Assembly: GCA_012729455.1 (NCBI GenBank) | Contig: JAAYDC010000006.1 | Span: 91,782 to 155,781 of the forward strand | Direction of reading: 5' to 3' | Length of the DNA: 64,000 bases | From: Chloroflexota bacterium | GTDB taxonomy: Bacteria > Chloroflexota > Anaerolineae > UBA1429 | Part shown: positions 1 to 64,000 of the stretch, piece after piece | Position numbering within the stretch: the stretch's first letter is position 1 | How the letters are laid out: each line of letters opens with the position of its first letter | Translations under genes and position numbers: made by a program | The notes under the pieces: generated by a model | What the model was told of the DNA's origin: nothing | Seen by the model: the letters and a program-made list of their open reading frames with translations, nothing else | Databases searched by the model: none

Positions 1-2075
1 ACGTTGGCCCACGGGTCGTACAGGCTGACTGGTCCGCTCTGAGGGATCGTGACCCAGCCGTCAAAGACATCTGCGGTAGCCTCATTGGCAAAGAGGTAGA
101 GGTCCGTATCGCGCCGGTAATGATAATACACCAGGTCTTTGAAAGCCGGCGAGATGCGTATCTCGCAGATGCCCAACTCGCGCAGGCGCGGCACCAGCTC
201 CTCCAAGCCCACCACCTCGCCGGGCAGCTCACCGAGCGGGACGTCGCGGTCGGCCAGCTTGGTCGGTTTGGCATCCACGAACAGCACCGGCAAGCCCATC
301 TGGCTGGCTTTCTTCACAAACTGCGCTACCTTGTCGGTGGTATATTCCGCCCTGGGGATTACCAGCGCACGAAAAGTCTCGCCGTTGACATGCAGGCCAT
401 TGTTCAGGGTATGCTGGTCCTCGGCCAATATGTCTCCGGGGATGATGTCAAAATCGATCTGCCCCTCCGTCAGGCGGCGCGCCGGGAACTGCTCGTACAT
501 TACGTCGCCCACCCAATCCGCCTCGCCGTTATACAAGACCGCCACCGGCGCAATGTGCAGGCCGCCGTTGATCAGGTGGCAGACGCGCTGCATATAGCGC
601 ATCAGCTGTCCAAAGTGGCGGTACTGCGGGTTCTCGCCGTGCGCGTAAAAGTGCGGGGGACCATCCTGGGCAGGGAATGGCTCGGGATCAAAAGCGTGCG
701 GGGTATAGTTGTTGACCCCGCGCACCATAAGGTGGTTGGCAGTATACATCATGCCGCGCACTCCCAGGCTCCAGCCCGAGGCACCCCAGATCTCGCACAG
801 CGCGCGGCCCTTTTTCTTGGGGTTAATATGGGCGTGCGAGCTGGATAGCTTGCTCAACACAAAGTGGTAAAAGTTGCCGTCGGCATTCACAAAGTGCCCG
901 CCGCGGTGCAGCGAATTCTCACCGCCGTACATGATCTGCCAGATCACTTCGTCGATGCCAGCCATATGCATGCCGTCGACGGCGCGGAACTGGTGCCCCA
1001 GCGACGATCCGAGGTGGCTCGAGCTGTTGTTATCTTCCACCGCGTGCCCGATATATTCGACGCCGTGCGCCGCGCACCACTCGCCAAGCTGGTTCGAAAA
1101 GTTGTCCCGCACCAATAGGGTAATCGTATCCATATAGGCATGCCGCACACGCGCCGAGCGGTCGGCATCCTCGGCCGTCTGCCACAGGTAGGGCAGCTGC
1201 AGCGCCCAGTCCGCGCCGAGGCGTTCAGCCAGCATAGCGGGCACATCCTTGTTCCATGGCAGCGGATTCTCGACCCGGCCGATGCGCGTATCGCGCCCAA
1301 AACCCGGCGCGTTGTGGAAACAGGGCTCGTCCGAGAAAAAGCCGGCAAAGGTCTTGCCGAAATCTGCCTGGTAATGCTCCCATTCCTGCTCATAGACGGC
1401 GTCGATCAGCACGCGCACGCTGTCGCGATCGATGATGTTCATCACCGTATTGACGGTGCCGGCATTACGCGTCAGATAAGCCACAAAGACGCGCCAATAA
1501 CCCGCCGGCACATCCCACAGGATCTGGCCATCCACGACCTTGTCCGTCAGGTCGATCGCCTCGCTCAGTTTGTCGCCCTCGGCGATGCGGTACGCCACCA
1601 CGGCGATGCGCTGGTCATCGTCAAAGACCCGTTTTTCGTAACGCCGCGGCATGGCGCGCATCATGGGGTTCTCGGGCGGCACGTGGCTCATGCGCTCGAT
1701 ATCCAGCTGCACCTGCGGAGTCGGTCCGACCACATCCACCATGTTAAAGCTCAGAAACTGGATGCACAGCTCGGGGGCGGCCGTCTTGAAGGCGCCATTG
1801 GCATAGCCGGTGGGAAAGTGCGAATCGTCCAGCACCCACACGCGCATGCCGCGCTGGCGCGCCTCGTCCATGATGATGTCCATGTCGTGCCACCATTGCG
1901 GGCCGTGGAAATCGGGGTGCGGCCGGCTCTCGACGCACACCTCGTTGATGCCTGAGGCGTGAATTGCCGCCATATACTCGCGCAGGATCGCCTCGCTTTC
2001 GCCATGCTGCCAGAAAAAGGGCAGAATGTAACTGCCGGTTTTACCGGCCAGGACCTCGGATAGACGCGTATCCAT
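1..2075 (-). CDS. Glycosyl hydrolase, GH106 (alpha-L-rhamnosidase)-like, C-terminus cut off by window edge
   Basis: Reading frame open from an ATG at 2075 down to base 1, so at least 691 residues are present and the C-terminus lies outside. AAGGAAGG precedes the ATG. The N-terminal third reads like the large GH106-type hydrolases: ESRPHPDFHGPQWW, then a WVLDDSHFPTGYANGA segment, then FFSDEPCF, and later GHAVEDNNSSSSHLG. The family removes rhamnose or related sugars from plant or bacterial polysaccharides; the substrate here cannot be read from the sequence. No signal peptide is visible, so it probably acts in the cytoplasm on imported oligosaccharides. It is divergent from the MFS transporter at 2337, which fits import followed by hydrolysis. 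Family call is from motif recall and could instead be a neighbouring unassigned GH family. Confidence 0.65.
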   Translation of the reverse strand, partial: MDTRLSEVLAGKTGSYILPFFWQHGESEAILREYMAAIHASGINEVCVESRPHPDFHGPQWWHDMDIIMDEARQRGMRVWVLDDSHFPTGYANGAFKTAAPELCIQFLSFNMVDVVGPTPQVQLDIERMSHVPPENPMMRAMPRRYEKRVFDDDQRIAVVAYRIAEGDKLSEAIDLTDKVVDGQILWDVPAGYWRVFVAYLTRNAGTVNTVMNIIDRDSVRVLIDAVYEQEWEHYQADFGKTFAGFFSDEPCFHNAPGFGRDTRIGRVENPLPWNKDVPAMLAERLGADWALQLPYLWQTAEDADRSARVRHAYMDTITLLVRDNFSNQLGEWCAAHGVEYIGHAVEDNNSSSHLGSSLGHQFRAVDGMHMAGIDEVIWQIMYGGENSLHRGGHFVNADGNFYHFVLSKLSSSHAHINPKKKGRALCEIWGASGWSLGVRGMMYTANHLMVRGVNNYTPHAFDPEPFPAQDGPPHFYAHGENPQYRHFGQLMRYMQRVCHLINGGLHIAPVAVLYNGEADWVGDVMYEQFPARRLTEGQIDFDIIPGDILAEDQHTLNNGLHVNGETFRALVIPRAEYTTDKVAQFVKKASQMGLPVLFVDAKPTKLADRDVPLGELPGEVVGLEELVPRLRELGICEIRISPAFKDLVYYHYRRDTDLYLFANEATADVFDGWVTIPQSGPVSLYDPWAN

Positions 2076-2281
2076 GGATAGCCTTCCTTTCTGAACGATC
2101 AACTCGACGGTAGTAACTCTGGCACCAGCTTAACAGCATCGCATGGGAGCGTCCAGCAGGCTGCAAAGACATAGGCTGAGAGGATAATATTCCGACTATA
2201 AAGTAGGGGTTATCATACTGTGTTTTTTAGCGTTCCCTAACATTATTCAGACAAGTTATCCGATTTCGTTTCAAACTCGTT

Positions 2282-2310
2282 TTGACAACCTTCTCTCGTT
2301 CGGTTATACC
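2282..2310 (+). promoter_or_regulatory. Promoter of the MFS transporter gene
   Basis: TTGACA (2282-2287), 17-base spacer, TATACC (2305-2310). The expected start is about 20 bases before the ATG at 2337. Confidence 0.7.
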
Positions 2311-2336
2311 GGCACGGTCAACTCTGGAGCTCGTGG

Positions 2337-3503
2337 ATGTCTGAGGCACAACGCCCGTTTCGCTTTCTGGAACCTAAACTCTATTACTTTTTCTACTATG
2401 CTGCCCTGGCAGCCCTGACCCCTTACCTTTCGGTCTACTACCGCTCGCTGGGCTTTTCGGGGCGGGCGATCGGCACGCTCTCGGCCGTTACAACCTTTGT
2501 TGGGTTGGTGAGCGGGCCGGTATGGTCAGCCATTGCCGACCGCTACAACAAGCACCGCCTAGTGTTAGGCGGGGCAATCCTGGCCACCACCGTGGCGGGC
2601 TTTGCGATCTCGCTGGTGCACGAATTCGCCCCGATGGTGTTCATTGTGGCGGTGTATGCCTTTGTACATGCGCCGGTCACCGCCCTGGCAGATAGCTCGG
2701 TAATGGTGGTCCTGGGGGATCGCAAAGACCTGTTCAGCCGCCAACGCCTGTGGGGCGCAGTTGGCTGGGGCCTGGCAGCGCCTGTCATCGGCCAGCTCAC
2801 CGAGCAGATGGGCCTGCAGTGGGGATTCTATGCTTACGTCGTGCTGAACCTGTTCACTCTGGCAACGGCGTTGAACCTGCCCAGTTCACGCCCGGCCACC
2901 AAGGCGCCTTTCTGGCATGGCATCCGCGACCTGTTTCGCCAGCGCGCCTGGATCGTCTTTCTGGGAGCCCTCTTCATTTCGGGCCTCGGTTCACACTCCA
3001 GCTCGGGCTTTTTGTTCCTGCACCTGCAGGATCATGGCGGAGATCGCTCACTGATGGGGCTGGCGCTGGCAGTTGGCTCCTTCTCAGAGATCATTGTGTT
3101 CTTCCTGGCCAGCCGCTGGTTAGCCAGATGGGGGGCACGGCGCATGCTCATCGTGGCGATGGCCGTGTCGAGCCTGCGGCTCCTTTTAGTATCACTCATT
3201 CAGACGGCCAGCTGGATCCTGCCGATCCAGCTCCTGCACGGGCCGTCCTTTTCGCTGATACTCTCAGCCGGCGTTACCTATGCCGATTCGCTGGCACTGC
3301 CAGGTTTTCGCACCACGGCGCAGAGCGGCTATGGCTTTGCCGGTGCCTTGGCAGGCGTGCTGGGGAACCTGCTGGGAGGCTTTGTCTATGACGCAGCCGG
3401 TTCTGCGGCGGTCTTTCGCATGGGCAGTGCGGGTGTACTGCTGGGGCTCTTGTTTTTGGCACTGGCTGGGCGGCAGAGCGCGCCCGCCGAGAGCGCCATA
3501 TGA
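2337..3503 (+). CDS. MFS transporter (nucleoside/oligosaccharide:H+ symporter-like)
   Basis: 388 residues with about 12 hydrophobic segments, the usual major facilitator size. The N-terminus (KLYYFFYYAALAALTPYLSVYY) and the loop WSAIADRYNKHR between segments 2 and 3 match the MFS_1-like group that includes LacY- and NupG-type proton symporters. It should sit in the cytoplasmic membrane and import a sugar, oligosaccharide or nucleoside. GGAG lies eight bases before the ATG. It is the only transporter seen in this carbohydrate region and is transcribed away from the rhamnosidase-like gene, which suggests it supplies that enzyme; that pairing is inference. Its 3' end faces the SDR gene with a gap of 12 bases and no visible terminator. 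Confidence 0.85.
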   Translation: MSEAQRPFRFLEPKLYYFFYYAALAALTPYLSVYYRSLGFSGRAIGTLSAVTTFVGLVSGPVWSAIADRYNKHRLVLGGAILATTVAGFAISLVHEFAPMVFIVAVYAFVHAPVTALADSSVMVVLGDRKDLFSRQRLWGAVGWGLAAPVIGQLTEQMGLQWGFYAYVVLNLFTLATALNLPSSRPATKAPFWHGIRDLFRQRAWIVFLGALFISGLGSHSSSGFLFLHLQDHGGDRSLMGLALAVGSFSEIIVFFLASRWLARWGARRMLIVAMAVSSLRLLLVSLIQTASWILPIQLLHGPSFSLILSAGVTYADSLALPGFRTTAQSGYGFAGALAGVLGNLLGGFVYDAAGSAAVFRMGSAGVLLGLLFLALAGRQSAPAESAI

Positions 3504-3515
3504 GCAGCCTTTGAT

Positions 3516-4349
3516 TTACGGCTTGCCGGTATAACCCCAGGCAACCCGGGTATTATCCGGGTCGATCACTTCCGGCATGCCCGGCAAGATCAAGCCGCCA
3601 TCCACGCGCAGCGTAACCCCGGTGATGTAAGACGCCCTGGGTGATGCCAGGAACACCACTGCATTGCCGATATCCTCCGGCAGCCCTGAGCGTCCGAGCG
3701 GGATGCGCTCGCCCAGCTTGTCCCACATATCGGCTGGGCCGAACTTTTGAGCCGCCAGTTCTTCGTTGGTGCGAATGCGGATCGCGCCCGGTGCCACGCA
3801 GTTGACGCGGATGCCGTAGGGCGCCAGGTCGAGTGCCATCGACTCGGTAGCGCGCTCGATAGCCGCCTTGATACCGCCATAAACAGCGTCGCCGGGGTAG
3901 GCGCGTTCGGCGCGCGATGAGGTAATGCTGATGATGTTGCCGGCAACCTGATTATCGATCATATAGCGTGCTGCCGCCTGTGCCAGCAGCAGATAGTTGC
4001 GAAAGTCGAGGCGGATGAGGGTATCGATATGCTCAAGCGGCATGCTCTGGATGCTGTCCATCAGCACGACACCGGCATTGCTCACCAGCAGGTCGAGCCC
4101 GCCCAAAGCCTGAATGGCTTGCTCCACCAGGGCCTCACTCGAGCCCTCTTCCAGCAGGTTCGCTTGAAACACACTGCATTTCCGGCCGTATCCCGACATA
4201 ATGCGGGCCGCCAGCGCGTCGGCGCCCTGTCTCTCGGTAGCATAGGAGATGGCGAGGTCGTAACCTTCCGCCGCCAGACACAGCGCGATGCCGCTGCCAA
4301 TCCCTCGGCTGGCACCCGTCACCAGTGCCTTTTTCATCACATTGCTCAT
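3516..4349 (-). CDS. Short-chain dehydrogenase/reductase (SDR, FabG/glucose dehydrogenase-like)
   Basis: 277 residues from the ATG at 4349, chosen because AAGGA lies about six bases upstream; the frame stays open to 4391 without a better site. It is a classical SDR: cofactor motif TGASRGIG near residue 12, NAG (SNAGVV) in mid-protein, a serine in ITSSRAE, and the catalytic pair Y-x3-K in AVYGGIKAA. C-terminal GVTLRVDGG is also typical. It should oxidise or reduce a sugar, polyol or ketoacyl substrate with NAD(P). It is the last gene of the minus-strand series ribokinase, lactonase, SDR. A sugar dehydrogenase next to a lactonase suggests oxidation of an aldose to an aldonate through the lactone; that is inference from context. 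Confidence 0.88.
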   Translation of the reverse strand: MSNVMKKALVTGASRGIGSGIALCLAAEGYDLAISYATERQGADALAARIMSGYGRKCSVFQANLLEEGSSEALVEQAIQALGGLDLLVSNAGVVLMDSIQSMPLEHIDTLIRLDFRNYLLLAQAAARYMIDNQVAGNIISITSSRAERAYPGDAVYGGIKAAIERATESMALDLAPYGIRVNCVAPGAIRIRTNEELAAQKFGPADMWDKLGERIPLGRSGLPEDIGNAVVFLASPRASYITGVTLRVDGGLILPGMPEVIDPDNTRVAWGYTGKP

Positions 4350-4469
4350 ATCATCCTTCTCATTCCCAGTATTGAGTCTGCCAGCTCTCAAAAGTTACCT
4401 ACAACAACTCCAGAAACACAATACCGTATGACCGTTTGCAGCGGTTTAGTTACCCGCCCACTTTTGAGC

Positions 4470-5537
4470 CTACTCGTAAAACGCCACGCAGACCGGCTGC
4501 GAGATGGCAAGCTCCTGCACCGCGCGCCCGAGGGCGCCCGTCTCGGGAGATCTCTCGTAGACCACCATGTTATGGCTCTGCTGATTGGCGCTGATCAGGT
4601 AGCGCCCGTTGGGCGTGATGTTGAACCCCCGCGGCCATTTGCCGCCCGACGGGAACCAGTCGGCATGGCTCAGCATGCCAGTCTGCGCGTCGACGGCATA
4701 AACCGCCAGGCTGTCGTGTCCACGGTTGGAGACATACACATGCCTGCCGTCTGGGCTGACGTGGATATCCGCCACATAACTGCGCCCCGTAAAATCATCT
4801 GGCAGCGTGCCGAGCTTTTGAATCGGCGTCAGCGCGCCAGTCGCCGCCTTGTAACGATAGGCGATCACGCTGCAGCCCATCTCGGTCGCCAGATACACGT
4901 AACTCCCGTTGGGATGAAACGCCATGTGGCGCGGACCCTCTCCGGCATCCACTGCCACAGAGGACAGGTCCGCGTTGAGCGTAACGCTGGCATTGGCAGT
5001 ATCCACGCGGTACACGACCAGCTCATCGGTGCCGAGATCGGCGGCATAGGCGAAACGCTCATCGGGCGAGAGCGTCACCGAATGGGCGTGCGGTCCCTCC
5101 TGGCGCTGGGCATCGATGCTGTGCCCCTCGTGCTGGTAGTTGTAGCGCAGGCTGCCCAGACTGCCATCCGGGTTGAGCGGAAAGACGGCGATATTGCCCG
5201 AGAGATAGTGCGCGGCAAAGAGCAGCTTTCCGCTGCGATCGACGCACACATGGCACAGGGCCGAGCCGATCGAGGGCTGGCTGTTGAGCAGAATCAGCCT
5301 GCCGCTGGCGGGGTCAATCCGGTAGGCGTAAACCGCCGCAGAGTCGCCCTCTTCAGCCCCGGCATACAGGCAGCCAGTCTCGCGGCACACCGCCACAAAG
5401 GAGGGGTTGTTGCAGCTGGGCTCAATCGCAACCTCGCTCAGCGTGCCGGATGCGGCATCCATCGCATAACTACGGATCCCCTGGCTCTCTGCGGGCTGCT
5501 GCGGGTCGGTATAGGTGCCAATGTATACAAATGTCAT
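4470..5537 (-). CDS. Lactonase family protein, seven-bladed beta-propeller (6-phosphogluconolactonase-like)
   Basis: 355 residues from the ATG at 5537, selected by AGGAG nine bases upstream and by the typical family start MTFVYIGTYTD. Repeated blade motifs such as LSPDERFAYAADLGTDELVVY, HPNGSYVYLATE and SPDGRHVYVSNRGHDS are those of the YbhE/PF10282 lactonases, which hydrolyse 6-phosphogluconolactone or related aldonolactones. No signal peptide, so cytoplasmic. It lies between ribokinase (upstream, 201 bases) and the SDR (downstream, 120 bases). A possible promoter, TGGACG-N17-TATCCT, lies upstream. A hairpin GCCCGT-TTCGC-ACGGGC followed by A7 lies just before the Shine-Dalgarno site; it is too A-rich to be a terminator in this direction and may shape the leader. 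Confidence 0.88.
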   Translation of the reverse strand: MTFVYIGTYTDPQQPAESQGIRSYAMDAASGTLSEVAIEPSCNNPSFVAVCRETGCLYAGAEEGDSAAVYAYRIDPASGRLILLNSQPSIGSALCHVCVDRSGKLLFAAHYLSGNIAVFPLNPDGSLGSLRYNYQHEGHSIDAQRQEGPHAHSVTLSPDERFAYAADLGTDELVVYRVDTANASVTLNADLSSVAVDAGEGPRHMAFHPNGSYVYLATEMGCSVIAYRYKAATGALTPIQKLGTLPDDFTGRSYVADIHVSPDGRHVYVSNRGHDSLAVYAVDAQTGMLSHADWFPSGGKWPRGFNITPNGRYLISANQQSHNMVVYERSPETGALGRAVQELAISQPVCVAFYE

Positions 5538-5686
5538 CTCGGAGCGCTCCTTTTTTTGTGCCCGTGCGAAACGGGCGCACGCGTAACGATATCTGACGGC
5601 ACAAGGATAGCATCGGCAGGCACCTGCGTCCAGCAAGGCAATACGCGGCTCCCGCCTCACCTGCCGGATGGAGGCGCGCGTGATCG

Positions 5687-5703
5687 GCTGCGATCATCGC
5701 AGC
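5687..5703. repeat. Perfect 17-base palindrome between ribokinase and lactonase genes
   Basis: GCTGCGAT at 5687-5694, one central base, ATCGCAGC at 5696-5703. It has no T-tract on either side, so an operator or RNA structure is more likely than a terminator. It lies 35 bases after the ribokinase stop. Confidence 0.4.
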
Positions 5704-5738
5704 TTGTACTTGAGCATCACGCAGGCTTTATCTCGAGC

Positions 5739-6668
5739 TCATTCGTTATGAGCCCTGATGAACTCATCTACCTCGCTGCGCGCCGGCATTGCCGGCGTGG
5801 TGCCAAGACGGGTAACAGATATGGCTGCCACCGCATTCGCAAAGCGTGCCGCCTCCGGCAGGGACTTGTTCTCCGCCAGCGCGCACAGCAGACCGCCGTT
5901 AAAAGCGTCGCCGGCGCCAGTGGTATCGATCGCACGCACACGATAAGCCGGCACGATCTCTGACACGCCGTCCATATTCACATAGACACCGCGGCCGCCC
6001 AGGGTAATCAGCACCTGACTGACACCCTTGCTGCGGATGACCTCAGCCGCACGGTCCGCCGATTCGATACCATCGATTACGATGCCGGTCATGGCCTCGG
6101 CTTCTACTTCGTTGGGCGTGACCAGCCAGCAGCCGTTCAGGAATTCATCGCTCATAATGTCCTGATAGGGCGCTGTATTCACGATCACCTTCACACCGTG
6201 CTGCTTGGCGATCCTGGCTACCTTTTCATTGGCGTCCTGGTTGACCTCCAGCTGCAGCAGCAGGTACTTGCTCTCCACAATACAGTCGGTGGCCTCCGTG
6301 ATATCCGCGTCGTTGATGGTCGCGCAGGCACCGGGCACGATCACGATCTTGTTCTGGCTGGTGTTTTCATCGACCATGATCAACGCAATGCCGGTGGCAT
6401 CTGTATCAGAGCGGCACAGATGATCTTTGGGCATGCCGACGGCATCCATGGCGTCCGTGGCAATCATCGCCATGGAATCACGGCCAATCTTGGTGACCAT
6501 GTTAACATCGGCACCGGCCTTGTGTGCCGCAATGCCCTGGTTAAAGCCCTTGCCGCCAGGTCCCTGCCGAAACAGCGACCCCTTAACAGTTTCGCCAGGA
6601 GCCGGAAGATAAGGAGTTCTCGCCATCAGGTCGACAACAAAGCTGCCGAAAACCGTTACTTTATGCAT
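5739..6668 (-). CDS. rbsK: Ribokinase-family (PfkB) carbohydrate kinase
   Basis: 309 residues from the ATG at 6668; GAGAGG lies ten bases upstream and the frame before it does not resemble the family. PfkB signatures are clear: GSFVVDL at the start, GGKGFNQGIAAHKAG near residue 36 (sugar site) and DTTGAGDAFNGG near the C-terminus (anion hole and catalytic Asp). It phosphorylates ribose or a related sugar or keto acid with ATP. First gene of the minus-strand series followed by lactonase and SDR, and divergent from the clan GH-A hydrolase at 6932. With an SDR and a lactonase next to it, a 2-keto-3-deoxy-aldonate kinase role is possible. A second PfkB kinase lies at 48296. Confidence 0.85.
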   Translation of the reverse strand: MHKVTVFGSFVVDLMARTPYLPAPGETVKGSLFRQGPGGKGFNQGIAAHKAGADVNMVTKIGRDSMAMIATDAMDAVGMPKDHLCRSDTDATGIALIMVDENTSQNKIVIVPGACATINDADITEATDCIVESKYLLLQLEVNQDANEKVARIAKQHGVKVIVNTAPYQDIMSDEFLNGCWLVTPNEVEAEAMTGIVIDGIESADRAAEVIRSKGVSQVLITLGGRGVYVNMDGVSEIVPAYRVRAIDTTGAGDAFNGGLLCALAENKSLPEAARFANAVAAISVTRLGTTPAMPARSEVDEFIRAHNE

Positions 6669-6705
6669 TTGATTTACACCTCTCAGGACGTATTTGATTC
6701 CACGC

Positions 6706-6724
6706 GAGCGATCAGTGATCACGC
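6706..6724. promoter_or_regulatory. Possible operator in the ribokinase / GH-A divergent gap
   Basis: GATCA-g-TGATC (6710-6720) is a perfect palindrome with further matches outside it. LacI-type regulators use odd-spaced dyads of this size, but no regulator gene is visible in the window. Confidence 0.3.
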
Positions 6725-6833
6725 TTCGCGTAAGATTGCTCCTTCAGTATCACAATGATTCGGCTCGTATCCAGATGTCGCGCCTCGTATATTTCAGCGA
6801 TTTAAAGTCAAGTAACATCTCATATTCTACACG

Positions 6834-6849
6834 AATAATACCTATTATT
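6834..6849. promoter_or_regulatory. AT-rich palindrome upstream of the GH-A hydrolase
   Basis: AATAATA-cc-TATTATT, seven-base arms, in an AT-rich patch (about 6780-6850) that stands out from the GC-rich surroundings. A weak promoter, TTTAAA-N16-TATTCT, lies just upstream. It may be an operator or part of the promoter region for the gene at 6932. Confidence 0.35.
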
Positions 6850-6931
6850 TTAGGGCAGCCATTGCCGCACTTGCCGGATGCGCCTGATATCGGCTACCAT
6901 CAGCGTATATCACAACTCCGGAGGAATCATC

Positions 6932-9442
6932 ATGCAGATAACTGGTAAAGACATCCGCTGGACGATCAGCGGCGCAGCGCAGGATCTGGCGCCCTATGCG
7001 GCGCTCGAAGCCGGCAGGGGCCCGCAGGGCGGGGATGCCTGCCGGGTAACCGTCAGCAGGGAGGGGGTGGTCGAGGCCAGCGAGGAGCGCATCTGGGAAG
7101 TCGAATCAGGGCGCGCCTACCAGCTGACCATCCTGAACCGCGCCGAATCCGAGCGCTGCCACGGACGGGCATACCTCATCTGGCTGGATGCCGACAAAAA
7201 GCCGTTCGCTGAGGTTTCCAGTGTCCACACCTTTGCCAGGCACGACTATACCCCGCTGGTGATCAACGCAGTGGCTCCCGACCAGGCACACTACGCGCGC
7301 TCGGCCTTTCGCGTGCGGCCGGATAGCTGGCCCGATTTCACCGGTGTACAGGGCAGCTTTGTGATCGATGCCGCCGAGCTGCGCCCGAGCATTGCATTCA
7401 GCTGCAAGGCAACCGTGCCCGGAGCGCTGTATGATGCCGACAAGCCGGTGCTGTATCGCATCAGCCTCTCTGCCGCACCCGCCAGCGCCGAGCGTTGTGA
7501 GCTGCGTTACAAGCTGACCGACTACGAGCTGCGCGTTCTGCAGGAATCGAGCATGGTGATCGCGCTGAACGGCGGGGCTGGTGATGCCGAGCTGGAGCTG
7601 CCCGTCCTGGGACCTGGCTATTACGAGCTGCATGTGGTGGCATCCACCCGGGGGTTGGCCGATGTCGCGCTCACCCGGTCGTTCGGCTGCCTGGGAGCGC
7701 TCGATTTCACGCCGGCACAGGATTCGCCGATCGCCCTGGATGCGGGCATCTCACATCCCTTTACGCACGGCCTGGCTTCCAGCAGTGAAGAGTCCGACCC
7801 CCAGCGCCTTGCCGAACAGGTGGCAACCTGCAGCAAGCTCGGTTTGCGCAACCTGCGCGACCGCTTTACCTGGCAACACGCGCAGCCCTCGCCCGACAAA
7901 ATGGAATGGGGCAAGTACAAGGTTGCGGCAGAAGCGCAGAAAGCAGGCGGCATCGACGTTTACCAGATGCTTTCGGGTGTGCCAAGCTGGGCCATGGATC
8001 CCAACAGCGAGGAGCTCAGTTTTGGCGAATATCCGCCCAACGACATGCGCAAAGTGTACGAGTTTTGCGCCCGTGCGGCGCGCGAGATGGGGCATGCCAT
8101 CCGCTACTGGGAACTGTGGAACGAGCCCGACATCTTTTTCTTTGCCGGCCACCCCTGGGATCTGGCGGCCATCAGCAAAGCCGGCGCGCTGGGGTTCAAG
8201 GATGCCGACCCGACCATCGGCGTGCTGGGTGCCTCGCGCTGCGCCGGTCCGACCTTTTGGCAGCGCTGGCTGGCCAATGGCCCCGGCCCCTACATCGACA
8301 TCTTTAACCAGCATTCATACGGCAAGCCCGAAGACCAGTTTGCCATGATCCAGGAAAACCGCGACCTGATGGCCGATGTGGGTATGCAGCGCCCGATCTG
8401 GATGACCGAGATGGGCAAGCGCTCAATCCCCGATCCTGACGGCACCTATACTCTGGCGGAACGCATCCAGGTGGTGTATATGCTGCGCGCGTTCGCCAGC
8501 GGGTTGGCGTCCGGCATCGAGCGCTTCTTTTACTTTTACCTGCAGGAATTCCTGGAAGCGGGCGCAGCGGTATGGGGCATCCAAAGGGTCGACCTGAGCC
8601 CCATGCCGGCCGTGCTGGCGCTGGGCACACTGATCCGCCAGATTGGCCGGGCCAAGCTGGCAGGATACCTGATCGACGACGAGCGCTACCTGGTGGTGTT
8701 CGAACGCCTGCCGGGCGAATACACCGCGATGGCGTGGTCGACCAAGAACATGCGCATCTCGGATGGCTGGGGCGCGCCCAACCCGGTGCTGGCGGAGGGC
8801 GAGGACTGGATGGCCGCGGACGGCGCCTTTGACCTGCCGGTTTCGGCAGGCGCGTATCTGGTGGATGCTCTGGGGCGCCAGATCGAGGCCTGCTCGGGCG
8901 CTACACACCATGTAAAGCTCTCGCTCTGCCCGGTTTATGTGCGCGGGATCGATCCTGCGCGCCTGACGCTCACACCGCCGCCGCCCATGCTGCATTATAA
9001 AGCGTCGGTTAAGGGGCTGGCACGCGAGCGCTACATCTGGCTGCAGGCGCAGGCACGCCCCAACGAGCCACGTCCGGGCCGGATCGATGCTCAGGAGCAA
9101 AAGAACGCCCTGCAGATCCGCGCCGGCGAGGCGGAAGAGGTCGCCTTCCTGGTGCACAACTATACCGATGCCCCCGCCAAAGCTGCCCTGCAGCTGGACG
9201 AGACCGCCGGCTGGCGCATCGAGCGGGTGCTGCGCGATGGCGAGGAACTGGGTAGCGCGCGCCGGCTGGCGCTGGAGGTGCCGGCCAACGGCACGCGGCG
9301 CGTCGAGGTGCGTTATGCCCCGCAGGAACTCAGCGGCGAGACCACCTGGTGTTTCAAGGCCAGGCTCTATCTCGATGGCGCCCCGCACGACCAGGCGGCC
9401 GTGTGGGTCTCGACCGAGCGCGCCAGGCGCTCCGAGGGTTAG
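6932..9442 (+). CDS. Large glycoside hydrolase, clan GH-A TIM barrel (GH39/GH5-like)
   Basis: 836 residues from the ATG at 6932, which has GGAGGAAT directly upstream; an in-frame ATG at 6878 has no ribosome site. An N-terminal beta-rich part (about 1-270) is followed by a TIM barrel containing YWELWNEPD, where Glu398 would be acid/base, and IWMTEMGKRS, where Glu493 would be the nucleophile. This Glu pair on strands 4 and 7 is the clan GH-A pattern. A further beta-sandwich part occupies the last 250 residues. No signal peptide, so cytoplasmic. Exact family and substrate are not assigned; beta-xylosidase or beta-glycosidase activity is possible. Divergent from ribokinase; its 3' end meets the restriction locus at a shared terminator. 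Confidence 0.8.
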   Translation: MQITGKDIRWTISGAAQDLAPYAALEAGRGPQGGDACRVTVSREGVVEASEERIWEVESGRAYQLTILNRAESERCHGRAYLIWLDADKKPFAEVSSVHTFARHDYTPLVINAVAPDQAHYARSAFRVRPDSWPDFTGVQGSFVIDAAELRPSIAFSCKATVPGALYDADKPVLYRISLSAAPASAERCELRYKLTDYELRVLQESSMVIALNGGAGDAELELPVLGPGYYELHVVASTRGLADVALTRSFGCLGALDFTPAQDSPIALDAGISHPFTHGLASSSEESDPQRLAEQVATCSKLGLRNLRDRFTWQHAQPSPDKMEWGKYKVAAEAQKAGGIDVYQMLSGVPSWAMDPNSEELSFGEYPPNDMRKVYEFCARAAREMGHAIRYWELWNEPDIFFFAGHPWDLAAISKAGALGFKDADPTIGVLGASRCAGPTFWQRWLANGPGPYIDIFNQHSYGKPEDQFAMIQENRDLMADVGMQRPIWMTEMGKRSIPDPDGTYTLAERIQVVYMLRAFASGLASGIERFFYFYLQEFLEAGAAVWGIQRVDLSPMPAVLALGTLIRQIGRAKLAGYLIDDERYLVVFERLPGEYTAMAWSTKNMRISDGWGAPNPVLAEGEDWMAADGAFDLPVSAGAYLVDALGRQIEACSGATHHVKLSLCPVYVRGIDPARLTLTPPPPMLHYKASVKGLARERYIWLQAQARPNEPRPGRIDAQEQKNALQIRAGEAEEVAFLVHNYTDAPAKAALQLDETAGWRIERVLRDGEELGSARRLALEVPANGTRRVEVRYAPQELSGETTWCFKARLYLDGAPHDQAAVWVSTERARRSEG

Positions 9443-9452
9443 AGGATTGACG

Positions 9453-9483
9453 AACCGTGCGCGGCCAGCTGGCCGTGCACGGT
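9453..9483. terminator. Bidirectional intrinsic terminator
   Basis: A near-perfect inverted repeat (AACCGTGC...GCACGGTT around CGGCCAGCTGGCC) lies between the convergent GH-A hydrolase and hsdMS genes, with TTT on one side and AA on the other. Confidence 0.75.
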
Positions 9484-11928
9484 TTATTCGCCCCAGACGC
9501 GGTCGATGACGGCCCTGATGCGCGCTTCCATCAGGGTGATCAGCTCGCGGTTGGCATCCACCGCGGCGCGCTCGCGCTCGATTTCGGCGATGATGCGCTG
9601 CTGCTCGGGGAGTGGGGGAAGGGGAATCTGATAGTCCATCAATATACTTGCACTAAGGTTATTGATATTTGCGCCTGCGATCTGATTTTGCAGATAATCG
9701 TTGAAAAGCTTATCGCCTAGTTGATAAAAGAGGTACTTTGCTGATAGGTTCGGCGACGCTACCCGGACAGCACCCATAAAACCACCAAAGTAGTATTCGG
9801 TATCGCTTGGTATGAAAGCCACCTTACCAATGTGGTCTTTACTCCCGCTTGCTAAGCAAATAAAAATGTCATTCCGGCGTAGTTTTTTGGTGGATGAGAA
9901 ACCTACTGTCTCCGATACTAGCTTTATGTCAGAAAGGTCTAGTCGGTTTTCGCCTACAACTATGTTGTTGGCGCGCAAGACCTTGACCCCACCTGCGTTC
10001 ACTTCGTCACTTTTTCTATAAGTTACTCCACGAATAAGCTCGCTGTAGTCCCCCAACTTGACTACCGGCCACGCCGGATCCACGGCGATGCGCGGCTGCC
10101 AGCTCTCCACCACCTGGCGGGCGCCGTCGATCACGCGCTGGTAGCCCTCGACCTCGGCCACGATCTCGCGTTGGACATCGAGCGGGGGCAGGGGGATGCG
10201 GATTTCTTTTAGTACCTTATAGTGCCGACTATATCCGAGATTCGTAATTTCTAAACACTCTAGTAAATAATATAGATATTTTGTGTCCACTGTCTCATTA
10301 GGTGACAGGATTTTTACACCATCCGCTCCTAATACAAAACTAAAGTCAACGTATTTTACCACTCGAGTGTGGTCTCCAAAGCAGATAACTGGCTTATCTA
10401 CTTTGAATAGAGGCTCGGGATCATCTGTGTATCCAGCGATGAATTGGCTGGATTGATCTATAATAGGGTATCTACCAGATTTGTTATAGCTAGATTTCAA
10501 TACCTTTTCTGGATACTTCACATGGTTAAGAATTGATTCGATACTTACCATCATATATGTATTTTTATACGCCCTTGAATCGGTCCTATACCTCTCTGCA
10601 GTCAAGTTATACTCTTGCTCTGCCAGTCTGGCTTTCGGTACCAACAACGCCCGCGCCTCGTCCTCTTCTTCCAGTTCCAGCGTCCGCCCGCTCAGGGCAG
10701 CCTCTCGCCAACGCTGCAGCACCCCTGCCGCCCAGGGCAGCTCGCTGCCTTCGATCTCGCGGCGCTGCGCACCCAGGTCGTAGCCGTCGTTGCTGATCTT
10801 GATAAACAGCACCTGGTCGGTGCGGCGCGCCGCCTGGCGATCCAGAAAGAGGATGCTGGTCTTGACCCCCGAATAGGGGTTAAAGACGCCCGCCGGCAGT
10901 GACACCACCGCCAGCAGGTAAGCCTCGTCCACCAGCATCCTGCGCAGGCGCTTGTAGGCTTTGCTGGATTGAAAGATGATCCCCTCGGGTACGATGATGC
11001 CGGCGCGCCCGTCGCTCGTCAGGTGGGTGGCCATATAGTCGACAAAGAGCACTTCGCTGCGGCTGGATTCGAACTGAAAGCGCCTGTGCGGGCGGATGCC
11101 GCCCTTGGGCGTCATAAAAGGCGGGTTGGCCAGGATCACATCGGCGTGCTCGTTCCAACGCTCTTCGGAAGACAGCGTGTCGTATTCGACGATCTGCGGG
11201 TTCTGAAAGCCGTGCAGATACATGTTGGCCAGCGAGAGCCGCACCATATCGGGCGAGATGTCATAGCCTCTGATATTGTTGGACAGCCGTTCGCGCTCCG
11301 GCCCCGTCAGCCTCACGCGGCCGTCGGCATCGGTGTTGGCGCGCAGGATGTGCTTGTACGCCGAGATGAGAAAGCCGGCCGTGCCGCAGGCCGGGTCGAG
11401 TATGGACTCGTTCTTGAGCGGGTTGACCACCTCGACCATGAAATCGATGACGTGCCGGCGCGTACGAAACTGCCCGGCATCACCCTGCGAACTGAGGATC
11501 GATAGCAGATATTCGTAAGCGTCGCCCAGGTCTTCAGAGTGATCGTAACGAAACTCGTCGATGACGTTCAAGAAGAGGCGCAGCGTCACGGGGTCGCGGT
11601 AGGGCAGGTAGGCGTTGCGGAACATGCTGCGAAAGAGCGGCGGGATGCCCGGGTTCTCGGGCATGCGTTCGATCGCTTCGGCATACAGGTTGAGGGTCTC
11701 GTGCCCGCCCAGCCTGCCGCGCACCAGGTTCGGCCACCGGTATTGCGCAAAATCGCCGGCGAAAAAGGTGCGCTGTCCGCCCCACTCTTCAGCCTGAACA
11801 TCCATGTCGTCCATGAACTTGTAAAGCAGGGCGAGGGTGATCTGCTCGACCTGCGATTTCGGGTCGGGCACCTTGCCCACCAGCACGTCGCGGGCACTGT
11901 CGATGCGGCGGCGCGTTTGGCTATCCAT
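9484..11928 (-). CDS. Type I restriction-modification fusion: HsdM methyltransferase joined to HsdS specificity subunit
   Basis: 814 residues. Residues about 1-430 are an HsdM-type N6-adenine methyltransferase: helical N-domain, SAM motif DPACGTAGFL near residue 180, and catalytic NPPF near residue 270. Residues about 440-814 form an HsdS with two target recognition domains, each followed by a conserved helix with IPLPPLDVQREIVAEVE and IPLPPLPEQQRIIAEIE. The second half is relatively AT-rich within both TRDs, as is usual for exchanged specificity domains. In most type I systems M and S are separate genes; here there is no stop or gap between them. It should methylate a bipartite adenine target and direct HsdR. 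Nine bases downstream of hsdR, so one transcript. Confidence 0.93.
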   Translation of the reverse strand: MDSQTRRRIDSARDVLVGKVPDPKSQVEQITLALLYKFMDDMDVQAEEWGGQRTFFAGDFAQYRWPNLVRGRLGGHETLNLYAEAIERMPENPGIPPLFRSMFRNAYLPYRDPVTLRLFLNVIDEFRYDHSEDLGDAYEYLLSILSSQGDAGQFRTRRHVIDFMVEVVNPLKNESILDPACGTAGFLISAYKHILRANTDADGRVRLTGPERERLSNNIRGYDISPDMVRLSLANMYLHGFQNPQIVEYDTLSSEERWNEHADVILANPPFMTPKGGIRPHRRFQFESSRSEVLFVDYMATHLTSDGRAGIIVPEGIIFQSSKAYKRLRRMLVDEAYLLAVVSLPAGVFNPYSGVKTSILFLDRQAARRTDQVLFIKISNDGYDLGAQRREIEGSELPWAAGVLQRWREAALSGRTLELEEEDEARALLVPKARLAEQEYNLTAERYRTDSRAYKNTYMMVSIESILNHVKYPEKVLKSSYNKSGRYPIIDQSSQFIAGYTDDPEPLFKVDKPVICFGDHTRVVKYVDFSFVLGADGVKILSPNETVDTKYLYYLLECLEITNLGYSRHYKVLKEIRIPLPPLDVQREIVAEVEGYQRVIDGARQVVESWQPRIAVDPAWPVVKLGDYSELIRGVTYRKSDEVNAGGVKVLRANNIVVGENRLDLSDIKLVSETVGFSSTKKLRRNDIFICLASGSKDHIGKVAFIPSDTEYYFGGFMGAVRVASPNLSAKYLFYQLGDKLFNDYLQNQIAGANINNLSASILMDYQIPLPPLPEQQRIIAEIERERAAVDANRELITLMEARIRAVIDRVWGE

Positions 11929-11937
11929 GCATGCTCC

Positions 11938-14505
11938 TTAATGGATAAAGGTGTTCAGTGAGACGTAATCCTTGATGTATTCGGGCACCAGCTTGCGGTA
12001 TTTGGCCGGCACGGCGCCAAAGTCGTTCATACTGAAGACGGGGTTGGTGGCAAACTCGGCAAAGGTGCCGGCATCCACAATGCGCTGGACCTCTTTCGAG
12101 GTCAGATAGGCGTTAAAGTAGGCGCGAATGGCAGGGATCGCCTGAGCCTCGGTGGGTTTGATATCGGCCACGAACTTGCTAAATTCCTCGTCCAGCAGCT
12201 CGGCGCGCGTTTTAAAGCGCGGGATCATGCCAAAGATGTGCTCGAGGATCTCGCGCAGGTCGAGGCGGCGGTCGACGCCGGCGGCCCTGCGCAGCTTGTC
12301 AAGCGTATAATAGGCCTCGGGCTTGTTGAGCACTTCGCGCCGCATATAGTCCTTGACCCTCTCCCACTGCCCCTGCTCGACGCCCTCCACGATGATCGGG
12401 TCGGCCTTGACGGCCTCTTCGAACTGCTGAAAGAACATGCGGTCGATCTTCATGCCGGGGTGCTCAATCTGCTCTACCTCCATGGTCAGCAGGGCGTCAC
12501 CCCCCAGGTATTCATAGGTTGAGACGGTCTTTTTAGGCGCGCCGGGCTGCTCCTGCGCCTCGTCTTCTGCCAAAGCGGCATCGACGGTGAAATCCTCGCG
12601 CCCCTGAGTTTTGGGCAGCTCGAGCACGGCATCATACTGATAGTCTTCTTCAAAGTATTCGCAGGTGGCAAAGAAATCAAAGAGCTTGTAGGCGGTCTTT
12701 TCCGGCTCTTCGATCTGTTCCCCGAGTTCTTCATCGCGCAGCTGATCGGTAAAGGTATGCTTGCGTGTGCCGCGCCCCTTGATCTGGATGAAATCGGTGG
12801 GCGAAAAGATCGGCCGAAAGAGCCCCAGGTTTAAGAGATCGGTGCAGTCGTAGCCGGTGGTCATCATCCCCACCGTCACACAGATGCGCGCCTTGCTGGT
12901 GAGGTAATCCCGATTAAAGTTGCCCGAGCCCATCAGGTTGTTGTTGGCAAAGTTGATGCTCATCTGCTGGGCATCGGGTATCAGCGAGGTGACCTGCACG
13001 GCAAAATCAGAACGGTATTTGCCGGGGTACATCTGGTCACCGAACTCGTTGAGGATCTGCACGAGCTTTGAAGCATGGTGCTGGCTGACGGCAAAGATAA
13101 TCGACTTGCCCATCTCGCCAGAGACTGGATCGCGCAGGGCGTTCTGCAGAAAGAGCTTGCAAAAGAGCCGGTTGGTCGCCTCGGAAAAGAAACGCTTTTC
13201 GAAACTGGTCTGGGTAAAGACGCCCCCCGCCTCCCGGCCCTCTTCATCGATGAAATCCACCAGCAGCCCGCGATCCGAAAGCAGCTTGGTGGTGATCTCG
13301 GTGCGGGCGTCTACCACCAGGGGATTGATCAGGTAGCCATCGCGGACGCCATCCTGCAGCGAATAGCGAAAGGTGGGCTGTCCGCTCTCGCAGCCAAAGG
13401 TGCGGTAGGTATCCAGCAGCAGGCGGCGCTCGGTTTCGCGCGGGTCGTTACGGCCGGGGGTCTGGTCATAGTGCTTGAGATAATCCTTGGGCGTAGCCGT
13501 GAGCCCGAGCTTGTAGCCAATGAAATAGTCAAACACAGCGCGCGCGTTGCCGCCGATCGAGCGGTGCGCTTCATCCGAGATCACCAGGTCGAAATCGGTG
13601 GGGCTAAAGAGGCCCTGATACTTGTTGTTGAACAGCAACGATTGCACCGTGCTGACAACGATCTCTGCACGGCGCCAGTCGTCGCGGTTTTCCTTGTAGA
13701 TAACGGTCTGGTAGTCGTTTGCGAGCAGATCGCGAAAGGCCTTATAAGCCTGGCTTTCGAGCTCAAGGCGATCCACCAGAAAGAGTACCCGCCGCGCGTT
13801 GCCGGTGCGCAGGAACAGCTTGATGACCGCTGCGGCAGTCAGGGTCTTGCCGGTGCCGGTGGCCATCTCAAACAGGTAGCGATCCTGGCCTGCTTTGGCG
13901 GCCGCCTGCAGGGCTTCTATGGCTTGCAGCTGGTATTTGCGCAGAAAGCGCAGCCGGTTGGCACGTATAAAGTCTTCGCGCTCGAGTTCGTTTTTCCAGC
14001 CCGCTTCAGAGGCATAGGTCGGAAGCTGTGTCAGGGCGATATAGTCGTTGGCAACCACCTCTTCATAGAGGCGCCTGGGGTTTGAGCGTCTTTGTGCATA
14101 ACTGGTAACGGATTCCTGGCGCGGGAAGGAGGTTATGAGATGCGGGTTGCCGCTCTCAAGATCCCAAAAGTAGTGCAGGTTGCCGTTCGAGAGGATCACA
14201 AAGCGGCAGTTTTGGTTATACGCATAGGTGCGCGCCTGCTCCTTGCCAATAAGGGGATCCTTGTTTTCAGCTTTGGCTTCCAGCACCAGCAGCGGCCGTC
14301 CGTTTTCGCCCAGCAGTAAAAAGTCGACAAATCCATGGGTTACCTGTTCAAAGTCGTCCCCCATGCTGTCGATCTTTCTGCGTGTTAGCTTGATGTGCGA
14401 CTCGAGCCGCACATTAGCGGGGCCGGAAGCATCGTCAAAAAACCGCCAGCCAGCATCCGCCAGCAGCTTGTTGATCTTGATGCGTGCTTGCGCTTCTTTA
14501 GGCAT
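11938..14505 (-). CDS. hsdR: Type I restriction enzyme R subunit (translocase/endonuclease)
   Basis: 855 residues from the ATG at 14505, chosen because GGAG lies six bases upstream and the sequence from MPKEAQARIKINKLL is the normal family start; the frame stays open to 14778. The N-terminal nuclease domain has LLVLEAKAE (the E-x-K of a PD-(D/E)xK site). The SF2 motor has Walker A ATGTGKTL near residue 215 and the DEAH box ISDEAHRSIGG near residue 310, later motif VI-like IQIKGRGTRKH. The C-terminus resembles the EcoEI R family. With the M-S fusion downstream it makes a complete system: cleavage of unmethylated DNA after ATP-driven translocation. A weak promoter (GAGACA-N16-TATACA, -10 at 14537-14542) may lie upstream. 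Confidence 0.94.
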   Translation of the reverse strand: MPKEAQARIKINKLLADAGWRFFDDASGPANVRLESHIKLTRRKIDSMGDDFEQVTHGFVDFLLLGENGRPLLVLEAKAENKDPLIGKEQARTYAYNQNCRFVILSNGNLHYFWDLESGNPHLITSFPRQESVTSYAQRRSNPRRLYEEVVANDYIALTQLPTYASEAGWKNELEREDFIRANRLRFLRKYQLQAIEALQAAAKAGQDRYLFEMATGTGKTLTAAAVIKLFLRTGNARRVLFLVDRLELESQAYKAFRDLLANDYQTVIYKENRDDWRRAEIVVSTVQSLLFNNKYQGLFSPTDFDLVISDEAHRSIGGNARAVFDYFIGYKLGLTATPKDYLKHYDQTPGRNDPRETERRLLLDTYRTFGCESGQPTFRYSLQDGVRDGYLINPLVVDARTEITTKLLSDRGLLVDFIDEEGREAGGVFTQTSFEKRFFSEATNRLFCKLFLQNALRDPVSGEMGKSIIFAVSQHHASKLVQILNEFGDQMYPGKYRSDFAVQVTSLIPDAQQMSINFANNNLMGSGNFNRDYLTSKARICVTVGMMTTGYDCTDLLNLGLFRPIFSPTDFIQIKGRGTRKHTFTDQLRDEELGEQIEEPEKTAYKLFDFFATCEYFEEDYQYDAVLELPKTQGREDFTVDAALAEDEAQEQPGAPKKTVSTYEYLGGDALLTMEVEQIEHPGMKIDRMFFQQFEEAVKADPIIVEGVEQGQWERVKDYMRREVLNKPEAYYTLDKLRRAAGVDRRLDLREILEHIFGMIPRFKTRAELLDEEFSKFVADIKPTEAQAIPAIRAYFNAYLTSKEVQRIVDAGTFAEFATNPVFSMNDFGAVPAKYRKLVPEYIKDYVSLNTFIH

Positions 14506-14704
14506 ATCGCACTCCGGGTCCAGCACTCGGTTGTAATGTATAACTATTCCGCTGCGCCTGTCTCTTCCGCGGCCATTGCCGAATCGTATTGCCAAGTTCA
14601 CGCCAACCGCGCAAGCTACAAAAAACCGGCATTCAGATTTCCTGGTGTAGGAAATGCGCTTGGTTATTGTAAAACTGCTTGTCAGTGTTGGCAAACCCTC
14701 CGGC

Positions 14705-14733
14705 TTGACGCCGCTCCCACCCGCATGTATCCT
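14705..14733 (+). promoter_or_regulatory. Promoter producing a likely leaderless mRNA for the GT-C gene
   Basis: TTGACG (14705-14710), 17-base spacer, TATCCT (14728-14733). Only eight bases separate the -10 from the ATG at 14742, so the transcript should start at or within two bases of the start codon. No Shine-Dalgarno site is present. Confidence 0.55.
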
Positions 14734-14741
14734 CCGCCCTG

Positions 14742-16895
14742 ATGAACAAGAACAAAATCCTCGCAATGCGCCCCACAACCGGGATACTCTTGCTATTCTT
14801 GGGCATCTACCTGTTCACAACGGGCGGGCACTTTTACTCCCCCGACGAAGAAAACATTTTTCGTGTCACCGAGTCGATCGTGACGCGTACTTCGCTGGGG
14901 ATCCCTAACTCCCGTGAAGCCACGGTCTCCTTGACGAGAGCGGGAATCGACGGCCGCATCTTTTCACCCACTGGCTTGGCGCCCTCGATCCTCAACCTGC
15001 CCGCATATGCCCTGGCGAGGCTCGTGACGAGCAAGGCTGACCCGTTGGATGTTAACTACTATACGCGCCTGGCGACCTCACTGCCCAACAGTCTCTTGAC
15101 CGCTGCCAGTTGTGTGCTCATCTACCTCTTTGCACTGCAGCTTTTTTCCAACCGCAAGCTCGCCATGTGTTTGGCTCTGGTATATGGCTTCTTTACCATG
15201 GCGTGGCCATACAGCAAGTACACCTTTTCCGAGCCGCCCCAAACCCTCTGTATCCTGCTATCTTTTTATGCGTTAAAGGCGTACACATCATCAAAATCGA
15301 TGTCCTGGTTATTGCTGAGTGGACTTGGCTATGGCATGGCGATTCTTACCAAAGTCGCCTCAGCGGTCTTTGCGCCGGCCATCCTGTTGTATTTTATCCT
15401 GTTGATGCTCAGCGAGTACCGCGCCAACCCGAACAAAAGAGCGCGTAACGCAAGGTTTATACGCCAGGTACTCTACATGGGAATCGGGTTCGCCTTGCCT
15501 GTTGGCACTATGCTGCTGTATAATACAATCCGCTTTGGCCACCCGCTTTTAACCGGTTACGGATCGGCCTTCAATCTCTTTGATTCGAGCATACTTGTCG
15601 GCTTGCACGGTTTACTGCTGAGCACCGGAAAAAGCATTTTCCTTTACTCCTTGCCCGCTGTCCTTTCAATACCCGCCTTTATCTATCTGATGCGCTCGCA
15701 TCGCAACGAAGCGGTCGTTTTCCTGCTCGCGATCGTCAGCAACCTGCTGTTTTACGCATCGCTCAGTTACTGGCATGGAGACACCGCTTGGGGGCCGCGT
15801 TACCTCGTGCCGATCGAACCATATCTGGTGCTGCCGTTAGGGGCTCTGTTGCCGACGTTGTGGCGTCGCCGTGGATGGCGGATATCTCTGGCGGTAGTAG
15901 CGGCCGTCTGGTTTCTGCTGGTTCAGGCGCCAGCAGTGATAACTGACCCACGCACCTATATCGGCACAGGTACACCCCATATCCTGCGCTACTATAGCCC
16001 GGTTGATTCGCCGATTGTGTTCAACCTGCGCAATGTCATCTCGTTGGTGCGTAACTGGAGCATCAACTGGTTTGCTCCCGCTACCGAGGTATTGCCTCCT
16101 TATCAGGGAGAGCCCGGCAAAGTTTATGTCGACTGGTTGCTCACCACAAAACATAGCGTCAAAGGCCCTGACCTCGTGCTGTCCGATACCAACACTTGGT
16201 GTGGGCTATCCGTCACCTATTTTTACAGTGCGCATTTCTTTCATTTAGTAGATGCCTGGTGGTGGTATATCGCGCGTTACAACAACAATGGATGGCTAAC
16301 GCTGCTTGGCTTGATTCCGCTGGGATTGGTTGCGTATGTTTTATATGCATTCCGCCGTTCCCGCCGCCTTGACGACATCCCTGTTCAGCCGACTGCCATG
16401 GCACAGCGGGCCCCGACTTGGTTAATCAGCCTGTTGGCGGTGTTCTTGATCGCCACCAACGCCATCCTGTTCAGTTCAGCGCGGGCTGATAGCGCGCGGC
16501 GGCTCAATATCGATTTCGCCTCGGTCATCCGGTTGTGTTCGTACAGTATGCCCCACCGGGTGCGTGCAGGTCATACGATTGAGCTGCGCCTGTATTGGGA
16601 ATGCCTGCAACCTGTTGCGATCGACTATTCCATCTTTGCGCATCTCCTAGACGCCAATGGGACCATGGTGGCTCAGAAAGACAGCTCGCCAGTAAATGGG
16701 CGTGACCCTACCAGCGGTTGGTACCCAGGTTACCAGATCGCAGATTTCCTGCATATCCAGGTACCGCCCGATCTGGAGCCCGGCCAGTACGAGATCATTG
16801 TTGGGATTTATGATTCACAGACGATGGAGCGGTTAACCATCGATGCTGTCGGTACCTCTCAAGTCTCCCTGGGTACCATCACTGTTACTCAGTAG
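14742..16895 (+). CDS. GT-C membrane glycosyltransferase (GT39/ArnT-like) with soluble C-terminal domain
   Basis: 717 residues. About 12 hydrophobic segments follow a first loop carrying SPDEENIFRVTES, the acidic DxE-type motif that GT-C enzymes of the PMT/ArnT class place on the outer face. Segments run to about residue 590; the last 120 residues are a soluble beta domain (IELRLYWECLQPV..., PGQYEIIVGIYD) often seen after GT-C domains in Chloroflexota-like proteins. It should transfer a sugar from a polyprenyl phosphate to an exported glycan or protein. The start is the ATG at 14742, with no ribosome site; a promoter lies at the correct distance for leaderless translation. The next gene is a GT2 of the dolichyl-phosphate-mannose synthase type, which could make its donor. 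Confidence 0.82.
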   Translation: MNKNKILAMRPTTGILLLFLGIYLFTTGGHFYSPDEENIFRVTESIVTRTSLGIPNSREATVSLTRAGIDGRIFSPTGLAPSILNLPAYALARLVTSKADPLDVNYYTRLATSLPNSLLTAASCVLIYLFALQLFSNRKLAMCLALVYGFFTMAWPYSKYTFSEPPQTLCILLSFYALKAYTSSKSMSWLLLSGLGYGMAILTKVASAVFAPAILLYFILLMLSEYRANPNKRARNARFIRQVLYMGIGFALPVGTMLLYNTIRFGHPLLTGYGSAFNLFDSSILVGLHGLLLSTGKSIFLYSLPAVLSIPAFIYLMRSHRNEAVVFLLAIVSNLLFYASLSYWHGDTAWGPRYLVPIEPYLVLPLGALLPTLWRRRGWRISLAVVAAVWFLLVQAPAVITDPRTYIGTGTPHILRYYSPVDSPIVFNLRNVISLVRNWSINWFAPATEVLPPYQGEPGKVYVDWLLTTKHSVKGPDLVLSDTNTWCGLSVTYFYSAHFFHLVDAWWWYIARYNNNGWLTLLGLIPLGLVAYVLYAFRRSRRLDDIPVQPTAMAQRAPTWLISLLAVFLIATNAILFSSARADSARRLNIDFASVIRLCSYSMPHRVRAGHTIELRLYWECLQPVAIDYSIFAHLLDANGTMVAQKDSSPVNGRDPTSGWYPGYQIADFLHIQVPPDLEPGQYEIIVGIYDSQTMERLTIDAVGTSQVSLGTITVTQ

Positions 16896-16906
16896 CGGGA
16901 ATATAA

Positions 16907-17623
16907 ATGGTAGCCGAAACCAACGAATCTCTGCCTTCACCAACTCAAACTGTCTTTATCGTTGTCGCTGCTTATAACGAAGGGCGTGTCATCGCCGAAA
17001 CCCTTGCACCATTAATTGCTCAGCACTTCAAGGTCATAGTGGTCGACGACGGCTCAACCGACGACTCCTGGAACATTCTTAAACGTCTTCCTGTGTATTC
17101 CCTGCGCCACCCCATCAACCTCGGACAGGGTGCTGCATTGCAGACGGGGGCCGAATTCGCGCTGAAACAGGGGGCGCGCTATATCGTCCACTTTGATGCC
17201 GACGGTCAGCATAACCCCCACGATATCCCAAACCTGCTAGCTCCTCTCATAGAGGGCAGTGCCGATATCGTGCTGGGCTCTCGCTTCCTGCGCGCTGCTG
17301 ATGCCAACGAGATTCCCTGGCAACGGCGCTTGCTGCTGAGTGCTGCGGTCTGGTTCAATTGGCTCTTCACCGGCCTGCACCTCAGCGATGCACACAACGG
17401 CTTTCGCGCCTTTACAGCAGAGGCAGCTAAAAGCCTGGTAATCCACGAAAACCGTTCGGCACACGCCTCCGAGATCCTCACCATCATCAAGCGCTGCGGA
17501 TTGCGGTTCGCGGAATGCCCCACCACGGTGCGCTATACCACTTACTCCAGAACCAAAGGACAACGCGGTATCACGGCTTTTGATATCGTGTTTGATCTGG
17601 TCATGCGGAGGTTTCTCCAGTGA
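16907..17623 (+). CDS. Family 2 glycosyltransferase, polyprenyl-phosphate-sugar synthase (DPM1-like)
   Basis: 238 residues, a bare GT-A domain. VVAAYNEGRVIAETL starts strand 1, VVDDGSTDDSW gives the nucleotide-binding Asp pair, HFDADGQHNP is the D-x-D metal site, and GSRFL plus HNGFRAF follow. These are the motifs of polyprenyl-phosphate mannosyl/glucosyl transferases, which charge the lipid carrier used by GT-C enzymes on the outside of the membrane. It lacks C-terminal membrane segments. It lies 11 bases after the GT-C gene, and the DUF2304 gene starts inside its stop codon, so the three are very likely one unit. Confidence 0.88.
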   Translation: MVAETNESLPSPTQTVFIVVAAYNEGRVIAETLAPLIAQHFKVIVVDDGSTDDSWNILKRLPVYSLRHPINLGQGAALQTGAEFALKQGARYIVHFDADGQHNPHDIPNLLAPLIEGSADIVLGSRFLRAADANEIPWQRRLLLSAAVWFNWLFTGLHLSDAHNGFRAFTAEAAKSLVIHENRSAHASEILTIIKRCGLRFAECPTTVRYTTYSRTKGQRGITAFDIVFDLVMRRFLQ

Positions 17624-18024
17624 CAATTATCCAGGTACTGCTGCTTGCCGTTTCTGTATTGCTGCTTTTCTATTTTGCACGTTTACGGTCTCGCGCCCGA
17701 GACAAGCTTGTCGTGACTCTTGCGATCACCGCCGCGTTTGTGTTGATCTTATTCCCCGGCCTGACGACCAGAATCGCCAATATGGTTGGTGTTGGCCGCG
17801 GAACCGACCTCATGCTGTACATTGGTTTCGTGATGGCTGCCTTTGCCAGCCTGCTCTTTTACTCGAAAACGCGCGAGCTCGAAGCGCGGCTGACGACCCT
17901 TGCCCGCTCGATAGCTATCCAGCAAGCCAATACGCCATGTGAGCACGAGGGTGAGGTGCCAGATACTCTTGATAAAACCGATTCTGAGGCCGATGACGTC
18001 TCGGCCGTAACCATCGATAAATAA
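17620..18024 (+). CDS. DUF2304 small membrane protein
   Basis: 134 residues starting with GTG at 17620; the GTGA overlap with the GT2 stop indicates translational coupling. Three hydrophobic segments (residues about 4-20, 31-48 and 62-80) are followed by a charged cytoplasmic tail. DUF2304 proteins almost always sit next to a DPM1-like GT2, and the family is thought to anchor or assist that enzyme at the membrane; the molecular role is not established. Here the GT2 has no membrane segments of its own, which fits an anchoring role. Confidence 0.85.
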   Translation: MTIIQVLLLAVSVLLLFYFARLRSRARDKLVVTLAITAAFVLILFPGLTTRIANMVGVGRGTDLMLYIGFVMAAFASLLFYSKTRELEARLTTLARSIAIQQANTPCEHEGEVPDTLDKTDSEADDVSAVTIDK

Positions 18025-18080
18025 AAGTGCCGTCACATCGCCCCACAACGCGCTGCTCAGCTACTATAAAAGAGCTGTGA

Positions 18081-18809
18081 ATGTTTGAGAACTATCCTAA
18101 AAAACGATCCGTACTGCCTAAAGAGATCGCGGCAATCTACGAAAGCCACTATGCATCTAACCGCTCAGGGCGCACCGCGGCTGCATCACTGTCTCAGCGT
18201 CTTGAGAGATGGATGCATCGGCAGGTGGCAGCCGACGTACGTGTCAAACGTGAGGAGATGGGGGCAACCCTGGAAATCGGTGCGGGCAACCTCAACCAGC
18301 TCAAGTTTGAGCCTCATTCGACTATCTATGATATCATCGAGCCGGCTGCTTTTTTCTACCAGGATTCGCCCGAACTGGGTCGCGTGCGGCATATTTATAA
18401 CGACATCAGTGAGGTGCCGACGGAAGCGCGCTACGACCGCATCACCGCGATTGCAGCATTCGAGCATATCTGCGATCTACCTCAAGTGGTTGCCAGGACG
18501 GGACTGCTGCTTACCGAAAATGGCTCGCTGCGCTCTGCTATCCCCAGTGAAGGCACCTTTCTGTGGACCCTGGGCTGGAAGCTAACCACCGGACTGGAGT
18601 TCCGGCGTCGTTACAAACAGGATTACGGCATTCTGATGCGCCATGAGCACGTCAACGATGCCAACGAAGTACGGACTGTGCTGCAGTACTTTTATCAACG
18701 CGTTCAAACCACCGTATTGGGGTTATCGCGCGGGATTTCTATATACCAGTTTTACCAGTGCAGCCAGCCGTACCTCGCACGCTGCCGCGATTTTCTGGGG
18801 ATCTCGTAA
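18081..18809 (+). CDS. Class I SAM-dependent methyltransferase
   Basis: 242 residues. Motif I is LEIGAGNLNQL near residue 62, an acidic residue follows strand 2 (IYDIIEP), and ITAIAAFEHICDLP corresponds to the post-III helix seen in Methyltransf_11-type enzymes. The substrate is probably a glycan or lipid-linked sugar, judged from the neighbours only. There is only a weak ribosome site; TATAAA about 12 bases before the ATG may be a -10 box, with a poor -35. Followed by the tRNA terminator on the other strand. Confidence 0.8.
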   Translation: MFENYPKKRSVLPKEIAAIYESHYASNRSGRTAAASLSQRLERWMHRQVAADVRVKREEMGATLEIGAGNLNQLKFEPHSTIYDIIEPAAFFYQDSPELGRVRHIYNDISEVPTEARYDRITAIAAFEHICDLPQVVARTGLLLTENGSLRSAIPSEGTFLWTLGWKLTTGLEFRRRYKQDYGILMRHEHVNDANEVRTVLQYFYQRVQTTVLGLSRGISIYQFYQCSQPYLARCRDFLGIS

Positions 18810-18876
18810 CCTGCAGGCGTTGCACAGGATAGCAGCGGCTGAATCATTATCGACGCACAATGGCATAGTGCTGCGT

Positions 18877-18915
18877 CAGAAAAACAAAACCGGCAGTTAT
18901 AGCTATTGCCGGTTT
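18877..18915 (-). terminator. Intrinsic terminator of the tRNA-Sec/tRNA-Glu unit
   Basis: Minus-strand hairpin AAACCGGCA / TGCCGGTTT (arms 18907-18915 and 18887-18895) followed by TTTGTTTTT. It lies about 30 bases after the tRNA-Glu 3' end. Confidence 0.85.
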
Positions 18916-18947
18916 GCTGCGCTCTGGCGCGGTATTTATCTGTTTTG

Positions 18948-19020
18948 TGCCCCAACGGGAATTCGAATCCCGGTCGCAGCCTTGAAAGGGCTGTGTCCTA
19001 GGCCTCTAGACGATTGGGGC
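18948..19020 (-). tRNA. tRNA-Glu (anticodon TTC)
   Basis: 73 bases. Acceptor stem GCCCCAA / TTGGGGC, D-arm GTCTAGAGGCCTAGGAC typical of tRNA-Glu, anticodon loop CTTTCAA with TTC, T-loop TTCGAAT closed by CGGGA / TCCCG, and discriminator A. CCA is not encoded. It is the second gene of a unit that starts with tRNA-Sec. Confidence 0.96.
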
Positions 19021-19071
19021 GTAACACCCCGACATTATAGGGCTTATGACCGGGCTGTCAAAGAAAGCAGG

Positions 19072-19167
19072 CGGGAGTGGATGGGAGTCGAACCCACCAG
19101 GGCCACTTGTGCAGTACCCCTCAACGATTTTGAAGACCGCGGAGCCCACCAGGACTCTTCCACCCCC
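19072..19167 (-). tRNA. selC: tRNA-Sec (selenocysteine, anticodon TCA)
   Basis: 96 bases. It shows every hallmark of bacterial tRNA-Sec: an eight-pair acceptor stem GGGGGTGG / CCACTCCC (one G-U), a six-pair D stem GAGTCC / GGGCTC closed on a four-base loop TGGT, anticodon loop CTTCAAA reading UGA, a long variable arm built on AGGG..ACT / AGT..CCCT, a five-pair T stem around TTCGACT, and discriminator G. CCA is not encoded. It implies selA, selB, selD and selenoproteins elsewhere in the genome; none is recognised in this window. The tRNA 5' end is only eight bases from the -10 box, so little or no 5' leader is expected. Confidence 0.94.
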
Positions 19168-19175
19168 ACAACAGC

Positions 19176-19204
19176 ACAATACCACGCCCCTGTTCAGCCG
19201 TCAA
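19176..19204 (-). promoter_or_regulatory. Promoter of the tRNA-Sec/tRNA-Glu unit
   Basis: On the minus strand TTGACG (19204-19199), 17-base spacer, TATTGT (19181-19176); transcription should start at about the first base of tRNA-Sec. Confidence 0.75.
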
Positions 19205-19207
19205 CAC

Positions 19208-19236
19208 TTGCCCAACGCAGGCCAGCATGCTAGAAT
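19208..19236 (+). promoter_or_regulatory. Promoter producing a likely leaderless mRNA for the O-antigen ligase-like gene
   Basis: TTGCCC (19208-19213), 17-base spacer, TAGAAT (19231-19236). Seven bases separate the -10 from the ATG at 19244. It stands back to back with the tRNA promoter, their -35 boxes three bases apart. Confidence 0.6.
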
Positions 19237-19243
19237 CACCGCC

Positions 19244-20722
19244 ATGAATCAACCTCTGGATGTGGCAGCTGTAACGCTTATCCGCAAAGGCCTGCGCGGC
19301 TCGGTCGCCCTGCGCGTGCTGACGATCATATTCCTGGCAGTCGCCGCCGCGCTGCCGGTCGGGATCGTGATCGGCGGTCTCGGCTTTATCTATGGCAGCG
19401 CTGTTCTGATCGCCCTGGCTGGCGGCTACCTGATGCTACGCAGCACCCAGGTCGGCTTGATCGCCCTGATCGGGATTATCTGCCTGCTGCCCTTTGCCGT
19501 GATCCCTATCGACATCGGCTTCTCGCCGACCTTTTTAGATGTCGTGCTGATCACCCTGTATTTTACCTGGATATCGCGCATCGCCACACACCGCGAGACC
19601 GAGTTCTATACCGATCCGCCGACCCTGCCGCTCTTGATCTTTGTCGGGTTGGCGATCGCTTCCTTTGTTCTGGGCCTGAGCAACGCCCGCCTGACCTCGA
19701 ACCTGCTGCGTCACTTTGCAGAGATCATCCTCGGCCTGTTGCTCTTTGTCCTGGTGATCAACACCATCCACGATAAAGCACAACTCAAGCTGATCGTGCG
19801 CATTCTGCTGCTGGCCGGCACCCTGGCGGCCCTGGTCGGTATCGCGCTCTATTTCATGCCCACCAACCTGGCGATCCGCCTGCTCTCGCTGCTGCGTTAT
19901 GTGCGCTACCCGGCTGGGCCCGGCGTGCTGCGCTACATCGAGGATAATCCCGAGCTTGCCCTGCGCGCCACATCTACCTCGGTGGACCCCAACGTACTGG
20001 GCGGCCTGGTGATCTTTATCATCAGTATGGCTGCCAGCCAGGCAATGGCCGACCGCCCAATCATCCCGCGTTGGATGGCTTACCTGTGCACCGTCATCCT
20101 TGGGATCTGCCTGATCCTGACGTACTCGCGCGGGTCGTTCGTCGGCACCGCCGCCGCCATGCTGTGCCTAGCGATCCGTTACCCGCGCAAGGCGCTGTGG
20201 GTGATGGCTGCCGGAGTGATCTTGCTGCTGCTGCCGCCGGCGCAGACCTATCTGCGGCACTTTATCTCGGGGCTGCAGCGGCGCGACCTGGCGACTCAGA
20301 TGCGTATGGGCGAGTACAAGGACGCCCTGCGCCTGATCGAGCGCTACCCCTGGTTTGGGGTGGGCTTTGGCGGTACCCCCGACCGCGACCTGTATCTGGG
20401 CGTATCCAACGTATATATGCTGATCGCCTCCGAAACGGGCATCACCGGGCTGCTCGCCTTCCTGGTGACGTTGGTGGCCTTTTTTATTCGATTCCTGACG
20501 CTGCCCTTGCGCCAGATGCGCGGCAGCGAGCTTGAACCGATCGCGCTGGGGACGGTGTGCGCCGTCCTGGGCGGTATGGTCGGAGGCATCTTTGACCATT
20601 ACCTCTTTAACCTGGTGTTCCCGCACGCCACCAGCCTGCTGTGGCTGACGGTGGGGCTCGGGGCGGTCAGCTTCAGGCTGATTCGCCAGGAGGTCGGCGC
20701 CAAGGACGCCCTGCCGGTTTAA
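19244..20722 (+). CDS. O-antigen ligase / polymerase family membrane protein (Wzy_C-like)
   Basis: 492 residues from the ATG at 19244. The frame is open further upstream but would run through the tRNA-Sec gene, and a promoter ends seven bases before this ATG, so a leaderless start here is most likely. About 12 membrane segments. The large periplasmic loop near residues 290-400 has LTYSRGSFVGTAAA and, after it, YPWFGVGFGGTP, both typical of O-antigen ligases and exopolysaccharide polymerases (the conserved Arg and the GxG segment). It probably joins or polymerises lipid-linked glycan on the outer face of the membrane. Ends at a strong terminator. Confidence 0.85.
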   Translation: MNQPLDVAAVTLIRKGLRGSVALRVLTIIFLAVAAALPVGIVIGGLGFIYGSAVLIALAGGYLMLRSTQVGLIALIGIICLLPFAVIPIDIGFSPTFLDVVLITLYFTWISRIATHRETEFYTDPPTLPLLIFVGLAIASFVLGLSNARLTSNLLRHFAEIILGLLLFVLVINTIHDKAQLKLIVRILLLAGTLAALVGIALYFMPTNLAIRLLSLLRYVRYPAGPGVLRYIEDNPELALRATSTSVDPNVLGGLVIFIISMAASQAMADRPIIPRWMAYLCTVILGICLILTYSRGSFVGTAAAMLCLAIRYPRKALWVMAAGVILLLLPPAQTYLRHFISGLQRRDLATQMRMGEYKDALRLIERYPWFGVGFGGTPDRDLYLGVSNVYMLIASETGITGLLAFLVTLVAFFIRFLTLPLRQMRGSELEPIALGTVCAVLGGMVGGIFDHYLFNLVFPHATSLLWLTVGLGAVSFRLIRQEVGAKDALPV

Positions 20723-20738
20723 GGCCGATGGAATAGCA

Positions 20739-20767
20739 ACGAGGCGCTGGATGATCCAGCGCCTCGT
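20739..20767. terminator. Bidirectional intrinsic terminator
   Basis: A perfect 12-pair stem ACGAGGCGCTGG / CCAGCGCCTCGT with a five-base loop, AA before and TTT after, between convergent genes. Confidence 0.9.
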
Positions 20768-20785
20768 TTGTGTTGGAGGATGAGG

Positions 20786-22216
20786 TTAATTGTTGATGCC
20801 GTTGTACGCGGTAAAGGTATCACCAAGCAGAGTTGTATTGAACTCTGTATGAATACCGGCAATCTTTTGCCCGTTGTTACTAAATACGACGACAGACCCT
20901 GTAAACTGGGTGCCCAGAGCAGGTACCACGGATGGACCGTACCACGATTTCGATGCACCAGGAGCGATATCACCACTGACAACCTGCGTGTCAACTTGGG
21001 TAAGCTGGTTCGAAAACACGACCGTTACTGTGGTCGTCGTGGTACCCAAGTTTTGAATGGTGATGCCACTATTGTATTGCCCGTAAAAAAGGCTGTCGAA
21101 TTTTGGGAACACTACGGTATCAGTAGCGCTTTCCTGCGTAAATGCAGAGGTGATATACGAGTGCCCGACGGCATCATTGGTTTCGTTGACAACACCAACG
21201 ACGGGTTGTGTCGATTCGATAACCGCTGCGCCTGTCCCAGAGAATCCAGCCGGGATACCTGATACTGGAGAGTTCGCCAGGAAGACGACCCACGCAGAAC
21301 CCGGTTCGATTTTTGGCGAAGCCTTTGTGAACACCTGGTTTCCGAACGTATAGGTGGCCGTCATGTAGGCCGGTTCCTCTCCAATATTCTGGACTTGGAA
21401 CCCGCTCTGATAATAAGTATAGTAGTTGACATCCATCTTGGGCATGTAGATGGTGGTTGCACCACTTGTGGCACCGTTGTAGCTCTCAAAGCCAGAGTTA
21501 CCCGCAGTAGTACCCGCATTTGCCTGGTTTACGACAACAGCCAAGCGGACGGTTGAGGTAATGACACCAGACCCGTTAAAACCGTTCAAAGACAAGGGCA
21601 GGTTGGCGTTGTCGTTCTGATAAAAGATCTTGGTCGAATATGCCGGCACCGTAACCACTTCGCGCGCTGCCGGCAGTGCCTGTCCTTTATCGCTATAGTA
21701 GTTAAAATAGACCGTGGCGGTAGTAGCCTCTGTGTTTTGTACGGCTACATACGTGTTCCGGTTATAAAAGTCCTTACGTAACATCGGGACGTAAACTTTG
21801 GTCGCCGGGATGTTTTCACCCAATGCCGATGCCATACGTGATGGATCGTTGTTGCCCACTGGCGTTTTTTGGGTATTAATGATGGCTACTACTGGGTAAT
21901 CTGAGGTCAACACGACAGACCCAACAAAGTTAACGGGCACACATGTAAGGTGGCTTGGCACAAAGAAGGTCCTTGACAAACCACCGGCGATCGTAAACGG
22001 TTCTGTCGGGCATACTATGGCTTGGCCTGCGTTTGCCGTCCCCGCAGCCCAATAAAAGGTCATCTCAACAGTTGCCGTTTCAGTATTCGGGTTTTGAATT
22101 TGAATGCCCGACACCCAAGTCCCAGCAGGGGGGCCACCCAGCACACCGGTAGAGCCCATCAACATACTGGCGACCAACAACAGTACGAGACCCAAGATCG
22201 CCACGATCTTACGCAT
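20786..22216 (-). CDS. Secreted surface protein built from four repeated beta modules
   Basis: 476 residues with a clear signal peptide (MRKIVAILGLVLLLVASMLMG) and a GGAGG site seven bases before the ATG. The rest consists of four related modules, each beginning with an exposed strand of the type VSGIQIQNPN, NTYVAVQNTE, SGFQVQNIGE and NSGITIQNLG, followed by a T/V-rich strand (ATVEMTFYW, ATVYFNYYS, YMTATYTFG, TTVTVVFSN) and ending with a segment such as FVGSVVLTSDYPVVAIINT, FNGSGVITSTVRLAVVVNQ or FTGSVVVFSNNGQKIAG. It is rich in Thr, Asn and Tyr and has almost no charge clusters. It probably forms a fibrous or S-layer-like exported protein; no catalytic motif is seen. Its composition (high Thr/Val, lower GC) differs from neighbours. 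Divergent from the radical SAM gene. Confidence 0.75.
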   Translation of the reverse strand: MRKIVAILGLVLLLVASMLMGSTGVLGGPPAGTWVSGIQIQNPNTETATVEMTFYWAAGTANAGQAIVCPTEPFTIAGGLSRTFFVPSHLTCVPVNFVGSVVLTSDYPVVAIINTQKTPVGNNDPSRMASALGENIPATKVYVPMLRKDFYNRNTYVAVQNTEATTATVYFNYYSDKGQALPAAREVVTVPAYSTKIFYQNDNANLPLSLNGFNGSGVITSTVRLAVVVNQANAGTTAGNSGFESYNGATSGATTIYMPKMDVNYYTYYQSGFQVQNIGEEPAYMTATYTFGNQVFTKASPKIEPGSAWVVFLANSPVSGIPAGFSGTGAAVIESTQPVVGVVNETNDAVGHSYITSAFTQESATDTVVFPKFDSLFYGQYNSGITIQNLGTTTTTVTVVFSNQLTQVDTQVVSGDIAPGASKSWYGPSVVPALGTQFTGSVVVFSNNGQKIAGIHTEFNTTLLGDTFTAYNGINN

Positions 22217-22252
22217 GTATCGCCTCCATAGCTTTCAGTAATTCGTCACTTT

Positions 22253-22281
22253 ATTTTACCGATAGATCTGGTAATAGTCTA
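22253..22281 (-). promoter_or_regulatory. Probable promoter of the surface protein gene
   Basis: Minus strand TAGACT (22281-22276), 17-base spacer, TAAAAT (22258-22253). The -35 box touches the palindrome at 22281-22298. Confidence 0.5.
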
Positions 22282-22298
22282 TCACCCATATGGGTGAT
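22281..22298. promoter_or_regulatory. Perfect 18-base palindrome, probable operator
   Basis: ATCACCCAT directly followed by ATGGGTGAT. It lies midway in the gap between the divergent surface-protein and radical SAM genes, next to the -35 regions of both. A dimeric repressor or activator could control both genes from it. Confidence 0.6.
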
Positions 22299-22323
22299 TT
22301 ATCGAATAGAATGCGCATCGATG

Positions 22324-22329
22324 TATAAT
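22324..22329 (+). promoter_or_regulatory. -10 box of the radical SAM gene
   Basis: Perfect TATAAT with no good -35 at 17 bases (ATCGAA at 22301-22306). The palindrome ends two bases before that position, so the promoter may depend on an activator bound there. Confidence 0.55.
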
Positions 22330-22375
22330 GGCACTCACATGTAGTCGGTACCAGCCGAGACACTGGGGGAAAGAT

Positions 22376-23386
22376 ATGAACCTTAGACAGCTGTTCAACC
22401 TGTACCGCAAAGGTGACGCCTACTTTAAACGAAAAGTGGCTGGCTGCGGATACCCCGACATCCTGGCAATCGAGTTAACCAATGCCTGTATGATGGACTG
22501 CGAGATGTGTCCGCGTAGTGCAATGTCCAGGCGTGTGGGTTTCATTTCCCCCGAGCTGTTCCAACGTGTCATTGACGAGTCAAAAGGGTACACTGAATGG
22601 GTTTGGTTGCATCACATGGGTGACCCATTATTGCACCCGCAGGCTGCCGATTTAATCTCTTATGCCAAGTCCAAAAGAGTCAAGACTCGCCTTTCTACAA
22701 ACCCATACTGCATCGATCAGGAGTTAGCCATTAAGCTGTTAGACAGCGGTTTGGACCTTATCCACATCTCCCTGGATGGTACCGATGCCGAGACATATCG
22801 TTCGATTCGGGGTCCGCGCGCAGATTATGACCAGGCTGTGAGTAATATCAACCGCTTTCTTGATCTAAAGCTGGCACGTAAATCACCTATCATCGTGCAG
22901 ATAGCTATTATCAGAATGCGTAAAACCAACGATCAGATCGACTGCTTTATCGAGCTATGGACCAAGCCGGGTATCGATAGAGTTGTTGTCAAAGAATTCA
23001 ACACCTGGGATGGCTCCCAACCAAATATCACGTCTCTCGGTGTATATGATAAAGCTGCGCAGGCACTACAATACAGTTGCAAGCATCCCTGGCTCAATGT
23101 GGTGATCCTTTGGGATGGCAGAGTGATTCCCTGTTGTAATGACTACGACGGCAAGTTGGTCTTGGGTGACCTGAATTCTCAAACCCTCCAGGAGATTTGG
23201 GATAGCCCTGCCGCACGAAAACTCAGAGAACAATTAACCAAGCACGATTATTCGGATAATCCCACCTGCGGAACATGCCTAGAGAAACGGGGAGCTCCTG
23301 CGAGTCGTTTCTTCCCCTTTAACCGCTATGTATGGGAAAGGCTACTGGCAAAGGCGATGCGGCGCGTGAATCCTCACGAGATGTAA
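22376..23386 (+). CDS. Radical SAM/SPASM domain protein
   Basis: 336 residues from the ATG at 22376, which has GGGGGAAAG just upstream. The radical SAM cluster motif is C-x3-C-x2-C in NACMMDCEMCPRS near residues 37-44. The barrel continues with HHMGDPLLHP and HISLDGTDAETYRSIRGP. The C-terminal SPASM-like region binds an auxiliary Fe-S cluster: WDGRVIPCCNDYDG and NPTCGTCLEKRG. Proteins of this shape modify peptides or act in sugar-modification clusters. Here it stands between a surface protein (divergent, shared operator) and a glycosyltransferase operon (convergent), so either role is possible. No short precursor peptide gene was seen next to it. Confidence 0.88.
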   Translation: MNLRQLFNLYRKGDAYFKRKVAGCGYPDILAIELTNACMMDCEMCPRSAMSRRVGFISPELFQRVIDESKGYTEWVWLHHMGDPLLHPQAADLISYAKSKRVKTRLSTNPYCIDQELAIKLLDSGLDLIHISLDGTDAETYRSIRGPRADYDQAVSNINRFLDLKLARKSPIIVQIAIIRMRKTNDQIDCFIELWTKPGIDRVVVKEFNTWDGSQPNITSLGVYDKAAQALQYSCKHPWLNVVILWDGRVIPCCNDYDGKLVLGDLNSQTLQEIWDSPAARKLREQLTKHDYSDNPTCGTCLEKRGAPASRFFPFNRYVWERLLAKAMRRVNPHEM

Positions 23387-23409
23387 AGCCCCGCCCTATC
23401 AAAGCATCC

Positions 23410-24414
23410 TTATTGCTTATTATGTTTGCGCATCCGAGTTGCTGCGGCATACCCGGCAGCTAAGAGAAATCCGAGTAGCTCTGAACCAATCAATATGAGG
23501 CGTCCCAGTAAGGCACCGAGCAATACTGTCGACTCCTCTACGATGCCTGACATAGAATATACGGCTACCGTCTCCCGCACGCCTATGCCAGCTGGCACGA
23601 TAAAGGTTACCAGTGAAACCAGATAAGCCGTCGTATTTGCAAATATGCCAGCAATCCACTGCTGTATGTTAAGCGGCTGCAGAGCTCGTAAACCCAGGGA
23701 GTATCCAAAACCCACAAATAACCAGGCAAGGCACATCATCAACTCGGCAAGATAATACTGTCCGATGTTGATGCGGCACCATGTTTTACGATGGTCATTG
23801 GTGATTCGTGTTGTTAATAACCGGATAATAAAGGGCGTTGCGACCAACATAGACAGGCATATAAACCTGACTACCCATAATAAACCTAGAGGCGCTTGTG
23901 CGGTCAGCCTACCCCAAAGCTCTGGGGATATTACCATGGCTGCTATCGAGATGCGCGTAATCGCAAGACCTATGAACTCTAGTGCAGCTGTCCATGACGC
24001 CGCTCTGACTGGAATCCCATGGCGTGAGGTTAAGGCCGCCTTGCCAACCCATTTCCACCCGTAACCCGGAACATACCCCGCCATGTTCGCGTACAGGTAG
24101 TCCGAGATTGAGTCAACCATAGCCGGTTTTTGACAGGTACTCTTGAGCATTTGGTACCAGATCATCCCGCCAAATAACTGACAGATAACCATAACCAACA
24201 AGGCGTATAACACGATAGGTACAGCTATCTGCTGGCTCGCGCTTTTAAGCTGTTCTGCGGCAGAAGCACCCCGCATATAAAGGTAATAGCCAGAGAGCAT
24301 AACCACTAGAAATGCTGCCAGTCCAAATAGAATACGTCCCCACCGACTTGAGCGTATTCGCTGAAAGCGCTCATATAAAGTCAGTCGTTGATGGGGGTGC
24401 TCACTATGGTCCAC
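23410..24414 (-). CDS. Flippase-like integral membrane protein (LPG synthase TM / UPF0104 family)
   Basis: 334 residues starting with GTG at 24414. About eight membrane segments. The signature stretches NMAGYVPGYGWKWVGKAAL and FIVPAGIGVRETV are the conserved G-x-x-G and P-x-G-x-G-x-R-E motifs of the lysylphosphatidylglycerol synthase TM (PF03706) family. Free-standing members occur in glycan gene clusters and are suspected to move lipid-linked sugars or phospholipids. Last gene of the six-gene minus-strand operon, 13 bases after the methyltransferase. Confidence 0.82.
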   Translation of the reverse strand: MDHSEHPHQRLTLYERFQRIRSSRWGRILFGLAAFLVVMLSGYYLYMRGASAAEQLKSASQQIAVPIVLYALLVMVICQLFGGMIWYQMLKSTCQKPAMVDSISDYLYANMAGYVPGYGWKWVGKAALTSRHGIPVRAASWTAALEFIGLAITRISIAAMVISPELWGRLTAQAPLGLLWVVRFICLSMLVATPFIIRLLTTRITNDHRKTWCRINIGQYYLAELMMCLAWLFVGFGYSLGLRALQPLNIQQWIAGIFANTTAYLVSLVTFIVPAGIGVRETVAVYSMSGIVEESTVLLGALLGRLILIGSELLGFLLAAGYAAATRMRKHNKQ

Positions 24415-24427
24415 TGTAAGCCCCCCC

Positions 24428-25204
24428 TTACTGGATTACGAGATCCACGAGCCTGGGAGGAGCTGGCCATTCCGGAGGAGTTGGTGCCAAACCTACGATA
24501 TGGGCCTTTGTGCATAGATATAGAAAGCTGTGTGCAAAATTAAACGGGATAAAAGGCCGGGCCAATAGATGCAGAAAGCGTCTCGGTCGTTTTCGATACC
24601 AAGCCCAATCGTCCTTGGAGCGAGGAAGCATCAAGTTATACCGCTTGACCTTTTGAACCCGTAAACCTGCTGTTTCGATGTAACCACGCCATTCATTCAC
24701 AGCGGCAAAGCGTTCGACCATCTGCTTGTGGTTTGGTCCAATGCCATGATGGCCTACCTGCCAGACAAGATCTGGCAAGTAGTAAGCATTCGGTACCAGA
24801 ATGAGTGCTTTCCCATCCCGCTTGAGCACCCTACGAATTTCGAGTAAGCCGGTTCCGGGCGAAAACAGGTGCTCCAAACTGCCCAGCATGGTAACATAGT
24901 CAAAGGACTGATCAGGAAATGCCAATGACTCGGCATCACACAGCGCATATCGGGCATCAGGGGCGTGTGATCTGGCTGTGTTCAAGGCTATTATGGAGAT
25001 GTCAACACCAAAACTAGCCAGTTTTTGGCGAGTAGCTGCCAGAAGCAGATCCCCCATGCCGCAGGCGATATCGAGCAGACGCTTTCCCGGGTGCGGCTCT
25101 AACAGGCTGATAATCCACCGGTAATACGTCTCCGAGTTACGTATGCCATCTTGTGAATACTTGGCATCGTAATCCTGGCTGACATCTTGTTCCGTAATGG
25201 GCAT
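24428..25204 (-). CDS. Class I SAM-dependent methyltransferase (Methyltransf_11-like)
   Basis: 258 residues. LLDIACGMGDLL near residue 44 is motif I, FGVDIS is the end of strand 2, DAESLAFPDQSFDYVTMLGSLEHL covers motifs II and III, and LKRDGKALILVPN is the post-motif strand. A basic C-terminal helix (YRKRPRRFLHLLARPF) may touch the membrane. Ribosome site AGAGGAAAAG. Fifth gene of the operon; probable sugar or glycolipid O-methylation, substrate unknown. Confidence 0.85.
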   Translation of the reverse strand: MPITEQDVSQDYDAKYSQDGIRNSETYYRWIISLLEPHPGKRLLDIACGMGDLLLAATRQKLASFGVDISIIALNTARSHAPDARYALCDAESLAFPDQSFDYVTMLGSLEHLFSPGTGLLEIRRVLKRDGKALILVPNAYYLPDLVWQVGHHGIGPNHKQMVERFAAVNEWRGYIETAGLRVQKVKRYNLMLPRSKDDWAWYRKRPRRFLHLLARPFIPFNFAHSFLYLCTKAHIVGLAPTPPEWPAPPRLVDLVIQ

Positions 25205-25214
25205 TCTTTTCCTC

Positions 25215-26336
25215 TTACACTACTCGTCTTACCAGACGTTCATATAATCCTAGCGTCTCGTAGACGGGCTGGTCAGTATTATACCGCTTGGCTTGATCAA
25301 GCCCCCTGCCGATCAATATCTGTCGATATGTTGGGTTGCTGGTAATCTGGTAAACCGCGGTCGCAAAGGCTTCGGGATTGGTTGGGTCGTCGACTAGCAC
25401 ACCCGCATCGCCGGTTGCCTCTGCGATGGCATCGCCGTGAGCAGCGACTACCGGGGTACCGCACGCCATCGCTTCTACACTCACCATTCCAAACCCTTCG
25501 TGCAGCGACGGGAACACAAAACAGTCAGCGGCACCCATGATAGCAGACAGGTCCTCCTGGGGTACTGCTCCAGTCATGTGAACGGGTATGTCATTAGCTC
25601 CTGCCAAGAGCTCCGCCAGGGCAGGATCAGCTGAACTGCTATAATTGCGCCCAACTAAAACCAGATCACCGGCATATCGGCCGCTTGATTTAAGCTCCCG
25701 ATAAGCTTGCACCAGGACCGCCAGATTCTTTTTGGGCGATATTGAGCCCACATGCAACAAATAGTGCTCTGGCAACTGGTACTTGGACCGTACCCGAGCA
25801 ATCGCTTCGGCATCCGGCGGGCGGAATGCTGAAGAAATACGCGGATAAATCACGGAAAGCTTCTTTTCGGGTATCCCGTAAAAATGCCGGAGGTCACGTG
25901 CTGTCATGTGGGAAATGGCGATCACATGGTCGGCGCGCGGCAGAACAAGACGTTGATACGATTGCCAATACAGCACATCCACTCGGGGAAAAAACTCTGG
26001 ATGAGCCAAAACTGTAAGATCATATACTGTTACTATGGATGGACAGGGACTACCCCATAACGCCTGGCACTTGATATGGTGAACAAGATCAACCTTTTCC
26101 CTGATAAACAGATTCCGCCAGGTTATCTGCGCCCACAGCCGTACCTGCATGCGTCCTTTGGTGGGAGCGATCAGCTGTTTTACATTAGATGCCTGCAAAC
26201 TGGGTTCTGGTACGCTGAGGATGATGAGATACTGGTGCTCTGCTCCCAGCTCCACCAGGCGTTCGAGCAAGTTGAGCGTGGCCGAACGCCCCCCGCCGGT
26301 GGCATCGATACCCACAGCATCGATAGCGATCTTCAT
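25215..26336 (-). CDS. Family 4 glycosyltransferase (GT-B)
   Basis: 373 residues. N-terminal MKIAIDAVGIDATGGGRSATLNLL has the glycine-rich acceptor-side loop. The donor domain has LHVGSISPKKNLAVLVQAY, VHMTGAVPQEDLSAIMGAADCFVFPSLHEGFGMVSVEAMACGTPVVA, including the E-x7-E motif (two glutamates in HEGFGMVSVEAM) of GT4 retaining enzymes. It should add a hexose to a growing lipid-linked glycan in the cytoplasm. Its ATG overlaps the stop of the upstream methyltransferase (ATGA), so the two are translationally coupled. Confidence 0.9.
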   Translation of the reverse strand: MKIAIDAVGIDATGGGRSATLNLLERLVELGAEHQYLIILSVPEPSLQASNVKQLIAPTKGRMQVRLWAQITWRNLFIREKVDLVHHIKCQALWGSPCPSIVTVYDLTVLAHPEFFPRVDVLYWQSYQRLVLPRADHVIAISHMTARDLRHFYGIPEKKLSVIYPRISSAFRPPDAEAIARVRSKYQLPEHYLLHVGSISPKKNLAVLVQAYRELKSSGRYAGDLVLVGRNYSSSADPALAELLAGANDIPVHMTGAVPQEDLSAIMGAADCFVFPSLHEGFGMVSVEAMACGTPVVAAHGDAIAEATGDAGVLVDDPTNPEAFATAVYQITSNPTYRQILIGRGLDQAKRYNTDQPVYETLGLYERLVRRVV

Positions 26337-27061
26337 CCCCGCGTCTCGACGGGCTTTACCAGCACCCAGTTAAAGTTGGGCGCCACTAGTACCAACCCGG
26401 CTAACAGCCATAACGGCAAACTGCGCATCCAGCGCCACCTCGCCAACGTCCCACCTAACGCATAACTCTCTGGGTCCTTGATCATCTGTGCAGTATAGTC
26501 ATGCACTTGAAACTGCCTCACCAGACGGCGCAGGCTAGTATAACTGTGCAGGTAGAGGGAATCCATCTCCTTACGACGGATTCGCTCTGCAAGGCGTCTG
26601 GCAACGGGCAATGGCAGCCAGTGTATAAACGGTAGCTTCCAATGAAATTCGTAAGGGAACAGCCGATTAGGACCGCTGAAAAAGCAGATACCGCCGGGCA
26701 CGAGTACCCGCCAAATCTCCTGCATCATGCGCTCGTGCTGCGGTACATGCTCATAAACTTGCGCACACACAGCATACTGGACAGAGTCATCGGGCAACGG
26801 CAACGCGCGCCCATCAGCCTGCACCAGCAGAAGCAGATCATTGTTCAGACCGCACGACTGCTTAAAGACGTCGTTACTGTATTCTACTCCGATGGTAAGC
26901 CGGAAGGCTTTCGCCAGCTCTTTAGTAATGAGGCCATACGCGCTGCCAACATCGACACAGACCGAAGCTAGCAAGGGAGTGGAAGCGACTTTATCAAATA
27001 CGGCTAGGATTTTCTGCGCCTTTGTGCGTCGTGATGCTGCATCTTGCAGAGGGTCGTGCAT
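26333..27061 (-). CDS. Class I SAM-dependent methyltransferase
   Basis: 242 residues from the ATG at 27061, chosen because it overlaps the stop of the upstream glycosyltransferase (ATGA); an open frame continues to 27175 without a start signal. Motif I is weakly conserved (CVDVGSAYGLITKELAK), followed by IGVEYS and DGRALPLPDDSVQYAVCAQVYEHVPQ, then LVPGGICFFSGPN. The C-terminus ends in a hydrophobic segment (LPLWLLAGLVLVAPNFNWVLV) that may attach it to the membrane. Coupled at both ends to GT4 genes, so it probably methylates the glycan they build. Confidence 0.83.
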   Translation of the reverse strand: MHDPLQDAASRRTKAQKILAVFDKVASTPLLASVCVDVGSAYGLITKELAKAFRLTIGVEYSNDVFKQSCGLNNDLLLLVQADGRALPLPDDSVQYAVCAQVYEHVPQHERMMQEIWRVLVPGGICFFSGPNRLFPYEFHWKLPFIHWLPLPVARRLAERIRRKEMDSLYLHSYTSLRRLVRQFQVHDYTAQMIKDPESYALGGTLARWRWMRSLPLWLLAGLVLVAPNFNWVLVKPVETRG

Positions 27062-28284
27062 CAGGCTCCCTGCCTCGCCGCTCGTTCGTACAATCCAGCA
27101 AATTGCTGGGCGATCGTCTGCCAGGTATACCTCGCCGTCATTGTCGCACGTCCGGATACGCCAAGCGCCGCACACCGCGCGGGGTTCTCCAGCAGCTCAA
27201 CCAGCGCGTCTGCTAACGCTGCAGGTGAGCCGGGCTCCACCAACAATCCCCCGCCTGAATCCCGCATGAGTTGGTCGATCCCAGGGATGTTGGAACCAAC
27301 TACAGGCCGTGTTGAAGCCAGTGCTTCGAGCATCACGTTGGGCAAGCCATCGACATTGCCCGTTATGTCGACCACAGAGGGAATCGCCACCACATCGCAC
27401 ATGGCATAGAAATCGGGCAGCTCGTGCCATGATACATGTCCCGCCAACCTCACCCGGCTTGCCAAACCCAGCTTTTCAATTTGAGCACTCAGCTCGGTTA
27501 CAAGGTCGCCCTCACCGGCGATAACACAATACGCATCTGGGAGCCTTCCGACTACCTCGCTCATGGCGCTAACCAGATGGGTAAAGCCCTTTTTGTAAAC
27601 CAGGCGGCCAACTGCCCCTATCACCTTGGCCTGCGGATCAATCCCCAGCCGTTGACGCATTGCCCGTCCATCGCCGCTACCAAAGCGCTCTGTATCGACG
27701 CCACATGGGGTCACAACCATCTTGGAAGGCCCCAGGCCAGCTGCGCGTGAGCGGTCCAGCAGATGCTGGCTAACAGCTGTCACAAAGCTGGCATGTTGGA
27801 AAGCCCGTCCTGCCGCGCTCGCATACAACCTGTTGTTTGATGTGAGGAATGCATCAGAGCCATGCAGCGTGATCAGGTATGGCAGCCGAGTACGCTTGGC
27901 CTCCAGAGCGGCGATGAATCCTCCTGGCACGCTCCAGTGTCCATGAATTAACGCAAAGGGCTTTACAGAATGCAGTTGTCTGGCAAGCGCGAGAGCATTT
28001 CGCACATAAGATGGCACCAAAAACGGCACAGTTGCTTTAAGCCGGCGGTCTGCCTGCAGTGAGCGTCCGTGCCCCATGAGATGCAACGCATCTGTAGGAG
28101 CATAGCGATAACGGTGCACGCGCACCGCGCCCGTATCGATCGGCTTGAGCGCCTGATCCCACGGGGCGATCACCTCAAGCTCATATCCCAGCGCTGCCAG
28201 GTGTTTGGCCAGCGAGTAGACATAGATGCCCGCCCCATCCCCCTCCCAGCGCGGATAGGATGAGGTGAACCAGCATACTCTCAT
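27061..28284 (-). CDS. Family 4 glycosyltransferase (GT-B)
   Basis: 407 residues. N-terminal SSYPRWEGDGAGIYVYSLAKHL is the GT4 acceptor-domain loop; GHWSVPGGFIAAL and GSDAFLTSNN follow. The donor domain has AVGRLVYKKGFTHLVSAM and ends with AIPSVVDITGNVDGLPNVMLEALASTRPVVGS, in which the first glutamate of the usual E-x7-E motif is replaced (NVDGLPNVMLEAL), a variation common in the subgroup. GGAG precedes the ATG, and that ATG overlaps the stop of the GT2 gene. Second gene of the operon. Likely a mannosyl- or glucosyltransferase of cell-surface glycan; donor not assigned. Confidence 0.88.
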   Translation of the reverse strand: MRVCWFTSSYPRWEGDGAGIYVYSLAKHLAALGYELEVIAPWDQALKPIDTGAVRVHRYRYAPTDALHLMGHGRSLQADRRLKATVPFLVPSYVRNALALARQLHSVKPFALIHGHWSVPGGFIAALEAKRTRLPYLITLHGSDAFLTSNNRLYASAAGRAFQHASFVTAVSQHLLDRSRAAGLGPSKMVVTPCGVDTERFGSGDGRAMRQRLGIDPQAKVIGAVGRLVYKKGFTHLVSAMSEVVGRLPDAYCVIAGEGDLVTELSAQIEKLGLASRVRLAGHVSWHELPDFYAMCDVVAIPSVVDITGNVDGLPNVMLEALASTRPVVGSNIPGIDQLMRDSGGGLLVEPGSPAALADALVELLENPARCAALGVSGRATMTARYTWQTIAQQFAGLYERAARQGA

Positions 28285-29156
28285 GTACGGCTCCGCCGCA
28301 CGATCAGGTCGGCCAGCAGGCCCATCGCAGTCACCTGGATCCAGGTCATCACGATCATCACCGTCGAGGGCGCAAAGTGCCAGTTATAGGTAAAGATGTC
28401 ATAGATCGCCTTGCCGAAACCCAGCACAAACATGAATATGCTGATCGGGATAAACGCCCTGAGCGGGTTAAAGTACATGATCGTGCGCACCACCAGCGTC
28501 AGATAGTTATAAGTGTCGCGCACCGGATGAAAGGTCGAGCGGCCAATACGCTTGAAATAGTCGATCGGCATCCATTTGACACGATACCCTGAAGAGAGAA
28601 ACGCCATCGTGATGGTGCTGACCCACGAATGCGTGGTCGGCAGGATCGAAAAGAACTGCGGGATCAGTTCCTTGCGGATAATGCGCATGCCCGAGTTCAG
28701 GTCGGGGATGTTCGTCTGCGTCATATAGGAGGCCAGCGCGCGGATAAACCCTTTGGCGCCGGAACGCAGCAGCCTGAGGGTACCCTTTTCGGTCGTGCGT
28801 GCACCGATCACCATATCGGCGCTTTTGGCCTCTTCAAGCATCTGCGGGATCGCATCAGCCGGATAAGTCCCATCGGCGTCGATCATCAGCACCCATTTAC
28901 CGCGTGCCGCCTTGACCCCCGTGGTGCGCGCGGCGCCGTTGCCGCGATTTCGCTCGTGCGATTCGATCCTGACCTGCGGATAGTTCTCCAGCAGCGCGCA
29001 GGTTCGGTCGGTGCTGCCATCGTTGAGCACCAGGATCTCATAGCTGACGCTCAGCCCTTGCATGACCTCGAGGATGCCATCCATCACCGGGCAGATCGCC
29101 TCTTCTTCGTTATACGTCGGCAGCAGGATCGTCAGCTCGAGTTCTTCTTCCGGCAT
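28281..29156 (-). CDS. Family 2 glycosyltransferase with two C-terminal membrane segments
   Basis: 291 residues from the ATG at 29156, preferred because TGGAG lies six bases upstream; ATG 29174 (six codons longer) has only a weak AGG. GT-A motifs: ILLPTYNEEEAI, VLNDGSTDRT, MIDADGTYP (D-x-D) and GARTTEKG. The C-terminal part has two hydrophobic helices, the usual anchor of polyprenyl-phosphate glycosyltransferases of the GtrB/DPM type. First gene of the six-gene minus-strand operon, with overlapping stops and starts for the next three genes. It probably transfers a sugar to the lipid carrier. Divergent from the lipoprotein-galK pair. Confidence 0.87.
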   Translation of the reverse strand: MPEEELELTILLPTYNEEEAICPVMDGILEVMQGLSVSYEILVLNDGSTDRTCALLENYPQVRIESHERNRGNGAARTTGVKAARGKWVLMIDADGTYPADAIPQMLEEAKSADMVIGARTTEKGTLRLLRSGAKGFIRALASYMTQTNIPDLNSGMRIIRKELIPQFFSILPTTHSWVSTITMAFLSSGYRVKWMPIDYFKRIGRSTFHPVRDTYNYLTLVVRTIMYFNPLRAFIPISIFMFVLGFGKAIYDIFTYNWHFAPSTVMIVMTWIQVTAMGLLADLIVRRSRT

Positions 29157-29187
29157 GTTGTTCTCCACAGACATGATACGCCTACTT

Positions 29188-29216
29188 TTGAAACAAGCAC
29201 GCTCGCACCTTATAAT
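29188..29216 (+). promoter_or_regulatory. Strong promoter of the lipoprotein-galK unit
   Basis: TTGAAA (29188-29193), 17-base spacer, TATAAT (29211-29216). Transcription should start about 29 bases before the ATG at 29252. Confidence 0.85.
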
Positions 29217-29251
29217 GCAACGTGACCAATCCATATGCTGTTGGGAGATCG

Positions 29252-29746
29252 ATGACACGCAGGGTGCTCGTCATACTGTTGCTCGTGCTAAGCTTGGTCG
29301 GCTGCACCCAAGCTGCCACGCCGACCGCCATCTCCCCAACCAATGCGCCAGCCTCCATGGGCGAAGCCGCGCCCGAGGCGCCCTCAGAGGAAAACGCTGT
29401 CCCCACTGAAGAAGGCGGTGCTTCAGCCGAAACCTTTACCTTGGTGGGCAACACTGCCACGTTGGCAGGTTCTGATGCCATCACCGGCAAGGCGATTGTG
29501 GCCGGCCTTCAGACGTTGATTATAGTAAGCTTTACCTATGACGGCAAAGCCCCTGCCGATTTACGCCTGATCATGGCGGATAAGCCCGATGCACCCGTAT
29601 TGATCGTTGCCAAACTCGAGCGCGCTTACGACAACGAGATGCTCCAGTTCAAACTGCCCAACGGCATGGTGCTGGGCTCTGCCAATACCATCGCCGTCTA
29701 CGATACCGAGGCCGGACTGGTATTAGCCAGCGGCCAGTTTCACTGA
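29252..29746 (+). CDS. Small lipoprotein of unknown function
   Basis: 164 residues from the ATG at 29252, with GGGAG five bases upstream. The N-terminus MTRRVLVILLLVLSLVGC ends in a lipobox with Cys18 as the lipidated residue. A linker rich in Pro, Ala, Glu and Thr (to about residue 65) leads to a compact beta domain (TFTLVGNTATLAGSDAITG..., LIIVSFTYDGKAPADLRLI). No family recognised. It is nine bases upstream of galK; a functional link with galactose uptake is possible but not shown. Confidence 0.78.
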   Translation: MTRRVLVILLLVLSLVGCTQAATPTAISPTNAPASMGEAAPEAPSEENAVPTEEGGASAETFTLVGNTATLAGSDAITGKAIVAGLQTLIIVSFTYDGKAPADLRLIMADKPDAPVLIVAKLERAYDNEMLQFKLPNGMVLGSANTIAVYDTEAGLVLASGQFH

Positions 29747-29755
29747 GAGGAACCG

Positions 29756-31117
29756 ATGAATACCACCGCCCTCGAACAGGCCCTCGCGAGCGTTTATTCC
29801 CCCGAACCAGACCTGGTCGCACGCCAGAGCGAGCGCTACCAGCGAGCCCTGAGAGCCTTTGCGGATCACTATGGCCCCGGCGAGGTACGGGTTTTCCACG
29901 CCCCCGGACGGTTGAACCTGATCGGCGAACATACTGACTATAACCACGGCTTTGTCATGCCGGTTGCGCTCGATAAGGACGTGTTGGTGCTGTGCCGTGC
30001 GCGTCAGGACGCACTGGTCCGGCTGACCAGCCCCGAGGCAGCCTTTGGAGAGCGGCAGTTCGGCATATCCGCCGAGATCCCGCCAGCGCCCACCGGCGAC
30101 TGGACCAACTATGCGCAGGGCGCCGCGCAGTGGCTGCAGCGTGCCAGTGCACGCCAGTTACTCGGTATCGATGTACTGGTCGAGGGCCGTGCTCCGCTGG
30201 GTATCCCGCGCGGGGCGGGTCTGTCTTCTTCCTCTGCGCTGACCGTCGCGTTGATGCTTGCCCTGGCTGAACGTAATGGTATCGAGCTATCGGGCGTGGC
30301 GCTGGCCGAAGCCTGCAGCCAGGCCGAATGGTATGTTGGAACGCGCGGCGGCATTATGGATCACTTTAGTTCGGTGCTGGGCGCGCGCAACCAAGCTCTC
30401 TTCCTGGATTGTCGCCCCGACGCCGAGGGCCGCTACTGTTACGAGCATGTGCCTCTCCCGGAAGGCCACCAGCTGATGGTGGTGGAATCGGGTTTGGCGC
30501 ATCGCAACACCGGCCCCTACTTTAACCGGCGCGTCGCCGAAGGGCGCATCGGTGTAAGGTTGCTGCAGGCCCATTACCCCGGCATCACGCACCTGCGCGA
30601 TGTTGGCACAATCCCCTGGGAGATACTCGAGCCGCTCTTGCCTGAGGCGATCACGAGCGGGGAACTGCTGGCGCGCGGCATCGACCCCGAAAAAGTGCTC
30701 GATGCCGGGCTCAGCCCGCAGACCAACACCTTTTTGGTACGCCAACGCTGCCGCCACGTGATCACCGAGAACCGCCGCGTGCTCGAATGCGTCCAAGCCC
30801 TTAGAGCGGGCGATATGGTGCGCGTCGGCCAGCTGGTGGATGCCGCCCACGCCAGCGCCAGCCAGGATTACGATATCAGCACCCCAGAAATCGACACGCT
30901 GGTCAGCTTGGCGTGCGCTTTCCCGGGCTGCCTGGGGGCTCGTCTGACAGGGGCTGGCTGGGGAGGCTGCATTCTCGCGATTGTAGAAAACGCCCAGGCA
31001 TTGGACTTTGACCAATACCTGCCAGCAGCCTACAAAGAGAGTACCGGTCTCAACGCGCGCATCTTTGCCTGCCGTTCAGCCGCCGGCGCTGGGTTAGTCG
31101 CTGCCGCCAACGTATGA
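29756..31117 (+). CDS. galK: Galactokinase
   Basis: 453 residues, GHMP kinase fold. The galactokinase signature PGRLNLIGEHTDYNHGFVMP lies near residue 50. The ATP loop is IPRGAGLSSSSALTVAL near residue 155, followed by the QAEWYVGTRGGIMDHFSS segment containing the catalytic Asp, and the C-terminal GHMP motif LTGAGWGGCILAIV. It phosphorylates alpha-D-galactose at C1, the entry step of the Leloir pathway. GAGAGG precedes the ATG. No galT or galE is seen in the window. Galactose could come from the GH36 alpha-galactosidase at 37915. At 453 residues it is somewhat longer than the usual 380-400, mainly at the N-terminus. Confidence 0.95.
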   Translation: MNTTALEQALASVYSPEPDLVARQSERYQRALRAFADHYGPGEVRVFHAPGRLNLIGEHTDYNHGFVMPVALDKDVLVLCRARQDALVRLTSPEAAFGERQFGISAEIPPAPTGDWTNYAQGAAQWLQRASARQLLGIDVLVEGRAPLGIPRGAGLSSSSALTVALMLALAERNGIELSGVALAEACSQAEWYVGTRGGIMDHFSSVLGARNQALFLDCRPDAEGRYCYEHVPLPEGHQLMVVESGLAHRNTGPYFNRRVAEGRIGVRLLQAHYPGITHLRDVGTIPWEILEPLLPEAITSGELLARGIDPEKVLDAGLSPQTNTFLVRQRCRHVITENRRVLECVQALRAGDMVRVGQLVDAAHASASQDYDISTPEIDTLVSLACAFPGCLGARLTGAGWGGCILAIVENAQALDFDQYLPAAYKESTGLNARIFACRSAAGAGLVAAANV

Positions 31118-31127
31118 CGGCTGCGCG

Positions 31128-31994
31128 TCAGGGCTCGATGGCCTCGCCCGATAATGCATCAGAACGCCAAGCGCGCGACATGCGCCGGGTGTTCATGCTC
31201 ACTCCAAAACGCCCCTGGCGATCCAGCAGGATCAAACCGCCGCTGCCATTCACTTTGGTCTGCAGATAACGGATCGTGTCATCCGCGGCCTGCTGCGGAT
31301 GACGGCCGCCTTCCAGTCGGTCGACCGCGTACTTGGCCATTACCACCCGCATGATCTCTTCGCCCGCGCCGGTCGAGCTGGTAGCGCCCAGCGTGTCGTC
31401 GGCGTACAAACCTGCCCCAATGCAGGGCACGTCGCCCACCCTCCCGGGCACCTTCATAGGCCGGCCGCCCGTCGATGTGCCGGCTGCCAGATGGCCCGTA
31501 CAATCCAGCGCCACCGCCCCCACCGTATCGCCCAGGCGGGCTTTGCGCTTCAACTCCCAATAAGCCAGCTCGCGCGGCACCAGCAAGCGAGCTGGCGTGC
31601 AACGCGACATGCCGTGGGATTCCGCAAAACGCGAGGCTCCTTCACCCACCAGAAACACCAGGGGGCTATCCATCACCAGGCGCGCCAGCGAAATCGGGTT
31701 GGCGATATCACGCACCCCTGCCACCGCGCCCGCCTGAAGTTGAGCACCCTCCATAAAGGAAGCATCCAGCTCGACATCTCCATCCTGATTCAGAAACGAG
31801 CCGCGACCGGCATCAAAAGTCTCGTCGTCTTCCATCGAACGGATAGCCGCCTCGACAGCATCCTCAGCACTGCCGCCCTGCGTGAGAATGCGGTATCCCA
31901 AGTCCGCCGCAACCCGCACACCCGTCAGATGCCCCTTAACCAACTCATCGAGGATATCCCCAGCTCCGCCATGCACTACGATCACTGGACGCAC
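31128..31994 (-). CDS. Isoaspartyl peptidase / L-asparaginase (Ntn-hydrolase, family T2)
   Basis: 288 residues, starting with GTG at 31994 behind an AGGAGG site. N-terminal VIVVHGGAGDI is the family start, and DAGRGSFLNQDGDVELDASFMEG follows. The maturation site is GDTVGAVALD, where the precursor is expected to cut before Thr, which becomes the nucleophile; SSTGAGEEIMR lies in the beta chain. The family removes isoaspartyl residues from damaged peptides and hydrolyses asparagine. Cytoplasmic. Convergent with galK, ten bases apart. A possible promoter lies at 32059-32088. Confidence 0.93.
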   Translation of the reverse strand: MRPVIVVHGGAGDILDELVKGHLTGVRVAADLGYRILTQGGSAEDAVEAAIRSMEDDETFDAGRGSFLNQDGDVELDASFMEGAQLQAGAVAGVRDIANPISLARLVMDSPLVFLVGEGASRFAESHGMSRCTPARLLVPRELAYWELKRKARLGDTVGAVALDCTGHLAAGTSTGGRPMKVPGRVGDVPCIGAGLYADDTLGATSSTGAGEEIMRVVMAKYAVDRLEGGRHPQQAADDTIRYLQTKVNGSGGLILLDRQGRFGVSMNTRRMSRAWRSDALSGEAIEP

Positions 31995-32058
31995 AAGTCG
32001 CCTCCTGTAAAATGCTCATTCCCTCGGCTGAAACGCCGGCTCGCCGACGAGCGTCGTT

Positions 32059-32088
32059 ATCATAATCCAAAGCAAGCGTTAACGGCAA
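32059..32088 (-). promoter_or_regulatory. Possible promoter of the isoaspartyl peptidase gene
   Basis: Minus strand TTGCCG (32088-32083), 18-base spacer, TATGAT (32064-32059), about 65 bases before the GTG start. Confidence 0.4.
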
Positions 32089-32198
32089 GGCGCTGGTGAC
32101 ATGCACAGTTCCTTTCACATGCGACCAGATCCAACTAACCCGCTAATGTTACAACATATCGCCCTGTACTCCAGCGAACTGCCATCGTCAAAGGCCTA

Positions 32199-32227
32199 TT
32201 GAAACAGCCCTGCTGATGGTGTAAGAT
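32199..32227 (+). promoter_or_regulatory. Promoter of the metallophosphoesterase gene
   Basis: TTGAAA (32199-32204), 17-base spacer, TAAGAT (32222-32227), 26 bases before the ATG at 32254. Confidence 0.55.
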
Positions 32228-32253
32228 AAAAGCGAGGTTCTGCAGGACAAACC

Positions 32254-32982
32254 ATGCGCGTTTTAGTCGTAAGCGACATTCACTCCAACCTGTCCGCCCT
32301 GGATGCGGTTCTGGCGGACGCGCCCGCCTACGATCAGATCTGGTCGTTGGGCGATATCGTCGGCTATGGACCGCAGCCATGCGAGTGCATTGCGCGTCTG
32401 AGCGAGTACGAACACCAGCGCATCCCTGGCAACCACGATTGGGGCGCGATCGGCAAGATCAGCCTGGACGTCTTTAACAAGCAGGCCGCCAAAGCCGCAC
32501 TGTGGACGCGTGAACAGCTCTCTGCCAGTGACATGGCTTACCTGGGCGAGCTCGACGAGGTGCTTGAGCTGGAAGGAGTGACCCTGGCACACGGCAGTCC
32601 GCGTGCGCCGATCTGGGAATATGTGGTGCGTGCCGATATTGCCATGGAAAACATGGCGGCTTTCAGCACCAGGTTATGCCTGGTCGGGCACTCGCATGTC
32701 CCAGTAGCATACTGGCAACAACACGCCGGCAGAAACTGTATAGGACTGCAGCTCCCTGAAGGAGAACCTTTTAGCTATGCCGAGGGGCGCAGCCTCATCA
32801 ACCCCGGCAGCGTTGGCCAGCCGCGCGACGCCGACCCGCGCGCCAGCTACCTGGTGCTGGATACCTCCGCCGAGACGGTCGAGCATCGCCGCGTGGCCTA
32901 CGACATCGGCGCTACCCAGACACTGATGCGCTCACGCAAGCTGTTTGGGCGCAATATCGATCGCCTGGAATATGGCATCTAA
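32254..32982 (+). CDS. Metallophosphoesterase (calcineurin-like, YfcE-type)
   Basis: 242 residues with the full set of dinuclear-metal motifs: SDIHSN (residues 7-12), GDIVGYGP near residue 32, PGNHDW near residue 58, HGSPR near residue 110 and GHSHVP near residue 145. It hydrolyses phosphomonoester or phosphodiester bonds; the physiological substrate is not assigned. AGGA lies before the ATG. The DUF4349 lipoprotein gene starts 58 bases downstream, probably in the same transcript. Confidence 0.9.
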   Translation: MRVLVVSDIHSNLSALDAVLADAPAYDQIWSLGDIVGYGPQPCECIARLSEYEHQRIPGNHDWGAIGKISLDVFNKQAAKAALWTREQLSASDMAYLGELDEVLELEGVTLAHGSPRAPIWEYVVRADIAMENMAAFSTRLCLVGHSHVPVAYWQQHAGRNCIGLQLPEGEPFSYAEGRSLINPGSVGQPRDADPRASYLVLDTSAETVEHRRVAYDIGATQTLMRSRKLFGRNIDRLEYGI

Positions 32983-33040
32983 ACAGGAACCATCTGGACA
33001 GTTCAAGCGTAATAGGATTATCAACCAAGGAGGAACGAAC

Positions 33041-33991
33041 ATGAAGCATCGACGCCTGGTCCACATAGCAGTTCTGCTGCTGGCTCTGTTCCTGATCGTA
33101 GGCTGTGCACCGGCAAGAGCCCCCTTACGCGAGGAACGTGCCCCTGCAGGCGCTGTCGACAGGGATGCAGCTTCTCCGGAGGAGGCGCCTCAGAACGTCG
33201 CGGTGGAAGACAGTACCAGACCGATCGACCCGGACAGCCCCTACACCGATCAGGCGGCACTGGAAACCAGCATGCGGATGATCATCCGCAACGTCTCGCT
33301 AACCATGACGGTCAAGGATGTACAAGCCACTTCGGTCGAGATCATGAATTCGATCGCCCAGTACAAGGGCTATGTATCCGATTCCAAGCTCTGGAAAGAG
33401 GGCGACCGCGTACTGGCGACCGTTACCCTGCGCGTGCCGGCCGAGAATCTGGACCTCTTGCTCAATTCGATCCGCGCCAAAGCCGTGACGATTGAAAGTG
33501 AGATAGTCACCACCGACGATGTCTCGCAGGAATATGTCGACCTGACTTCGCGTCTGCGCAACTTGGAGGCCACCGAACAACAGCTCCTGAAGGTGCTGGA
33601 CGAGATCTATACCAAAACCTACAAGGCCGACGACATCCTCACGATCTATCGCGAGATCACCTCAGTGCGTAACGAGATCGAAAAGATCAAGGGGCGCCAG
33701 CAGTACCTGTCGCAGCTCAGCTCGTTGGCAACCGTCGATGTTGCGCTGCAGTCTGTTGCCAAACCGCCGGTAGTGATCGAAGAAGGCAAGTGGAACCCGA
33801 TGGTATCGGTGAATGAGTCGCTCAAGCGCCTCGTCACCTCGCTGCAGAACATCTATGATGTTGTTGTCTCGCTGGTTATCACGGTCCTCCCGATCCTGAT
33901 TATCCTGGCGCTGCCGTTCGTGATCCTGTTCCTGATCATCCGCGCAGTCGCCCGTCGCAGAAAAGCCCGCGGAGCCACCAAGACCGAATAG
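33041..33991 (+). CDS. DUF4349 lipoprotein with C-terminal membrane segment
   Basis: 316 residues from the ATG at 33041 behind AGGAGG. The signal sequence ends in lipobox LIVGC with Cys22. A variable linker leads to the DUF4349 core (MIIRNVSLTMTVKDVQATSVEI..., YVDLTSRLRNLEATEQQLLKVLDEIYTK), which includes a coiled-coil stretch near residues 180-230, then a single strong hydrophobic segment (residues about 280-303) and a basic tail (RAVARRRKARG). The protein therefore has a lipid anchor at one end and a membrane helix at the other. DUF4349 function is unknown. Ends at a strong terminator. Confidence 0.88.
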   Translation: MKHRRLVHIAVLLLALFLIVGCAPARAPLREERAPAGAVDRDAASPEEAPQNVAVEDSTRPIDPDSPYTDQAALETSMRMIIRNVSLTMTVKDVQATSVEIMNSIAQYKGYVSDSKLWKEGDRVLATVTLRVPAENLDLLLNSIRAKAVTIESEIVTTDDVSQEYVDLTSRLRNLEATEQQLLKVLDEIYTKTYKADDILTIYREITSVRNEIEKIKGRQQYLSQLSSLATVDVALQSVAKPPVVIEEGKWNPMVSVNESLKRLVTSLQNIYDVVVSLVITVLPILIILALPFVILFLIIRAVARRRKARGATKTE

Positions 33992-34002
33992 GGAATGATA
34001 GT

Positions 34003-34036
34003 AAAACATCCCCCTCCAGCTGGAGGGGGATGTTTT
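34003..34036. terminator. Intrinsic terminator (perfect 34-base inverted repeat)
   Basis: AAAACATCCCCCTCCAG directly followed by its complement ending in TTTT; works for the lipoprotein gene and in the opposite direction for the YtxH-like gene. Confidence 0.92.
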
Positions 34037-34099
34037 GTCAGCTGCCTGATCGAGGTGTTAACAACCCTCCGAACGGTGCATTACCTAGGTGCTTGTATT

Positions 34100-34720
34100 C
34101 TAGGATTTGATCTCCCTATCGTCGTCGGTGACCTCTTTTTCTTCCTCTTGGGCACCAGCGTCGTCGCAATGCTCCTGCGCGCAGTTATCTGGGCAGTCGA
34201 CTGCGTCATCGACGTCATTGACCTTGTCATCCACACACCCGCCAGTGTCGCCAGCAGCCTCGGCCGAATCATCGGTCTTGCCTTTTGCATTATCTCCGGC
34301 ACAGTCGGCCTCGCACTTGGGTTCGTTATCATCATCCAGCATATCTTTGGCATCGTCCGCCACATCGTTGACGAAATCAATGGTCTTTTTCCAGGCTTTT
34401 TTCAGATCATCTCCGAGTGCTATGTCATCCTTCCTTTCTGCTTGTTCACCGATTAGAGTCGAATCGACCAGGTCACCATCTAACCGCGTCTGAGACAGTA
34501 CCTGGTCAGGGATCACAATCTCTTCAGCATCGTTGGCTTCATAGATAGAGCCTGTGTCACGACGCAGCGGCGCGGTGACGCGGTCGGTCAGGTCATGAGC
34601 CTTGTCAGAGATACGCCGAATGGTCTCGCGCCCCGAACGATCGGCCGTAAAGATGCCGGTAACCCAACCTATAAGCCCACCCAGGAGCACTCCAGCCGCC
34701 AGATACCAACTTTTGCGCAT
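34100..34720 (-). CDS. YtxH-like membrane protein with long acidic, cysteine-containing tail
   Basis: 206 residues. The first 30 (MRKSWYLAAGVLLGGLIGWVTGIFTADRSG) hold one membrane helix followed by SGRETIRRI, as in YtxH-type stress or envelope proteins. From about residue 95 the sequence becomes strongly acidic (Asp/Glu-rich) and includes six cysteines in the last 80 residues: KCEADCAG, GGCVDD and DCPDNCAQEHCDD. This tail could bind metal. AGGAGG lies before the ATG. It follows valS by eight bases and probably shares its transcript. Function unknown; the tail is not part of the family's usual layout. Confidence 0.7.
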   Translation of the reverse strand: MRKSWYLAAGVLLGGLIGWVTGIFTADRSGRETIRRISDKAHDLTDRVTAPLRRDTGSIYEANDAEEIVIPDQVLSQTRLDGDLVDSTLIGEQAERKDDIALGDDLKKAWKKTIDFVNDVADDAKDMLDDDNEPKCEADCAGDNAKGKTDDSAEAAGDTGGCVDDKVNDVDDAVDCPDNCAQEHCDDAGAQEEEKEVTDDDREIKS

Positions 34721-34728
34721 GATACCTC

Positions 34729-37398
34729 CTAATCCTGTATGGCTGCGCGTAACTCGCCGAGTTTCACTAGCCGGGCGGTAATAACCGCTACCTTGTCGCG
34801 TTCTTTATCCACCACTGCCCGTGGTGCCCTGGCCAGGAACCCCTGGTTCGCCAGCAACTGCTGAGCGCGCTCCAGTTCCTTTTCCTGTTGGCGGGTTTCT
34901 TCATCAATTCTGGCCAGCTCGCGCTCCAGATCAATCAGGTCTGCCAACGGCAAGTATGCCTCGACATCACCGACGATCAGAGTATAGGCCTTTGCTGGCT
35001 TGGTTTCCAATGAGCGCACGATCTCGAGACGGTCTGGGTCCAGCCTGGCCAAGGTCGCCAGGATATCGCTCTCTTGTTCAAGCATAGCAATACTGGCGCC
35101 CGCGGCAAATACTGCCTTTACTCTGCGCATTGGCTCAACCTTATACTCGGCGCGCGCATTACGGATGCCGCGCACCAGCTCCATCAGTGTCGTGACCTGC
35201 GCCTCGGCGTTATCATCCAGGCCAGCCGGCTGCGGCCAGGGAGCCAGCATGATGGTATCGCCCTGATGCGGAAGGTATTGCCAGATCGCTTCCGTCACGA
35301 ACGGCATATAGGGGTGCAGCAGGCGCATCAGCCCCTCAAACACATACACCAGCACGCGCCGGGCGGAGTCGACCGACTGGCCTCCTGCACGCAGGCGCGG
35401 CTTGCACATCTCGATGTACCAGTCGCAGAATTCGCTCCACAGGATCTCATAGAGCTGGCGGCCGGCCTCGCCCAGCTGGTAAGCTGCCAACAGGCGCTCA
35501 CTCTCACCCACCAGGCGATGGTAACGCGTCAGCATCCAGCGATCAGCCAGGTTCATCTCGGGCGAGGGATCCAGCCGCTCGGGGGCGGTATAACGCCCGG
35601 GATTGTCGCCCAGGCTCATCAGGATAAAGCGCGCCGCCTGCCAGATTTTATTGCAAAAGTTGCGGTTGGCCTCCACCCTGGAGATTGCCAGCTTCATGTC
35701 GTTGCCGGGGGTCGAGCCGGTCAGGAGCGAAAAGCGCAGGGCATCCTGGCCGTACTGCTCGATGATATAAAGCGGATCATACTTCCAGGCATCAGGCAGC
35801 GACTTGCTGATCTTTTTGCCTTCCTCGTTGCGGATCAGGCCGTGCAGGTAAACCGCATCAAAGGGTACCTGGCCGGTCATCTCCAGGCCGAGGGTAATCA
35901 TGCGCACCACCCAGAAAAAGAGGATGTCATAGCCCGTCTCGAGCACTGAGGTGGGATAAAAGTAATTCAGATCGGGCGTGTTATCGGGCCAGCCAAGGGT
36001 GGAAAAGGGCCACAAGCCCGACGAAAACCAGGTATCGAGCACATCTTCGTCCTGGCGGATGTCCGTGCTGCCGCAGTGGGTGCAGGTGCTAGGATCGGTG
36101 CGAAGGCACATCTGCTGGCCGCAGTCATCGCAGTACCAGACGGGGATGCGGTGTCCCCACCACAGCTGGCGCGAGATGCACCAGTCGCGGATGTTCTCCA
36201 GCCAGTCGAAATAGGTCTTGGTAAAGCGCTCGGGAACGATCTTGATGCGTTCTTCCTTGACCGCGGTGATGGCCGGCTCGGCCAGGGGCTGCATGCGCAC
36301 GAACCACTGGGTAGAGATGCGCGGTTCCACGATGGTGTGGCAGCGCTGGCAGTGGCCCACCGAGTGGGTGTAATCCTCGATTTTCACCAGGTCGCCCAGG
36401 TCCTGGATATCGGCCACGAGGCGCTTGCGGCACTCGAAGCGATCCAGGCCACCATAAGGACCCGCAGCTTCCGACATGGCACCCAGGTCCGTCAGGACGT
36501 TGATGGTGGGCAGATTGTGGCGCTTGCCGATCTCATAGTCCGTCGGATCGTGCCCAGGGGTCACCTTGACGGCACCGGTGCCGAACTCGCGTTCGACCAC
36601 CTCATCGGCAATGATCGGGATCGGCCGACCTACCACAGGCAGCAGCACCTCACGTCCGATCAGGTCCCGGTAGCGCGGGTCATCCGGATGGACCGCCACA
36701 GCGGTATCGCCCAGGATGGTCTCGGGGCGGGTAGTGGCGACGGTGATGCTCGAAGAACGGTCGGCAGTCCAATAGCGCACGTACCAGAGATTTGAGGCTT
36801 CATCCTCGTATTCCACCTCGAGGTCAGAGATGGCAGTCGTGCAGCGCGGACACCAGTTGACCAAATAGGCGCCGCGGTAAATCAAGCCCTTGTCGTACAG
36901 GCGCACAAAGGCCTCGCGTACGGCACGGGAGAGGCCCTCGTCCATGGTAAAGCGCTCACGATCCCAGTCGCAGGAGATGCCCAGGCGGCGCTGCTGTTCA
37001 GAGATGCAGGCATGGTAGACCTCTTTCCACTCCCAGACGCGCTCCACAAACTTCTCACGGCCCAGGTCATGGCGGGAAAGGCCCTCTTTGGCCAGCTCGC
37101 GCTCCACTACCGCCTGGGTGGCGATGCCGGCATGGTCGGTGCCTGGCACCCACAGAGTGGGTTGGCCCGTCATGCGGTGCTGACGGATGAGGGCGTCCTC
37201 CACAGCAGAGGTGAGGGCGTGCCCCAGATGCAGGATGCCGGTGACGTTGGGCGGCGGCATCGAGATCACAAAGGGCCTAACGGCCGGGTCGATGCGCGGC
37301 TTGAAGTAACCCTGCGCCTCCCACCAGGCGTACAAAGGCGCCTCAATCTCGGGGTTGTAAGTCGCTGACATTTCGGCGAGCAATGGTGCGAGCGTCAT
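34729..37398 (-). CDS. valS: Valyl-tRNA synthetase
   Basis: 889 residues, the usual ValRS size. Class I motifs: HIGH-type PPPNVTGILHLGHAL near residue 49 and KMSKS-type GKKISKSLPDAW near residue 545. The editing domain (TTRPETILGDTAVAVHPDD), zinc-binding cysteines CDDCGQQMC...CTHCGS, and a C-terminal coiled coil (EETRQQEKELERAQQLL) are all present. It charges tRNA-Val and edits mischarged threonine. AAGGAG lies six bases before the ATG. Expression is controlled by the T-box leader directly upstream. The YtxH-like gene follows by eight bases. Confidence 0.98.
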   Translation of the reverse strand: MTLAPLLAEMSATYNPEIEAPLYAWWEAQGYFKPRIDPAVRPFVISMPPPNVTGILHLGHALTSAVEDALIRQHRMTGQPTLWVPGTDHAGIATQAVVERELAKEGLSRHDLGREKFVERVWEWKEVYHACISEQQRRLGISCDWDRERFTMDEGLSRAVREAFVRLYDKGLIYRGAYLVNWCPRCTTAISDLEVEYEDEASNLWYVRYWTADRSSSITVATTRPETILGDTAVAVHPDDPRYRDLIGREVLLPVVGRPIPIIADEVVEREFGTGAVKVTPGHDPTDYEIGKRHNLPTINVLTDLGAMSEAAGPYGGLDRFECRKRLVADIQDLGDLVKIEDYTHSVGHCQRCHTIVEPRISTQWFVRMQPLAEPAITAVKEERIKIVPERFTKTYFDWLENIRDWCISRQLWWGHRIPVWYCDDCGQQMCLRTDPSTCTHCGSTDIRQDEDVLDTWFSSGLWPFSTLGWPDNTPDLNYFYPTSVLETGYDILFFWVVRMITLGLEMTGQVPFDAVYLHGLIRNEEGKKISKSLPDAWKYDPLYIIEQYGQDALRFSLLTGSTPGNDMKLAISRVEANRNFCNKIWQAARFILMSLGDNPGRYTAPERLDPSPEMNLADRWMLTRYHRLVGESERLLAAYQLGEAGRQLYEILWSEFCDWYIEMCKPRLRAGGQSVDSARRVLVYVFEGLMRLLHPYMPFVTEAIWQYLPHQGDTIMLAPWPQPAGLDDNAEAQVTTLMELVRGIRNARAEYKVEPMRRVKAVFAAGASIAMLEQESDILATLARLDPDRLEIVRSLETKPAKAYTLIVGDVEAYLPLADLIDLERELARIDEETRQQEKELERAQQLLANQGFLARAPRAVVDKERDKVAVITARLVKLGELRAAIQD

Positions 37399-37440
37399 CT
37401 AGAACTCCTTGCGGCTGGTCAGATACAGCCATCCCTGAAT

Positions 37441-37680
37441 AAAAAAACACCCTGCGTCCATCGAGGACGAAGGGTGAGCCTCCGCGGTACCACCTCGCTT
37501 CAGGCCGGGCAGCTGGCCTGCGCTTGAGCGCTGTAACGGGCGTTACCGGGCTGGCCTACATCTTCAGCCAGCCGACTTCCAGGCGACCTTCAGCGGTGAG
37601 CACTGCGGGGGCTTGCAGCCAATGGCTCCCCTTCTCTACCAGCGCGTAACCGCTTACTCCTCCTGAGCAGCGTCGTTGGG
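37441..37680 (-). promoter_or_regulatory. T-box riboswitch, valine-specific, upstream of valS
   Basis: The minus strand carries the T-box core AGGTGGTACCGCGG (37495-37482) followed by the terminator stem CACCCTTCGTCC / GGACGCAGGGTG (37476-37465 and 37459-37448) and seven T. In stem I, AGTA (37658-37655) and AGCGGT (37654-37649) face ACCGCT (37597-37592) and the specifier loop GAAGGTCG; the specifier is GUC (37587-37585), a valine codon. Uncharged tRNA-Val should pair with GUC and with the T-box bulge and allow read-through into valS. Confidence 0.95.
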
Positions 37681-37683
37681 TGC

Positions 37684-37711
37684 ATGATACCACAGACGGG
37701 GGCAGGGTCAA
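37684..37711 (-). promoter_or_regulatory. Promoter of the valS T-box leader
   Basis: Minus strand TTGACC (37711-37706), 16-base spacer, TATCAT (37689-37684); transcription would start at about 37677, giving a leader of roughly 280 bases. Confidence 0.65.
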
Positions 37712-37759
37712 GTCTTTACAAGGGTGTCCCAACAGGCGCCATGGCGGACAGATCCTCTG

Positions 37760-37918
37760 ATGAGCGTACCGCCCAACCGTAAGCCGTCCATAGCGTCTAC
37801 ATGCCCCTGGTGCGGAACTACAGCCCGGTGGTGGTGCGTGTGCACCACCCGGATACCTGCCTGGCACGTGCTGATGCCCAACTACCAGCCCGGCGAGCGT
37901 ACCGCCATCAAGCTCTAG
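37760..37918 (+). CDS. Possible small cysteine-containing ORF in the gap between the valS leader and the alpha-galactosidase gene
   Basis: 52 codons from an ATG at 37760 (frame open from about 37724). It contains CPWCG and, nine residues on, C-x-C, a spacing that could hold zinc. There is no clear ribosome site or promoter and its stop overlaps the stop of the convergent alpha-galactosidase gene by two bases. Nothing else is visible in 37712-37914. It may be chance. Confidence 0.2.
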   Translation: MSVPPNRKPSIASTCPWCGTTARWWCVCTTRIPAWHVLMPNYQPGERTAIKL

Positions 37919-40095
37919 ATGCACTGCACCTCAAAGACCCGAGCGCTATTGGGCTGGCTTAACTCGACCGTCAGCGTGCGCGCAGCGGCGTTCCAGATGT
38001 GCGGTGCGACCATGCGCTTCCACGGGTACAGCTGCTGGATTTTAGGCTGGCGGCCGCACCCTTCCGGCAAGCGCACGGCGTGCTGGGCTTGGGCGCTCGA
38101 GAGGCGCCAAACCATCAGCAGGGCGCGCGACTCATCCTGGTTCACCAGAGCCAGGCTCACCCAGCCCTCTTGATCCATAAAGCGCGTCATGCCATCCGGC
38201 CAGGCGGGGTACGAAGCGGCGATAAAATCGCGCTCGTCTTTATAGCAGCTGACCCCCTCGCGGATCAGGTGCCGGTTGAACTCATCAGCCGCATCAATCC
38301 GCCCGGAGAGGTACAGGTTACCGCACATGCCATTGACCATGTTAAAGACGGTTTGCTCGCCATCCGCCATGCGCGCGCGATAGTCATCCGAGGTGACAAG
38401 CTCGGGTGTGTCGCGCTCAAGGAACAACAGCGGCCAGGGATAAGCCCACACACCCAGCTGCTCGGGCAAGATGCCCGCCAACGACCCGGCGATCACCGAA
38501 GGATAGAGGGTATAGATCTCCTGGTCGCTGGAGCTCTGCAGATGCAGGTGCGCCAGGGCCGCATAGTCGCTACGCATCGCCCCCGAGGCGCAGTTCTCGA
38601 TGATCAGGCTCGGGTGACGGGCGCGCACGGCATCAATAAATTGATAAAACGCCTGGCTGTGTTCAAGCAACCCCTGCGCACCGCCGCCGCTGACGTTGGC
38701 CACTGCCGCGCCGATACAGGCGTTATAATCGTTCTTGAAATAGCCCACCCCCATGGCAACCAGGCGATCGATCACGCCCATCAGGTAGGCGCACACCTCC
38801 AGATTGGCAAAATTCAGGAACCAGCGCGAGCCGCCGCCGATGCGCTCGCCGTGGTTGAGTAAAAACCAACTATCGGGCATCTTGCCCAGAGCCGAGTCTT
38901 CGCCGCAGACCTCCATCTCTAGCCAGACGCCCGGCACCAGCCCTTGACTGGCGATATAATCGATCACTCCTTGCAGGCCGTCCTCGCCAAAGCGGTCGGC
39001 AGACGGCCGCCAGTCCCCAAGGCCATTGCCCCAGCTGCCAGATCGCGGCGCAAACCAGCCCGCGTCGATACAAAAACCCTCCACACCCATCTCGGCGGCG
39101 GTGTCGATCAGCGGGATGAGGCGCTCGCTGGCGGGGTCTCCCCACAAGCAGTTCATATAGTCGTTAAACATCACCGGCAGGGCTTGATAGCCCTCGGGCA
39201 GGATCTTGAGCTCGCTGCGCCGGTACTTGGTCAGCTGCGCAACGGCTTGCTCAAAGCCGCCCTCACAGCAGCCCCACGCCACCCGCGGTGCGGCAAAGCG
39301 TTCGCCGGGTGCCAGGGTCAGGCTCCAGCCGGTGTTGCGCTCACTGGCACCATCCACCACCACGAACAGGCCGCCGGCGTCACCACTCCAGGCGGCACGG
39401 TAGCCGACTTCCATATGCCAGCTGGAGGATGTCTCGATTTGCCAATACCACACCTTGCCGGTCTCGAGATCCTCGATCACTGCCATCGGCAGGTAAGAGG
39501 CAGTGCTCCAGGAGCCGATCGATTGCAGGTGAAAGGCTGTACTGCAAGGGTGTACCGAGGTGCGGTACACCCCCAGTTCTTCGATGCCGGCACTGCGCCA
39601 TTGGCCTTCGCCCTGCCAGGCCTGTCGGCAATAATGCACGCGCAGCTTGTTGGCGTCATTCCAGGCCAGCAAGCCATCAGAGGCCACCCCCTGCAGCAGG
39701 GCGCTGCTGAGTTGGGTGAGCGTGAGGGGGGCATCGCCCTCATTGATGGCGATAGTGTTCTGCACCACCACAGCCGAGCCGTTCACGGTATGCAGCTCTA
39801 CCAACACGGCCAGGCCCGTAGGTGGATGGGTGTAGCGCAGCATCAGGTTGCCGAATTCTTCGGCCTTGTACTCGAGCTTCATCTGCTCAGATAGTGGCGA
39901 GTACCCGCCGACGGTGGCTGGCATAAAGCCGCTAGCCTGGCCGGCCAGCGACACCACAAAGGGCGGATACGCCGCCCCGGGTGTGCGCTCAGAGAGCTTG
40001 CGGCTGGTATTGACGGTTAACAGGTTCATCACATCTTCGGAAACCAGGAAATCAACTACCATGCCCTGGTGTTCCCAAATCTCATGATTAGCCAT
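37915..40095 (-). CDS. Alpha-galactosidase, GH36
   Basis: 726 residues. GH36 TIM barrel with GFCIDAGWFAP and WLEMEVCGEDS, nucleophile Asp in YFKNDYNACIG near residue 455, and acid/base Asp in ENCASGAMRSDY near residue 508. An N-terminal beta-supersandwich (about 1-300) and a short C-terminal beta domain complete the family layout. It releases alpha-1,6-galactose from melibiose, raffinose, galactinol or similar compounds. No signal peptide, so cytoplasmic. GGAGGG lies before the ATG. Last gene of the six-gene minus-strand arm of the divergent catabolic locus; it may free the galactose part of the substrate while the other enzymes treat the aglycone. The product could enter galK at 29756. Confidence 0.9.
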   Translation of the reverse strand: MANHEIWEHQGMVVDFLVSEDVMNLLTVNTSRKLSERTPGAAYPPFVVSLAGQASGFMPATVGGYSPLSEQMKLEYKAEEFGNLMLRYTHPPTGLAVLVELHTVNGSAVVVQNTIAINEGDAPLTLTQLSSALLQGVASDGLLAWNDANKLRVHYCRQAWQGEGQWRSAGIEELGVYRTSVHPCSTAFHLQSIGSWSTASYLPMAVIEDLETGKVWYWQIETSSSWHMEVGYRAAWSGDAGGLFVVVDGASERNTGWSLTLAPGERFAAPRVAWGCCEGGFEQAVAQLTKYRRSELKILPEGYQALPVMFNDYMNCLWGDPASERLIPLIDTAAEMGVEGFCIDAGWFAPRSGSWGNGLGDWRPSADRFGEDGLQGVIDYIASQGLVPGVWLEMEVCGEDSALGKMPDSWFLLNHGERIGGGSRWFLNFANLEVCAYLMGVIDRLVAMGVGYFKNDYNACIGAAVANVSGGGAQGLLEHSQAFYQFIDAVRARHPSLIIENCASGAMRSDYAALAHLHLQSSSDQEIYTLYPSVIAGSLAGILPEQLGVWAYPWPLLFLERDTPELVTSDDYRARMADGEQTVFNMVNGMCGNLYLSGRIDAADEFNRHLIREGVSCYKDERDFIAASYPAWPDGMTRFMDQEGWVSLALVNQDESRALLMVWRLSSAQAQHAVRLPEGCGRQPKIQQLYPWKRMVAPHIWNAAARTLTVELSQPNSARVFEVQCI

Positions 40096-40135
40096 ATTCC
40101 CTCCTGTTAGCCATCAGCATGGCACCAGGGACACT

Positions 40136-40861
40136 CTAGTGTGCTTTTGTCGTCACGATGCCGGGGGCATCCTGCCCAGGAGCGGCGTGCATCTCGTGCA
40201 AGAGCGCGATCATCGCCTGCACGGCATCCTCCAGGATGCGCTCACCCTTGGCAGCCGTGCCACGGCGCGGATCGTCGGTGATGCCCTCGACCAGCTGCAG
40301 CCGATCGCTGCGCACCAGGTCGGGCGTCAGCACCAGGATCGCCGAGGTCTCGGCCTCGCCCGAGTGGCCAATATTCTTTGAGGGACCCTCGGGCACCGTT
40401 TGCCAGGTTTCGGGGATCAGGTCGAACCAGCAACAGGCACGGATCTCGCGGTTGCGCGTGTATTTCAGCTCCTGGGCAGCAGCGCCGATCGTCTGGCCAT
40501 TGCCGCCATGCCCGCTGACAATCAGGATGCGCTCGAACCCATTGACAATCAGCGAATTACAGATATCCTGCAGGACGTACAGGATCGTCTCGACGCGCAG
40601 GGTGATCGTCCCGCCATACTTCATATGATGCGGCGACATGCCGTAGCCGATGGTAGGTGCCACTAGCACAGGCACCTCTGCGCGCATGGCCGCCTGGCGG
40701 GTGACATATTCTACGGTGCGCACGTCGGTATCTACCGGAAGGTGCAGACCGTGCTGCTCGGTCGAGGCGATCGGCACGATCACTACCGCCCCGCGTTTGG
40801 CCAGATCACTAAAGGCGTCACGCGTCTGCATCGCCCACAGCACGTCGTTCAACTCGTGCAT
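40136..40861 (-). CDS. Creatininase-family amide/ring hydrolase
   Basis: 241 residues. Metal motifs of the family are intact: STEQHGLHLPVDTD near residue 32, SGHGGNGQT near residue 115, and HSGEAETS near residue 165. Members include creatininase, MftE, ArfB and the inositol-pathway ring hydrolase IolN of Thermotoga, so the substrate cannot be assigned from sequence alone. AGGAGG lies before the ATG. It sits between the enolase-superfamily gene (nine bases) and alpha-galactosidase (40 bases). With Gfo/Idh/MocA dehydrogenases on the divergent arm, ring opening of an oxidised cyclitol is one reading; hydrolysis of an amide of a sugar acid is another. Confidence 0.88.
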   Translation of the reverse strand: MHELNDVLWAMQTRDAFSDLAKRGAVVIVPIASTEQHGLHLPVDTDVRTVEYVTRQAAMRAEVPVLVAPTIGYGMSPHHMKYGGTITLRVETILYVLQDICNSLIVNGFERILIVSGHGGNGQTIGAAAQELKYTRNREIRACCWFDLIPETWQTVPEGPSKNIGHSGEAETSAILVLTPDLVRSDRLQLVEGITDDPRRGTAAKGERILEDAVQAMIALLHEMHAAPGQDAPGIVTTKAH

Positions 40862-40870
40862 GGCATCCTC

Positions 40871-42124
40871 CTAGCTCAGGCGCACGGGCGCAATATCGCA
40901 GCGGCGCCGCAGGTCGGCCCACTCGGGCGAGCCGTCATCCGGCACGATATCCAAGCGCACACCTTTGTGAAAGAGCGGCTGGTTGCCCAGCTCGAAATCG
41001 ACCCACGCCCCGCGATGCCCCTGCGGATAGATCACCTGCTGGCCGCACGCCCAACTGACCTTGTACAGGTTGCGTGGCGGTTCGGGGGCAAAGCCCTCTT
41101 TGACGGCATAGCGCACGATGGCTTCTTCGTCGACCTCGACCCCCAGGCCCGGTGCTTCGGGCACGCGCATATAGCCCTGATGCGGTTCCAGGCGCTCCAT
41201 GATCAGGTCGTCGGTATAGATCTCGTTGCACGAGATTGCCGGCCAAGTGGCATGGCTGGCCACTGCGCCCCAGTGATTCATCAGCGCAGTCGTCAGACCG
41301 GTGCCGACCAACTGCAGGAAAAAGGGCTTGTTGAATTGGGCAGCCAGCTCGGATTGCCTTCTCACCGCCATTGAACCGCCCGACACGACAAAGCCATCGC
41401 AGACACGCGCCTCGATAGCCGTCTGAATAGGCGGCGAGCCATAGTGCATGGCGATCGGCCGGCTGATCTTGCGGCGCAGCTCGACGTTGCCCTCGACATC
41501 ATATTGCGGGATAGGCGTTTCGAACAGATTGACCTTGGGGTTCAACTCGAGCTCGCGGAGCACCGGTGTAGCGGTCGAGACATCACGCAGGAACGAGTTA
41601 AAGTCGGCGTCAAAACGAAAGTCATCCGGCACGATCCCCGCGAGAGCCTCGACATCGCCGACAAAATCACGCCAGGGGCGCGCCTTGAGCTTGGCGCTCA
41701 TATAACCCAGCGAGACGGCCTCGCGCATCTCGGCCTTCCAGTCGTCCAGCGACATGCAGTTGGTCCACCACGAGACGGGGCACCAGTCGCGCACTTTGGT
41801 GCCCAGCAGCTTGTATATGGGCACACCGGCGGCCTTGCCAGCTAGGTCAAAGAGCGCCATCTGCAGACCGCAACCGAGTTTGTCATCCCACAGGAACTCA
41901 AAAGGCGAGTGGCCGATCACGCGGTCGCATTGCTCTTGCGGTACACGCCCCCAAGTATAATAGACCATCGTCTCGCCATAACCTACCAAACCGGCATCAC
42001 TGTGCACCCGCAGGATCTCGAACACCCCCCAATCCGGGTTTTCGCGCGTCAGGTGGCGCGCATGGCGTTCCTTGAATGGTACATTCACCCACTGCCGGTC
42101 GATCGACGTGATTTTGATGTTCAT
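40871..42124 (-). CDS. Enolase-superfamily protein (mandelate racemase/muconate lactonizing type)
   Basis: 417 residues from the second of two adjacent ATGs (42124), which is better placed for GAGGAG. The N-terminal capping domain runs to about residue 120. The barrel has K-x-K in SAKLKARPW near residue 145, a metal Asp in FDADFNS, and a metal Glu in LFETPIPQYD. The usual third metal ligand and the His-Asp pair are less clear (MHYGSPPIQ, HWGAVASH). Family members dehydrate aldonic acids or epimerise them. Its start overlaps the stop of the amidohydrolase. A sugar-acid dehydratase role fits the dehydrogenase and kinase genes across the divergent promoter, but is inference. Confidence 0.85.
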   Translation of the reverse strand: MNIKITSIDRQWVNVPFKERHARHLTRENPDWGVFEILRVHSDAGLVGYGETMVYYTWGRVPQEQCDRVIGHSPFEFLWDDKLGCGLQMALFDLAGKAAGVPIYKLLGTKVRDWCPVSWWTNCMSLDDWKAEMREAVSLGYMSAKLKARPWRDFVGDVEALAGIVPDDFRFDADFNSFLRDVSTATPVLRELELNPKVNLFETPIPQYDVEGNVELRRKISRPIAMHYGSPPIQTAIEARVCDGFVVSGGSMAVRRQSELAAQFNKPFFLQLVGTGLTTALMNHWGAVASHATWPAISCNEIYTDDLIMERLEPHQGYMRVPEAPGLGVEVDEEAIVRYAVKEGFAPEPPRNLYKVSWACGQQVIYPQGHRGAWVDFELGNQPLFHKGVRLDIVPDDGSPEWADLRRRCDIAPVRLS

Positions 42125-43263
42125 CATGCTCCTCTTGTGTACAGGATTTGGCCATTACGGATTGTCAGGTCGTTGCGCAGCCGCTGGCGGCAGGAAACCT
42201 GCTCGCCGGCAACGTCGGCGAGTGTGAAATTACCCTCTTCCAGGGTCAGCATGCAGATATCCGCCATACCGCCTACGCGCAGATAGCCCAGATCGGGCTG
42301 CTGCAGGTTGACGGCGGGCGCCCAGGTGGCGGCGCGCAGCACCTGCTCGAGCGGCATGCCGAGTGCTAACAGTTTGGAGAGGGTGGTGGGCAGATCCCAC
42401 ACCGGACCGTCAATGTTGGCGTGGTACAGGTCAGTGCTGATCGAATCCGGTAAAAAGCCCTGTGCCAGGGCAGCGCGCGCCGTCGCAAAGCTGAAACTGC
42501 CGGCACCGTGGCCGATGTCAAACCTCACCCCACGCGCACGTGCCTGCAGTACCTCGGGCAGCAGGCGGCCGGCATTGTCAATTATCTTTTGCCCGTGCCC
42601 GGTAAAGCAGTGTGTGACGATATCGCCCTTACCCAGCAGCTCAAGGATGGGCGGCAGTTGCGGTTCGGGATCAGAAATGTGCACTGCGATCGGCACGCCG
42701 GTGCGGTCGGCGACGCGCCGCGCCGCGCGCAGGGCCGGCAGCGCCCACTCGCCCGTCATGCTACCCGCCATAAAGACCTTGATGCCGCGCACCAGGTCGC
42801 GGTTGGCATCAATCAGACGCGCGGTTTCGAATTCATCGACATACTTGCCATAGTTATCGACATAGTAGGGGGTGTGAATGGCAATGGTGCCCAGCGAGGC
42901 GATGTTGATGAACTCGTACAGGCGCGTCTTGGAACGATTAACCGCCCGCTCGCGGTACCAGGCGAGGGTGAACGCCCCCGCCGAACCCATATCGACAGCG
43001 GTGGTCACGCCGGCAGCCGGGCAAAAGTCGTCAGCATCGATCACATGCGTGTGCAGCTCAAAGCCGAGATGTGTGTGCATGTCGATCAGGCCGGGGCACA
43101 CCATGTGGCCATGCGCGTCGATCACACGCTCGGCAGAGCCCCCCAGATTCGGCCCGATGGCGACGATCGTGCCACCCTTTACGGCTACATCAGCAGGCTG
43201 CAAGAGGCCCTGCATGCTGTCATAGACCTGGCCGCCCCGGATTAACAGGTCATAATTGCTCAT
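42124..43263 (-). CDS. Amidohydrolase (dihydroorotase / EF_0837-like)
   Basis: 379 residues from the ATG at 43263, selected by GGAG and by the family start NYDLLIRGGQVYD; the frame is open to 43536. The metal motif is DMHTHLG (H-x-H), the carboxylated Lys is probably in GIKVFMAG, and HISDPEP, HCFTGHGQ and DSISTDLYH supply further ligands. It resembles the uncommon amidohydrolase family found next to a SelA-related PLP enzyme in Enterococcus and Aeromonas; a SelA-like gene is indeed two genes upstream here, which supports that grouping. The natural substrate of the family is not established. Coupled by overlap to the enolase-superfamily gene. Confidence 0.88.
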   Translation of the reverse strand: MSNYDLLIRGGQVYDSMQGLLQPADVAVKGGTIVAIGPNLGGSAERVIDAHGHMVCPGLIDMHTHLGFELHTHVIDADDFCPAAGVTTAVDMGSAGAFTLAWYRERAVNRSKTRLYEFINIASLGTIAIHTPYYVDNYGKYVDEFETARLIDANRDLVRGIKVFMAGSMTGEWALPALRAARRVADRTGVPIAVHISDPEPQLPPILELLGKGDIVTHCFTGHGQKIIDNAGRLLPEVLQARARGVRFDIGHGAGSFSFATARAALAQGFLPDSISTDLYHANIDGPVWDLPTTLSKLLALGMPLEQVLRAATWAPAVNLQQPDLGYLRVGGMADICMLTLEEGNFTLADVAGEQVSCRQRLRNDLTIRNGQILYTRGA

Positions 43264-43273
43264 CATGCTCCTT

Positions 43274-44419
43274 TCAGCCGCGCAAAGCCATGCGCAACCA
43301 GCCCAGGCTGCGCATCGGCACCAGCCCATAGTTGTAAAAATAAAGGTTATCGGCGCCTGCCTGGCGCGCCGCCGATACCTTTTCGGCCATATTGGCAGCC
43401 GTGGGTGTAAACTTGGGCGATATCTCGAGCCCGACACCAACCTCGTGCGTATCGCCGGCCAGCTTACGCGCCGCACTAGTGGCTTGGGTGACTTCTTCAG
43501 CAGAACCCACATAGGCACAGGTAGTGATCTCGGCAATCTGCCCTTGCACGGCTGTCAGCACTTGCGGCTTGACGCCCAGCAGGTTGAGCGGCACTGAACT
43601 GGCCGCGATCAGGCCTTTGAGCGACTTGATCGTCAACTCGTCGCGCATCGCCAGGTAAGCGGCCATGCCAGGCACCAGCGCACCCAACACCTCGTGCGTG
43701 GCCTCGCTGGGGTCATCCACTTCGCTTTCAAAGGAGTGCACCAGCCAGGCAGCCACTGCCTCCTGCAGGGCAACGGGATCCATCCCACGCTCGGTCGCTG
43801 CCTGGCGACAGGCATCGCAAAAGCAGATGCCCATCAACATTGCAGCAGCTGCGCCCAGCTCAAGCTGCACCTTTTCGTGGTGGTAACCGTGGTAGAACCC
43901 CATATAGTCGTACGATTCCAGCTGCAGCGTGCGCAGCGGATACTGGCTCAGGTTGGCCAGCAACGCCTCGAGGTAGGCCTGCACCGCCGGCTGGCTGGGG
44001 CAGAGGGCGAACAGATAGGGATCGCCAAAGGCATTATGGATGGTCAGCTCGGGGTGCAGACTGCCCAGATAGCTGTTGTGGCAGCATACTGTCCACGAGG
44101 TCACCTCCAGCCCCTGCCGTTTTGCGCCAAAGCATATGTCTTCCAGCGGATCGAACTGCTCGGTGAGCGCACTCACTCTTGGCTGGATCTCGAGCTGCCC
44201 AAAGAGCTGTGGGTCGGGCCTAAAGTAAAGGCTGCCATCTTCGAGAAAGCGCACCTTTTGCTGCGGGTTGTGCGGCAACATCACCATGCCGGCGTGATAA
44301 CTGGTGGCCAGGCTGACGCCCTTGACGCCCGTAGTGGCGATGCGCTCCAGGGTGATGTCAACCCCGCCAGCCATCAGGTCCCACGCATAGCTCCAAAGTG
44401 CCGTATAGCCCTCGGTCAT
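43274..44419 (-). CDS. Uncharacterised TIM-barrel-like protein
   Basis: 381 residues from the ATG at 44419, with GAGGAG nine bases upstream. I do not recognise a named family. Alternating strand/helix pattern with LQLESYDYMGFYHGYHHEK in the middle, then GICFCDACRQAA, which gives three close cysteines, and ending GADNLYFYNYGLVPMRSLGWLR, reminiscent of hypothetical barrel proteins related to glycoside hydrolases. No signal peptide. It is the second gene of the minus-strand arm, between the SelA-like and amidohydrolase genes (gaps 33 and 10 bases), so it belongs to the same pathway; an isomerase, lyase or hydrolase is possible. Confidence 0.65.
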   Translation of the reverse strand: MTEGYTALWSYAWDLMAGGVDITLERIATTGVKGVSLATSYHAGMVMLPHNPQQKVRFLEDGSLYFRPDPQLFGQLEIQPRVSALTEQFDPLEDICFGAKRQGLEVTSWTVCCHNSYLGSLHPELTIHNAFGDPYLFALCPSQPAVQAYLEALLANLSQYPLRTLQLESYDYMGFYHGYHHEKVQLELGAAAAMLMGICFCDACRQAATERGMDPVALQEAVAAWLVHSFESEVDDPSEATHEVLGALVPGMAAYLAMRDELTIKSLKGLIAASSVPLNLLGVKPQVLTAVQGQIAEITTCAYVGSAEEVTQATSAARKLAGDTHEVGVGLEISPKFTPTAANMAEKVSAARQAGADNLYFYNYGLVPMRSLGWLRMALRG

Positions 44420-44452
44420 CGCTCATAACTCCTCGCCCGGTTTGGCTCGATT

Positions 44453-45934
44453 CTAGCTCTCTGCCGTCTCCAGCGCAACCGCCTCACCGCGCACTGCACG
44501 CCAGACGGCAGTACCATATTCACCCAGAGCAACGCTGCCGGCCAATTCACCGCGCTCAAGACGGCCCTTGAAACAATAGGTCACCTGCGAAGCCTGGTAT
44601 CCCAGCCGTGCACTAAAGTGCACCTCGCTCCCCTCCACAGTGCCGTTCACCGGTACTGTTGCATACACGCTGGTGAGAGTGCCCTGCAACGAGCTGCCGG
44701 CCTGATCGAGGGCGAGCGCATAACGCCCCTCGCCGCGTACATAATTGATCTGCAGCTGCCAACTACCGCTGCAATCGATATGCGGCGCCTCTGGAACCCT
44801 CTCAGCAGCCGGTTGAAGCGTACTGAGCACCTCGCGCAACCTCACGGCAGCGATGGCTGCATCGCCGGGTTCCATCATGTAGGGCATCACCGCAAGACCA
44901 TCGGGGCGGCGGTGCAGCGCGATGCGCGGCTCGCCCTCCCACAGCGCGCGTTCGACGGCAGCCGGGCTGGCCAGGGCACCTGCATTCCAACGAATCGCCA
45001 GCATGGGAGCCACATTGGCGACCCCGGGCTGCTCGAGGGCAGTGGTGAGGGTCGGCAGGTCAGAGAGCGCGGCGGCGATCTCTGCCAGCCAGCTTTCCCA
45101 GGCGTGCCACTCGGCAGTATGGTCGCGCCCAGCCACCCAGGCTTCTATCGCCGCCAGCAAGCCCATGATCTCTTCCTTGCCAGCCTTCATCGGACGCGCC
45201 AGGCCGTGATGCGGGGCGCTGTTGAGCAGAGCGGTCTGCAGCAGGGCTTTGTTTCCCAGCACCAGCCCGGAAGCCTGCGGCCCGCGCAGACACTTGCCGC
45301 CCGAATAGACCACCGCGTCGGCGCCCAACTGTAAATAGATATTGGGCAGGTCGGGGCGCTCGGCGGCGGCATCCACCACGCTGATCACGCCGTGCGCACG
45401 CGCCTCGGCGATCATCTCCGCCACCGAAACAGCACCCAAATGGGCCCGGTTGCCGGTGACCAGCACCAGTGCTGTGAGCGGGCTAAAACAGGCGCGCAGC
45501 TGGGCGAGGGTCTCGAACTCGATGATATCGGCGCCCGCCAGGCGCACGGCGCGGTCATAGTCATTACGATGCCCGCGCTGCATGATGACGTGCTTTGGCA
45601 TGCCGGCATTATCGGGCAGCCTGACCATGCGTTCCGGATCGCCGCCGGCCATGGCAGCGCAGGTGAGCTCGCACAAAGCGGCCGCACAACCGTTGGCGAC
45701 ATAACCCCATTCGGCGCCGGTCAGGACGTGCAGGCGCTCACCAACGGCCTCATTGAGCTCGTCCATGTGCACATGGTGGTCGGTGGCCAGACACATGGCT
45801 TCCACCACTTCTGGCAGGGCACGCGAGCCGGAAATGATCGTATAGGTGCCGCGACAGTTGATCAACGGGCGCACGCCGAGGCTGTGAAAAGTCGGCACCT
45901 GGGAGCATGACGGGGCTGATTGACTGGGTGACAT
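44453..45934 (-). CDS. SelA-like PLP-dependent enzyme with extra C-terminal beta domain
   Basis: 493 residues. Residues about 15-385 are a fold-type I PLP enzyme of the SelA/DgaE group: INCRGTYTIISGS at the start, VVDAAAERPDLPNIYLQLGADAVVYSGGK, with Lys214 in SGGKCLRGPQASG as the PLP lysine. Characterised relatives remove ammonia from amino-sugar acids (D-glucosaminate 6-phosphate ammonia-lyase) or belong to uncharacterised catabolic clusters with an amidohydrolase. Residues about 390-493 are an added beta-rich domain (SGSWQLQINYVRGEGRYALALD...LGEYGTAVWRAVRGE) not found in SelA. True SelA is unlikely: length, added domain and catabolic context differ, and tRNA-Sec is 25 kb away. First gene of the minus arm; AGGAG before ATG. 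Confidence 0.82.
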   Translation of the reverse strand: MSPSQSAPSCSQVPTFHSLGVRPLINCRGTYTIISGSRALPEVVEAMCLATDHHVHMDELNEAVGERLHVLTGAEWGYVANGCAAALCELTCAAMAGGDPERMVRLPDNAGMPKHVIMQRGHRNDYDRAVRLAGADIIEFETLAQLRACFSPLTALVLVTGNRAHLGAVSVAEMIAEARAHGVISVVDAAAERPDLPNIYLQLGADAVVYSGGKCLRGPQASGLVLGNKALLQTALLNSAPHHGLARPMKAGKEEIMGLLAAIEAWVAGRDHTAEWHAWESWLAEIAAALSDLPTLTTALEQPGVANVAPMLAIRWNAGALASPAAVERALWEGEPRIALHRRPDGLAVMPYMMEPGDAAIAAVRLREVLSTLQPAAERVPEAPHIDCSGSWQLQINYVRGEGRYALALDQAGSSLQGTLTSVYATVPVNGTVEGSEVHFSARLGYQASQVTYCFKGRLERGELAGSVALGEYGTAVWRAVRGEAVALETAES

Positions 45935-45961
45935 GGTTGGTCTCCTGTGGCAGTTCTGGGC

Positions 45962-45990
45962 AATCTAGTCCCTAATCAAGCACGCGTCAA
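45962..45990 (-). promoter_or_regulatory. Promoter of the minus-strand catabolic operon
   Basis: TTGACG (45990-45985), 17-base spacer, TAGATT (45967-45962) on the minus strand, 27 bases before the ATG at 45934. Confidence 0.7.
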
Positions 45991-46000
45991 ATGGCTTGAC
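45986..46000. promoter_or_regulatory. Inverted repeat formed by the two facing -35 boxes, possible shared operator
   Basis: GTCAA (45986-45990), five bases, TTGAC (45996-46000). One protein dimer bound here would cover both -35 regions of the divergent catabolic operons. Confidence 0.4.
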
Positions 46001-46024
46001 AAGCGACCGTGCGCGCGTTAGCTT
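45996..46024 (+). promoter_or_regulatory. Probable promoter of the plus-strand catabolic operon
   Basis: Perfect TTGACA (45996-46001), 17-base spacer, weak TAGCTT (46019-46024). Confidence 0.5.
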
Positions 46025-46054
46025 ATGCCCAGAAACCACCGAGAGGAGCCTGTG

Positions 46055-47164
46055 ATGAAGACGGTCAAGATCGGGATTATTGGTTGCGGCAACATCAGCT
46101 CTGCCTATCTGCGTACGGTTCAGACTTTTGACATCCTCGAATGCGTAGCGCTGGCAGATCTCGACTTGGAACGCGCCCGGGCACGTGCCGAAGAGTTTGG
46201 TGTGCCCAAAGCCTGCACTACCGAAGAGCTGCTGGCTGACCCCGAGATCGAGCTGGTCGTCAACCTGACGATCCCGGCCGCGCACTTTGAGGTCTCGATG
46301 GCCATCATCGAGGCGGGCAAGCACGTATATACCGAAAAGCCACTGGCGATCATCCGCGAAGACGGCGCCAAGATCCTGGACGCCGCCAAAGCCAAGGGCG
46401 TCAGGGTGGGCTGCGCGCCAGGTACCTTTATTGGCGGCGGCCTGCAGACCTGCCGCAAGCTGCTCGACGACGGCGCCATTGGCCGGCCGGTGGCTGCGGC
46501 GGCCTTTATGATGTCGCACGGTGCCGAGCATTGGCATCCCGACCCGGCTTTTCTCTACCAGATCGGCGCCGGCCCCATGTTTGATATGGGTCCCTATTAT
46601 CTGACGGCTCTCACCACCCTGCTGGGGCCGATTACGCGCGTAGCGGGCAGTGCCGGCATCCAGATCTCGCCGCGCACCATCACCAGCAAGCCCAAATATG
46701 GCGAGCAGATCATCGTGCGGACGCCCGATCATGTCACCGGCACCTTTACCTTTGCCTCTGGAGTGATCGGCACGATCATCACCAGCACCGCCGTGTGGGC
46801 TGCCAGCCTGCCGCGCATCGAGATCTATGGCACTGACGGCACGCTATCGCTTCCCGACCCGAACTCGCTGGGCGGACCTGTTAAACTGGCCAAAGCCGGC
46901 GAGAGCGAGTTCACCGAGATCCCCCTTACCCACGGACATGCCGACAGTCGCCAGATGTGGGGCATCGGCGTGGCGGATATGGCGCACGCGCTACGCTCGG
47001 GGCGCGCGCACCGCGCGTCAGGCGCCCAGGGCTACCATGTGCTCGACCTGATGCAGGCCTTTTTGGATAGCTCGCGCGACGTCCAGTACGCGCAAATCAC
47101 TAGCACCATTGAACAACCCAAAGCCTTGCCGTTGGGCCTGGCAGAATCGGTTTTGGACGACTAA
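46055..47164 (+). CDS. Gfo/Idh/MocA-family oxidoreductase, copy 1
   Basis: 369 residues from the ATG at 46055, with GAGAGGAG upstream. N-terminal Rossmann fold with GIIGCGNIS and the family motif TEKPLA near residue 93. The C-terminal dehydratase-like domain contains FDMGPYYLTALTTLLGP, in place of the more usual G-x-x-x-D-x-G-x-H. The family oxidises a hydroxyl of sugars or cyclitols with NAD(P). First gene of the plus-strand arm. The next gene is a close tandem copy. Substrate not assigned; inositol, galactose or glucoside dehydrogenases all belong here. Confidence 0.92.
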   Translation: MKTVKIGIIGCGNISSAYLRTVQTFDILECVALADLDLERARARAEEFGVPKACTTEELLADPEIELVVNLTIPAAHFEVSMAIIEAGKHVYTEKPLAIIREDGAKILDAAKAKGVRVGCAPGTFIGGGLQTCRKLLDDGAIGRPVAAAAFMMSHGAEHWHPDPAFLYQIGAGPMFDMGPYYLTALTTLLGPITRVAGSAGIQISPRTITSKPKYGEQIIVRTPDHVTGTFTFASGVIGTIITSTAVWAASLPRIEIYGTDGTLSLPDPNSLGGPVKLAKAGESEFTEIPLTHGHADSRQMWGIGVADMAHALRSGRAHRASGAQGYHVLDLMQAFLDSSRDVQYAQITSTIEQPKALPLGLAESVLDD

Positions 47165-47182
47165 ACGATAGGAGCCAACCAC

Positions 47183-48292
47183 ATGCGCCCAGTCAAGATC
47201 GGGATCATCGGTTGCGGCAACATCAGTGCCGCCTACCTGCGCACCGTGCAAGCCTTCAAGATCCTCGAGTGCGTCGCCCTGGCCGATATCGACCTGTCGC
47301 GCGCCGAGGCACGCTGCAGCGAGTTTGGCGTGCCGAACGCCGTCAGCGTCGCCGAGTTGTTGGCGATGGACGAGATCGAGATCGTCGTGAACCTCACTAC
47401 ACCTCAATCTCACCGCGAGGTCAGCTTGGCGGCCATTGCAGCGGGCAAGCACGTCTATACCGAAAAACCGCTGGCGGTGAGCCGCGCCGAAGGCGCAGAA
47501 ATCCTGGCTGCCGCGCAAGCCAAGGGTGTAAGGGTCGGCTGTGCACCTGGCACCTTTTTGGGCGCAGGATTGCAGACCTGTCGCAAACTGATCGACGACG
47601 GCGTGATCGGCCGGCCAGTGGCCGCTTCTGCCTTTATGATATCGCACGGACACGAGAGCTGGCATCCGGATCCGGCATACTATTACCAGCCCGGCGCCGG
47701 ACCCATGTTTGATATGGGTCCCTACTATCTCACCGCGCTCACCACCCTGCTGGGGCCGGTAGCAAGGGTGGCCGGTACGGCGGGTATCCAGATCTCACCG
47801 CGCACCATCACCAGTCAACCCAAGCACGGTGAACAAATCATTGTCAACACTCCCGATCACGTCGCCGGCACCTTTACCTTTAGCTCTGGCGCGATCGGCA
47901 CGATCATCACCACCTTTGCCACCTGGGCATCGGTGCTGCCGCGCATCGAAATCTATGGCACCGAGGGTACCCTGGCTGTGCCCGATCCCAACTCGCTGGG
48001 CGGGCCTGTCAGACTGGCTAAAGCCGGCGAGCGCGAGTTCAGCGAAGTGTCCCTCAGCCACGGACATGCCGATGGTCGCACCAAGTGGGGTATTGGCGTG
48101 GCGGATTTGGCGCATGCGATCCGCTCGGGCCGACCGCACCGCGCCACCGGAGCGCAGAGCTACCATGTACTCGAGTTGATGGAAGGCTTTCTCACCTCCT
48201 CAGCCCGGGCAGAATACCTGACGGTCGAGAGTACCTTTGAGCGACCCAGCGCGTTGCCGCTGGGCTTGCCCGAAGACATGCTGGACGACTAA
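47183..48292 (+). CDS. Gfo/Idh/MocA-family oxidoreductase, copy 2 (tandem paralogue)
   Basis: 369 residues, the same length as copy 1 and alignable along the whole length without visible gaps; more than two-thirds of positions are identical by eye, including GIIGCGNIS, YTEKPLA, VRVGCAPGTF, GPMFDMGPYYLTALTTLLGP and the C-terminal LPLGL. The differences are spread over both domains (for example HFEVSMAIIEAG versus HREVSLAAIAAG), so both copies look functional. AGGAG lies eight bases before the ATG. The pair may form a heteromer or oxidise two positions or two epimers of the same substrate. Confidence 0.92.
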   Translation: MRPVKIGIIGCGNISAAYLRTVQAFKILECVALADIDLSRAEARCSEFGVPNAVSVAELLAMDEIEIVVNLTTPQSHREVSLAAIAAGKHVYTEKPLAVSRAEGAEILAAAQAKGVRVGCAPGTFLGAGLQTCRKLIDDGVIGRPVAASAFMISHGHESWHPDPAYYYQPGAGPMFDMGPYYLTALTTLLGPVARVAGTAGIQISPRTITSQPKHGEQIIVNTPDHVAGTFTFSSGAIGTIITTFATWASVLPRIEIYGTEGTLAVPDPNSLGGPVRLAKAGEREFSEVSLSHGHADGRTKWGIGVADLAHAIRSGRPHRATGAQSYHVLELMEGFLTSSARAEYLTVESTFERPSALPLGLPEDMLDD

Positions 48293-48295
48293 GCG

Positions 48296-49228
48296 ATGCA
48301 AACCCGCAACCGTGTGCTTGTACTCGGCAGCCTCAATATGGACCTGGTGGTCGGCAGCGAGCGCGTGCCTCTCAGCGGTGAAACCATCTTTGGACGCTCC
48401 TTTGCCACCTTCCTGGGCGGCAAAGGAGCCAACCAGGCGGTGGCAGCCGCCAGGCTGGGTGTGCCAGTCGGCATGGTTGGCGCGGTAGGCGGTGATGCCT
48501 TTGGCGCGCAACTGGCCGACACCATGGCACAGGAGGGCATCGACACCTCAGCCCTGCAGCGTACAGAAGGGGTCTCCACCGGCATTGCATTGGTCATGGT
48601 CGAGCCGGGCGGGCGCAACACCATGATTGTGGTACCGGGCGCGAACGGAGAAGTGGCGCCCGATGCCGCCCTCGCCAGCCTGGATCAGCTTGCACCGATC
48701 CGCCTGCTGGTGGCGCAGTTCGAGATCCGCATGGATACCACCTGGCAGGTGATCCACGCCGCCCAGGCCCGCGGCATCCCAGTGCTCCTGAACGCCGCGC
48801 CGGCGCGCGCTGAAGCGCCGGCATACTTCCGCGGGCTGGACTACCTGGTCGTCAACGAACAGGAGGCGGCCTGCCTGGCAGAGCAATCTGTCGATAACCC
48901 CGCACTGGCCGCCCAGGCGGCGCACAAACTGGCTGGTTGGGGTGTCCTGGTTGTGATTGTCACACTGGGTGTGCAGGGCGCCGTCGTAGTTGCCAACGGC
49001 ATCAGCCAGCACATCCCGGCGGTGCCGGTCGAGGCGGTGGATTCCACCGCCGCCGGCGATGCCTACATCGGCGGTCTGGCCTGGGCGCTGACGGAAGGTC
49101 AACCCCTCGAGCGCGCCATGACCGTCGCCGGCTGCTGTGGTGCGCTGGCAGTCACACGTTTGGGGGCTCAGCCGTCTTTACCCACCCGGACAATGCTGGA
49201 AGCCTTTATGCGCGAACGGCATATATGA
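48296..49228 (+). CDS. rbsK: Ribokinase-family (PfkB) kinase
   Basis: 310 residues. LGSLNMDLVVGSERVPLSGET at the start, FLGGKGANQAVAAARLG near residue 41, and the C-terminal anion-hole motif DSTAAGDAYIGGL (as DTTAAGD in typical ribokinases). No ribosome site: it starts three bases after the upstream stop and should be translated by coupling. Closer to true ribokinase than the PfkB at 5739. In this locus it probably phosphorylates the sugar or keto acid made by the dehydrogenases. Its stop overlaps the start of the AcoX-like gene. Confidence 0.9.
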   Translation: MQTRNRVLVLGSLNMDLVVGSERVPLSGETIFGRSFATFLGGKGANQAVAAARLGVPVGMVGAVGGDAFGAQLADTMAQEGIDTSALQRTEGVSTGIALVMVEPGGRNTMIVVPGANGEVAPDAALASLDQLAPIRLLVAQFEIRMDTTWQVIHAAQARGIPVLLNAAPARAEAPAYFRGLDYLVVNEQEAACLAEQSVDNPALAAQAAHKLAGWGVLVVIVTLGVQGAVVVANGISQHIPAVPVEAVDSTAAGDAYIGGLAWALTEGQPLERAMTVAGCCGALAVTRLGAQPSLPTRTMLEAFMRERHI

Positions 49229-50247
49229 GCGTCAGCATCGATACGGTCGGCATCATCGCCAATCCGTCATCGGGCAAAGATATCCGCCGGCTGGTAGCCT
49301 TTGCCACCACCGTCGATAACCAGGGCAAGGTCAACATCCTGCGGCGCGCGCTGGTGGGGCTGGGGCGTGCGGGTATCAAGCGCGTGGTCTATATGCCTGA
49401 TTCGCACCAGATGGTGCAGCGCGCCAGCGAGGGTCTGGGGCATATAAGGATCCCGCTGCCCAGCCTGGAACCACTTGACATGCCGGTGACCTCGCGCTCA
49501 GAAGACAGCGCTCTGGCAGCCAATCTTTTGCGGGGTATGGGAGTCGGGTGTATGATCGTACTGGGTGGAGACGGTACGGTGCGAGCCGTCTCCAAGGGTT
49601 GCGGAAAAGTGCCGCTCCTGGCAGTATCAACGGGCACCAACAACGTGCTGCCCGAGTTTGTCGAGGGCACCATCGCCGGACTAGCGTCCGGCTACATTGC
49701 CACCGGCCAGGTGCCGCTGGCTGAGGGCGCGCGGCGACACAAGTGGCTCGAGTTCCGCCGCAATGGCAGCGAGGCCGACCGTGCTCTGGTCGACATCGCC
49801 GTGCTGCACGGGCAGTTTACCGGTGCACGCGCCATCTGGGACGTCTCCGATATGCTGCAAGTGCTTGTCACCCGTGCTGACCCTGCCAACATCGGCATCT
49901 CAGCCATTGCCGCCATGGTGCATCAGTTGGCAACGGATGATCCGCGCGCGCTGGTGCTAGAGATCGACCCGACGGCGGAAACGAGCGTGATGGCAGCCTT
50001 CGGCCCCGGCCTGATCGGAAGGGTAGGCATCGCGGGTGCCAGGTGGCTGCGCGAGGGGGAGGCGATCCGCCTGCCCGAGCGACGCCCGCTGATGCTGGCG
50101 CTGGATGGCGAACGCGAACAGGTCCTGCGCGCGGGCGATGAGGGAGAGTTTGTATTGCATACCGACGGACCTTGGTTGGTAGACGCCAGCCGCACCATGC
50201 GGTACGCTGCTGCGCAGCTGGCGCTCTGCTTGCCGGGGTTCGATTAA
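49225..50247 (+). CDS. ATP-NAD kinase-fold protein, AcoX-like
   Basis: 340 residues from the ATG at 49225, which overlaps the ribokinase stop (ATGA). N-terminal VGIIANPSSGKDIRRLV and the motif VLGGDGTVRAVSKGCG near residue 110, followed by LAVSTGTNNVLPEF, are those of the NAD kinase/diacylglycerol kinase superfamily and in particular of AcoX, a protein of unknown role from acetoin dehydrogenase operons. The next gene is a dihydrolipoamide dehydrogenase, also an acetoin-operon member, yet E1 and E2 genes are missing. It may phosphorylate a nucleotide or small metabolite. Confidence 0.83.
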   Translation: MSVSIDTVGIIANPSSGKDIRRLVAFATTVDNQGKVNILRRALVGLGRAGIKRVVYMPDSHQMVQRASEGLGHIRIPLPSLEPLDMPVTSRSEDSALAANLLRGMGVGCMIVLGGDGTVRAVSKGCGKVPLLAVSTGTNNVLPEFVEGTIAGLASGYIATGQVPLAEGARRHKWLEFRRNGSEADRALVDIAVLHGQFTGARAIWDVSDMLQVLVTRADPANIGISAIAAMVHQLATDDPRALVLEIDPTAETSVMAAFGPGLIGRVGIAGARWLREGEAIRLPERRPLMLALDGEREQVLRAGDEGEFVLHTDGPWLVDASRTMRYAAAQLALCLPGFD

Positions 50248-50263
50248 TTGAATGGGAGGCATC

Positions 50264-51670
50264 ATGACGATTCGAGCAGATTTGGCAGTGATCGGTACAG
50301 GTCCAGGCGGTTATGTGGCCGCTTTACGGGCAGCCCAACTGGGCGCCAAAGTGGTGTGCATTGAAAAACAGTGGGTCGGCGGAGTGTGCCTGAACGAGGG
50401 CTGCATCCCCACCAAGGCGCTGTTGCGCAACGCAGAGGTCTTTGCCACCGTGCGTGAGGCGGCCGCCTATGGCGTGGTCGTCGGTGCGCCCGAGGTCGAT
50501 TGGCCGGCCATGCAAACCCGCAAGGCCAAGATCATTGCCCAGATGACTGGCGGGGTAACCAAACTACTTGAGCGTGCTGGCGTACAAGTCGTGATGGGAA
50601 CAGCCTCTTTTCTACGCCCGACGGTGCTGGAAGTAAAGACCGCCGAGGGCAGCGAGCATGTCGAGGCGGATAACGTGATCATCGCCACCGGCTCGCGCAC
50701 CATGAAGGTGCCTATCCCCGGATTGGATGGCCCCAACGTGCTCGATCACTCGGGCATCATGTCGCTCGACAAGCTGCCCGCCAGCCTGTGTGTGATCGGC
50801 GGCGGCGCGATCGGCCTGGAGTACGCTTCTCTCATGACGGAGCTGGGCGTGCAGGTAACTGTGGTGGAAATGCAGCCGCGTCTGGCGCCACTCATGGATC
50901 AATCGATCGGCGAAGGCCTGGCCTGGAGCCTGGGCAACCGCGGGGTCGAGATTCTCACCGGTGCGCGCGTCACGTCCGTCAACCATGACGATTCGGGCGC
51001 GACGGTGGTAGTATCCACCGCCGAGGGTGAGCGCCAGATCAAGGCTGACAAGGTGCTTTCGGCGATCGGCAGATCCCCCAATATCGAGGACATCGGCCTG
51101 GAGGTAATCGGCCTGAACGCCACCCGCAAGGGCATTGGCGTGGATGACCGCATGCGCACCGCCGTACCGCACGTTTATGCCATCGGCGATGTGGCGGCCG
51201 AGGGCCCCATGCTGGCGCATGTGGCCTCGCATCAGGGTGTGGTAGCCGCCGAGGACGCTCTGGGGCATCCCGCACGCATGGATTACCGCACGGTGCCCTC
51301 CTGCATCTTTACCCTGCCGGAAGCCGCCGGCGTGGGTATGACGGAAGAGCAGGCACGCGCCGCCGGTTATGAGGTGCTGATCGGCCGCTTTGGCCTGGCC
51401 AATAACGGCAAAGCCGTGGCCTATGGCGATACAGATGGATTTGTTAAAGTGGTGGCAGAAGCCAAGCACAAGGCCCTGCTGGGCATGCACATTGTCGGCC
51501 CGCACGCCAGCGACCTGATCGTAGCCGGCGGGATAGCGATCGAGCTTGAGGCGACCCTCGACGAGATCGAGCACACCATTCATGCCCACCCGACGCTGGG
51601 CGAAAGCATACACGAGGCTGCCCTGGCAGCCATGGATCGCGCGCTGCATCTGCCTGCCAAACGCAAGTAG
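50264..51670 (+). CDS. lpdA: Dihydrolipoamide dehydrogenase (E3) family flavoprotein
   Basis: 468 residues from the ATG at 50264, with GGGAGG upstream. FAD site GTGPGGYVAALRAAQLG, redox disulfide in GGVCLNEGCIPTK near residues 42-47, NAD site CVIGGGAIGLEYA, second FAD motif VYAIGDVA, and the C-terminal His-Glu pair in HAHPTLGE. It reoxidises dihydrolipoamide of 2-oxo acid or acetoin dehydrogenase complexes. No E1, E2, or lipoyl domain gene is next to it, so it either serves complexes encoded elsewhere or has a different partner. Last gene of the plus-strand catabolic arm. Confidence 0.93.
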   Translation: MTIRADLAVIGTGPGGYVAALRAAQLGAKVVCIEKQWVGGVCLNEGCIPTKALLRNAEVFATVREAAAYGVVVGAPEVDWPAMQTRKAKIIAQMTGGVTKLLERAGVQVVMGTASFLRPTVLEVKTAEGSEHVEADNVIIATGSRTMKVPIPGLDGPNVLDHSGIMSLDKLPASLCVIGGGAIGLEYASLMTELGVQVTVVEMQPRLAPLMDQSIGEGLAWSLGNRGVEILTGARVTSVNHDDSGATVVVSTAEGERQIKADKVLSAIGRSPNIEDIGLEVIGLNATRKGIGVDDRMRTAVPHVYAIGDVAAEGPMLAHVASHQGVVAAEDALGHPARMDYRTVPSCIFTLPEAAGVGMTEEQARAAGYEVLIGRFGLANNGKAVAYGDTDGFVKVVAEAKHKALLGMHIVGPHASDLIVAGGIAIELEATLDEIEHTIHAHPTLGESIHEAALAAMDRALHLPAKRK

Positions 51671-51677
51671 ACGGGCG

Positions 51678-51706
51678 TTGACAAGCTCCCGACCGCGTTT
51701 TATAAT
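51678..51706 (+). promoter_or_regulatory. Consensus promoter of the SH3-domain gene
   Basis: TTGACA (51678-51683), 17-base spacer, TATAAT (51701-51706): a perfect match to the housekeeping sigma factor consensus. Confidence 0.93.
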
Positions 51707-51741
51707 GGGCGAGACGACCGCATACTGTAGGAGGCGCTGCG

Positions 51742-57005
<5,264 letters not shown>

Positions 57006-57031
57006 TACGGTTGCGTAGTCGGGGGGAACGC

Positions 57032-58474
57032 GTGGGGCGTCTTTTCCGTTTAGTATTGATCGTGATAGCGCTGGTGGTTGCCTTGAGCTTGCCCATGCAC
57101 GTTCAAGCAGCCCGGCCTGAGCTTGATTACCTCGATAACCGTATCGTGGTGGTCAACCCGCTCGACCCGGTCTCGCCGGATGCCAAAATCCTCATCCAGG
57201 CGACCAGCCTGCCGCACAACCCGCACTATTATGTGCTGACGATCAGTAACCTCTCCCCCTGGACGATCAAATCCCTGCAGATGCGCGACCGTTACCTGCA
57301 TCCTGATCCTGACCTGGCCGAACGCATGCGCCTATGGCTGGCACCCGAGCTGGGTCCCGAGCAATCGGCCAGCGTGGTGTTCAAGTACGACGAGGGGCCG
57401 ATCGAGGAGGGCTGTCACCAGCTCGAGGTGGCCATCACCAGCAACCTGCTGAGCGTATTGATGGATTGCTCGCCAGCCGGCAACAGTACCATTTGGGAAG
57501 TGCTCCTGCCCGAGGAGGTACAGTCGCAGCTGGCGCTGCCACCGCTCACCGTCGCGACTGCTCAGGGACGCAGCAAGGCCGGCCTGCACGTCTCGCGCAA
57601 TGGCGACCCAGCCGTGATGGAATTTGTGCGCACCGCTCAGCCGGCGGTGATCGTGGCGCTGGATGACCTCGACTGGCTGCGTGAGGTCAAGCAGGTTTCG
57701 CCCAGCACCATCACCTTGGGCCGCCTTACCGAGGGCAATCAGGCGATGACGGGCGACCCCAAAGTGGTAGCCCGGCGCTTTGTTGCCCAATACACTGAGC
57801 GTTACCGCGCCGCCACGGGCGTGGACTATTGGCTGGGCTGGAACGAGCCGGTCATCACCACCATCAAGGAGATGAACTGGTACGCCGCCTTTGAGGCTGA
57901 GCGCGTGCGTCTGATGGCCGACCTGGGGCTCAAGACCGCTATCGGCAACTTTTCGGTCGGCGTGCCCGAGGCCAGCCTGTACCATGCCTTTTTACCGGCA
58001 GTTGCGGCCGCCAAACAGTATGGCGGGGTCTTTTCACTGCACGAGTATTCTGCGCCCACCATGCGCGACGGTATAAACGCTGCCATCCCAGGCACACCTA
58101 CTTTGGAGGGTGCCGGCGCACTGACATTGCGCTACCGCTACTGGTACGACGTCTTGCTGCAACCGGCGGATCTGGTGATCCCGCTGGTGATCACCGAGGC
58201 GGGCATCGACGGCGGGGTGCTCGGCCAGGACAGCATGAACCGCCAGGGCTGGCGCAGTTTTACCCTGATGGATAACGCCGGCGCAGCCACCCCTTCTGCC
58301 GTGGCGGGGTACCTCGAACAGCTCTCGTGGTACGATAACGAGCTGCGGCGCGACCCGTATGTGATCGGTTTTGCCATCTTTAACGCCGGCATCCCCGGCG
58401 AGGCGCCCTGGCAGAGCTATGATATCACCGAGATCCTGCCCCAGCTGGCCGGCATGGTGAACTCCAAGAGCTGA
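57032..58474 (+). CDS. Secreted clan GH-A-like glycosyl hydrolase
   Basis: 480 residues starting with GTG at 57032, preceded by GGGGGGA. A signal peptide (MGRLFRLVLIVIALVVALSLPMHVQA) is followed by a beta-rich domain (to about residue 185) and a TIM barrel. GWNEP near residue 270 places Glu272 as acid/base and VITEAG places Glu389 as nucleophile, the clan GH-A pair. Exported. The substrate is not assignable; the first domain may bind polymer. Ends at a strong terminator. Confidence 0.75.
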   Translation: MGRLFRLVLIVIALVVALSLPMHVQAARPELDYLDNRIVVVNPLDPVSPDAKILIQATSLPHNPHYYVLTISNLSPWTIKSLQMRDRYLHPDPDLAERMRLWLAPELGPEQSASVVFKYDEGPIEEGCHQLEVAITSNLLSVLMDCSPAGNSTIWEVLLPEEVQSQLALPPLTVATAQGRSKAGLHVSRNGDPAVMEFVRTAQPAVIVALDDLDWLREVKQVSPSTITLGRLTEGNQAMTGDPKVVARRFVAQYTERYRAATGVDYWLGWNEPVITTIKEMNWYAAFEAERVRLMADLGLKTAIGNFSVGVPEASLYHAFLPAVAAAKQYGGVFSLHEYSAPTMRDGINAAIPGTPTLEGAGALTLRYRYWYDVLLQPADLVIPLVITEAGIDGGVLGQDSMNRQGWRSFTLMDNAGAATPSAVAGYLEQLSWYDNELRRDPYVIGFAIFNAGIPGEAPWQSYDITEILPQLAGMVNSKS

Positions 58475-58486
58475 GCACGGCAGAAC

Positions 58487-58516
58487 AAACACGGCAGCTG
58501 TTGCGCTGCCGTGTTT
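58487..58516. terminator. Bidirectional intrinsic terminator
   Basis: AAACACGGCAGC / GCTGCCGTGTTT, 12 pairs and a six-base loop, T-rich on the plus side, between convergent genes. Confidence 0.92.
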
Positions 58517-58527
58517 TTGTTTACGAG

Positions 58528-60747
58528 TTACTCGGCGATGATGCGGTCGACCACCAGCTGGCGGAATTTGGGCGAGAGGCTGGCAAAGTAAGCCGAAAAG
58601 CCCGTCACGCGCACCACTAGGTCGGGGTATTTCTCAGGCGCCATATGGGCCTGCAGCACTTCTTCCTTATCCATGATGTTGATGTTGACCTGCGTGCCAC
58701 CCAGGCGCATGTGGGTGGCGATCAGTTCGGCCACCCGCTCCACACCGCCCTCGTCGCGCGCCAGGGCCGGATCCAGCTCGATCTGCATCGGCGCCGAGTT
58801 GCCCCAGGCGGGCTGCACCGCGGCGATGGCGGTGGCCATGGCACTGGGGGCACCATCCTGACGGAAACCCGGGTCGGGATTGGCGCCGTGCGATATGGGT
58901 GCGCCTTTGTGACGCCCGTTGGGGGTGGCCCCCAGAGCGGCGCCCATCGGGATGGTGTTGGCCCATGAAAAGATGCCCGGAATCATGTTAAAGCCTTGCG
59001 GTGTAGGCTTGGCCTTGATCAGCTCGGAAAAGAGCTGCGAGACGCGCACTGCCCAGTCATCCGCCAGAGAACCGCCAGTGCCATAGCGCGGGATGCTGCG
59101 CATCATCAGGCGGTGACGTTCGCCCTCGGGGAGCCCCCAGTCGCTATCGAGATCGGCCAGGAGTTGCTGCCAGGTTATCCGACCTTCGCGCTCGATACGC
59201 TGGTCGATGGCGGCGAACGAATCGGCCACAGTGGCCAGGGCGGCGGCGTCAACTCCGAGATTGACGTACTCGACACCGCCATAAGAGGCATCCAGACCGC
59301 GCTCGATCGTGCCGTGGCATAACAGGTCGATCACCAGCTCGGGAAAGGTCTCGTGCTGGTGCGCCATGTGCATGTCCAGCCCCTCGGCGATGGTCGCCAC
59401 TGCGCACTCCAGGTGATCGCGATAGGCCGCCCAAAGGGCGTCGAGGCTGGGGTTGGGCTCACGCGCGAGCATATCGCGCAGGGCTACATCAAAGACGGCC
59501 GCCAGGTTGATCTTGACACAATCGTTGATGGTGTATTCGCGCCCAGGCAGGGCGAACCAGTGGCAGCCGGCATAAGCACGTTGGCGTGCTATCTCGATCG
59601 GGATACCATTGCGCGCAAAATCCTCGGCGATGCGCTCGACATTGACGAACTTTGGTATGCCCGTGCGGTCGCTAAAGAGCACCTCGATACCGCGTCTGAG
59701 CAGGCCATCGTCGCCATGCTCGCCGACAGCCACCGCCACGTTGGCGGGGATACGCAGGCGATGGGCAGCCTCCAGCACCAGGTAGGAAAGCGGACTGGAC
59801 ACGTCGCGCCCGGTTTCGTCGGGACCACCCAGTTGGATATAGGAGGTATCGCGCAGCAAGAGGCACGCCAGATGAAAAATAGCCTGTTCATCATTGAGGT
59901 GCCCGGCGATCACATCACGGTCGTAAAAGGGCTGCAGTATATAGTCGAGCCGTCCGAGCGACCCCGAGCCGTTGTACATCCGCGCGGTAATCTGGAACCA
60001 CAGGATCCACTGACAGGCCTCGCGAAAGGTGCTGGGCGGTTCACTCACCAGCTTGCGGTTGATGCCAGCCATCTCGCGCAGGTTCTGAGCCAGAAGCTCA
60101 TCGGGCTCGGACACTGCCAGCGCCTCGGCATGTTCGGCGGTGCGGGTGATCCAATCCTGCAGGCCGATGACGACCGCCTCCAGGCCATCATAGAACTCGG
60201 CGGACGAGGGATTGACTCTGCGATAGTGCGTGATGCGCGCGAGGATACCGCCCCAGCCCTGCTCCAGGCCGATGGTGAGATCCTGGCAAAAGTGCTGCCC
60301 CGCGCCAATCCCCGTGATGAGCTGGTAGCGTTTTTGGCGCTCGTGCAGATGCGAGTAATCGTTCTCGGGCTTCCATCCGCTCTTGCGGTACGAGCCAAAG
60401 TTGACCATGTAGCCGCCCGCCAGCGAGCTGCGCGGGTCGACATAGGGCGGGTGCTGGCGCATCAGGGCGCCAAAGTTTTCGCCGCAGGCACGTGCGCCAT
60501 AAAAGGCGCCGTTGGGGTGGTTGGGGGCGGGCTCAAAGCCATCCACCAGCACATCGGTGATTGGCAGCCCCGAAGGGCCCATTGCCTTCACCACCTTGCG
60601 GGATGCTTCGGGCGGCAGGATCAGCGCCCAATCGTCATGGTCCATCGCGCCGATCAACTCTTGCTTGGCGCACGTTTGGGCCAGTTTTTCGGCGCGTAAC
60701 GCCTCCAGGCGTTCCAGCAGGCATTCGTCTGTCAGCGTTTGTGACAT
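58528..60747 (-). CDS. Glycyl radical enzyme of unassigned substrate
   Basis: 739 residues from the ATG at 60747, with GGAGGGG upstream. C-terminal glycyl radical motif RVTGFSAYFASL with Gly716, 23 residues from the end, as usual. The catalytic cysteine is Cys395 in AGCHWFALPGREY. Pyruvate formate-lyase has two adjacent cysteines, and the dehydratase, CutC and decarboxylase types have Cys-x-Glu; this protein has Cys-His-Trp, so it fits neither. Such enzymes are oxygen-sensitive and need a radical SAM activase; none is adjacent. Third gene of a likely operon with the GNAT and pfkA genes (gaps 21 and 28 bases). Confidence 0.87.
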   Translation of the reverse strand: MSQTLTDECLLERLEALRAEKLAQTCAKQELIGAMDHDDWALILPPEASRKVVKAMGPSGLPITDVLVDGFEPAPNHPNGAFYGARACGENFGALMRQHPPYVDPRSSLAGGYMVNFGSYRKSGWKPENDYSHLHERQKRYQLITGIGAGQHFCQDLTIGLEQGWGGILARITHYRRVNPSSAEFYDGLEAVVIGLQDWITRTAEHAEALAVSEPDELLAQNLREMAGINRKLVSEPPSTFREACQWILWFQITARMYNGSGSLGRLDYILQPFYDRDVIAGHLNDEQAIFHLACLLLRDTSYIQLGGPDETGRDVSSPLSYLVLEAAHRLRIPANVAVAVGEHGDDGLLRRGIEVLFSDRTGIPKFVNVERIAEDFARNGIPIEIARQRAYAGCHWFALPGREYTINDCVKINLAAVFDVALRDMLAREPNPSLDALWAAYRDHLECAVATIAEGLDMHMAHQHETFPELVIDLLCHGTIERGLDASYGGVEYVNLGVDAAALATVADSFAAIDQRIEREGRITWQQLLADLDSDWGLPEGERHRLMMRSIPRYGTGGSLADDWAVRVSQLFSELIKAKPTPQGFNMIPGIFSWANTIPMGAALGATPNGRHKGAPISHGANPDPGFRQDGAPSAMATAIAAVQPAWGNSAPMQIELDPALARDEGGVERVAELIATHMRLGGTQVNINIMDKEEVLQAHMAPEKYPDLVVRVTGFSAYFASLSPKFRQLVVDRIIAE

Positions 60748-60775
60748 AGCCCCTCCATTGCAACCGTACAGATGC

Positions 60776-61873
60776 TCAGCGAATAGGCCCGTCGCCCATG
60801 CTGACGCCGATCGAGCGCGCCGACTTGACCCACGGGTGGTCAGGCGGTACAAGGCGCAGCTTGCCAGCCACCGAGTTAAGCTTGACGGGTACACACTCGT
60901 CGCCCTTGGCTGCCACCATCACCCCGGTCACACCCTCCATCACTAGGTCGACAGCATAGGTTCCCAGGCGAGTGGCCAACAGGCGGTCGGTGGCGGTTGG
61001 GGTGCCTCCGCGCTGCAGGTGTCCCAGCGAGGTAAAACGGCATTCCAGACCAGTGGCCTTTTCGATCGCAGTGGTCAGCTTGATGTTTCTGCTGGCGGCA
61101 AAACTGCTGTCGCCATCTTCCTCGGTATCGGACTCGGGTTCTGCGCCGGCAGCTTCGCTTTCGGCGGCGGATAGAGCCCCTTCAGCCACCGCCACAATAC
61201 TAAAGCGCTTGCCGTGCCGCGAGCGGTTGGCGATCGCCTCCACCACATATTCAAAGGTATAGGGGATCTCGGGGATCAGTATCACATCGGCACCACCGGC
61301 GATGCCGGCCCCCAGGGTAAGCCAGCCGGCGTTGTGGCCCATGATCTCGACCACAATGACACGCTGATGGGCATCAGCAGTGGTGTGCAGGCGGTCGATG
61401 CCCTCGGTAGCGATACCCAAGGCCGTGTCAAAGCCGATCGTCAGGTCGGTTCCGGCCACATCGCCGTCGATCGTCTTGGGCAGGTTGATGATCTCCAAGC
61501 CCGCCTTGGAGAGGCGGTTGGCGTTCTTGAGCGTGCCGCCGCCGCCCAGGCACACCAGGGTATCCAGATGCAGGCGCTGGTAGTTCTCGATCGCCACGGC
61601 GCTCATATCCATCTCGCCCACACCAGCCACCGGCATGCGGTGCGGTTTATCGCGGCTGGTGCCCAGTATGGTGCCGCCCATCGTCAGGATGCTGGAGAGA
61701 TTAGAGTTATCAAGACGCACAGTACGGTTTTCGACCAAGCCGCGAAAGCCATCTAAAAAGCCGATCACCTGCATGCCCTTGGAATACGCGGCCTTGCCGA
61801 CGGCGCGGATGGCGGCATTCAAGCCGGGGCAATCGCCGCCAGCTGTCAACACACCGATGATCTTGTCTGCCAT
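60776..61873 (-). CDS. pfkA: 6-phosphofructokinase (PfkA family, group III-like)
   Basis: 365 residues, AGGAGGG before the ATG. The N-terminal [16 protein letters not shown] and [20 protein letters not shown], with Lys after Pro, place it with the actinobacterial/long PfkA group whose members use ATP or pyrophosphate. The phosphoryl-donor loop reads [11 protein letters not shown]: the acidic residue of the normal GGDGS or GGEGT loop is Gly. An acidic, Ser/Ala-rich insertion of about 30 residues ([17 protein letters not shown]...) lies before the segment [17 protein letters not shown]. Substrate motif MGHNAGWL and [14 protein letters not shown] are intact. Second gene of the operon with GNAT and the glycyl radical enzyme. 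Confidence 0.92.
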
Positions 61874-61894
61874 GAGCCCTCCTTTATCAATAGG

Positions 61895-62983
61895 CTAAAA
61901 GCGGTCAGTCGCATAGATGTACGGATAGCCGAACGGGAAGATCGCCTGCAGCACCTCTATGAGTTCATCGGGCACGATGACATCGCTCTCAAAGAGCGAC
62001 TCGGCGATCTCGCGGTAGCCCAGCAGCCACTGCGTGAGCAGGGTTTGCGGCAGCTCCAGAGTGGTGGTGGTGCCCTCGCCAAGCTTGACAGAGGTGGCAC
62101 CCAGATCAGTTTTAAAGAGCAGCGTACCGCGCCAAGCGCTGCCGGAGGATTCCAGACGGCGTTTGAACACCGGCCGCAGAGCCTTGAGCACAGTCGACTG
62201 GTCGATCAGGCGTGCCATGCCGCCCGAGTTGCGTGCATAGTTGAGCGATGTGCTGCAGCCATAACGGCGCGCGTAATGCAGGAAGGGGTCATCAGCGGGG
62301 GCATGTAACACCAGGAACTCAACACGCTTTTCCAGGGCCTGGCGCGTGCCTTCGGCCAGGATAGTGCTCCAGGCATTCGGCGTGCTATAACCTATCTCGC
62401 CAAGAGCATGATGTCCGGGGTTGAGCTCGTAGCTGGCATACCCGATGATCTTGTCGCCATCCAGCACCACAAAGGCGCCAATGCGGTCGCTCCAGTTGCC
62501 GCCGATGCGAAAGCCGGACCAGGTTTTCGGGTCACGCGCGCAGCTAAAGGTGCGCTCGGCGGTCATCTGCTCATATATTTCGGCCACCCGTGGATGATCA
62601 GCTGGCTCCAACTCGCGCACACTGTAGCGCGCCTGGGCAAACTCTGCATCGCGCAACGGCACCGAGGATTCAATGCCCGGCAGCGCCACCACATAACCGA
62701 ACTTGGGGTAAAAATTGGGGATCCCAAACAGCGCCGAAAAGTGGAACTGTTTCTCCTGCATATAGGCCACCGCGTCCTGCATCATCATGCGGGCATAGCC
62801 ATGCTGGCGATGCTCGCGGCGCGTCGAGACGTCGCCGATCCCGCCGCAGGTAAAAAGCTTGCCGCCGATGCGCACCAGGCGGTCGTAGACGAGTACGGAG
62901 CTGGCAACCTTGTCTTCGACGAGCACCTCGATGCGGGTGCCGGATTCGAAAGGCGTTCTGCGCAGTGCTGGTGTTGCACTCAT
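61895..62983 (-). CDS. GNAT N-acetyltransferase (Eis-like, multi-domain)
   Basis: 362 residues from the ATG at 62983, chosen for CAGGAG upstream; the frame is open to 63061 but a promoter lies within that stretch. Residues about 1-150 are a GNAT fold with the acetyl-CoA loop TRREHRQHGYARMM. A second GNAT-like part follows (GDKIIGYASYELNPG), and the C-terminus (about 265-362) resembles the SCP2-like domain of Eis proteins. It should acetylate an amine of a small molecule or peptide. First gene of the operon with pfkA and the glycyl radical enzyme. Confidence 0.83.
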   Translation of the reverse strand: MSATPALRRTPFESGTRIEVLVEDKVASSVLVYDRLVRIGGKLFTCGGIGDVSTRREHRQHGYARMMMQDAVAYMQEKQFHFSALFGIPNFYPKFGYVVALPGIESSVPLRDAEFAQARYSVRELEPADHPRVAEIYEQMTAERTFSCARDPKTWSGFRIGGNWSDRIGAFVVLDGDKIIGYASYELNPGHHALGEIGYSTPNAWSTILAEGTRQALEKRVEFLVLHAPADDPFLHYARRYGCSTSLNYARNSGGMARLIDQSTVLKALRPVFKRRLESSGSAWRGTLLFKTDLGATSVKLGEGTTTTLELPQTLLTQWLLGYREIAESLFESDVIVPDELIEVLQAIFPFGYPYIYATDRF

Positions 62984-63010
62984 GAGCCACTCCTGGCTGG
63001 TAATGCTGTA

Positions 63011-63039
63011 GGTATAGCGAACGCGGGGCTCGCTGTCAA
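63011..63039 (-). promoter_or_regulatory. Promoter of the GNAT-pfkA-glycyl radical enzyme operon
   Basis: Minus strand TTGACA (63039-63034), 17-base spacer, TATACC (63016-63011). Confidence 0.8.
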
Positions 63040-63048
63040 CAACGCGCA

Positions 63049-63077
63049 TTGACAAGCGCAAAGCGTGCCTTTATACT
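63049..63077 (+). promoter_or_regulatory. Promoter of the nuclease-like/hpt unit
   Basis: TTGACA (63049-63054), 17-base spacer, TATACT (63072-63077). Its -35 faces that of the GNAT promoter across nine bases, forming an inverted TGTCAA-N9-TTGACA. Confidence 0.82.
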
Positions 63078-63097
63078 GGCACGCAGCAAGGGGCTTT

Positions 63098-63529
63098 ATG
63101 GAAACCGACGCATCGTCTGACAACCGCCCGAAACCGATCCGCAACCCCGCCGTTCCGCGCGAGGCTATCAGTTTTAGCCACCCCAGCGAAGCAGAGTTCG
63201 CCCAGGTACTCGACTTTTTCGGTGTCGCCTGGCGCTATGAGCCGACCACTTTTCCGATCTATTGGGATGAGCAGGGCAACCTGCTGGAAGCCTTTTCGCC
63301 CGATTTTTACCTGGTCGAGCAGGATCTTTATGTCGAGTTGACGACCCTGCGTGCCAAACTGATGAAGGTCAAGCACCGCAAGATCAGGCGCATGCGCGAG
63401 CTTTACCCCGAGATCAATATCCGTCTGTGGGACCGTGCCGACTATATGGGCTTTATGCAGCGCTTTGGCCTGAGCGGCCACGAGGCCAGCCTTGTGGGCA
63501 AGAGCGCCCTCAGCCCCCAAGACGAGTAA
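63098..63529 (+). CDS. Small PD-(D/E)xK-like protein of unknown function
   Basis: 143 residues from the ATG at 63098, with AAGGGG upstream. The sequence SEAEFAQVLDFFGVAWRYEP, then FSPDFYLVEQDLYVELTTLRAK, then RKIRRMRELYPEINIRLWDR gives the E...PD...E-x-T pattern of small PD-(D/E)xK nuclease-fold proteins (VSR or Holliday-resolvase-like), with Thr in place of the usual Lys. A similar small ORF precedes hpt in other bacteria by my recollection. It is followed by hpt after six bases. Activity is unproven. Confidence 0.65.
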   Translation: METDASSDNRPKPIRNPAVPREAISFSHPSEAEFAQVLDFFGVAWRYEPTTFPIYWDEQGNLLEAFSPDFYLVEQDLYVELTTLRAKLMKVKHRKIRRMRELYPEINIRLWDRADYMGFMQRFGLSGHEASLVGKSALSPQDE

Positions 63530-63535
63530 GCGCCA

Positions 63536-64000
63536 ATGTCCATCCGCGACGAGTTACAGCAGATCCTCTACGACGAAGCTACCCTGCACGCGCGCATCGC
63601 TGAGCTAGGCGCGCAGATTTCGCGCGATTATGCCGACCTCAACCCAGTGGTGGTGGGGGTGCTCAACGGCGTTGTGATTTTCATCGCTGACTTGCTGAGA
63701 GAGCTGACCATCCCGCTGACGGTGGATTTCATGGCGATCAGCCAGTACCAGTCGGGGGCGGGCAGCGGTAGTGTGCAGATCACCAAAGACCTGGATAATT
63801 CGATCACCGGCCGGCACGTGCTCTTTGTCGAGGATGTCATCGATACCGGCCTGAGCCTGAACTATTTGCTGCGCACTCTGCAGACACGCCAACCCGCCAG
63901 TATCAAGGTATGCGTGTTATTCGACCGGCCTTACCGCCGGCTTGCCAACGTGCCGATTGCCTATCAGGGCTTTGAGCTACCGGATCTGTGGGTCGTGGGC
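63536..64000 (+). CDS. hpt: Hypoxanthine phosphoribosyltransferase, C-terminus cut off by window edge
   Basis: 155 codons are present of the usual 175-190. N-terminal VVVGVLNGVVIFIADLLREL and SYQ-type flexible-loop region (ISQYQSGAGSGSVQITKDL), then the PRPP-binding loop VLFVEDVIDTGLSLNYL, are diagnostic. It salvages hypoxanthine and guanine to IMP and GMP. No ribosome site; it begins six bases after the upstream stop and is probably translated by coupling. Confidence 0.93.
   Translation, partial: MSIRDELQQILYDEATLHARIAELGAQISRDYADLNPVVVGVLNGVVIFIADLLRELTIPLTVDFMAISQYQSGAGSGSVQITKDLDNSITGRHVLFVEDVIDTGLSLNYLLRTLQTRQPASIKVCVLFDRPYRRLANVPIAYQGFELPDLWVVG

Follow-up and report, generated by a model that had tools for sequence, protein, structure and literature searches.

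A glycyl radical enzyme gene of a Chloroflexota genome belongs to an uncharacterised, deeply separated subfamily with a Gly-Cys-(His/Asn)-Trp motif

A gene within a 64,000-nucleotide stretch of Chloroflexota DNA (hereafter the window, which starts at C30:91782) encodes what is, by its sequence, a genuine glycyl radical enzyme (GRE), a kind of radical enzyme that is sensitive to oxygen, and the subfamily it represents is uncharacterised and deeply separated from the other GREs compared. The signature of this subfamily, in which a tryptophan stands where GRE eliminases carry the glutamate of their CxE motif, is more aptly written GC(H/N)W, i.e. Gly-Cys-(His/Asn)-Trp, than Cys-His-Trp as in the original prediction. 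Lyase chemistry on a carbohydrate-derived substrate appears to be its likeliest function, with non-eliminase radical chemistry as a serious rival; in either case, the subfamily probably stands for a new substrate or reaction.

The reading frame lies on the minus strand, begins with an ATG at 60747 that is directly preceded by GGAGG, and continues through 739 codons without an internal stop to a TAA ending at 58528. Its product matches both Pfam domains of a GRE, PFL-like (PF02901, 2.5e-83) and Gly_radical (PF01228, 2.1e-14), the latter with 54.4 bits against a cut-off of 22.2, and its C-terminal motif RVTGFSAYF is of the RVxGF/Y type. With the frame exact, both domains matched and the residues Cys395-His396-Trp397 placed, the initial assignment as a Cys-His-Trp GRE holds. 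The positions of the features discussed here are compiled in Table 1.

Table 1. Location of the GRE gene, its upstream neighbours and selected residues in the window
Feature	Position	Strand	Basis
GRE gene, 739 aa (P0001), GC(H/N)W subfamily	58528..60747	-	open frame, PF02901 + PF01228, AlphaFold2 full GRE fold
Phosphofructokinase gene, 28 bp upstream of the GRE gene	60776..61873	-	PF00365 1.2e-97
GNAT acetyltransferase gene, upstream of phosphofructokinase (gap 21 bp)	61895..63061	-	PF13527 6.4e-18
Cys395-His396-Trp397, presumed thiyl Cys; Trp at CxE Glu position	59557..59565	-	alignment
Gly716, presumed radical glycine in RVTGFSAYF	58600..58602	-	PF01228 match, alignment
His152, kept with the CxE enzymes compared	60292..60294	-	alignment
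Glu404 to Asp409	59521..59538	-	alignment
Glu404, invariant in the family only	59536-59538	-	alignment
Asp409 (Cys+14), common to PflD and glycerol dehydratase	59521-59523	-	alignment
Glu470, found in every family member, but not in the outside GREs compared	59338..59340	-	alignment
Asp500, found in every family member, but not in the outside GREs compared	59248..59250	-	alignment

Aligned with the E. coli enzymes, the presumed catalytic Cys395 within AGCHWFA (RAYAGCHWFALPGREYTIND) falls on the cysteine of the CxE motif in PflD and YbiW; in PflB, its counterpart is the second residue of the Cys-Cys dyad. Trp397 occupies the place of the CxE glutamate. Tryptophan at Cys+2 is found in all 51 aligned family sequences (query included), and Cys+1 is either His (38) or Asn (13), a few loci having been reached via two collections and counted twice. 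Because the motif is conserved in this manner, with Trp397 kept in 51/51, chance or a sequencing error as its origin could be ruled out. The statement that the enzyme has neither the Cys-Cys of pyruvate formate-lyase (PFL) nor a CxE motif thus applies to the whole family, with Gly394-Cys395 in place of the dyad.

Scanning species genomes yielded 23 related loci, of which 21 cover most of the gene; plasmid records added two, and relatives of the window's genome contributed further ones. According to the titles of the MAG records, in which binning errors are possible, the carriers include Chloroflexi, Ignavibacteriae, Bacteroidota, Latescibacterota, Armatimonadetes, Opitutaceae, Actinobacteria and Clostridiaceae; the genes of Persicobacter psychrovividus and Flammeovirga kamogawensis sit on complete plasmids. 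The family is rare: three of 399 evenly drawn Chloroflexota genomes carry a member, as do 17 among the 100 relatives of the window's genome that were searched, and the closest homolog (L009/L078) shares 75% identity with the window GRE. Literature searches within an open-access subset found no paper on a Cys-His-Trp GRE.

Phylogenetic placement sets the family apart from everything it was compared with. In an IQ-TREE analysis of 41 GREs—the family, PflB, PflD, YbiW, glycerol dehydratase, CutC, six paralogs from the window's own genome and further GREs from its relatives, leaving out bg_L126, which is in the wrong reading frame—the family is split from all other GREs, PflD and YbiW included, with an UFBoot value of 100, the stem measuring 1.28 substitutions/site. 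Identities between the window GRE and outside GREs are 21–27%. The CxE enzymes may be the sister group of the family, but their order relative to PflB reaches only 60% in this tree, which contains neither decarboxylases nor X-succinate synthases. PflD pairs with bg_L098, a relative's CxE enzyme, at UFBoot 98. Clustering with a characterised family that also carries Cys-His-Trp, which the original prediction had raised as counter-evidence, was not seen in this tree. Within the family, a single GCNW clade was recovered by FastTree, but not by IQ-TREE, and is therefore not claimed here.

None of the NCBIfam models reaches its cut-off for the window GRE. TIGR01774 scores 273.5 bits against a cut-off of 678.2, and the equivalogs for CutC, HypD and sulfopropanediol dehydratase score lower, all below cut-off. 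TIGR01255 (pyruvate formate-lyase) reaches 87.8 of 994.2 bits, and the models for the 4-hydroxyphenylacetate and indoleacetate decarboxylases reach 126.3 of 1150 bits (NF033715) and 120.8 of 1100 bits (NF033718), respectively. Among proteins of solved structure, PflD is the best sequence match (1.6e-58), and MasD and TutD score 84 and 64 bits.

An AlphaFold2 model built with 22 family sequences (mean pLDDT 84.8, pTM 0.88) matches the GRE fold over its full length. Comparison by VIA-align gave Z scores of 31–34 for eliminases including PflD, CutC and glycerol dehydratase, 29–30 for IslA, HpsG and decarboxylases, 28–30 for succinate synthases and 25 for PFL; the class III ribonucleotide reductase NrdD scored about 18. 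The predicted fold is hence that of a whole GRE and closest to the eliminases; rows within one Z unit were treated as tied, so no single eliminase is counted as the nearest. In the Cys loop (396–409), pLDDT falls below 50, and the catalytic base proposed below is therefore read from the alignment only.

That alignment shows which parts of the eliminase active site are kept and which are replaced. His152 and Asp409 are invariant in the family and present in PflD, the former also in YbiW and the latter in glycerol dehydratase. In turn, Glu404, Glu470, Asp500, Arg390, Tyr303, Gln305, His99 and Tyr141 are invariant in the family without a match in PflD or YbiW. Two segments differ in length: a stretch of ∼21 residues of PflD containing STSSARYFAGFP is absent from the window GRE, and the segment that carries His281-Ser282 in glycerol dehydratase is shortened. 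The CxE motif has been named as a conserved feature of GRE eliminases, and in IslA its glutamate binds the substrate hydroxyl, with the E470Q exchange abolishing activity (PMC8473560). Given that this residue is essential in IslA, an eliminase without it would have to employ another group in its stead; its loss in the family consequently means that either another residue does its job or the reaction differs.

A GRE requires a partner for radical formation, and the original prediction noted that no activase gene is adjacent. This is correct for the window locus. Yet, an activase adjoins the GRE gene in about 20 of 48 related loci, so a missing activase is no property of the family. The search for an activase elsewhere in the genome, as had been proposed, led to one just outside the window on the same contig: in this 2.64 Mb genome (99.2% complete), a single protein exceeds the TIGR02494 cut-off (C30:87412-88275), ∼3.5 kb to the left of the window and 62 kb from the window GRE. 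It adjoins another GRE gene, with the motif TCVEM, and is 66–67% identical to activases adjoining GCNW/GCHW genes in two relatives and 57–60% identical to three more in Chloroflexota-type loci, compared to 42% for YbiY, 34% for PflC and 28% for PflA.

This one activase faces eight GREs in the same genome (G000), which are encoded on C11, C15, C16, C17, C20, C23 and, in two cases, C30. Similar ratios occur in relatives of the same family, with six GREs to one activase in G001 and nine to one in G007. The imbalance suggests a promiscuous activase, and cross-activation of the genome's GREs by this one protein is implied. Two of the paralogs are peculiar in themselves. The GRE at G000:C20:42235-43955 (L008, L076) is split into two overlapping frames of 538 and 260 aa, reflecting a frameshift or an assembly error, and own_L006 (G000:C15:107831-109378) is an unusual GRE with GCWE in its Cys loop that is also found in a relative (bg_L119).

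The gene neighbourhood had originally been read as an operon with phosphofructokinase and a GNAT enzyme, hinting at central or sugar metabolism. The close same-strand spacing of the three genes (28 and 21 bp) is compatible with an operon. The related loci examined did not show this arrangement beside the GRE gene, however; because these neighbours are local and not conserved, they were rejected as functional context. The hint at sugars, although not its basis, finds backing in the wider neighbourhoods of the relatives. In Ignavibacteria-type loci, genes for sugar ABC transporters occur together with those for a URO-D-like protein and for an HldE-like PfkB-HAD protein, a set to which L028 adds a GmhA-like isomerase. 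A sulfatase-like gene lies directly upstream of the GRE gene in L080 and L084, DUF2961 directly downstream in L009/L078, and GH47 together with a small putative cupin beside it in the two Bacteroidota; MurQ is found in L093 and MFS transporters in L025, L095 and L096. In two loci (L018:1987-9748 and L089:92-7853), a GH42-like gene is followed in tandem by the genes for a GCNW GRE, for an activase and for a GCHW GRE, and the two motif types may cooperate or have related substrates. Neighbourhoods vary between loci, and the window gene itself is without a clear catabolic operon. Carbohydrate use is the common theme; the substrate may differ from locus to locus.

Two further observations concern these neighbourhoods. 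A close URO-D relative occurs in eleven GRE loci, and the URO-D/MtaA-like proteins beside the GRE (L017:12348-13445, L021:4255-5403, L029:8770-9903, L081:11182-12381, L088:4161-6286) perhaps have a role in methyl transfer. The window also holds a pair of neighbouring, similar genes from one family (46025-48292) that by eye look like GFO/IDH/MocA oxidoreductases and have relatives near the GRE in L029 and L082.

The reading we tentatively prefer, while giving it slightly less than an even chance, is that of a working GC(H/N)W GRE acting as a radical lyase that cleaves a C–O bond of a sugar or sugar-derived polyol, be it by dehydration or by ring opening. The genome's single radical-SAM activase would place the radical on Gly716, which, judging from the conserved GRE architecture, would hand it to Cys395 for abstraction of a substrate hydrogen. 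With Trp397 standing where the glutamate of CxE eliminases deprotonates the substrate hydroxyl, and with parts of two active-site loops missing, one of the new invariant acids (Glu404, Glu470 or Asp500) might take over proton transfer together with Asp409. This proposal is supported by the tryptophan at Cys+2 of every family sequence, by the separation of the family from all other GREs tested, by the fold being closest to eliminases, by the retention of His152 and Asp409 alongside new invariant acids, and by the 57–67% identity of the genome's activase to those beside Chloroflexota family members. A sugar substrate is favoured because ABC transporters, the HldE-like kinase, the GmhA-like isomerase, the sulfatase, DUF2961, GH47, the GH42-like protein and MurQ are encoded beside relatives, and because PflD, the best solved match, opens an anhydrosugar phosphate. 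Against the proposal stand the low pLDDT of the Cys loop, the differences in neighbourhood between loci, the window gene's want of a clear catabolic operon and the essential glutamate of IslA.

The same loss of the CxE glutamate from every family member, together with the very long stem, the two shortened loops, the new set of invariant residues and the precedent of PFL and X-succinate synthases operating without this glutamate, also speaks for non-eliminase chemistry on a sugar-derived substrate: epimerisation by hydrogen-atom transfer, C–C cleavage or C–C formation. We consider this less likely, though a serious rival, as eliminases are the closest match by fold and by sequence score, Asp409 and His152 are retained and other invariant acids could stand in for the glutamate. 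An equally guarded place is due to the related idea that GC(H/N)W marks a separate lineage with a radical reaction new for GREs, e.g. carbohydrate C–C cleavage or epimerisation. If true, this lineage would have become distributed over environmental anaerobes as a means of using sugars, with one activase running eight different GREs in this genome.

Closer to known biochemistry, the enzyme could be a divergent anhydrohexitol-6-phosphate enzyme that performs the reaction of PflD and YbiW and merely tolerates the tryptophan, as its best solved match, a PGR-Y-D stretch after the cysteine resembling that of PflD and the kinase and sugar genes near the GRE in relatives might indicate. This is improbable in view of the grouping of PflD with bg_L098 rather than with the family, an identity of only 24%, scores far under the curated cut-offs and the missing PflD loop FAGFP; moreover, no PTS genes were noticed beside family GREs. 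Still less probable is a non-catalytic or degenerate paralog. While the lost glutamate and the lack of an adjoining activase in this genome would fit such decay, the cysteine, the glycine and a wide range of further residues do not vary among carriers whose labels span many phyla, activases and catabolic genes adjoin the GRE in relatives, and the genome does encode an activase.

Members in named organisms with complete plasmids (P. psychrovividus and F. kamogawensis) make the subfamily testable. Tryptophan for the CxE glutamate in every member, combined with retained radical machinery and an eliminase-like fold, constitutes a natural test of the role of this glutamate, and the arrangement of one activase with many GREs bears on activase specificity.

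Among known systems, PflB shares the GRE fold (Z 25) and the radical glycine with the window GRE, which differs in being without the Cys-Cys dyad and is only 21% identical. The X-succinate synthases BSS and MasD likewise share the fold (Z 28–30) and also work without the CxE glutamate, but their sequence scores are lower, and genes for accessory subunits were not noticed next to the window GRE. The CxE eliminases—glycerol/propanediol dehydratase, CutC, HypD, IslA and HpsG—are alike in fold, Gly and Cys loops and His152, and glycerol dehydratase in Asp409 as well, whereas the window GRE lacks the CxE motif and misses every curated family cut-off. PflD and YbiW of E. coli are, as reported in PMC12441222, GREs for 1,5-anhydromannitol-6-P and 1,5-anhydroglucitol-6-P that catalyse ring opening (JACS 2024, doi 10.1021/jacs.4c07718). 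Both carry the CxE glutamate, show 24–25% identity and fall outside the family in the tree. With their fold (Z 33 and 32), their sugar context and, for PflD, the shared His152, Asp409 and PGR-Y-D stretch, they are nevertheless among the nearest characterised enzymes and provide the best functional analogy for the GC(H/N)W subfamily.
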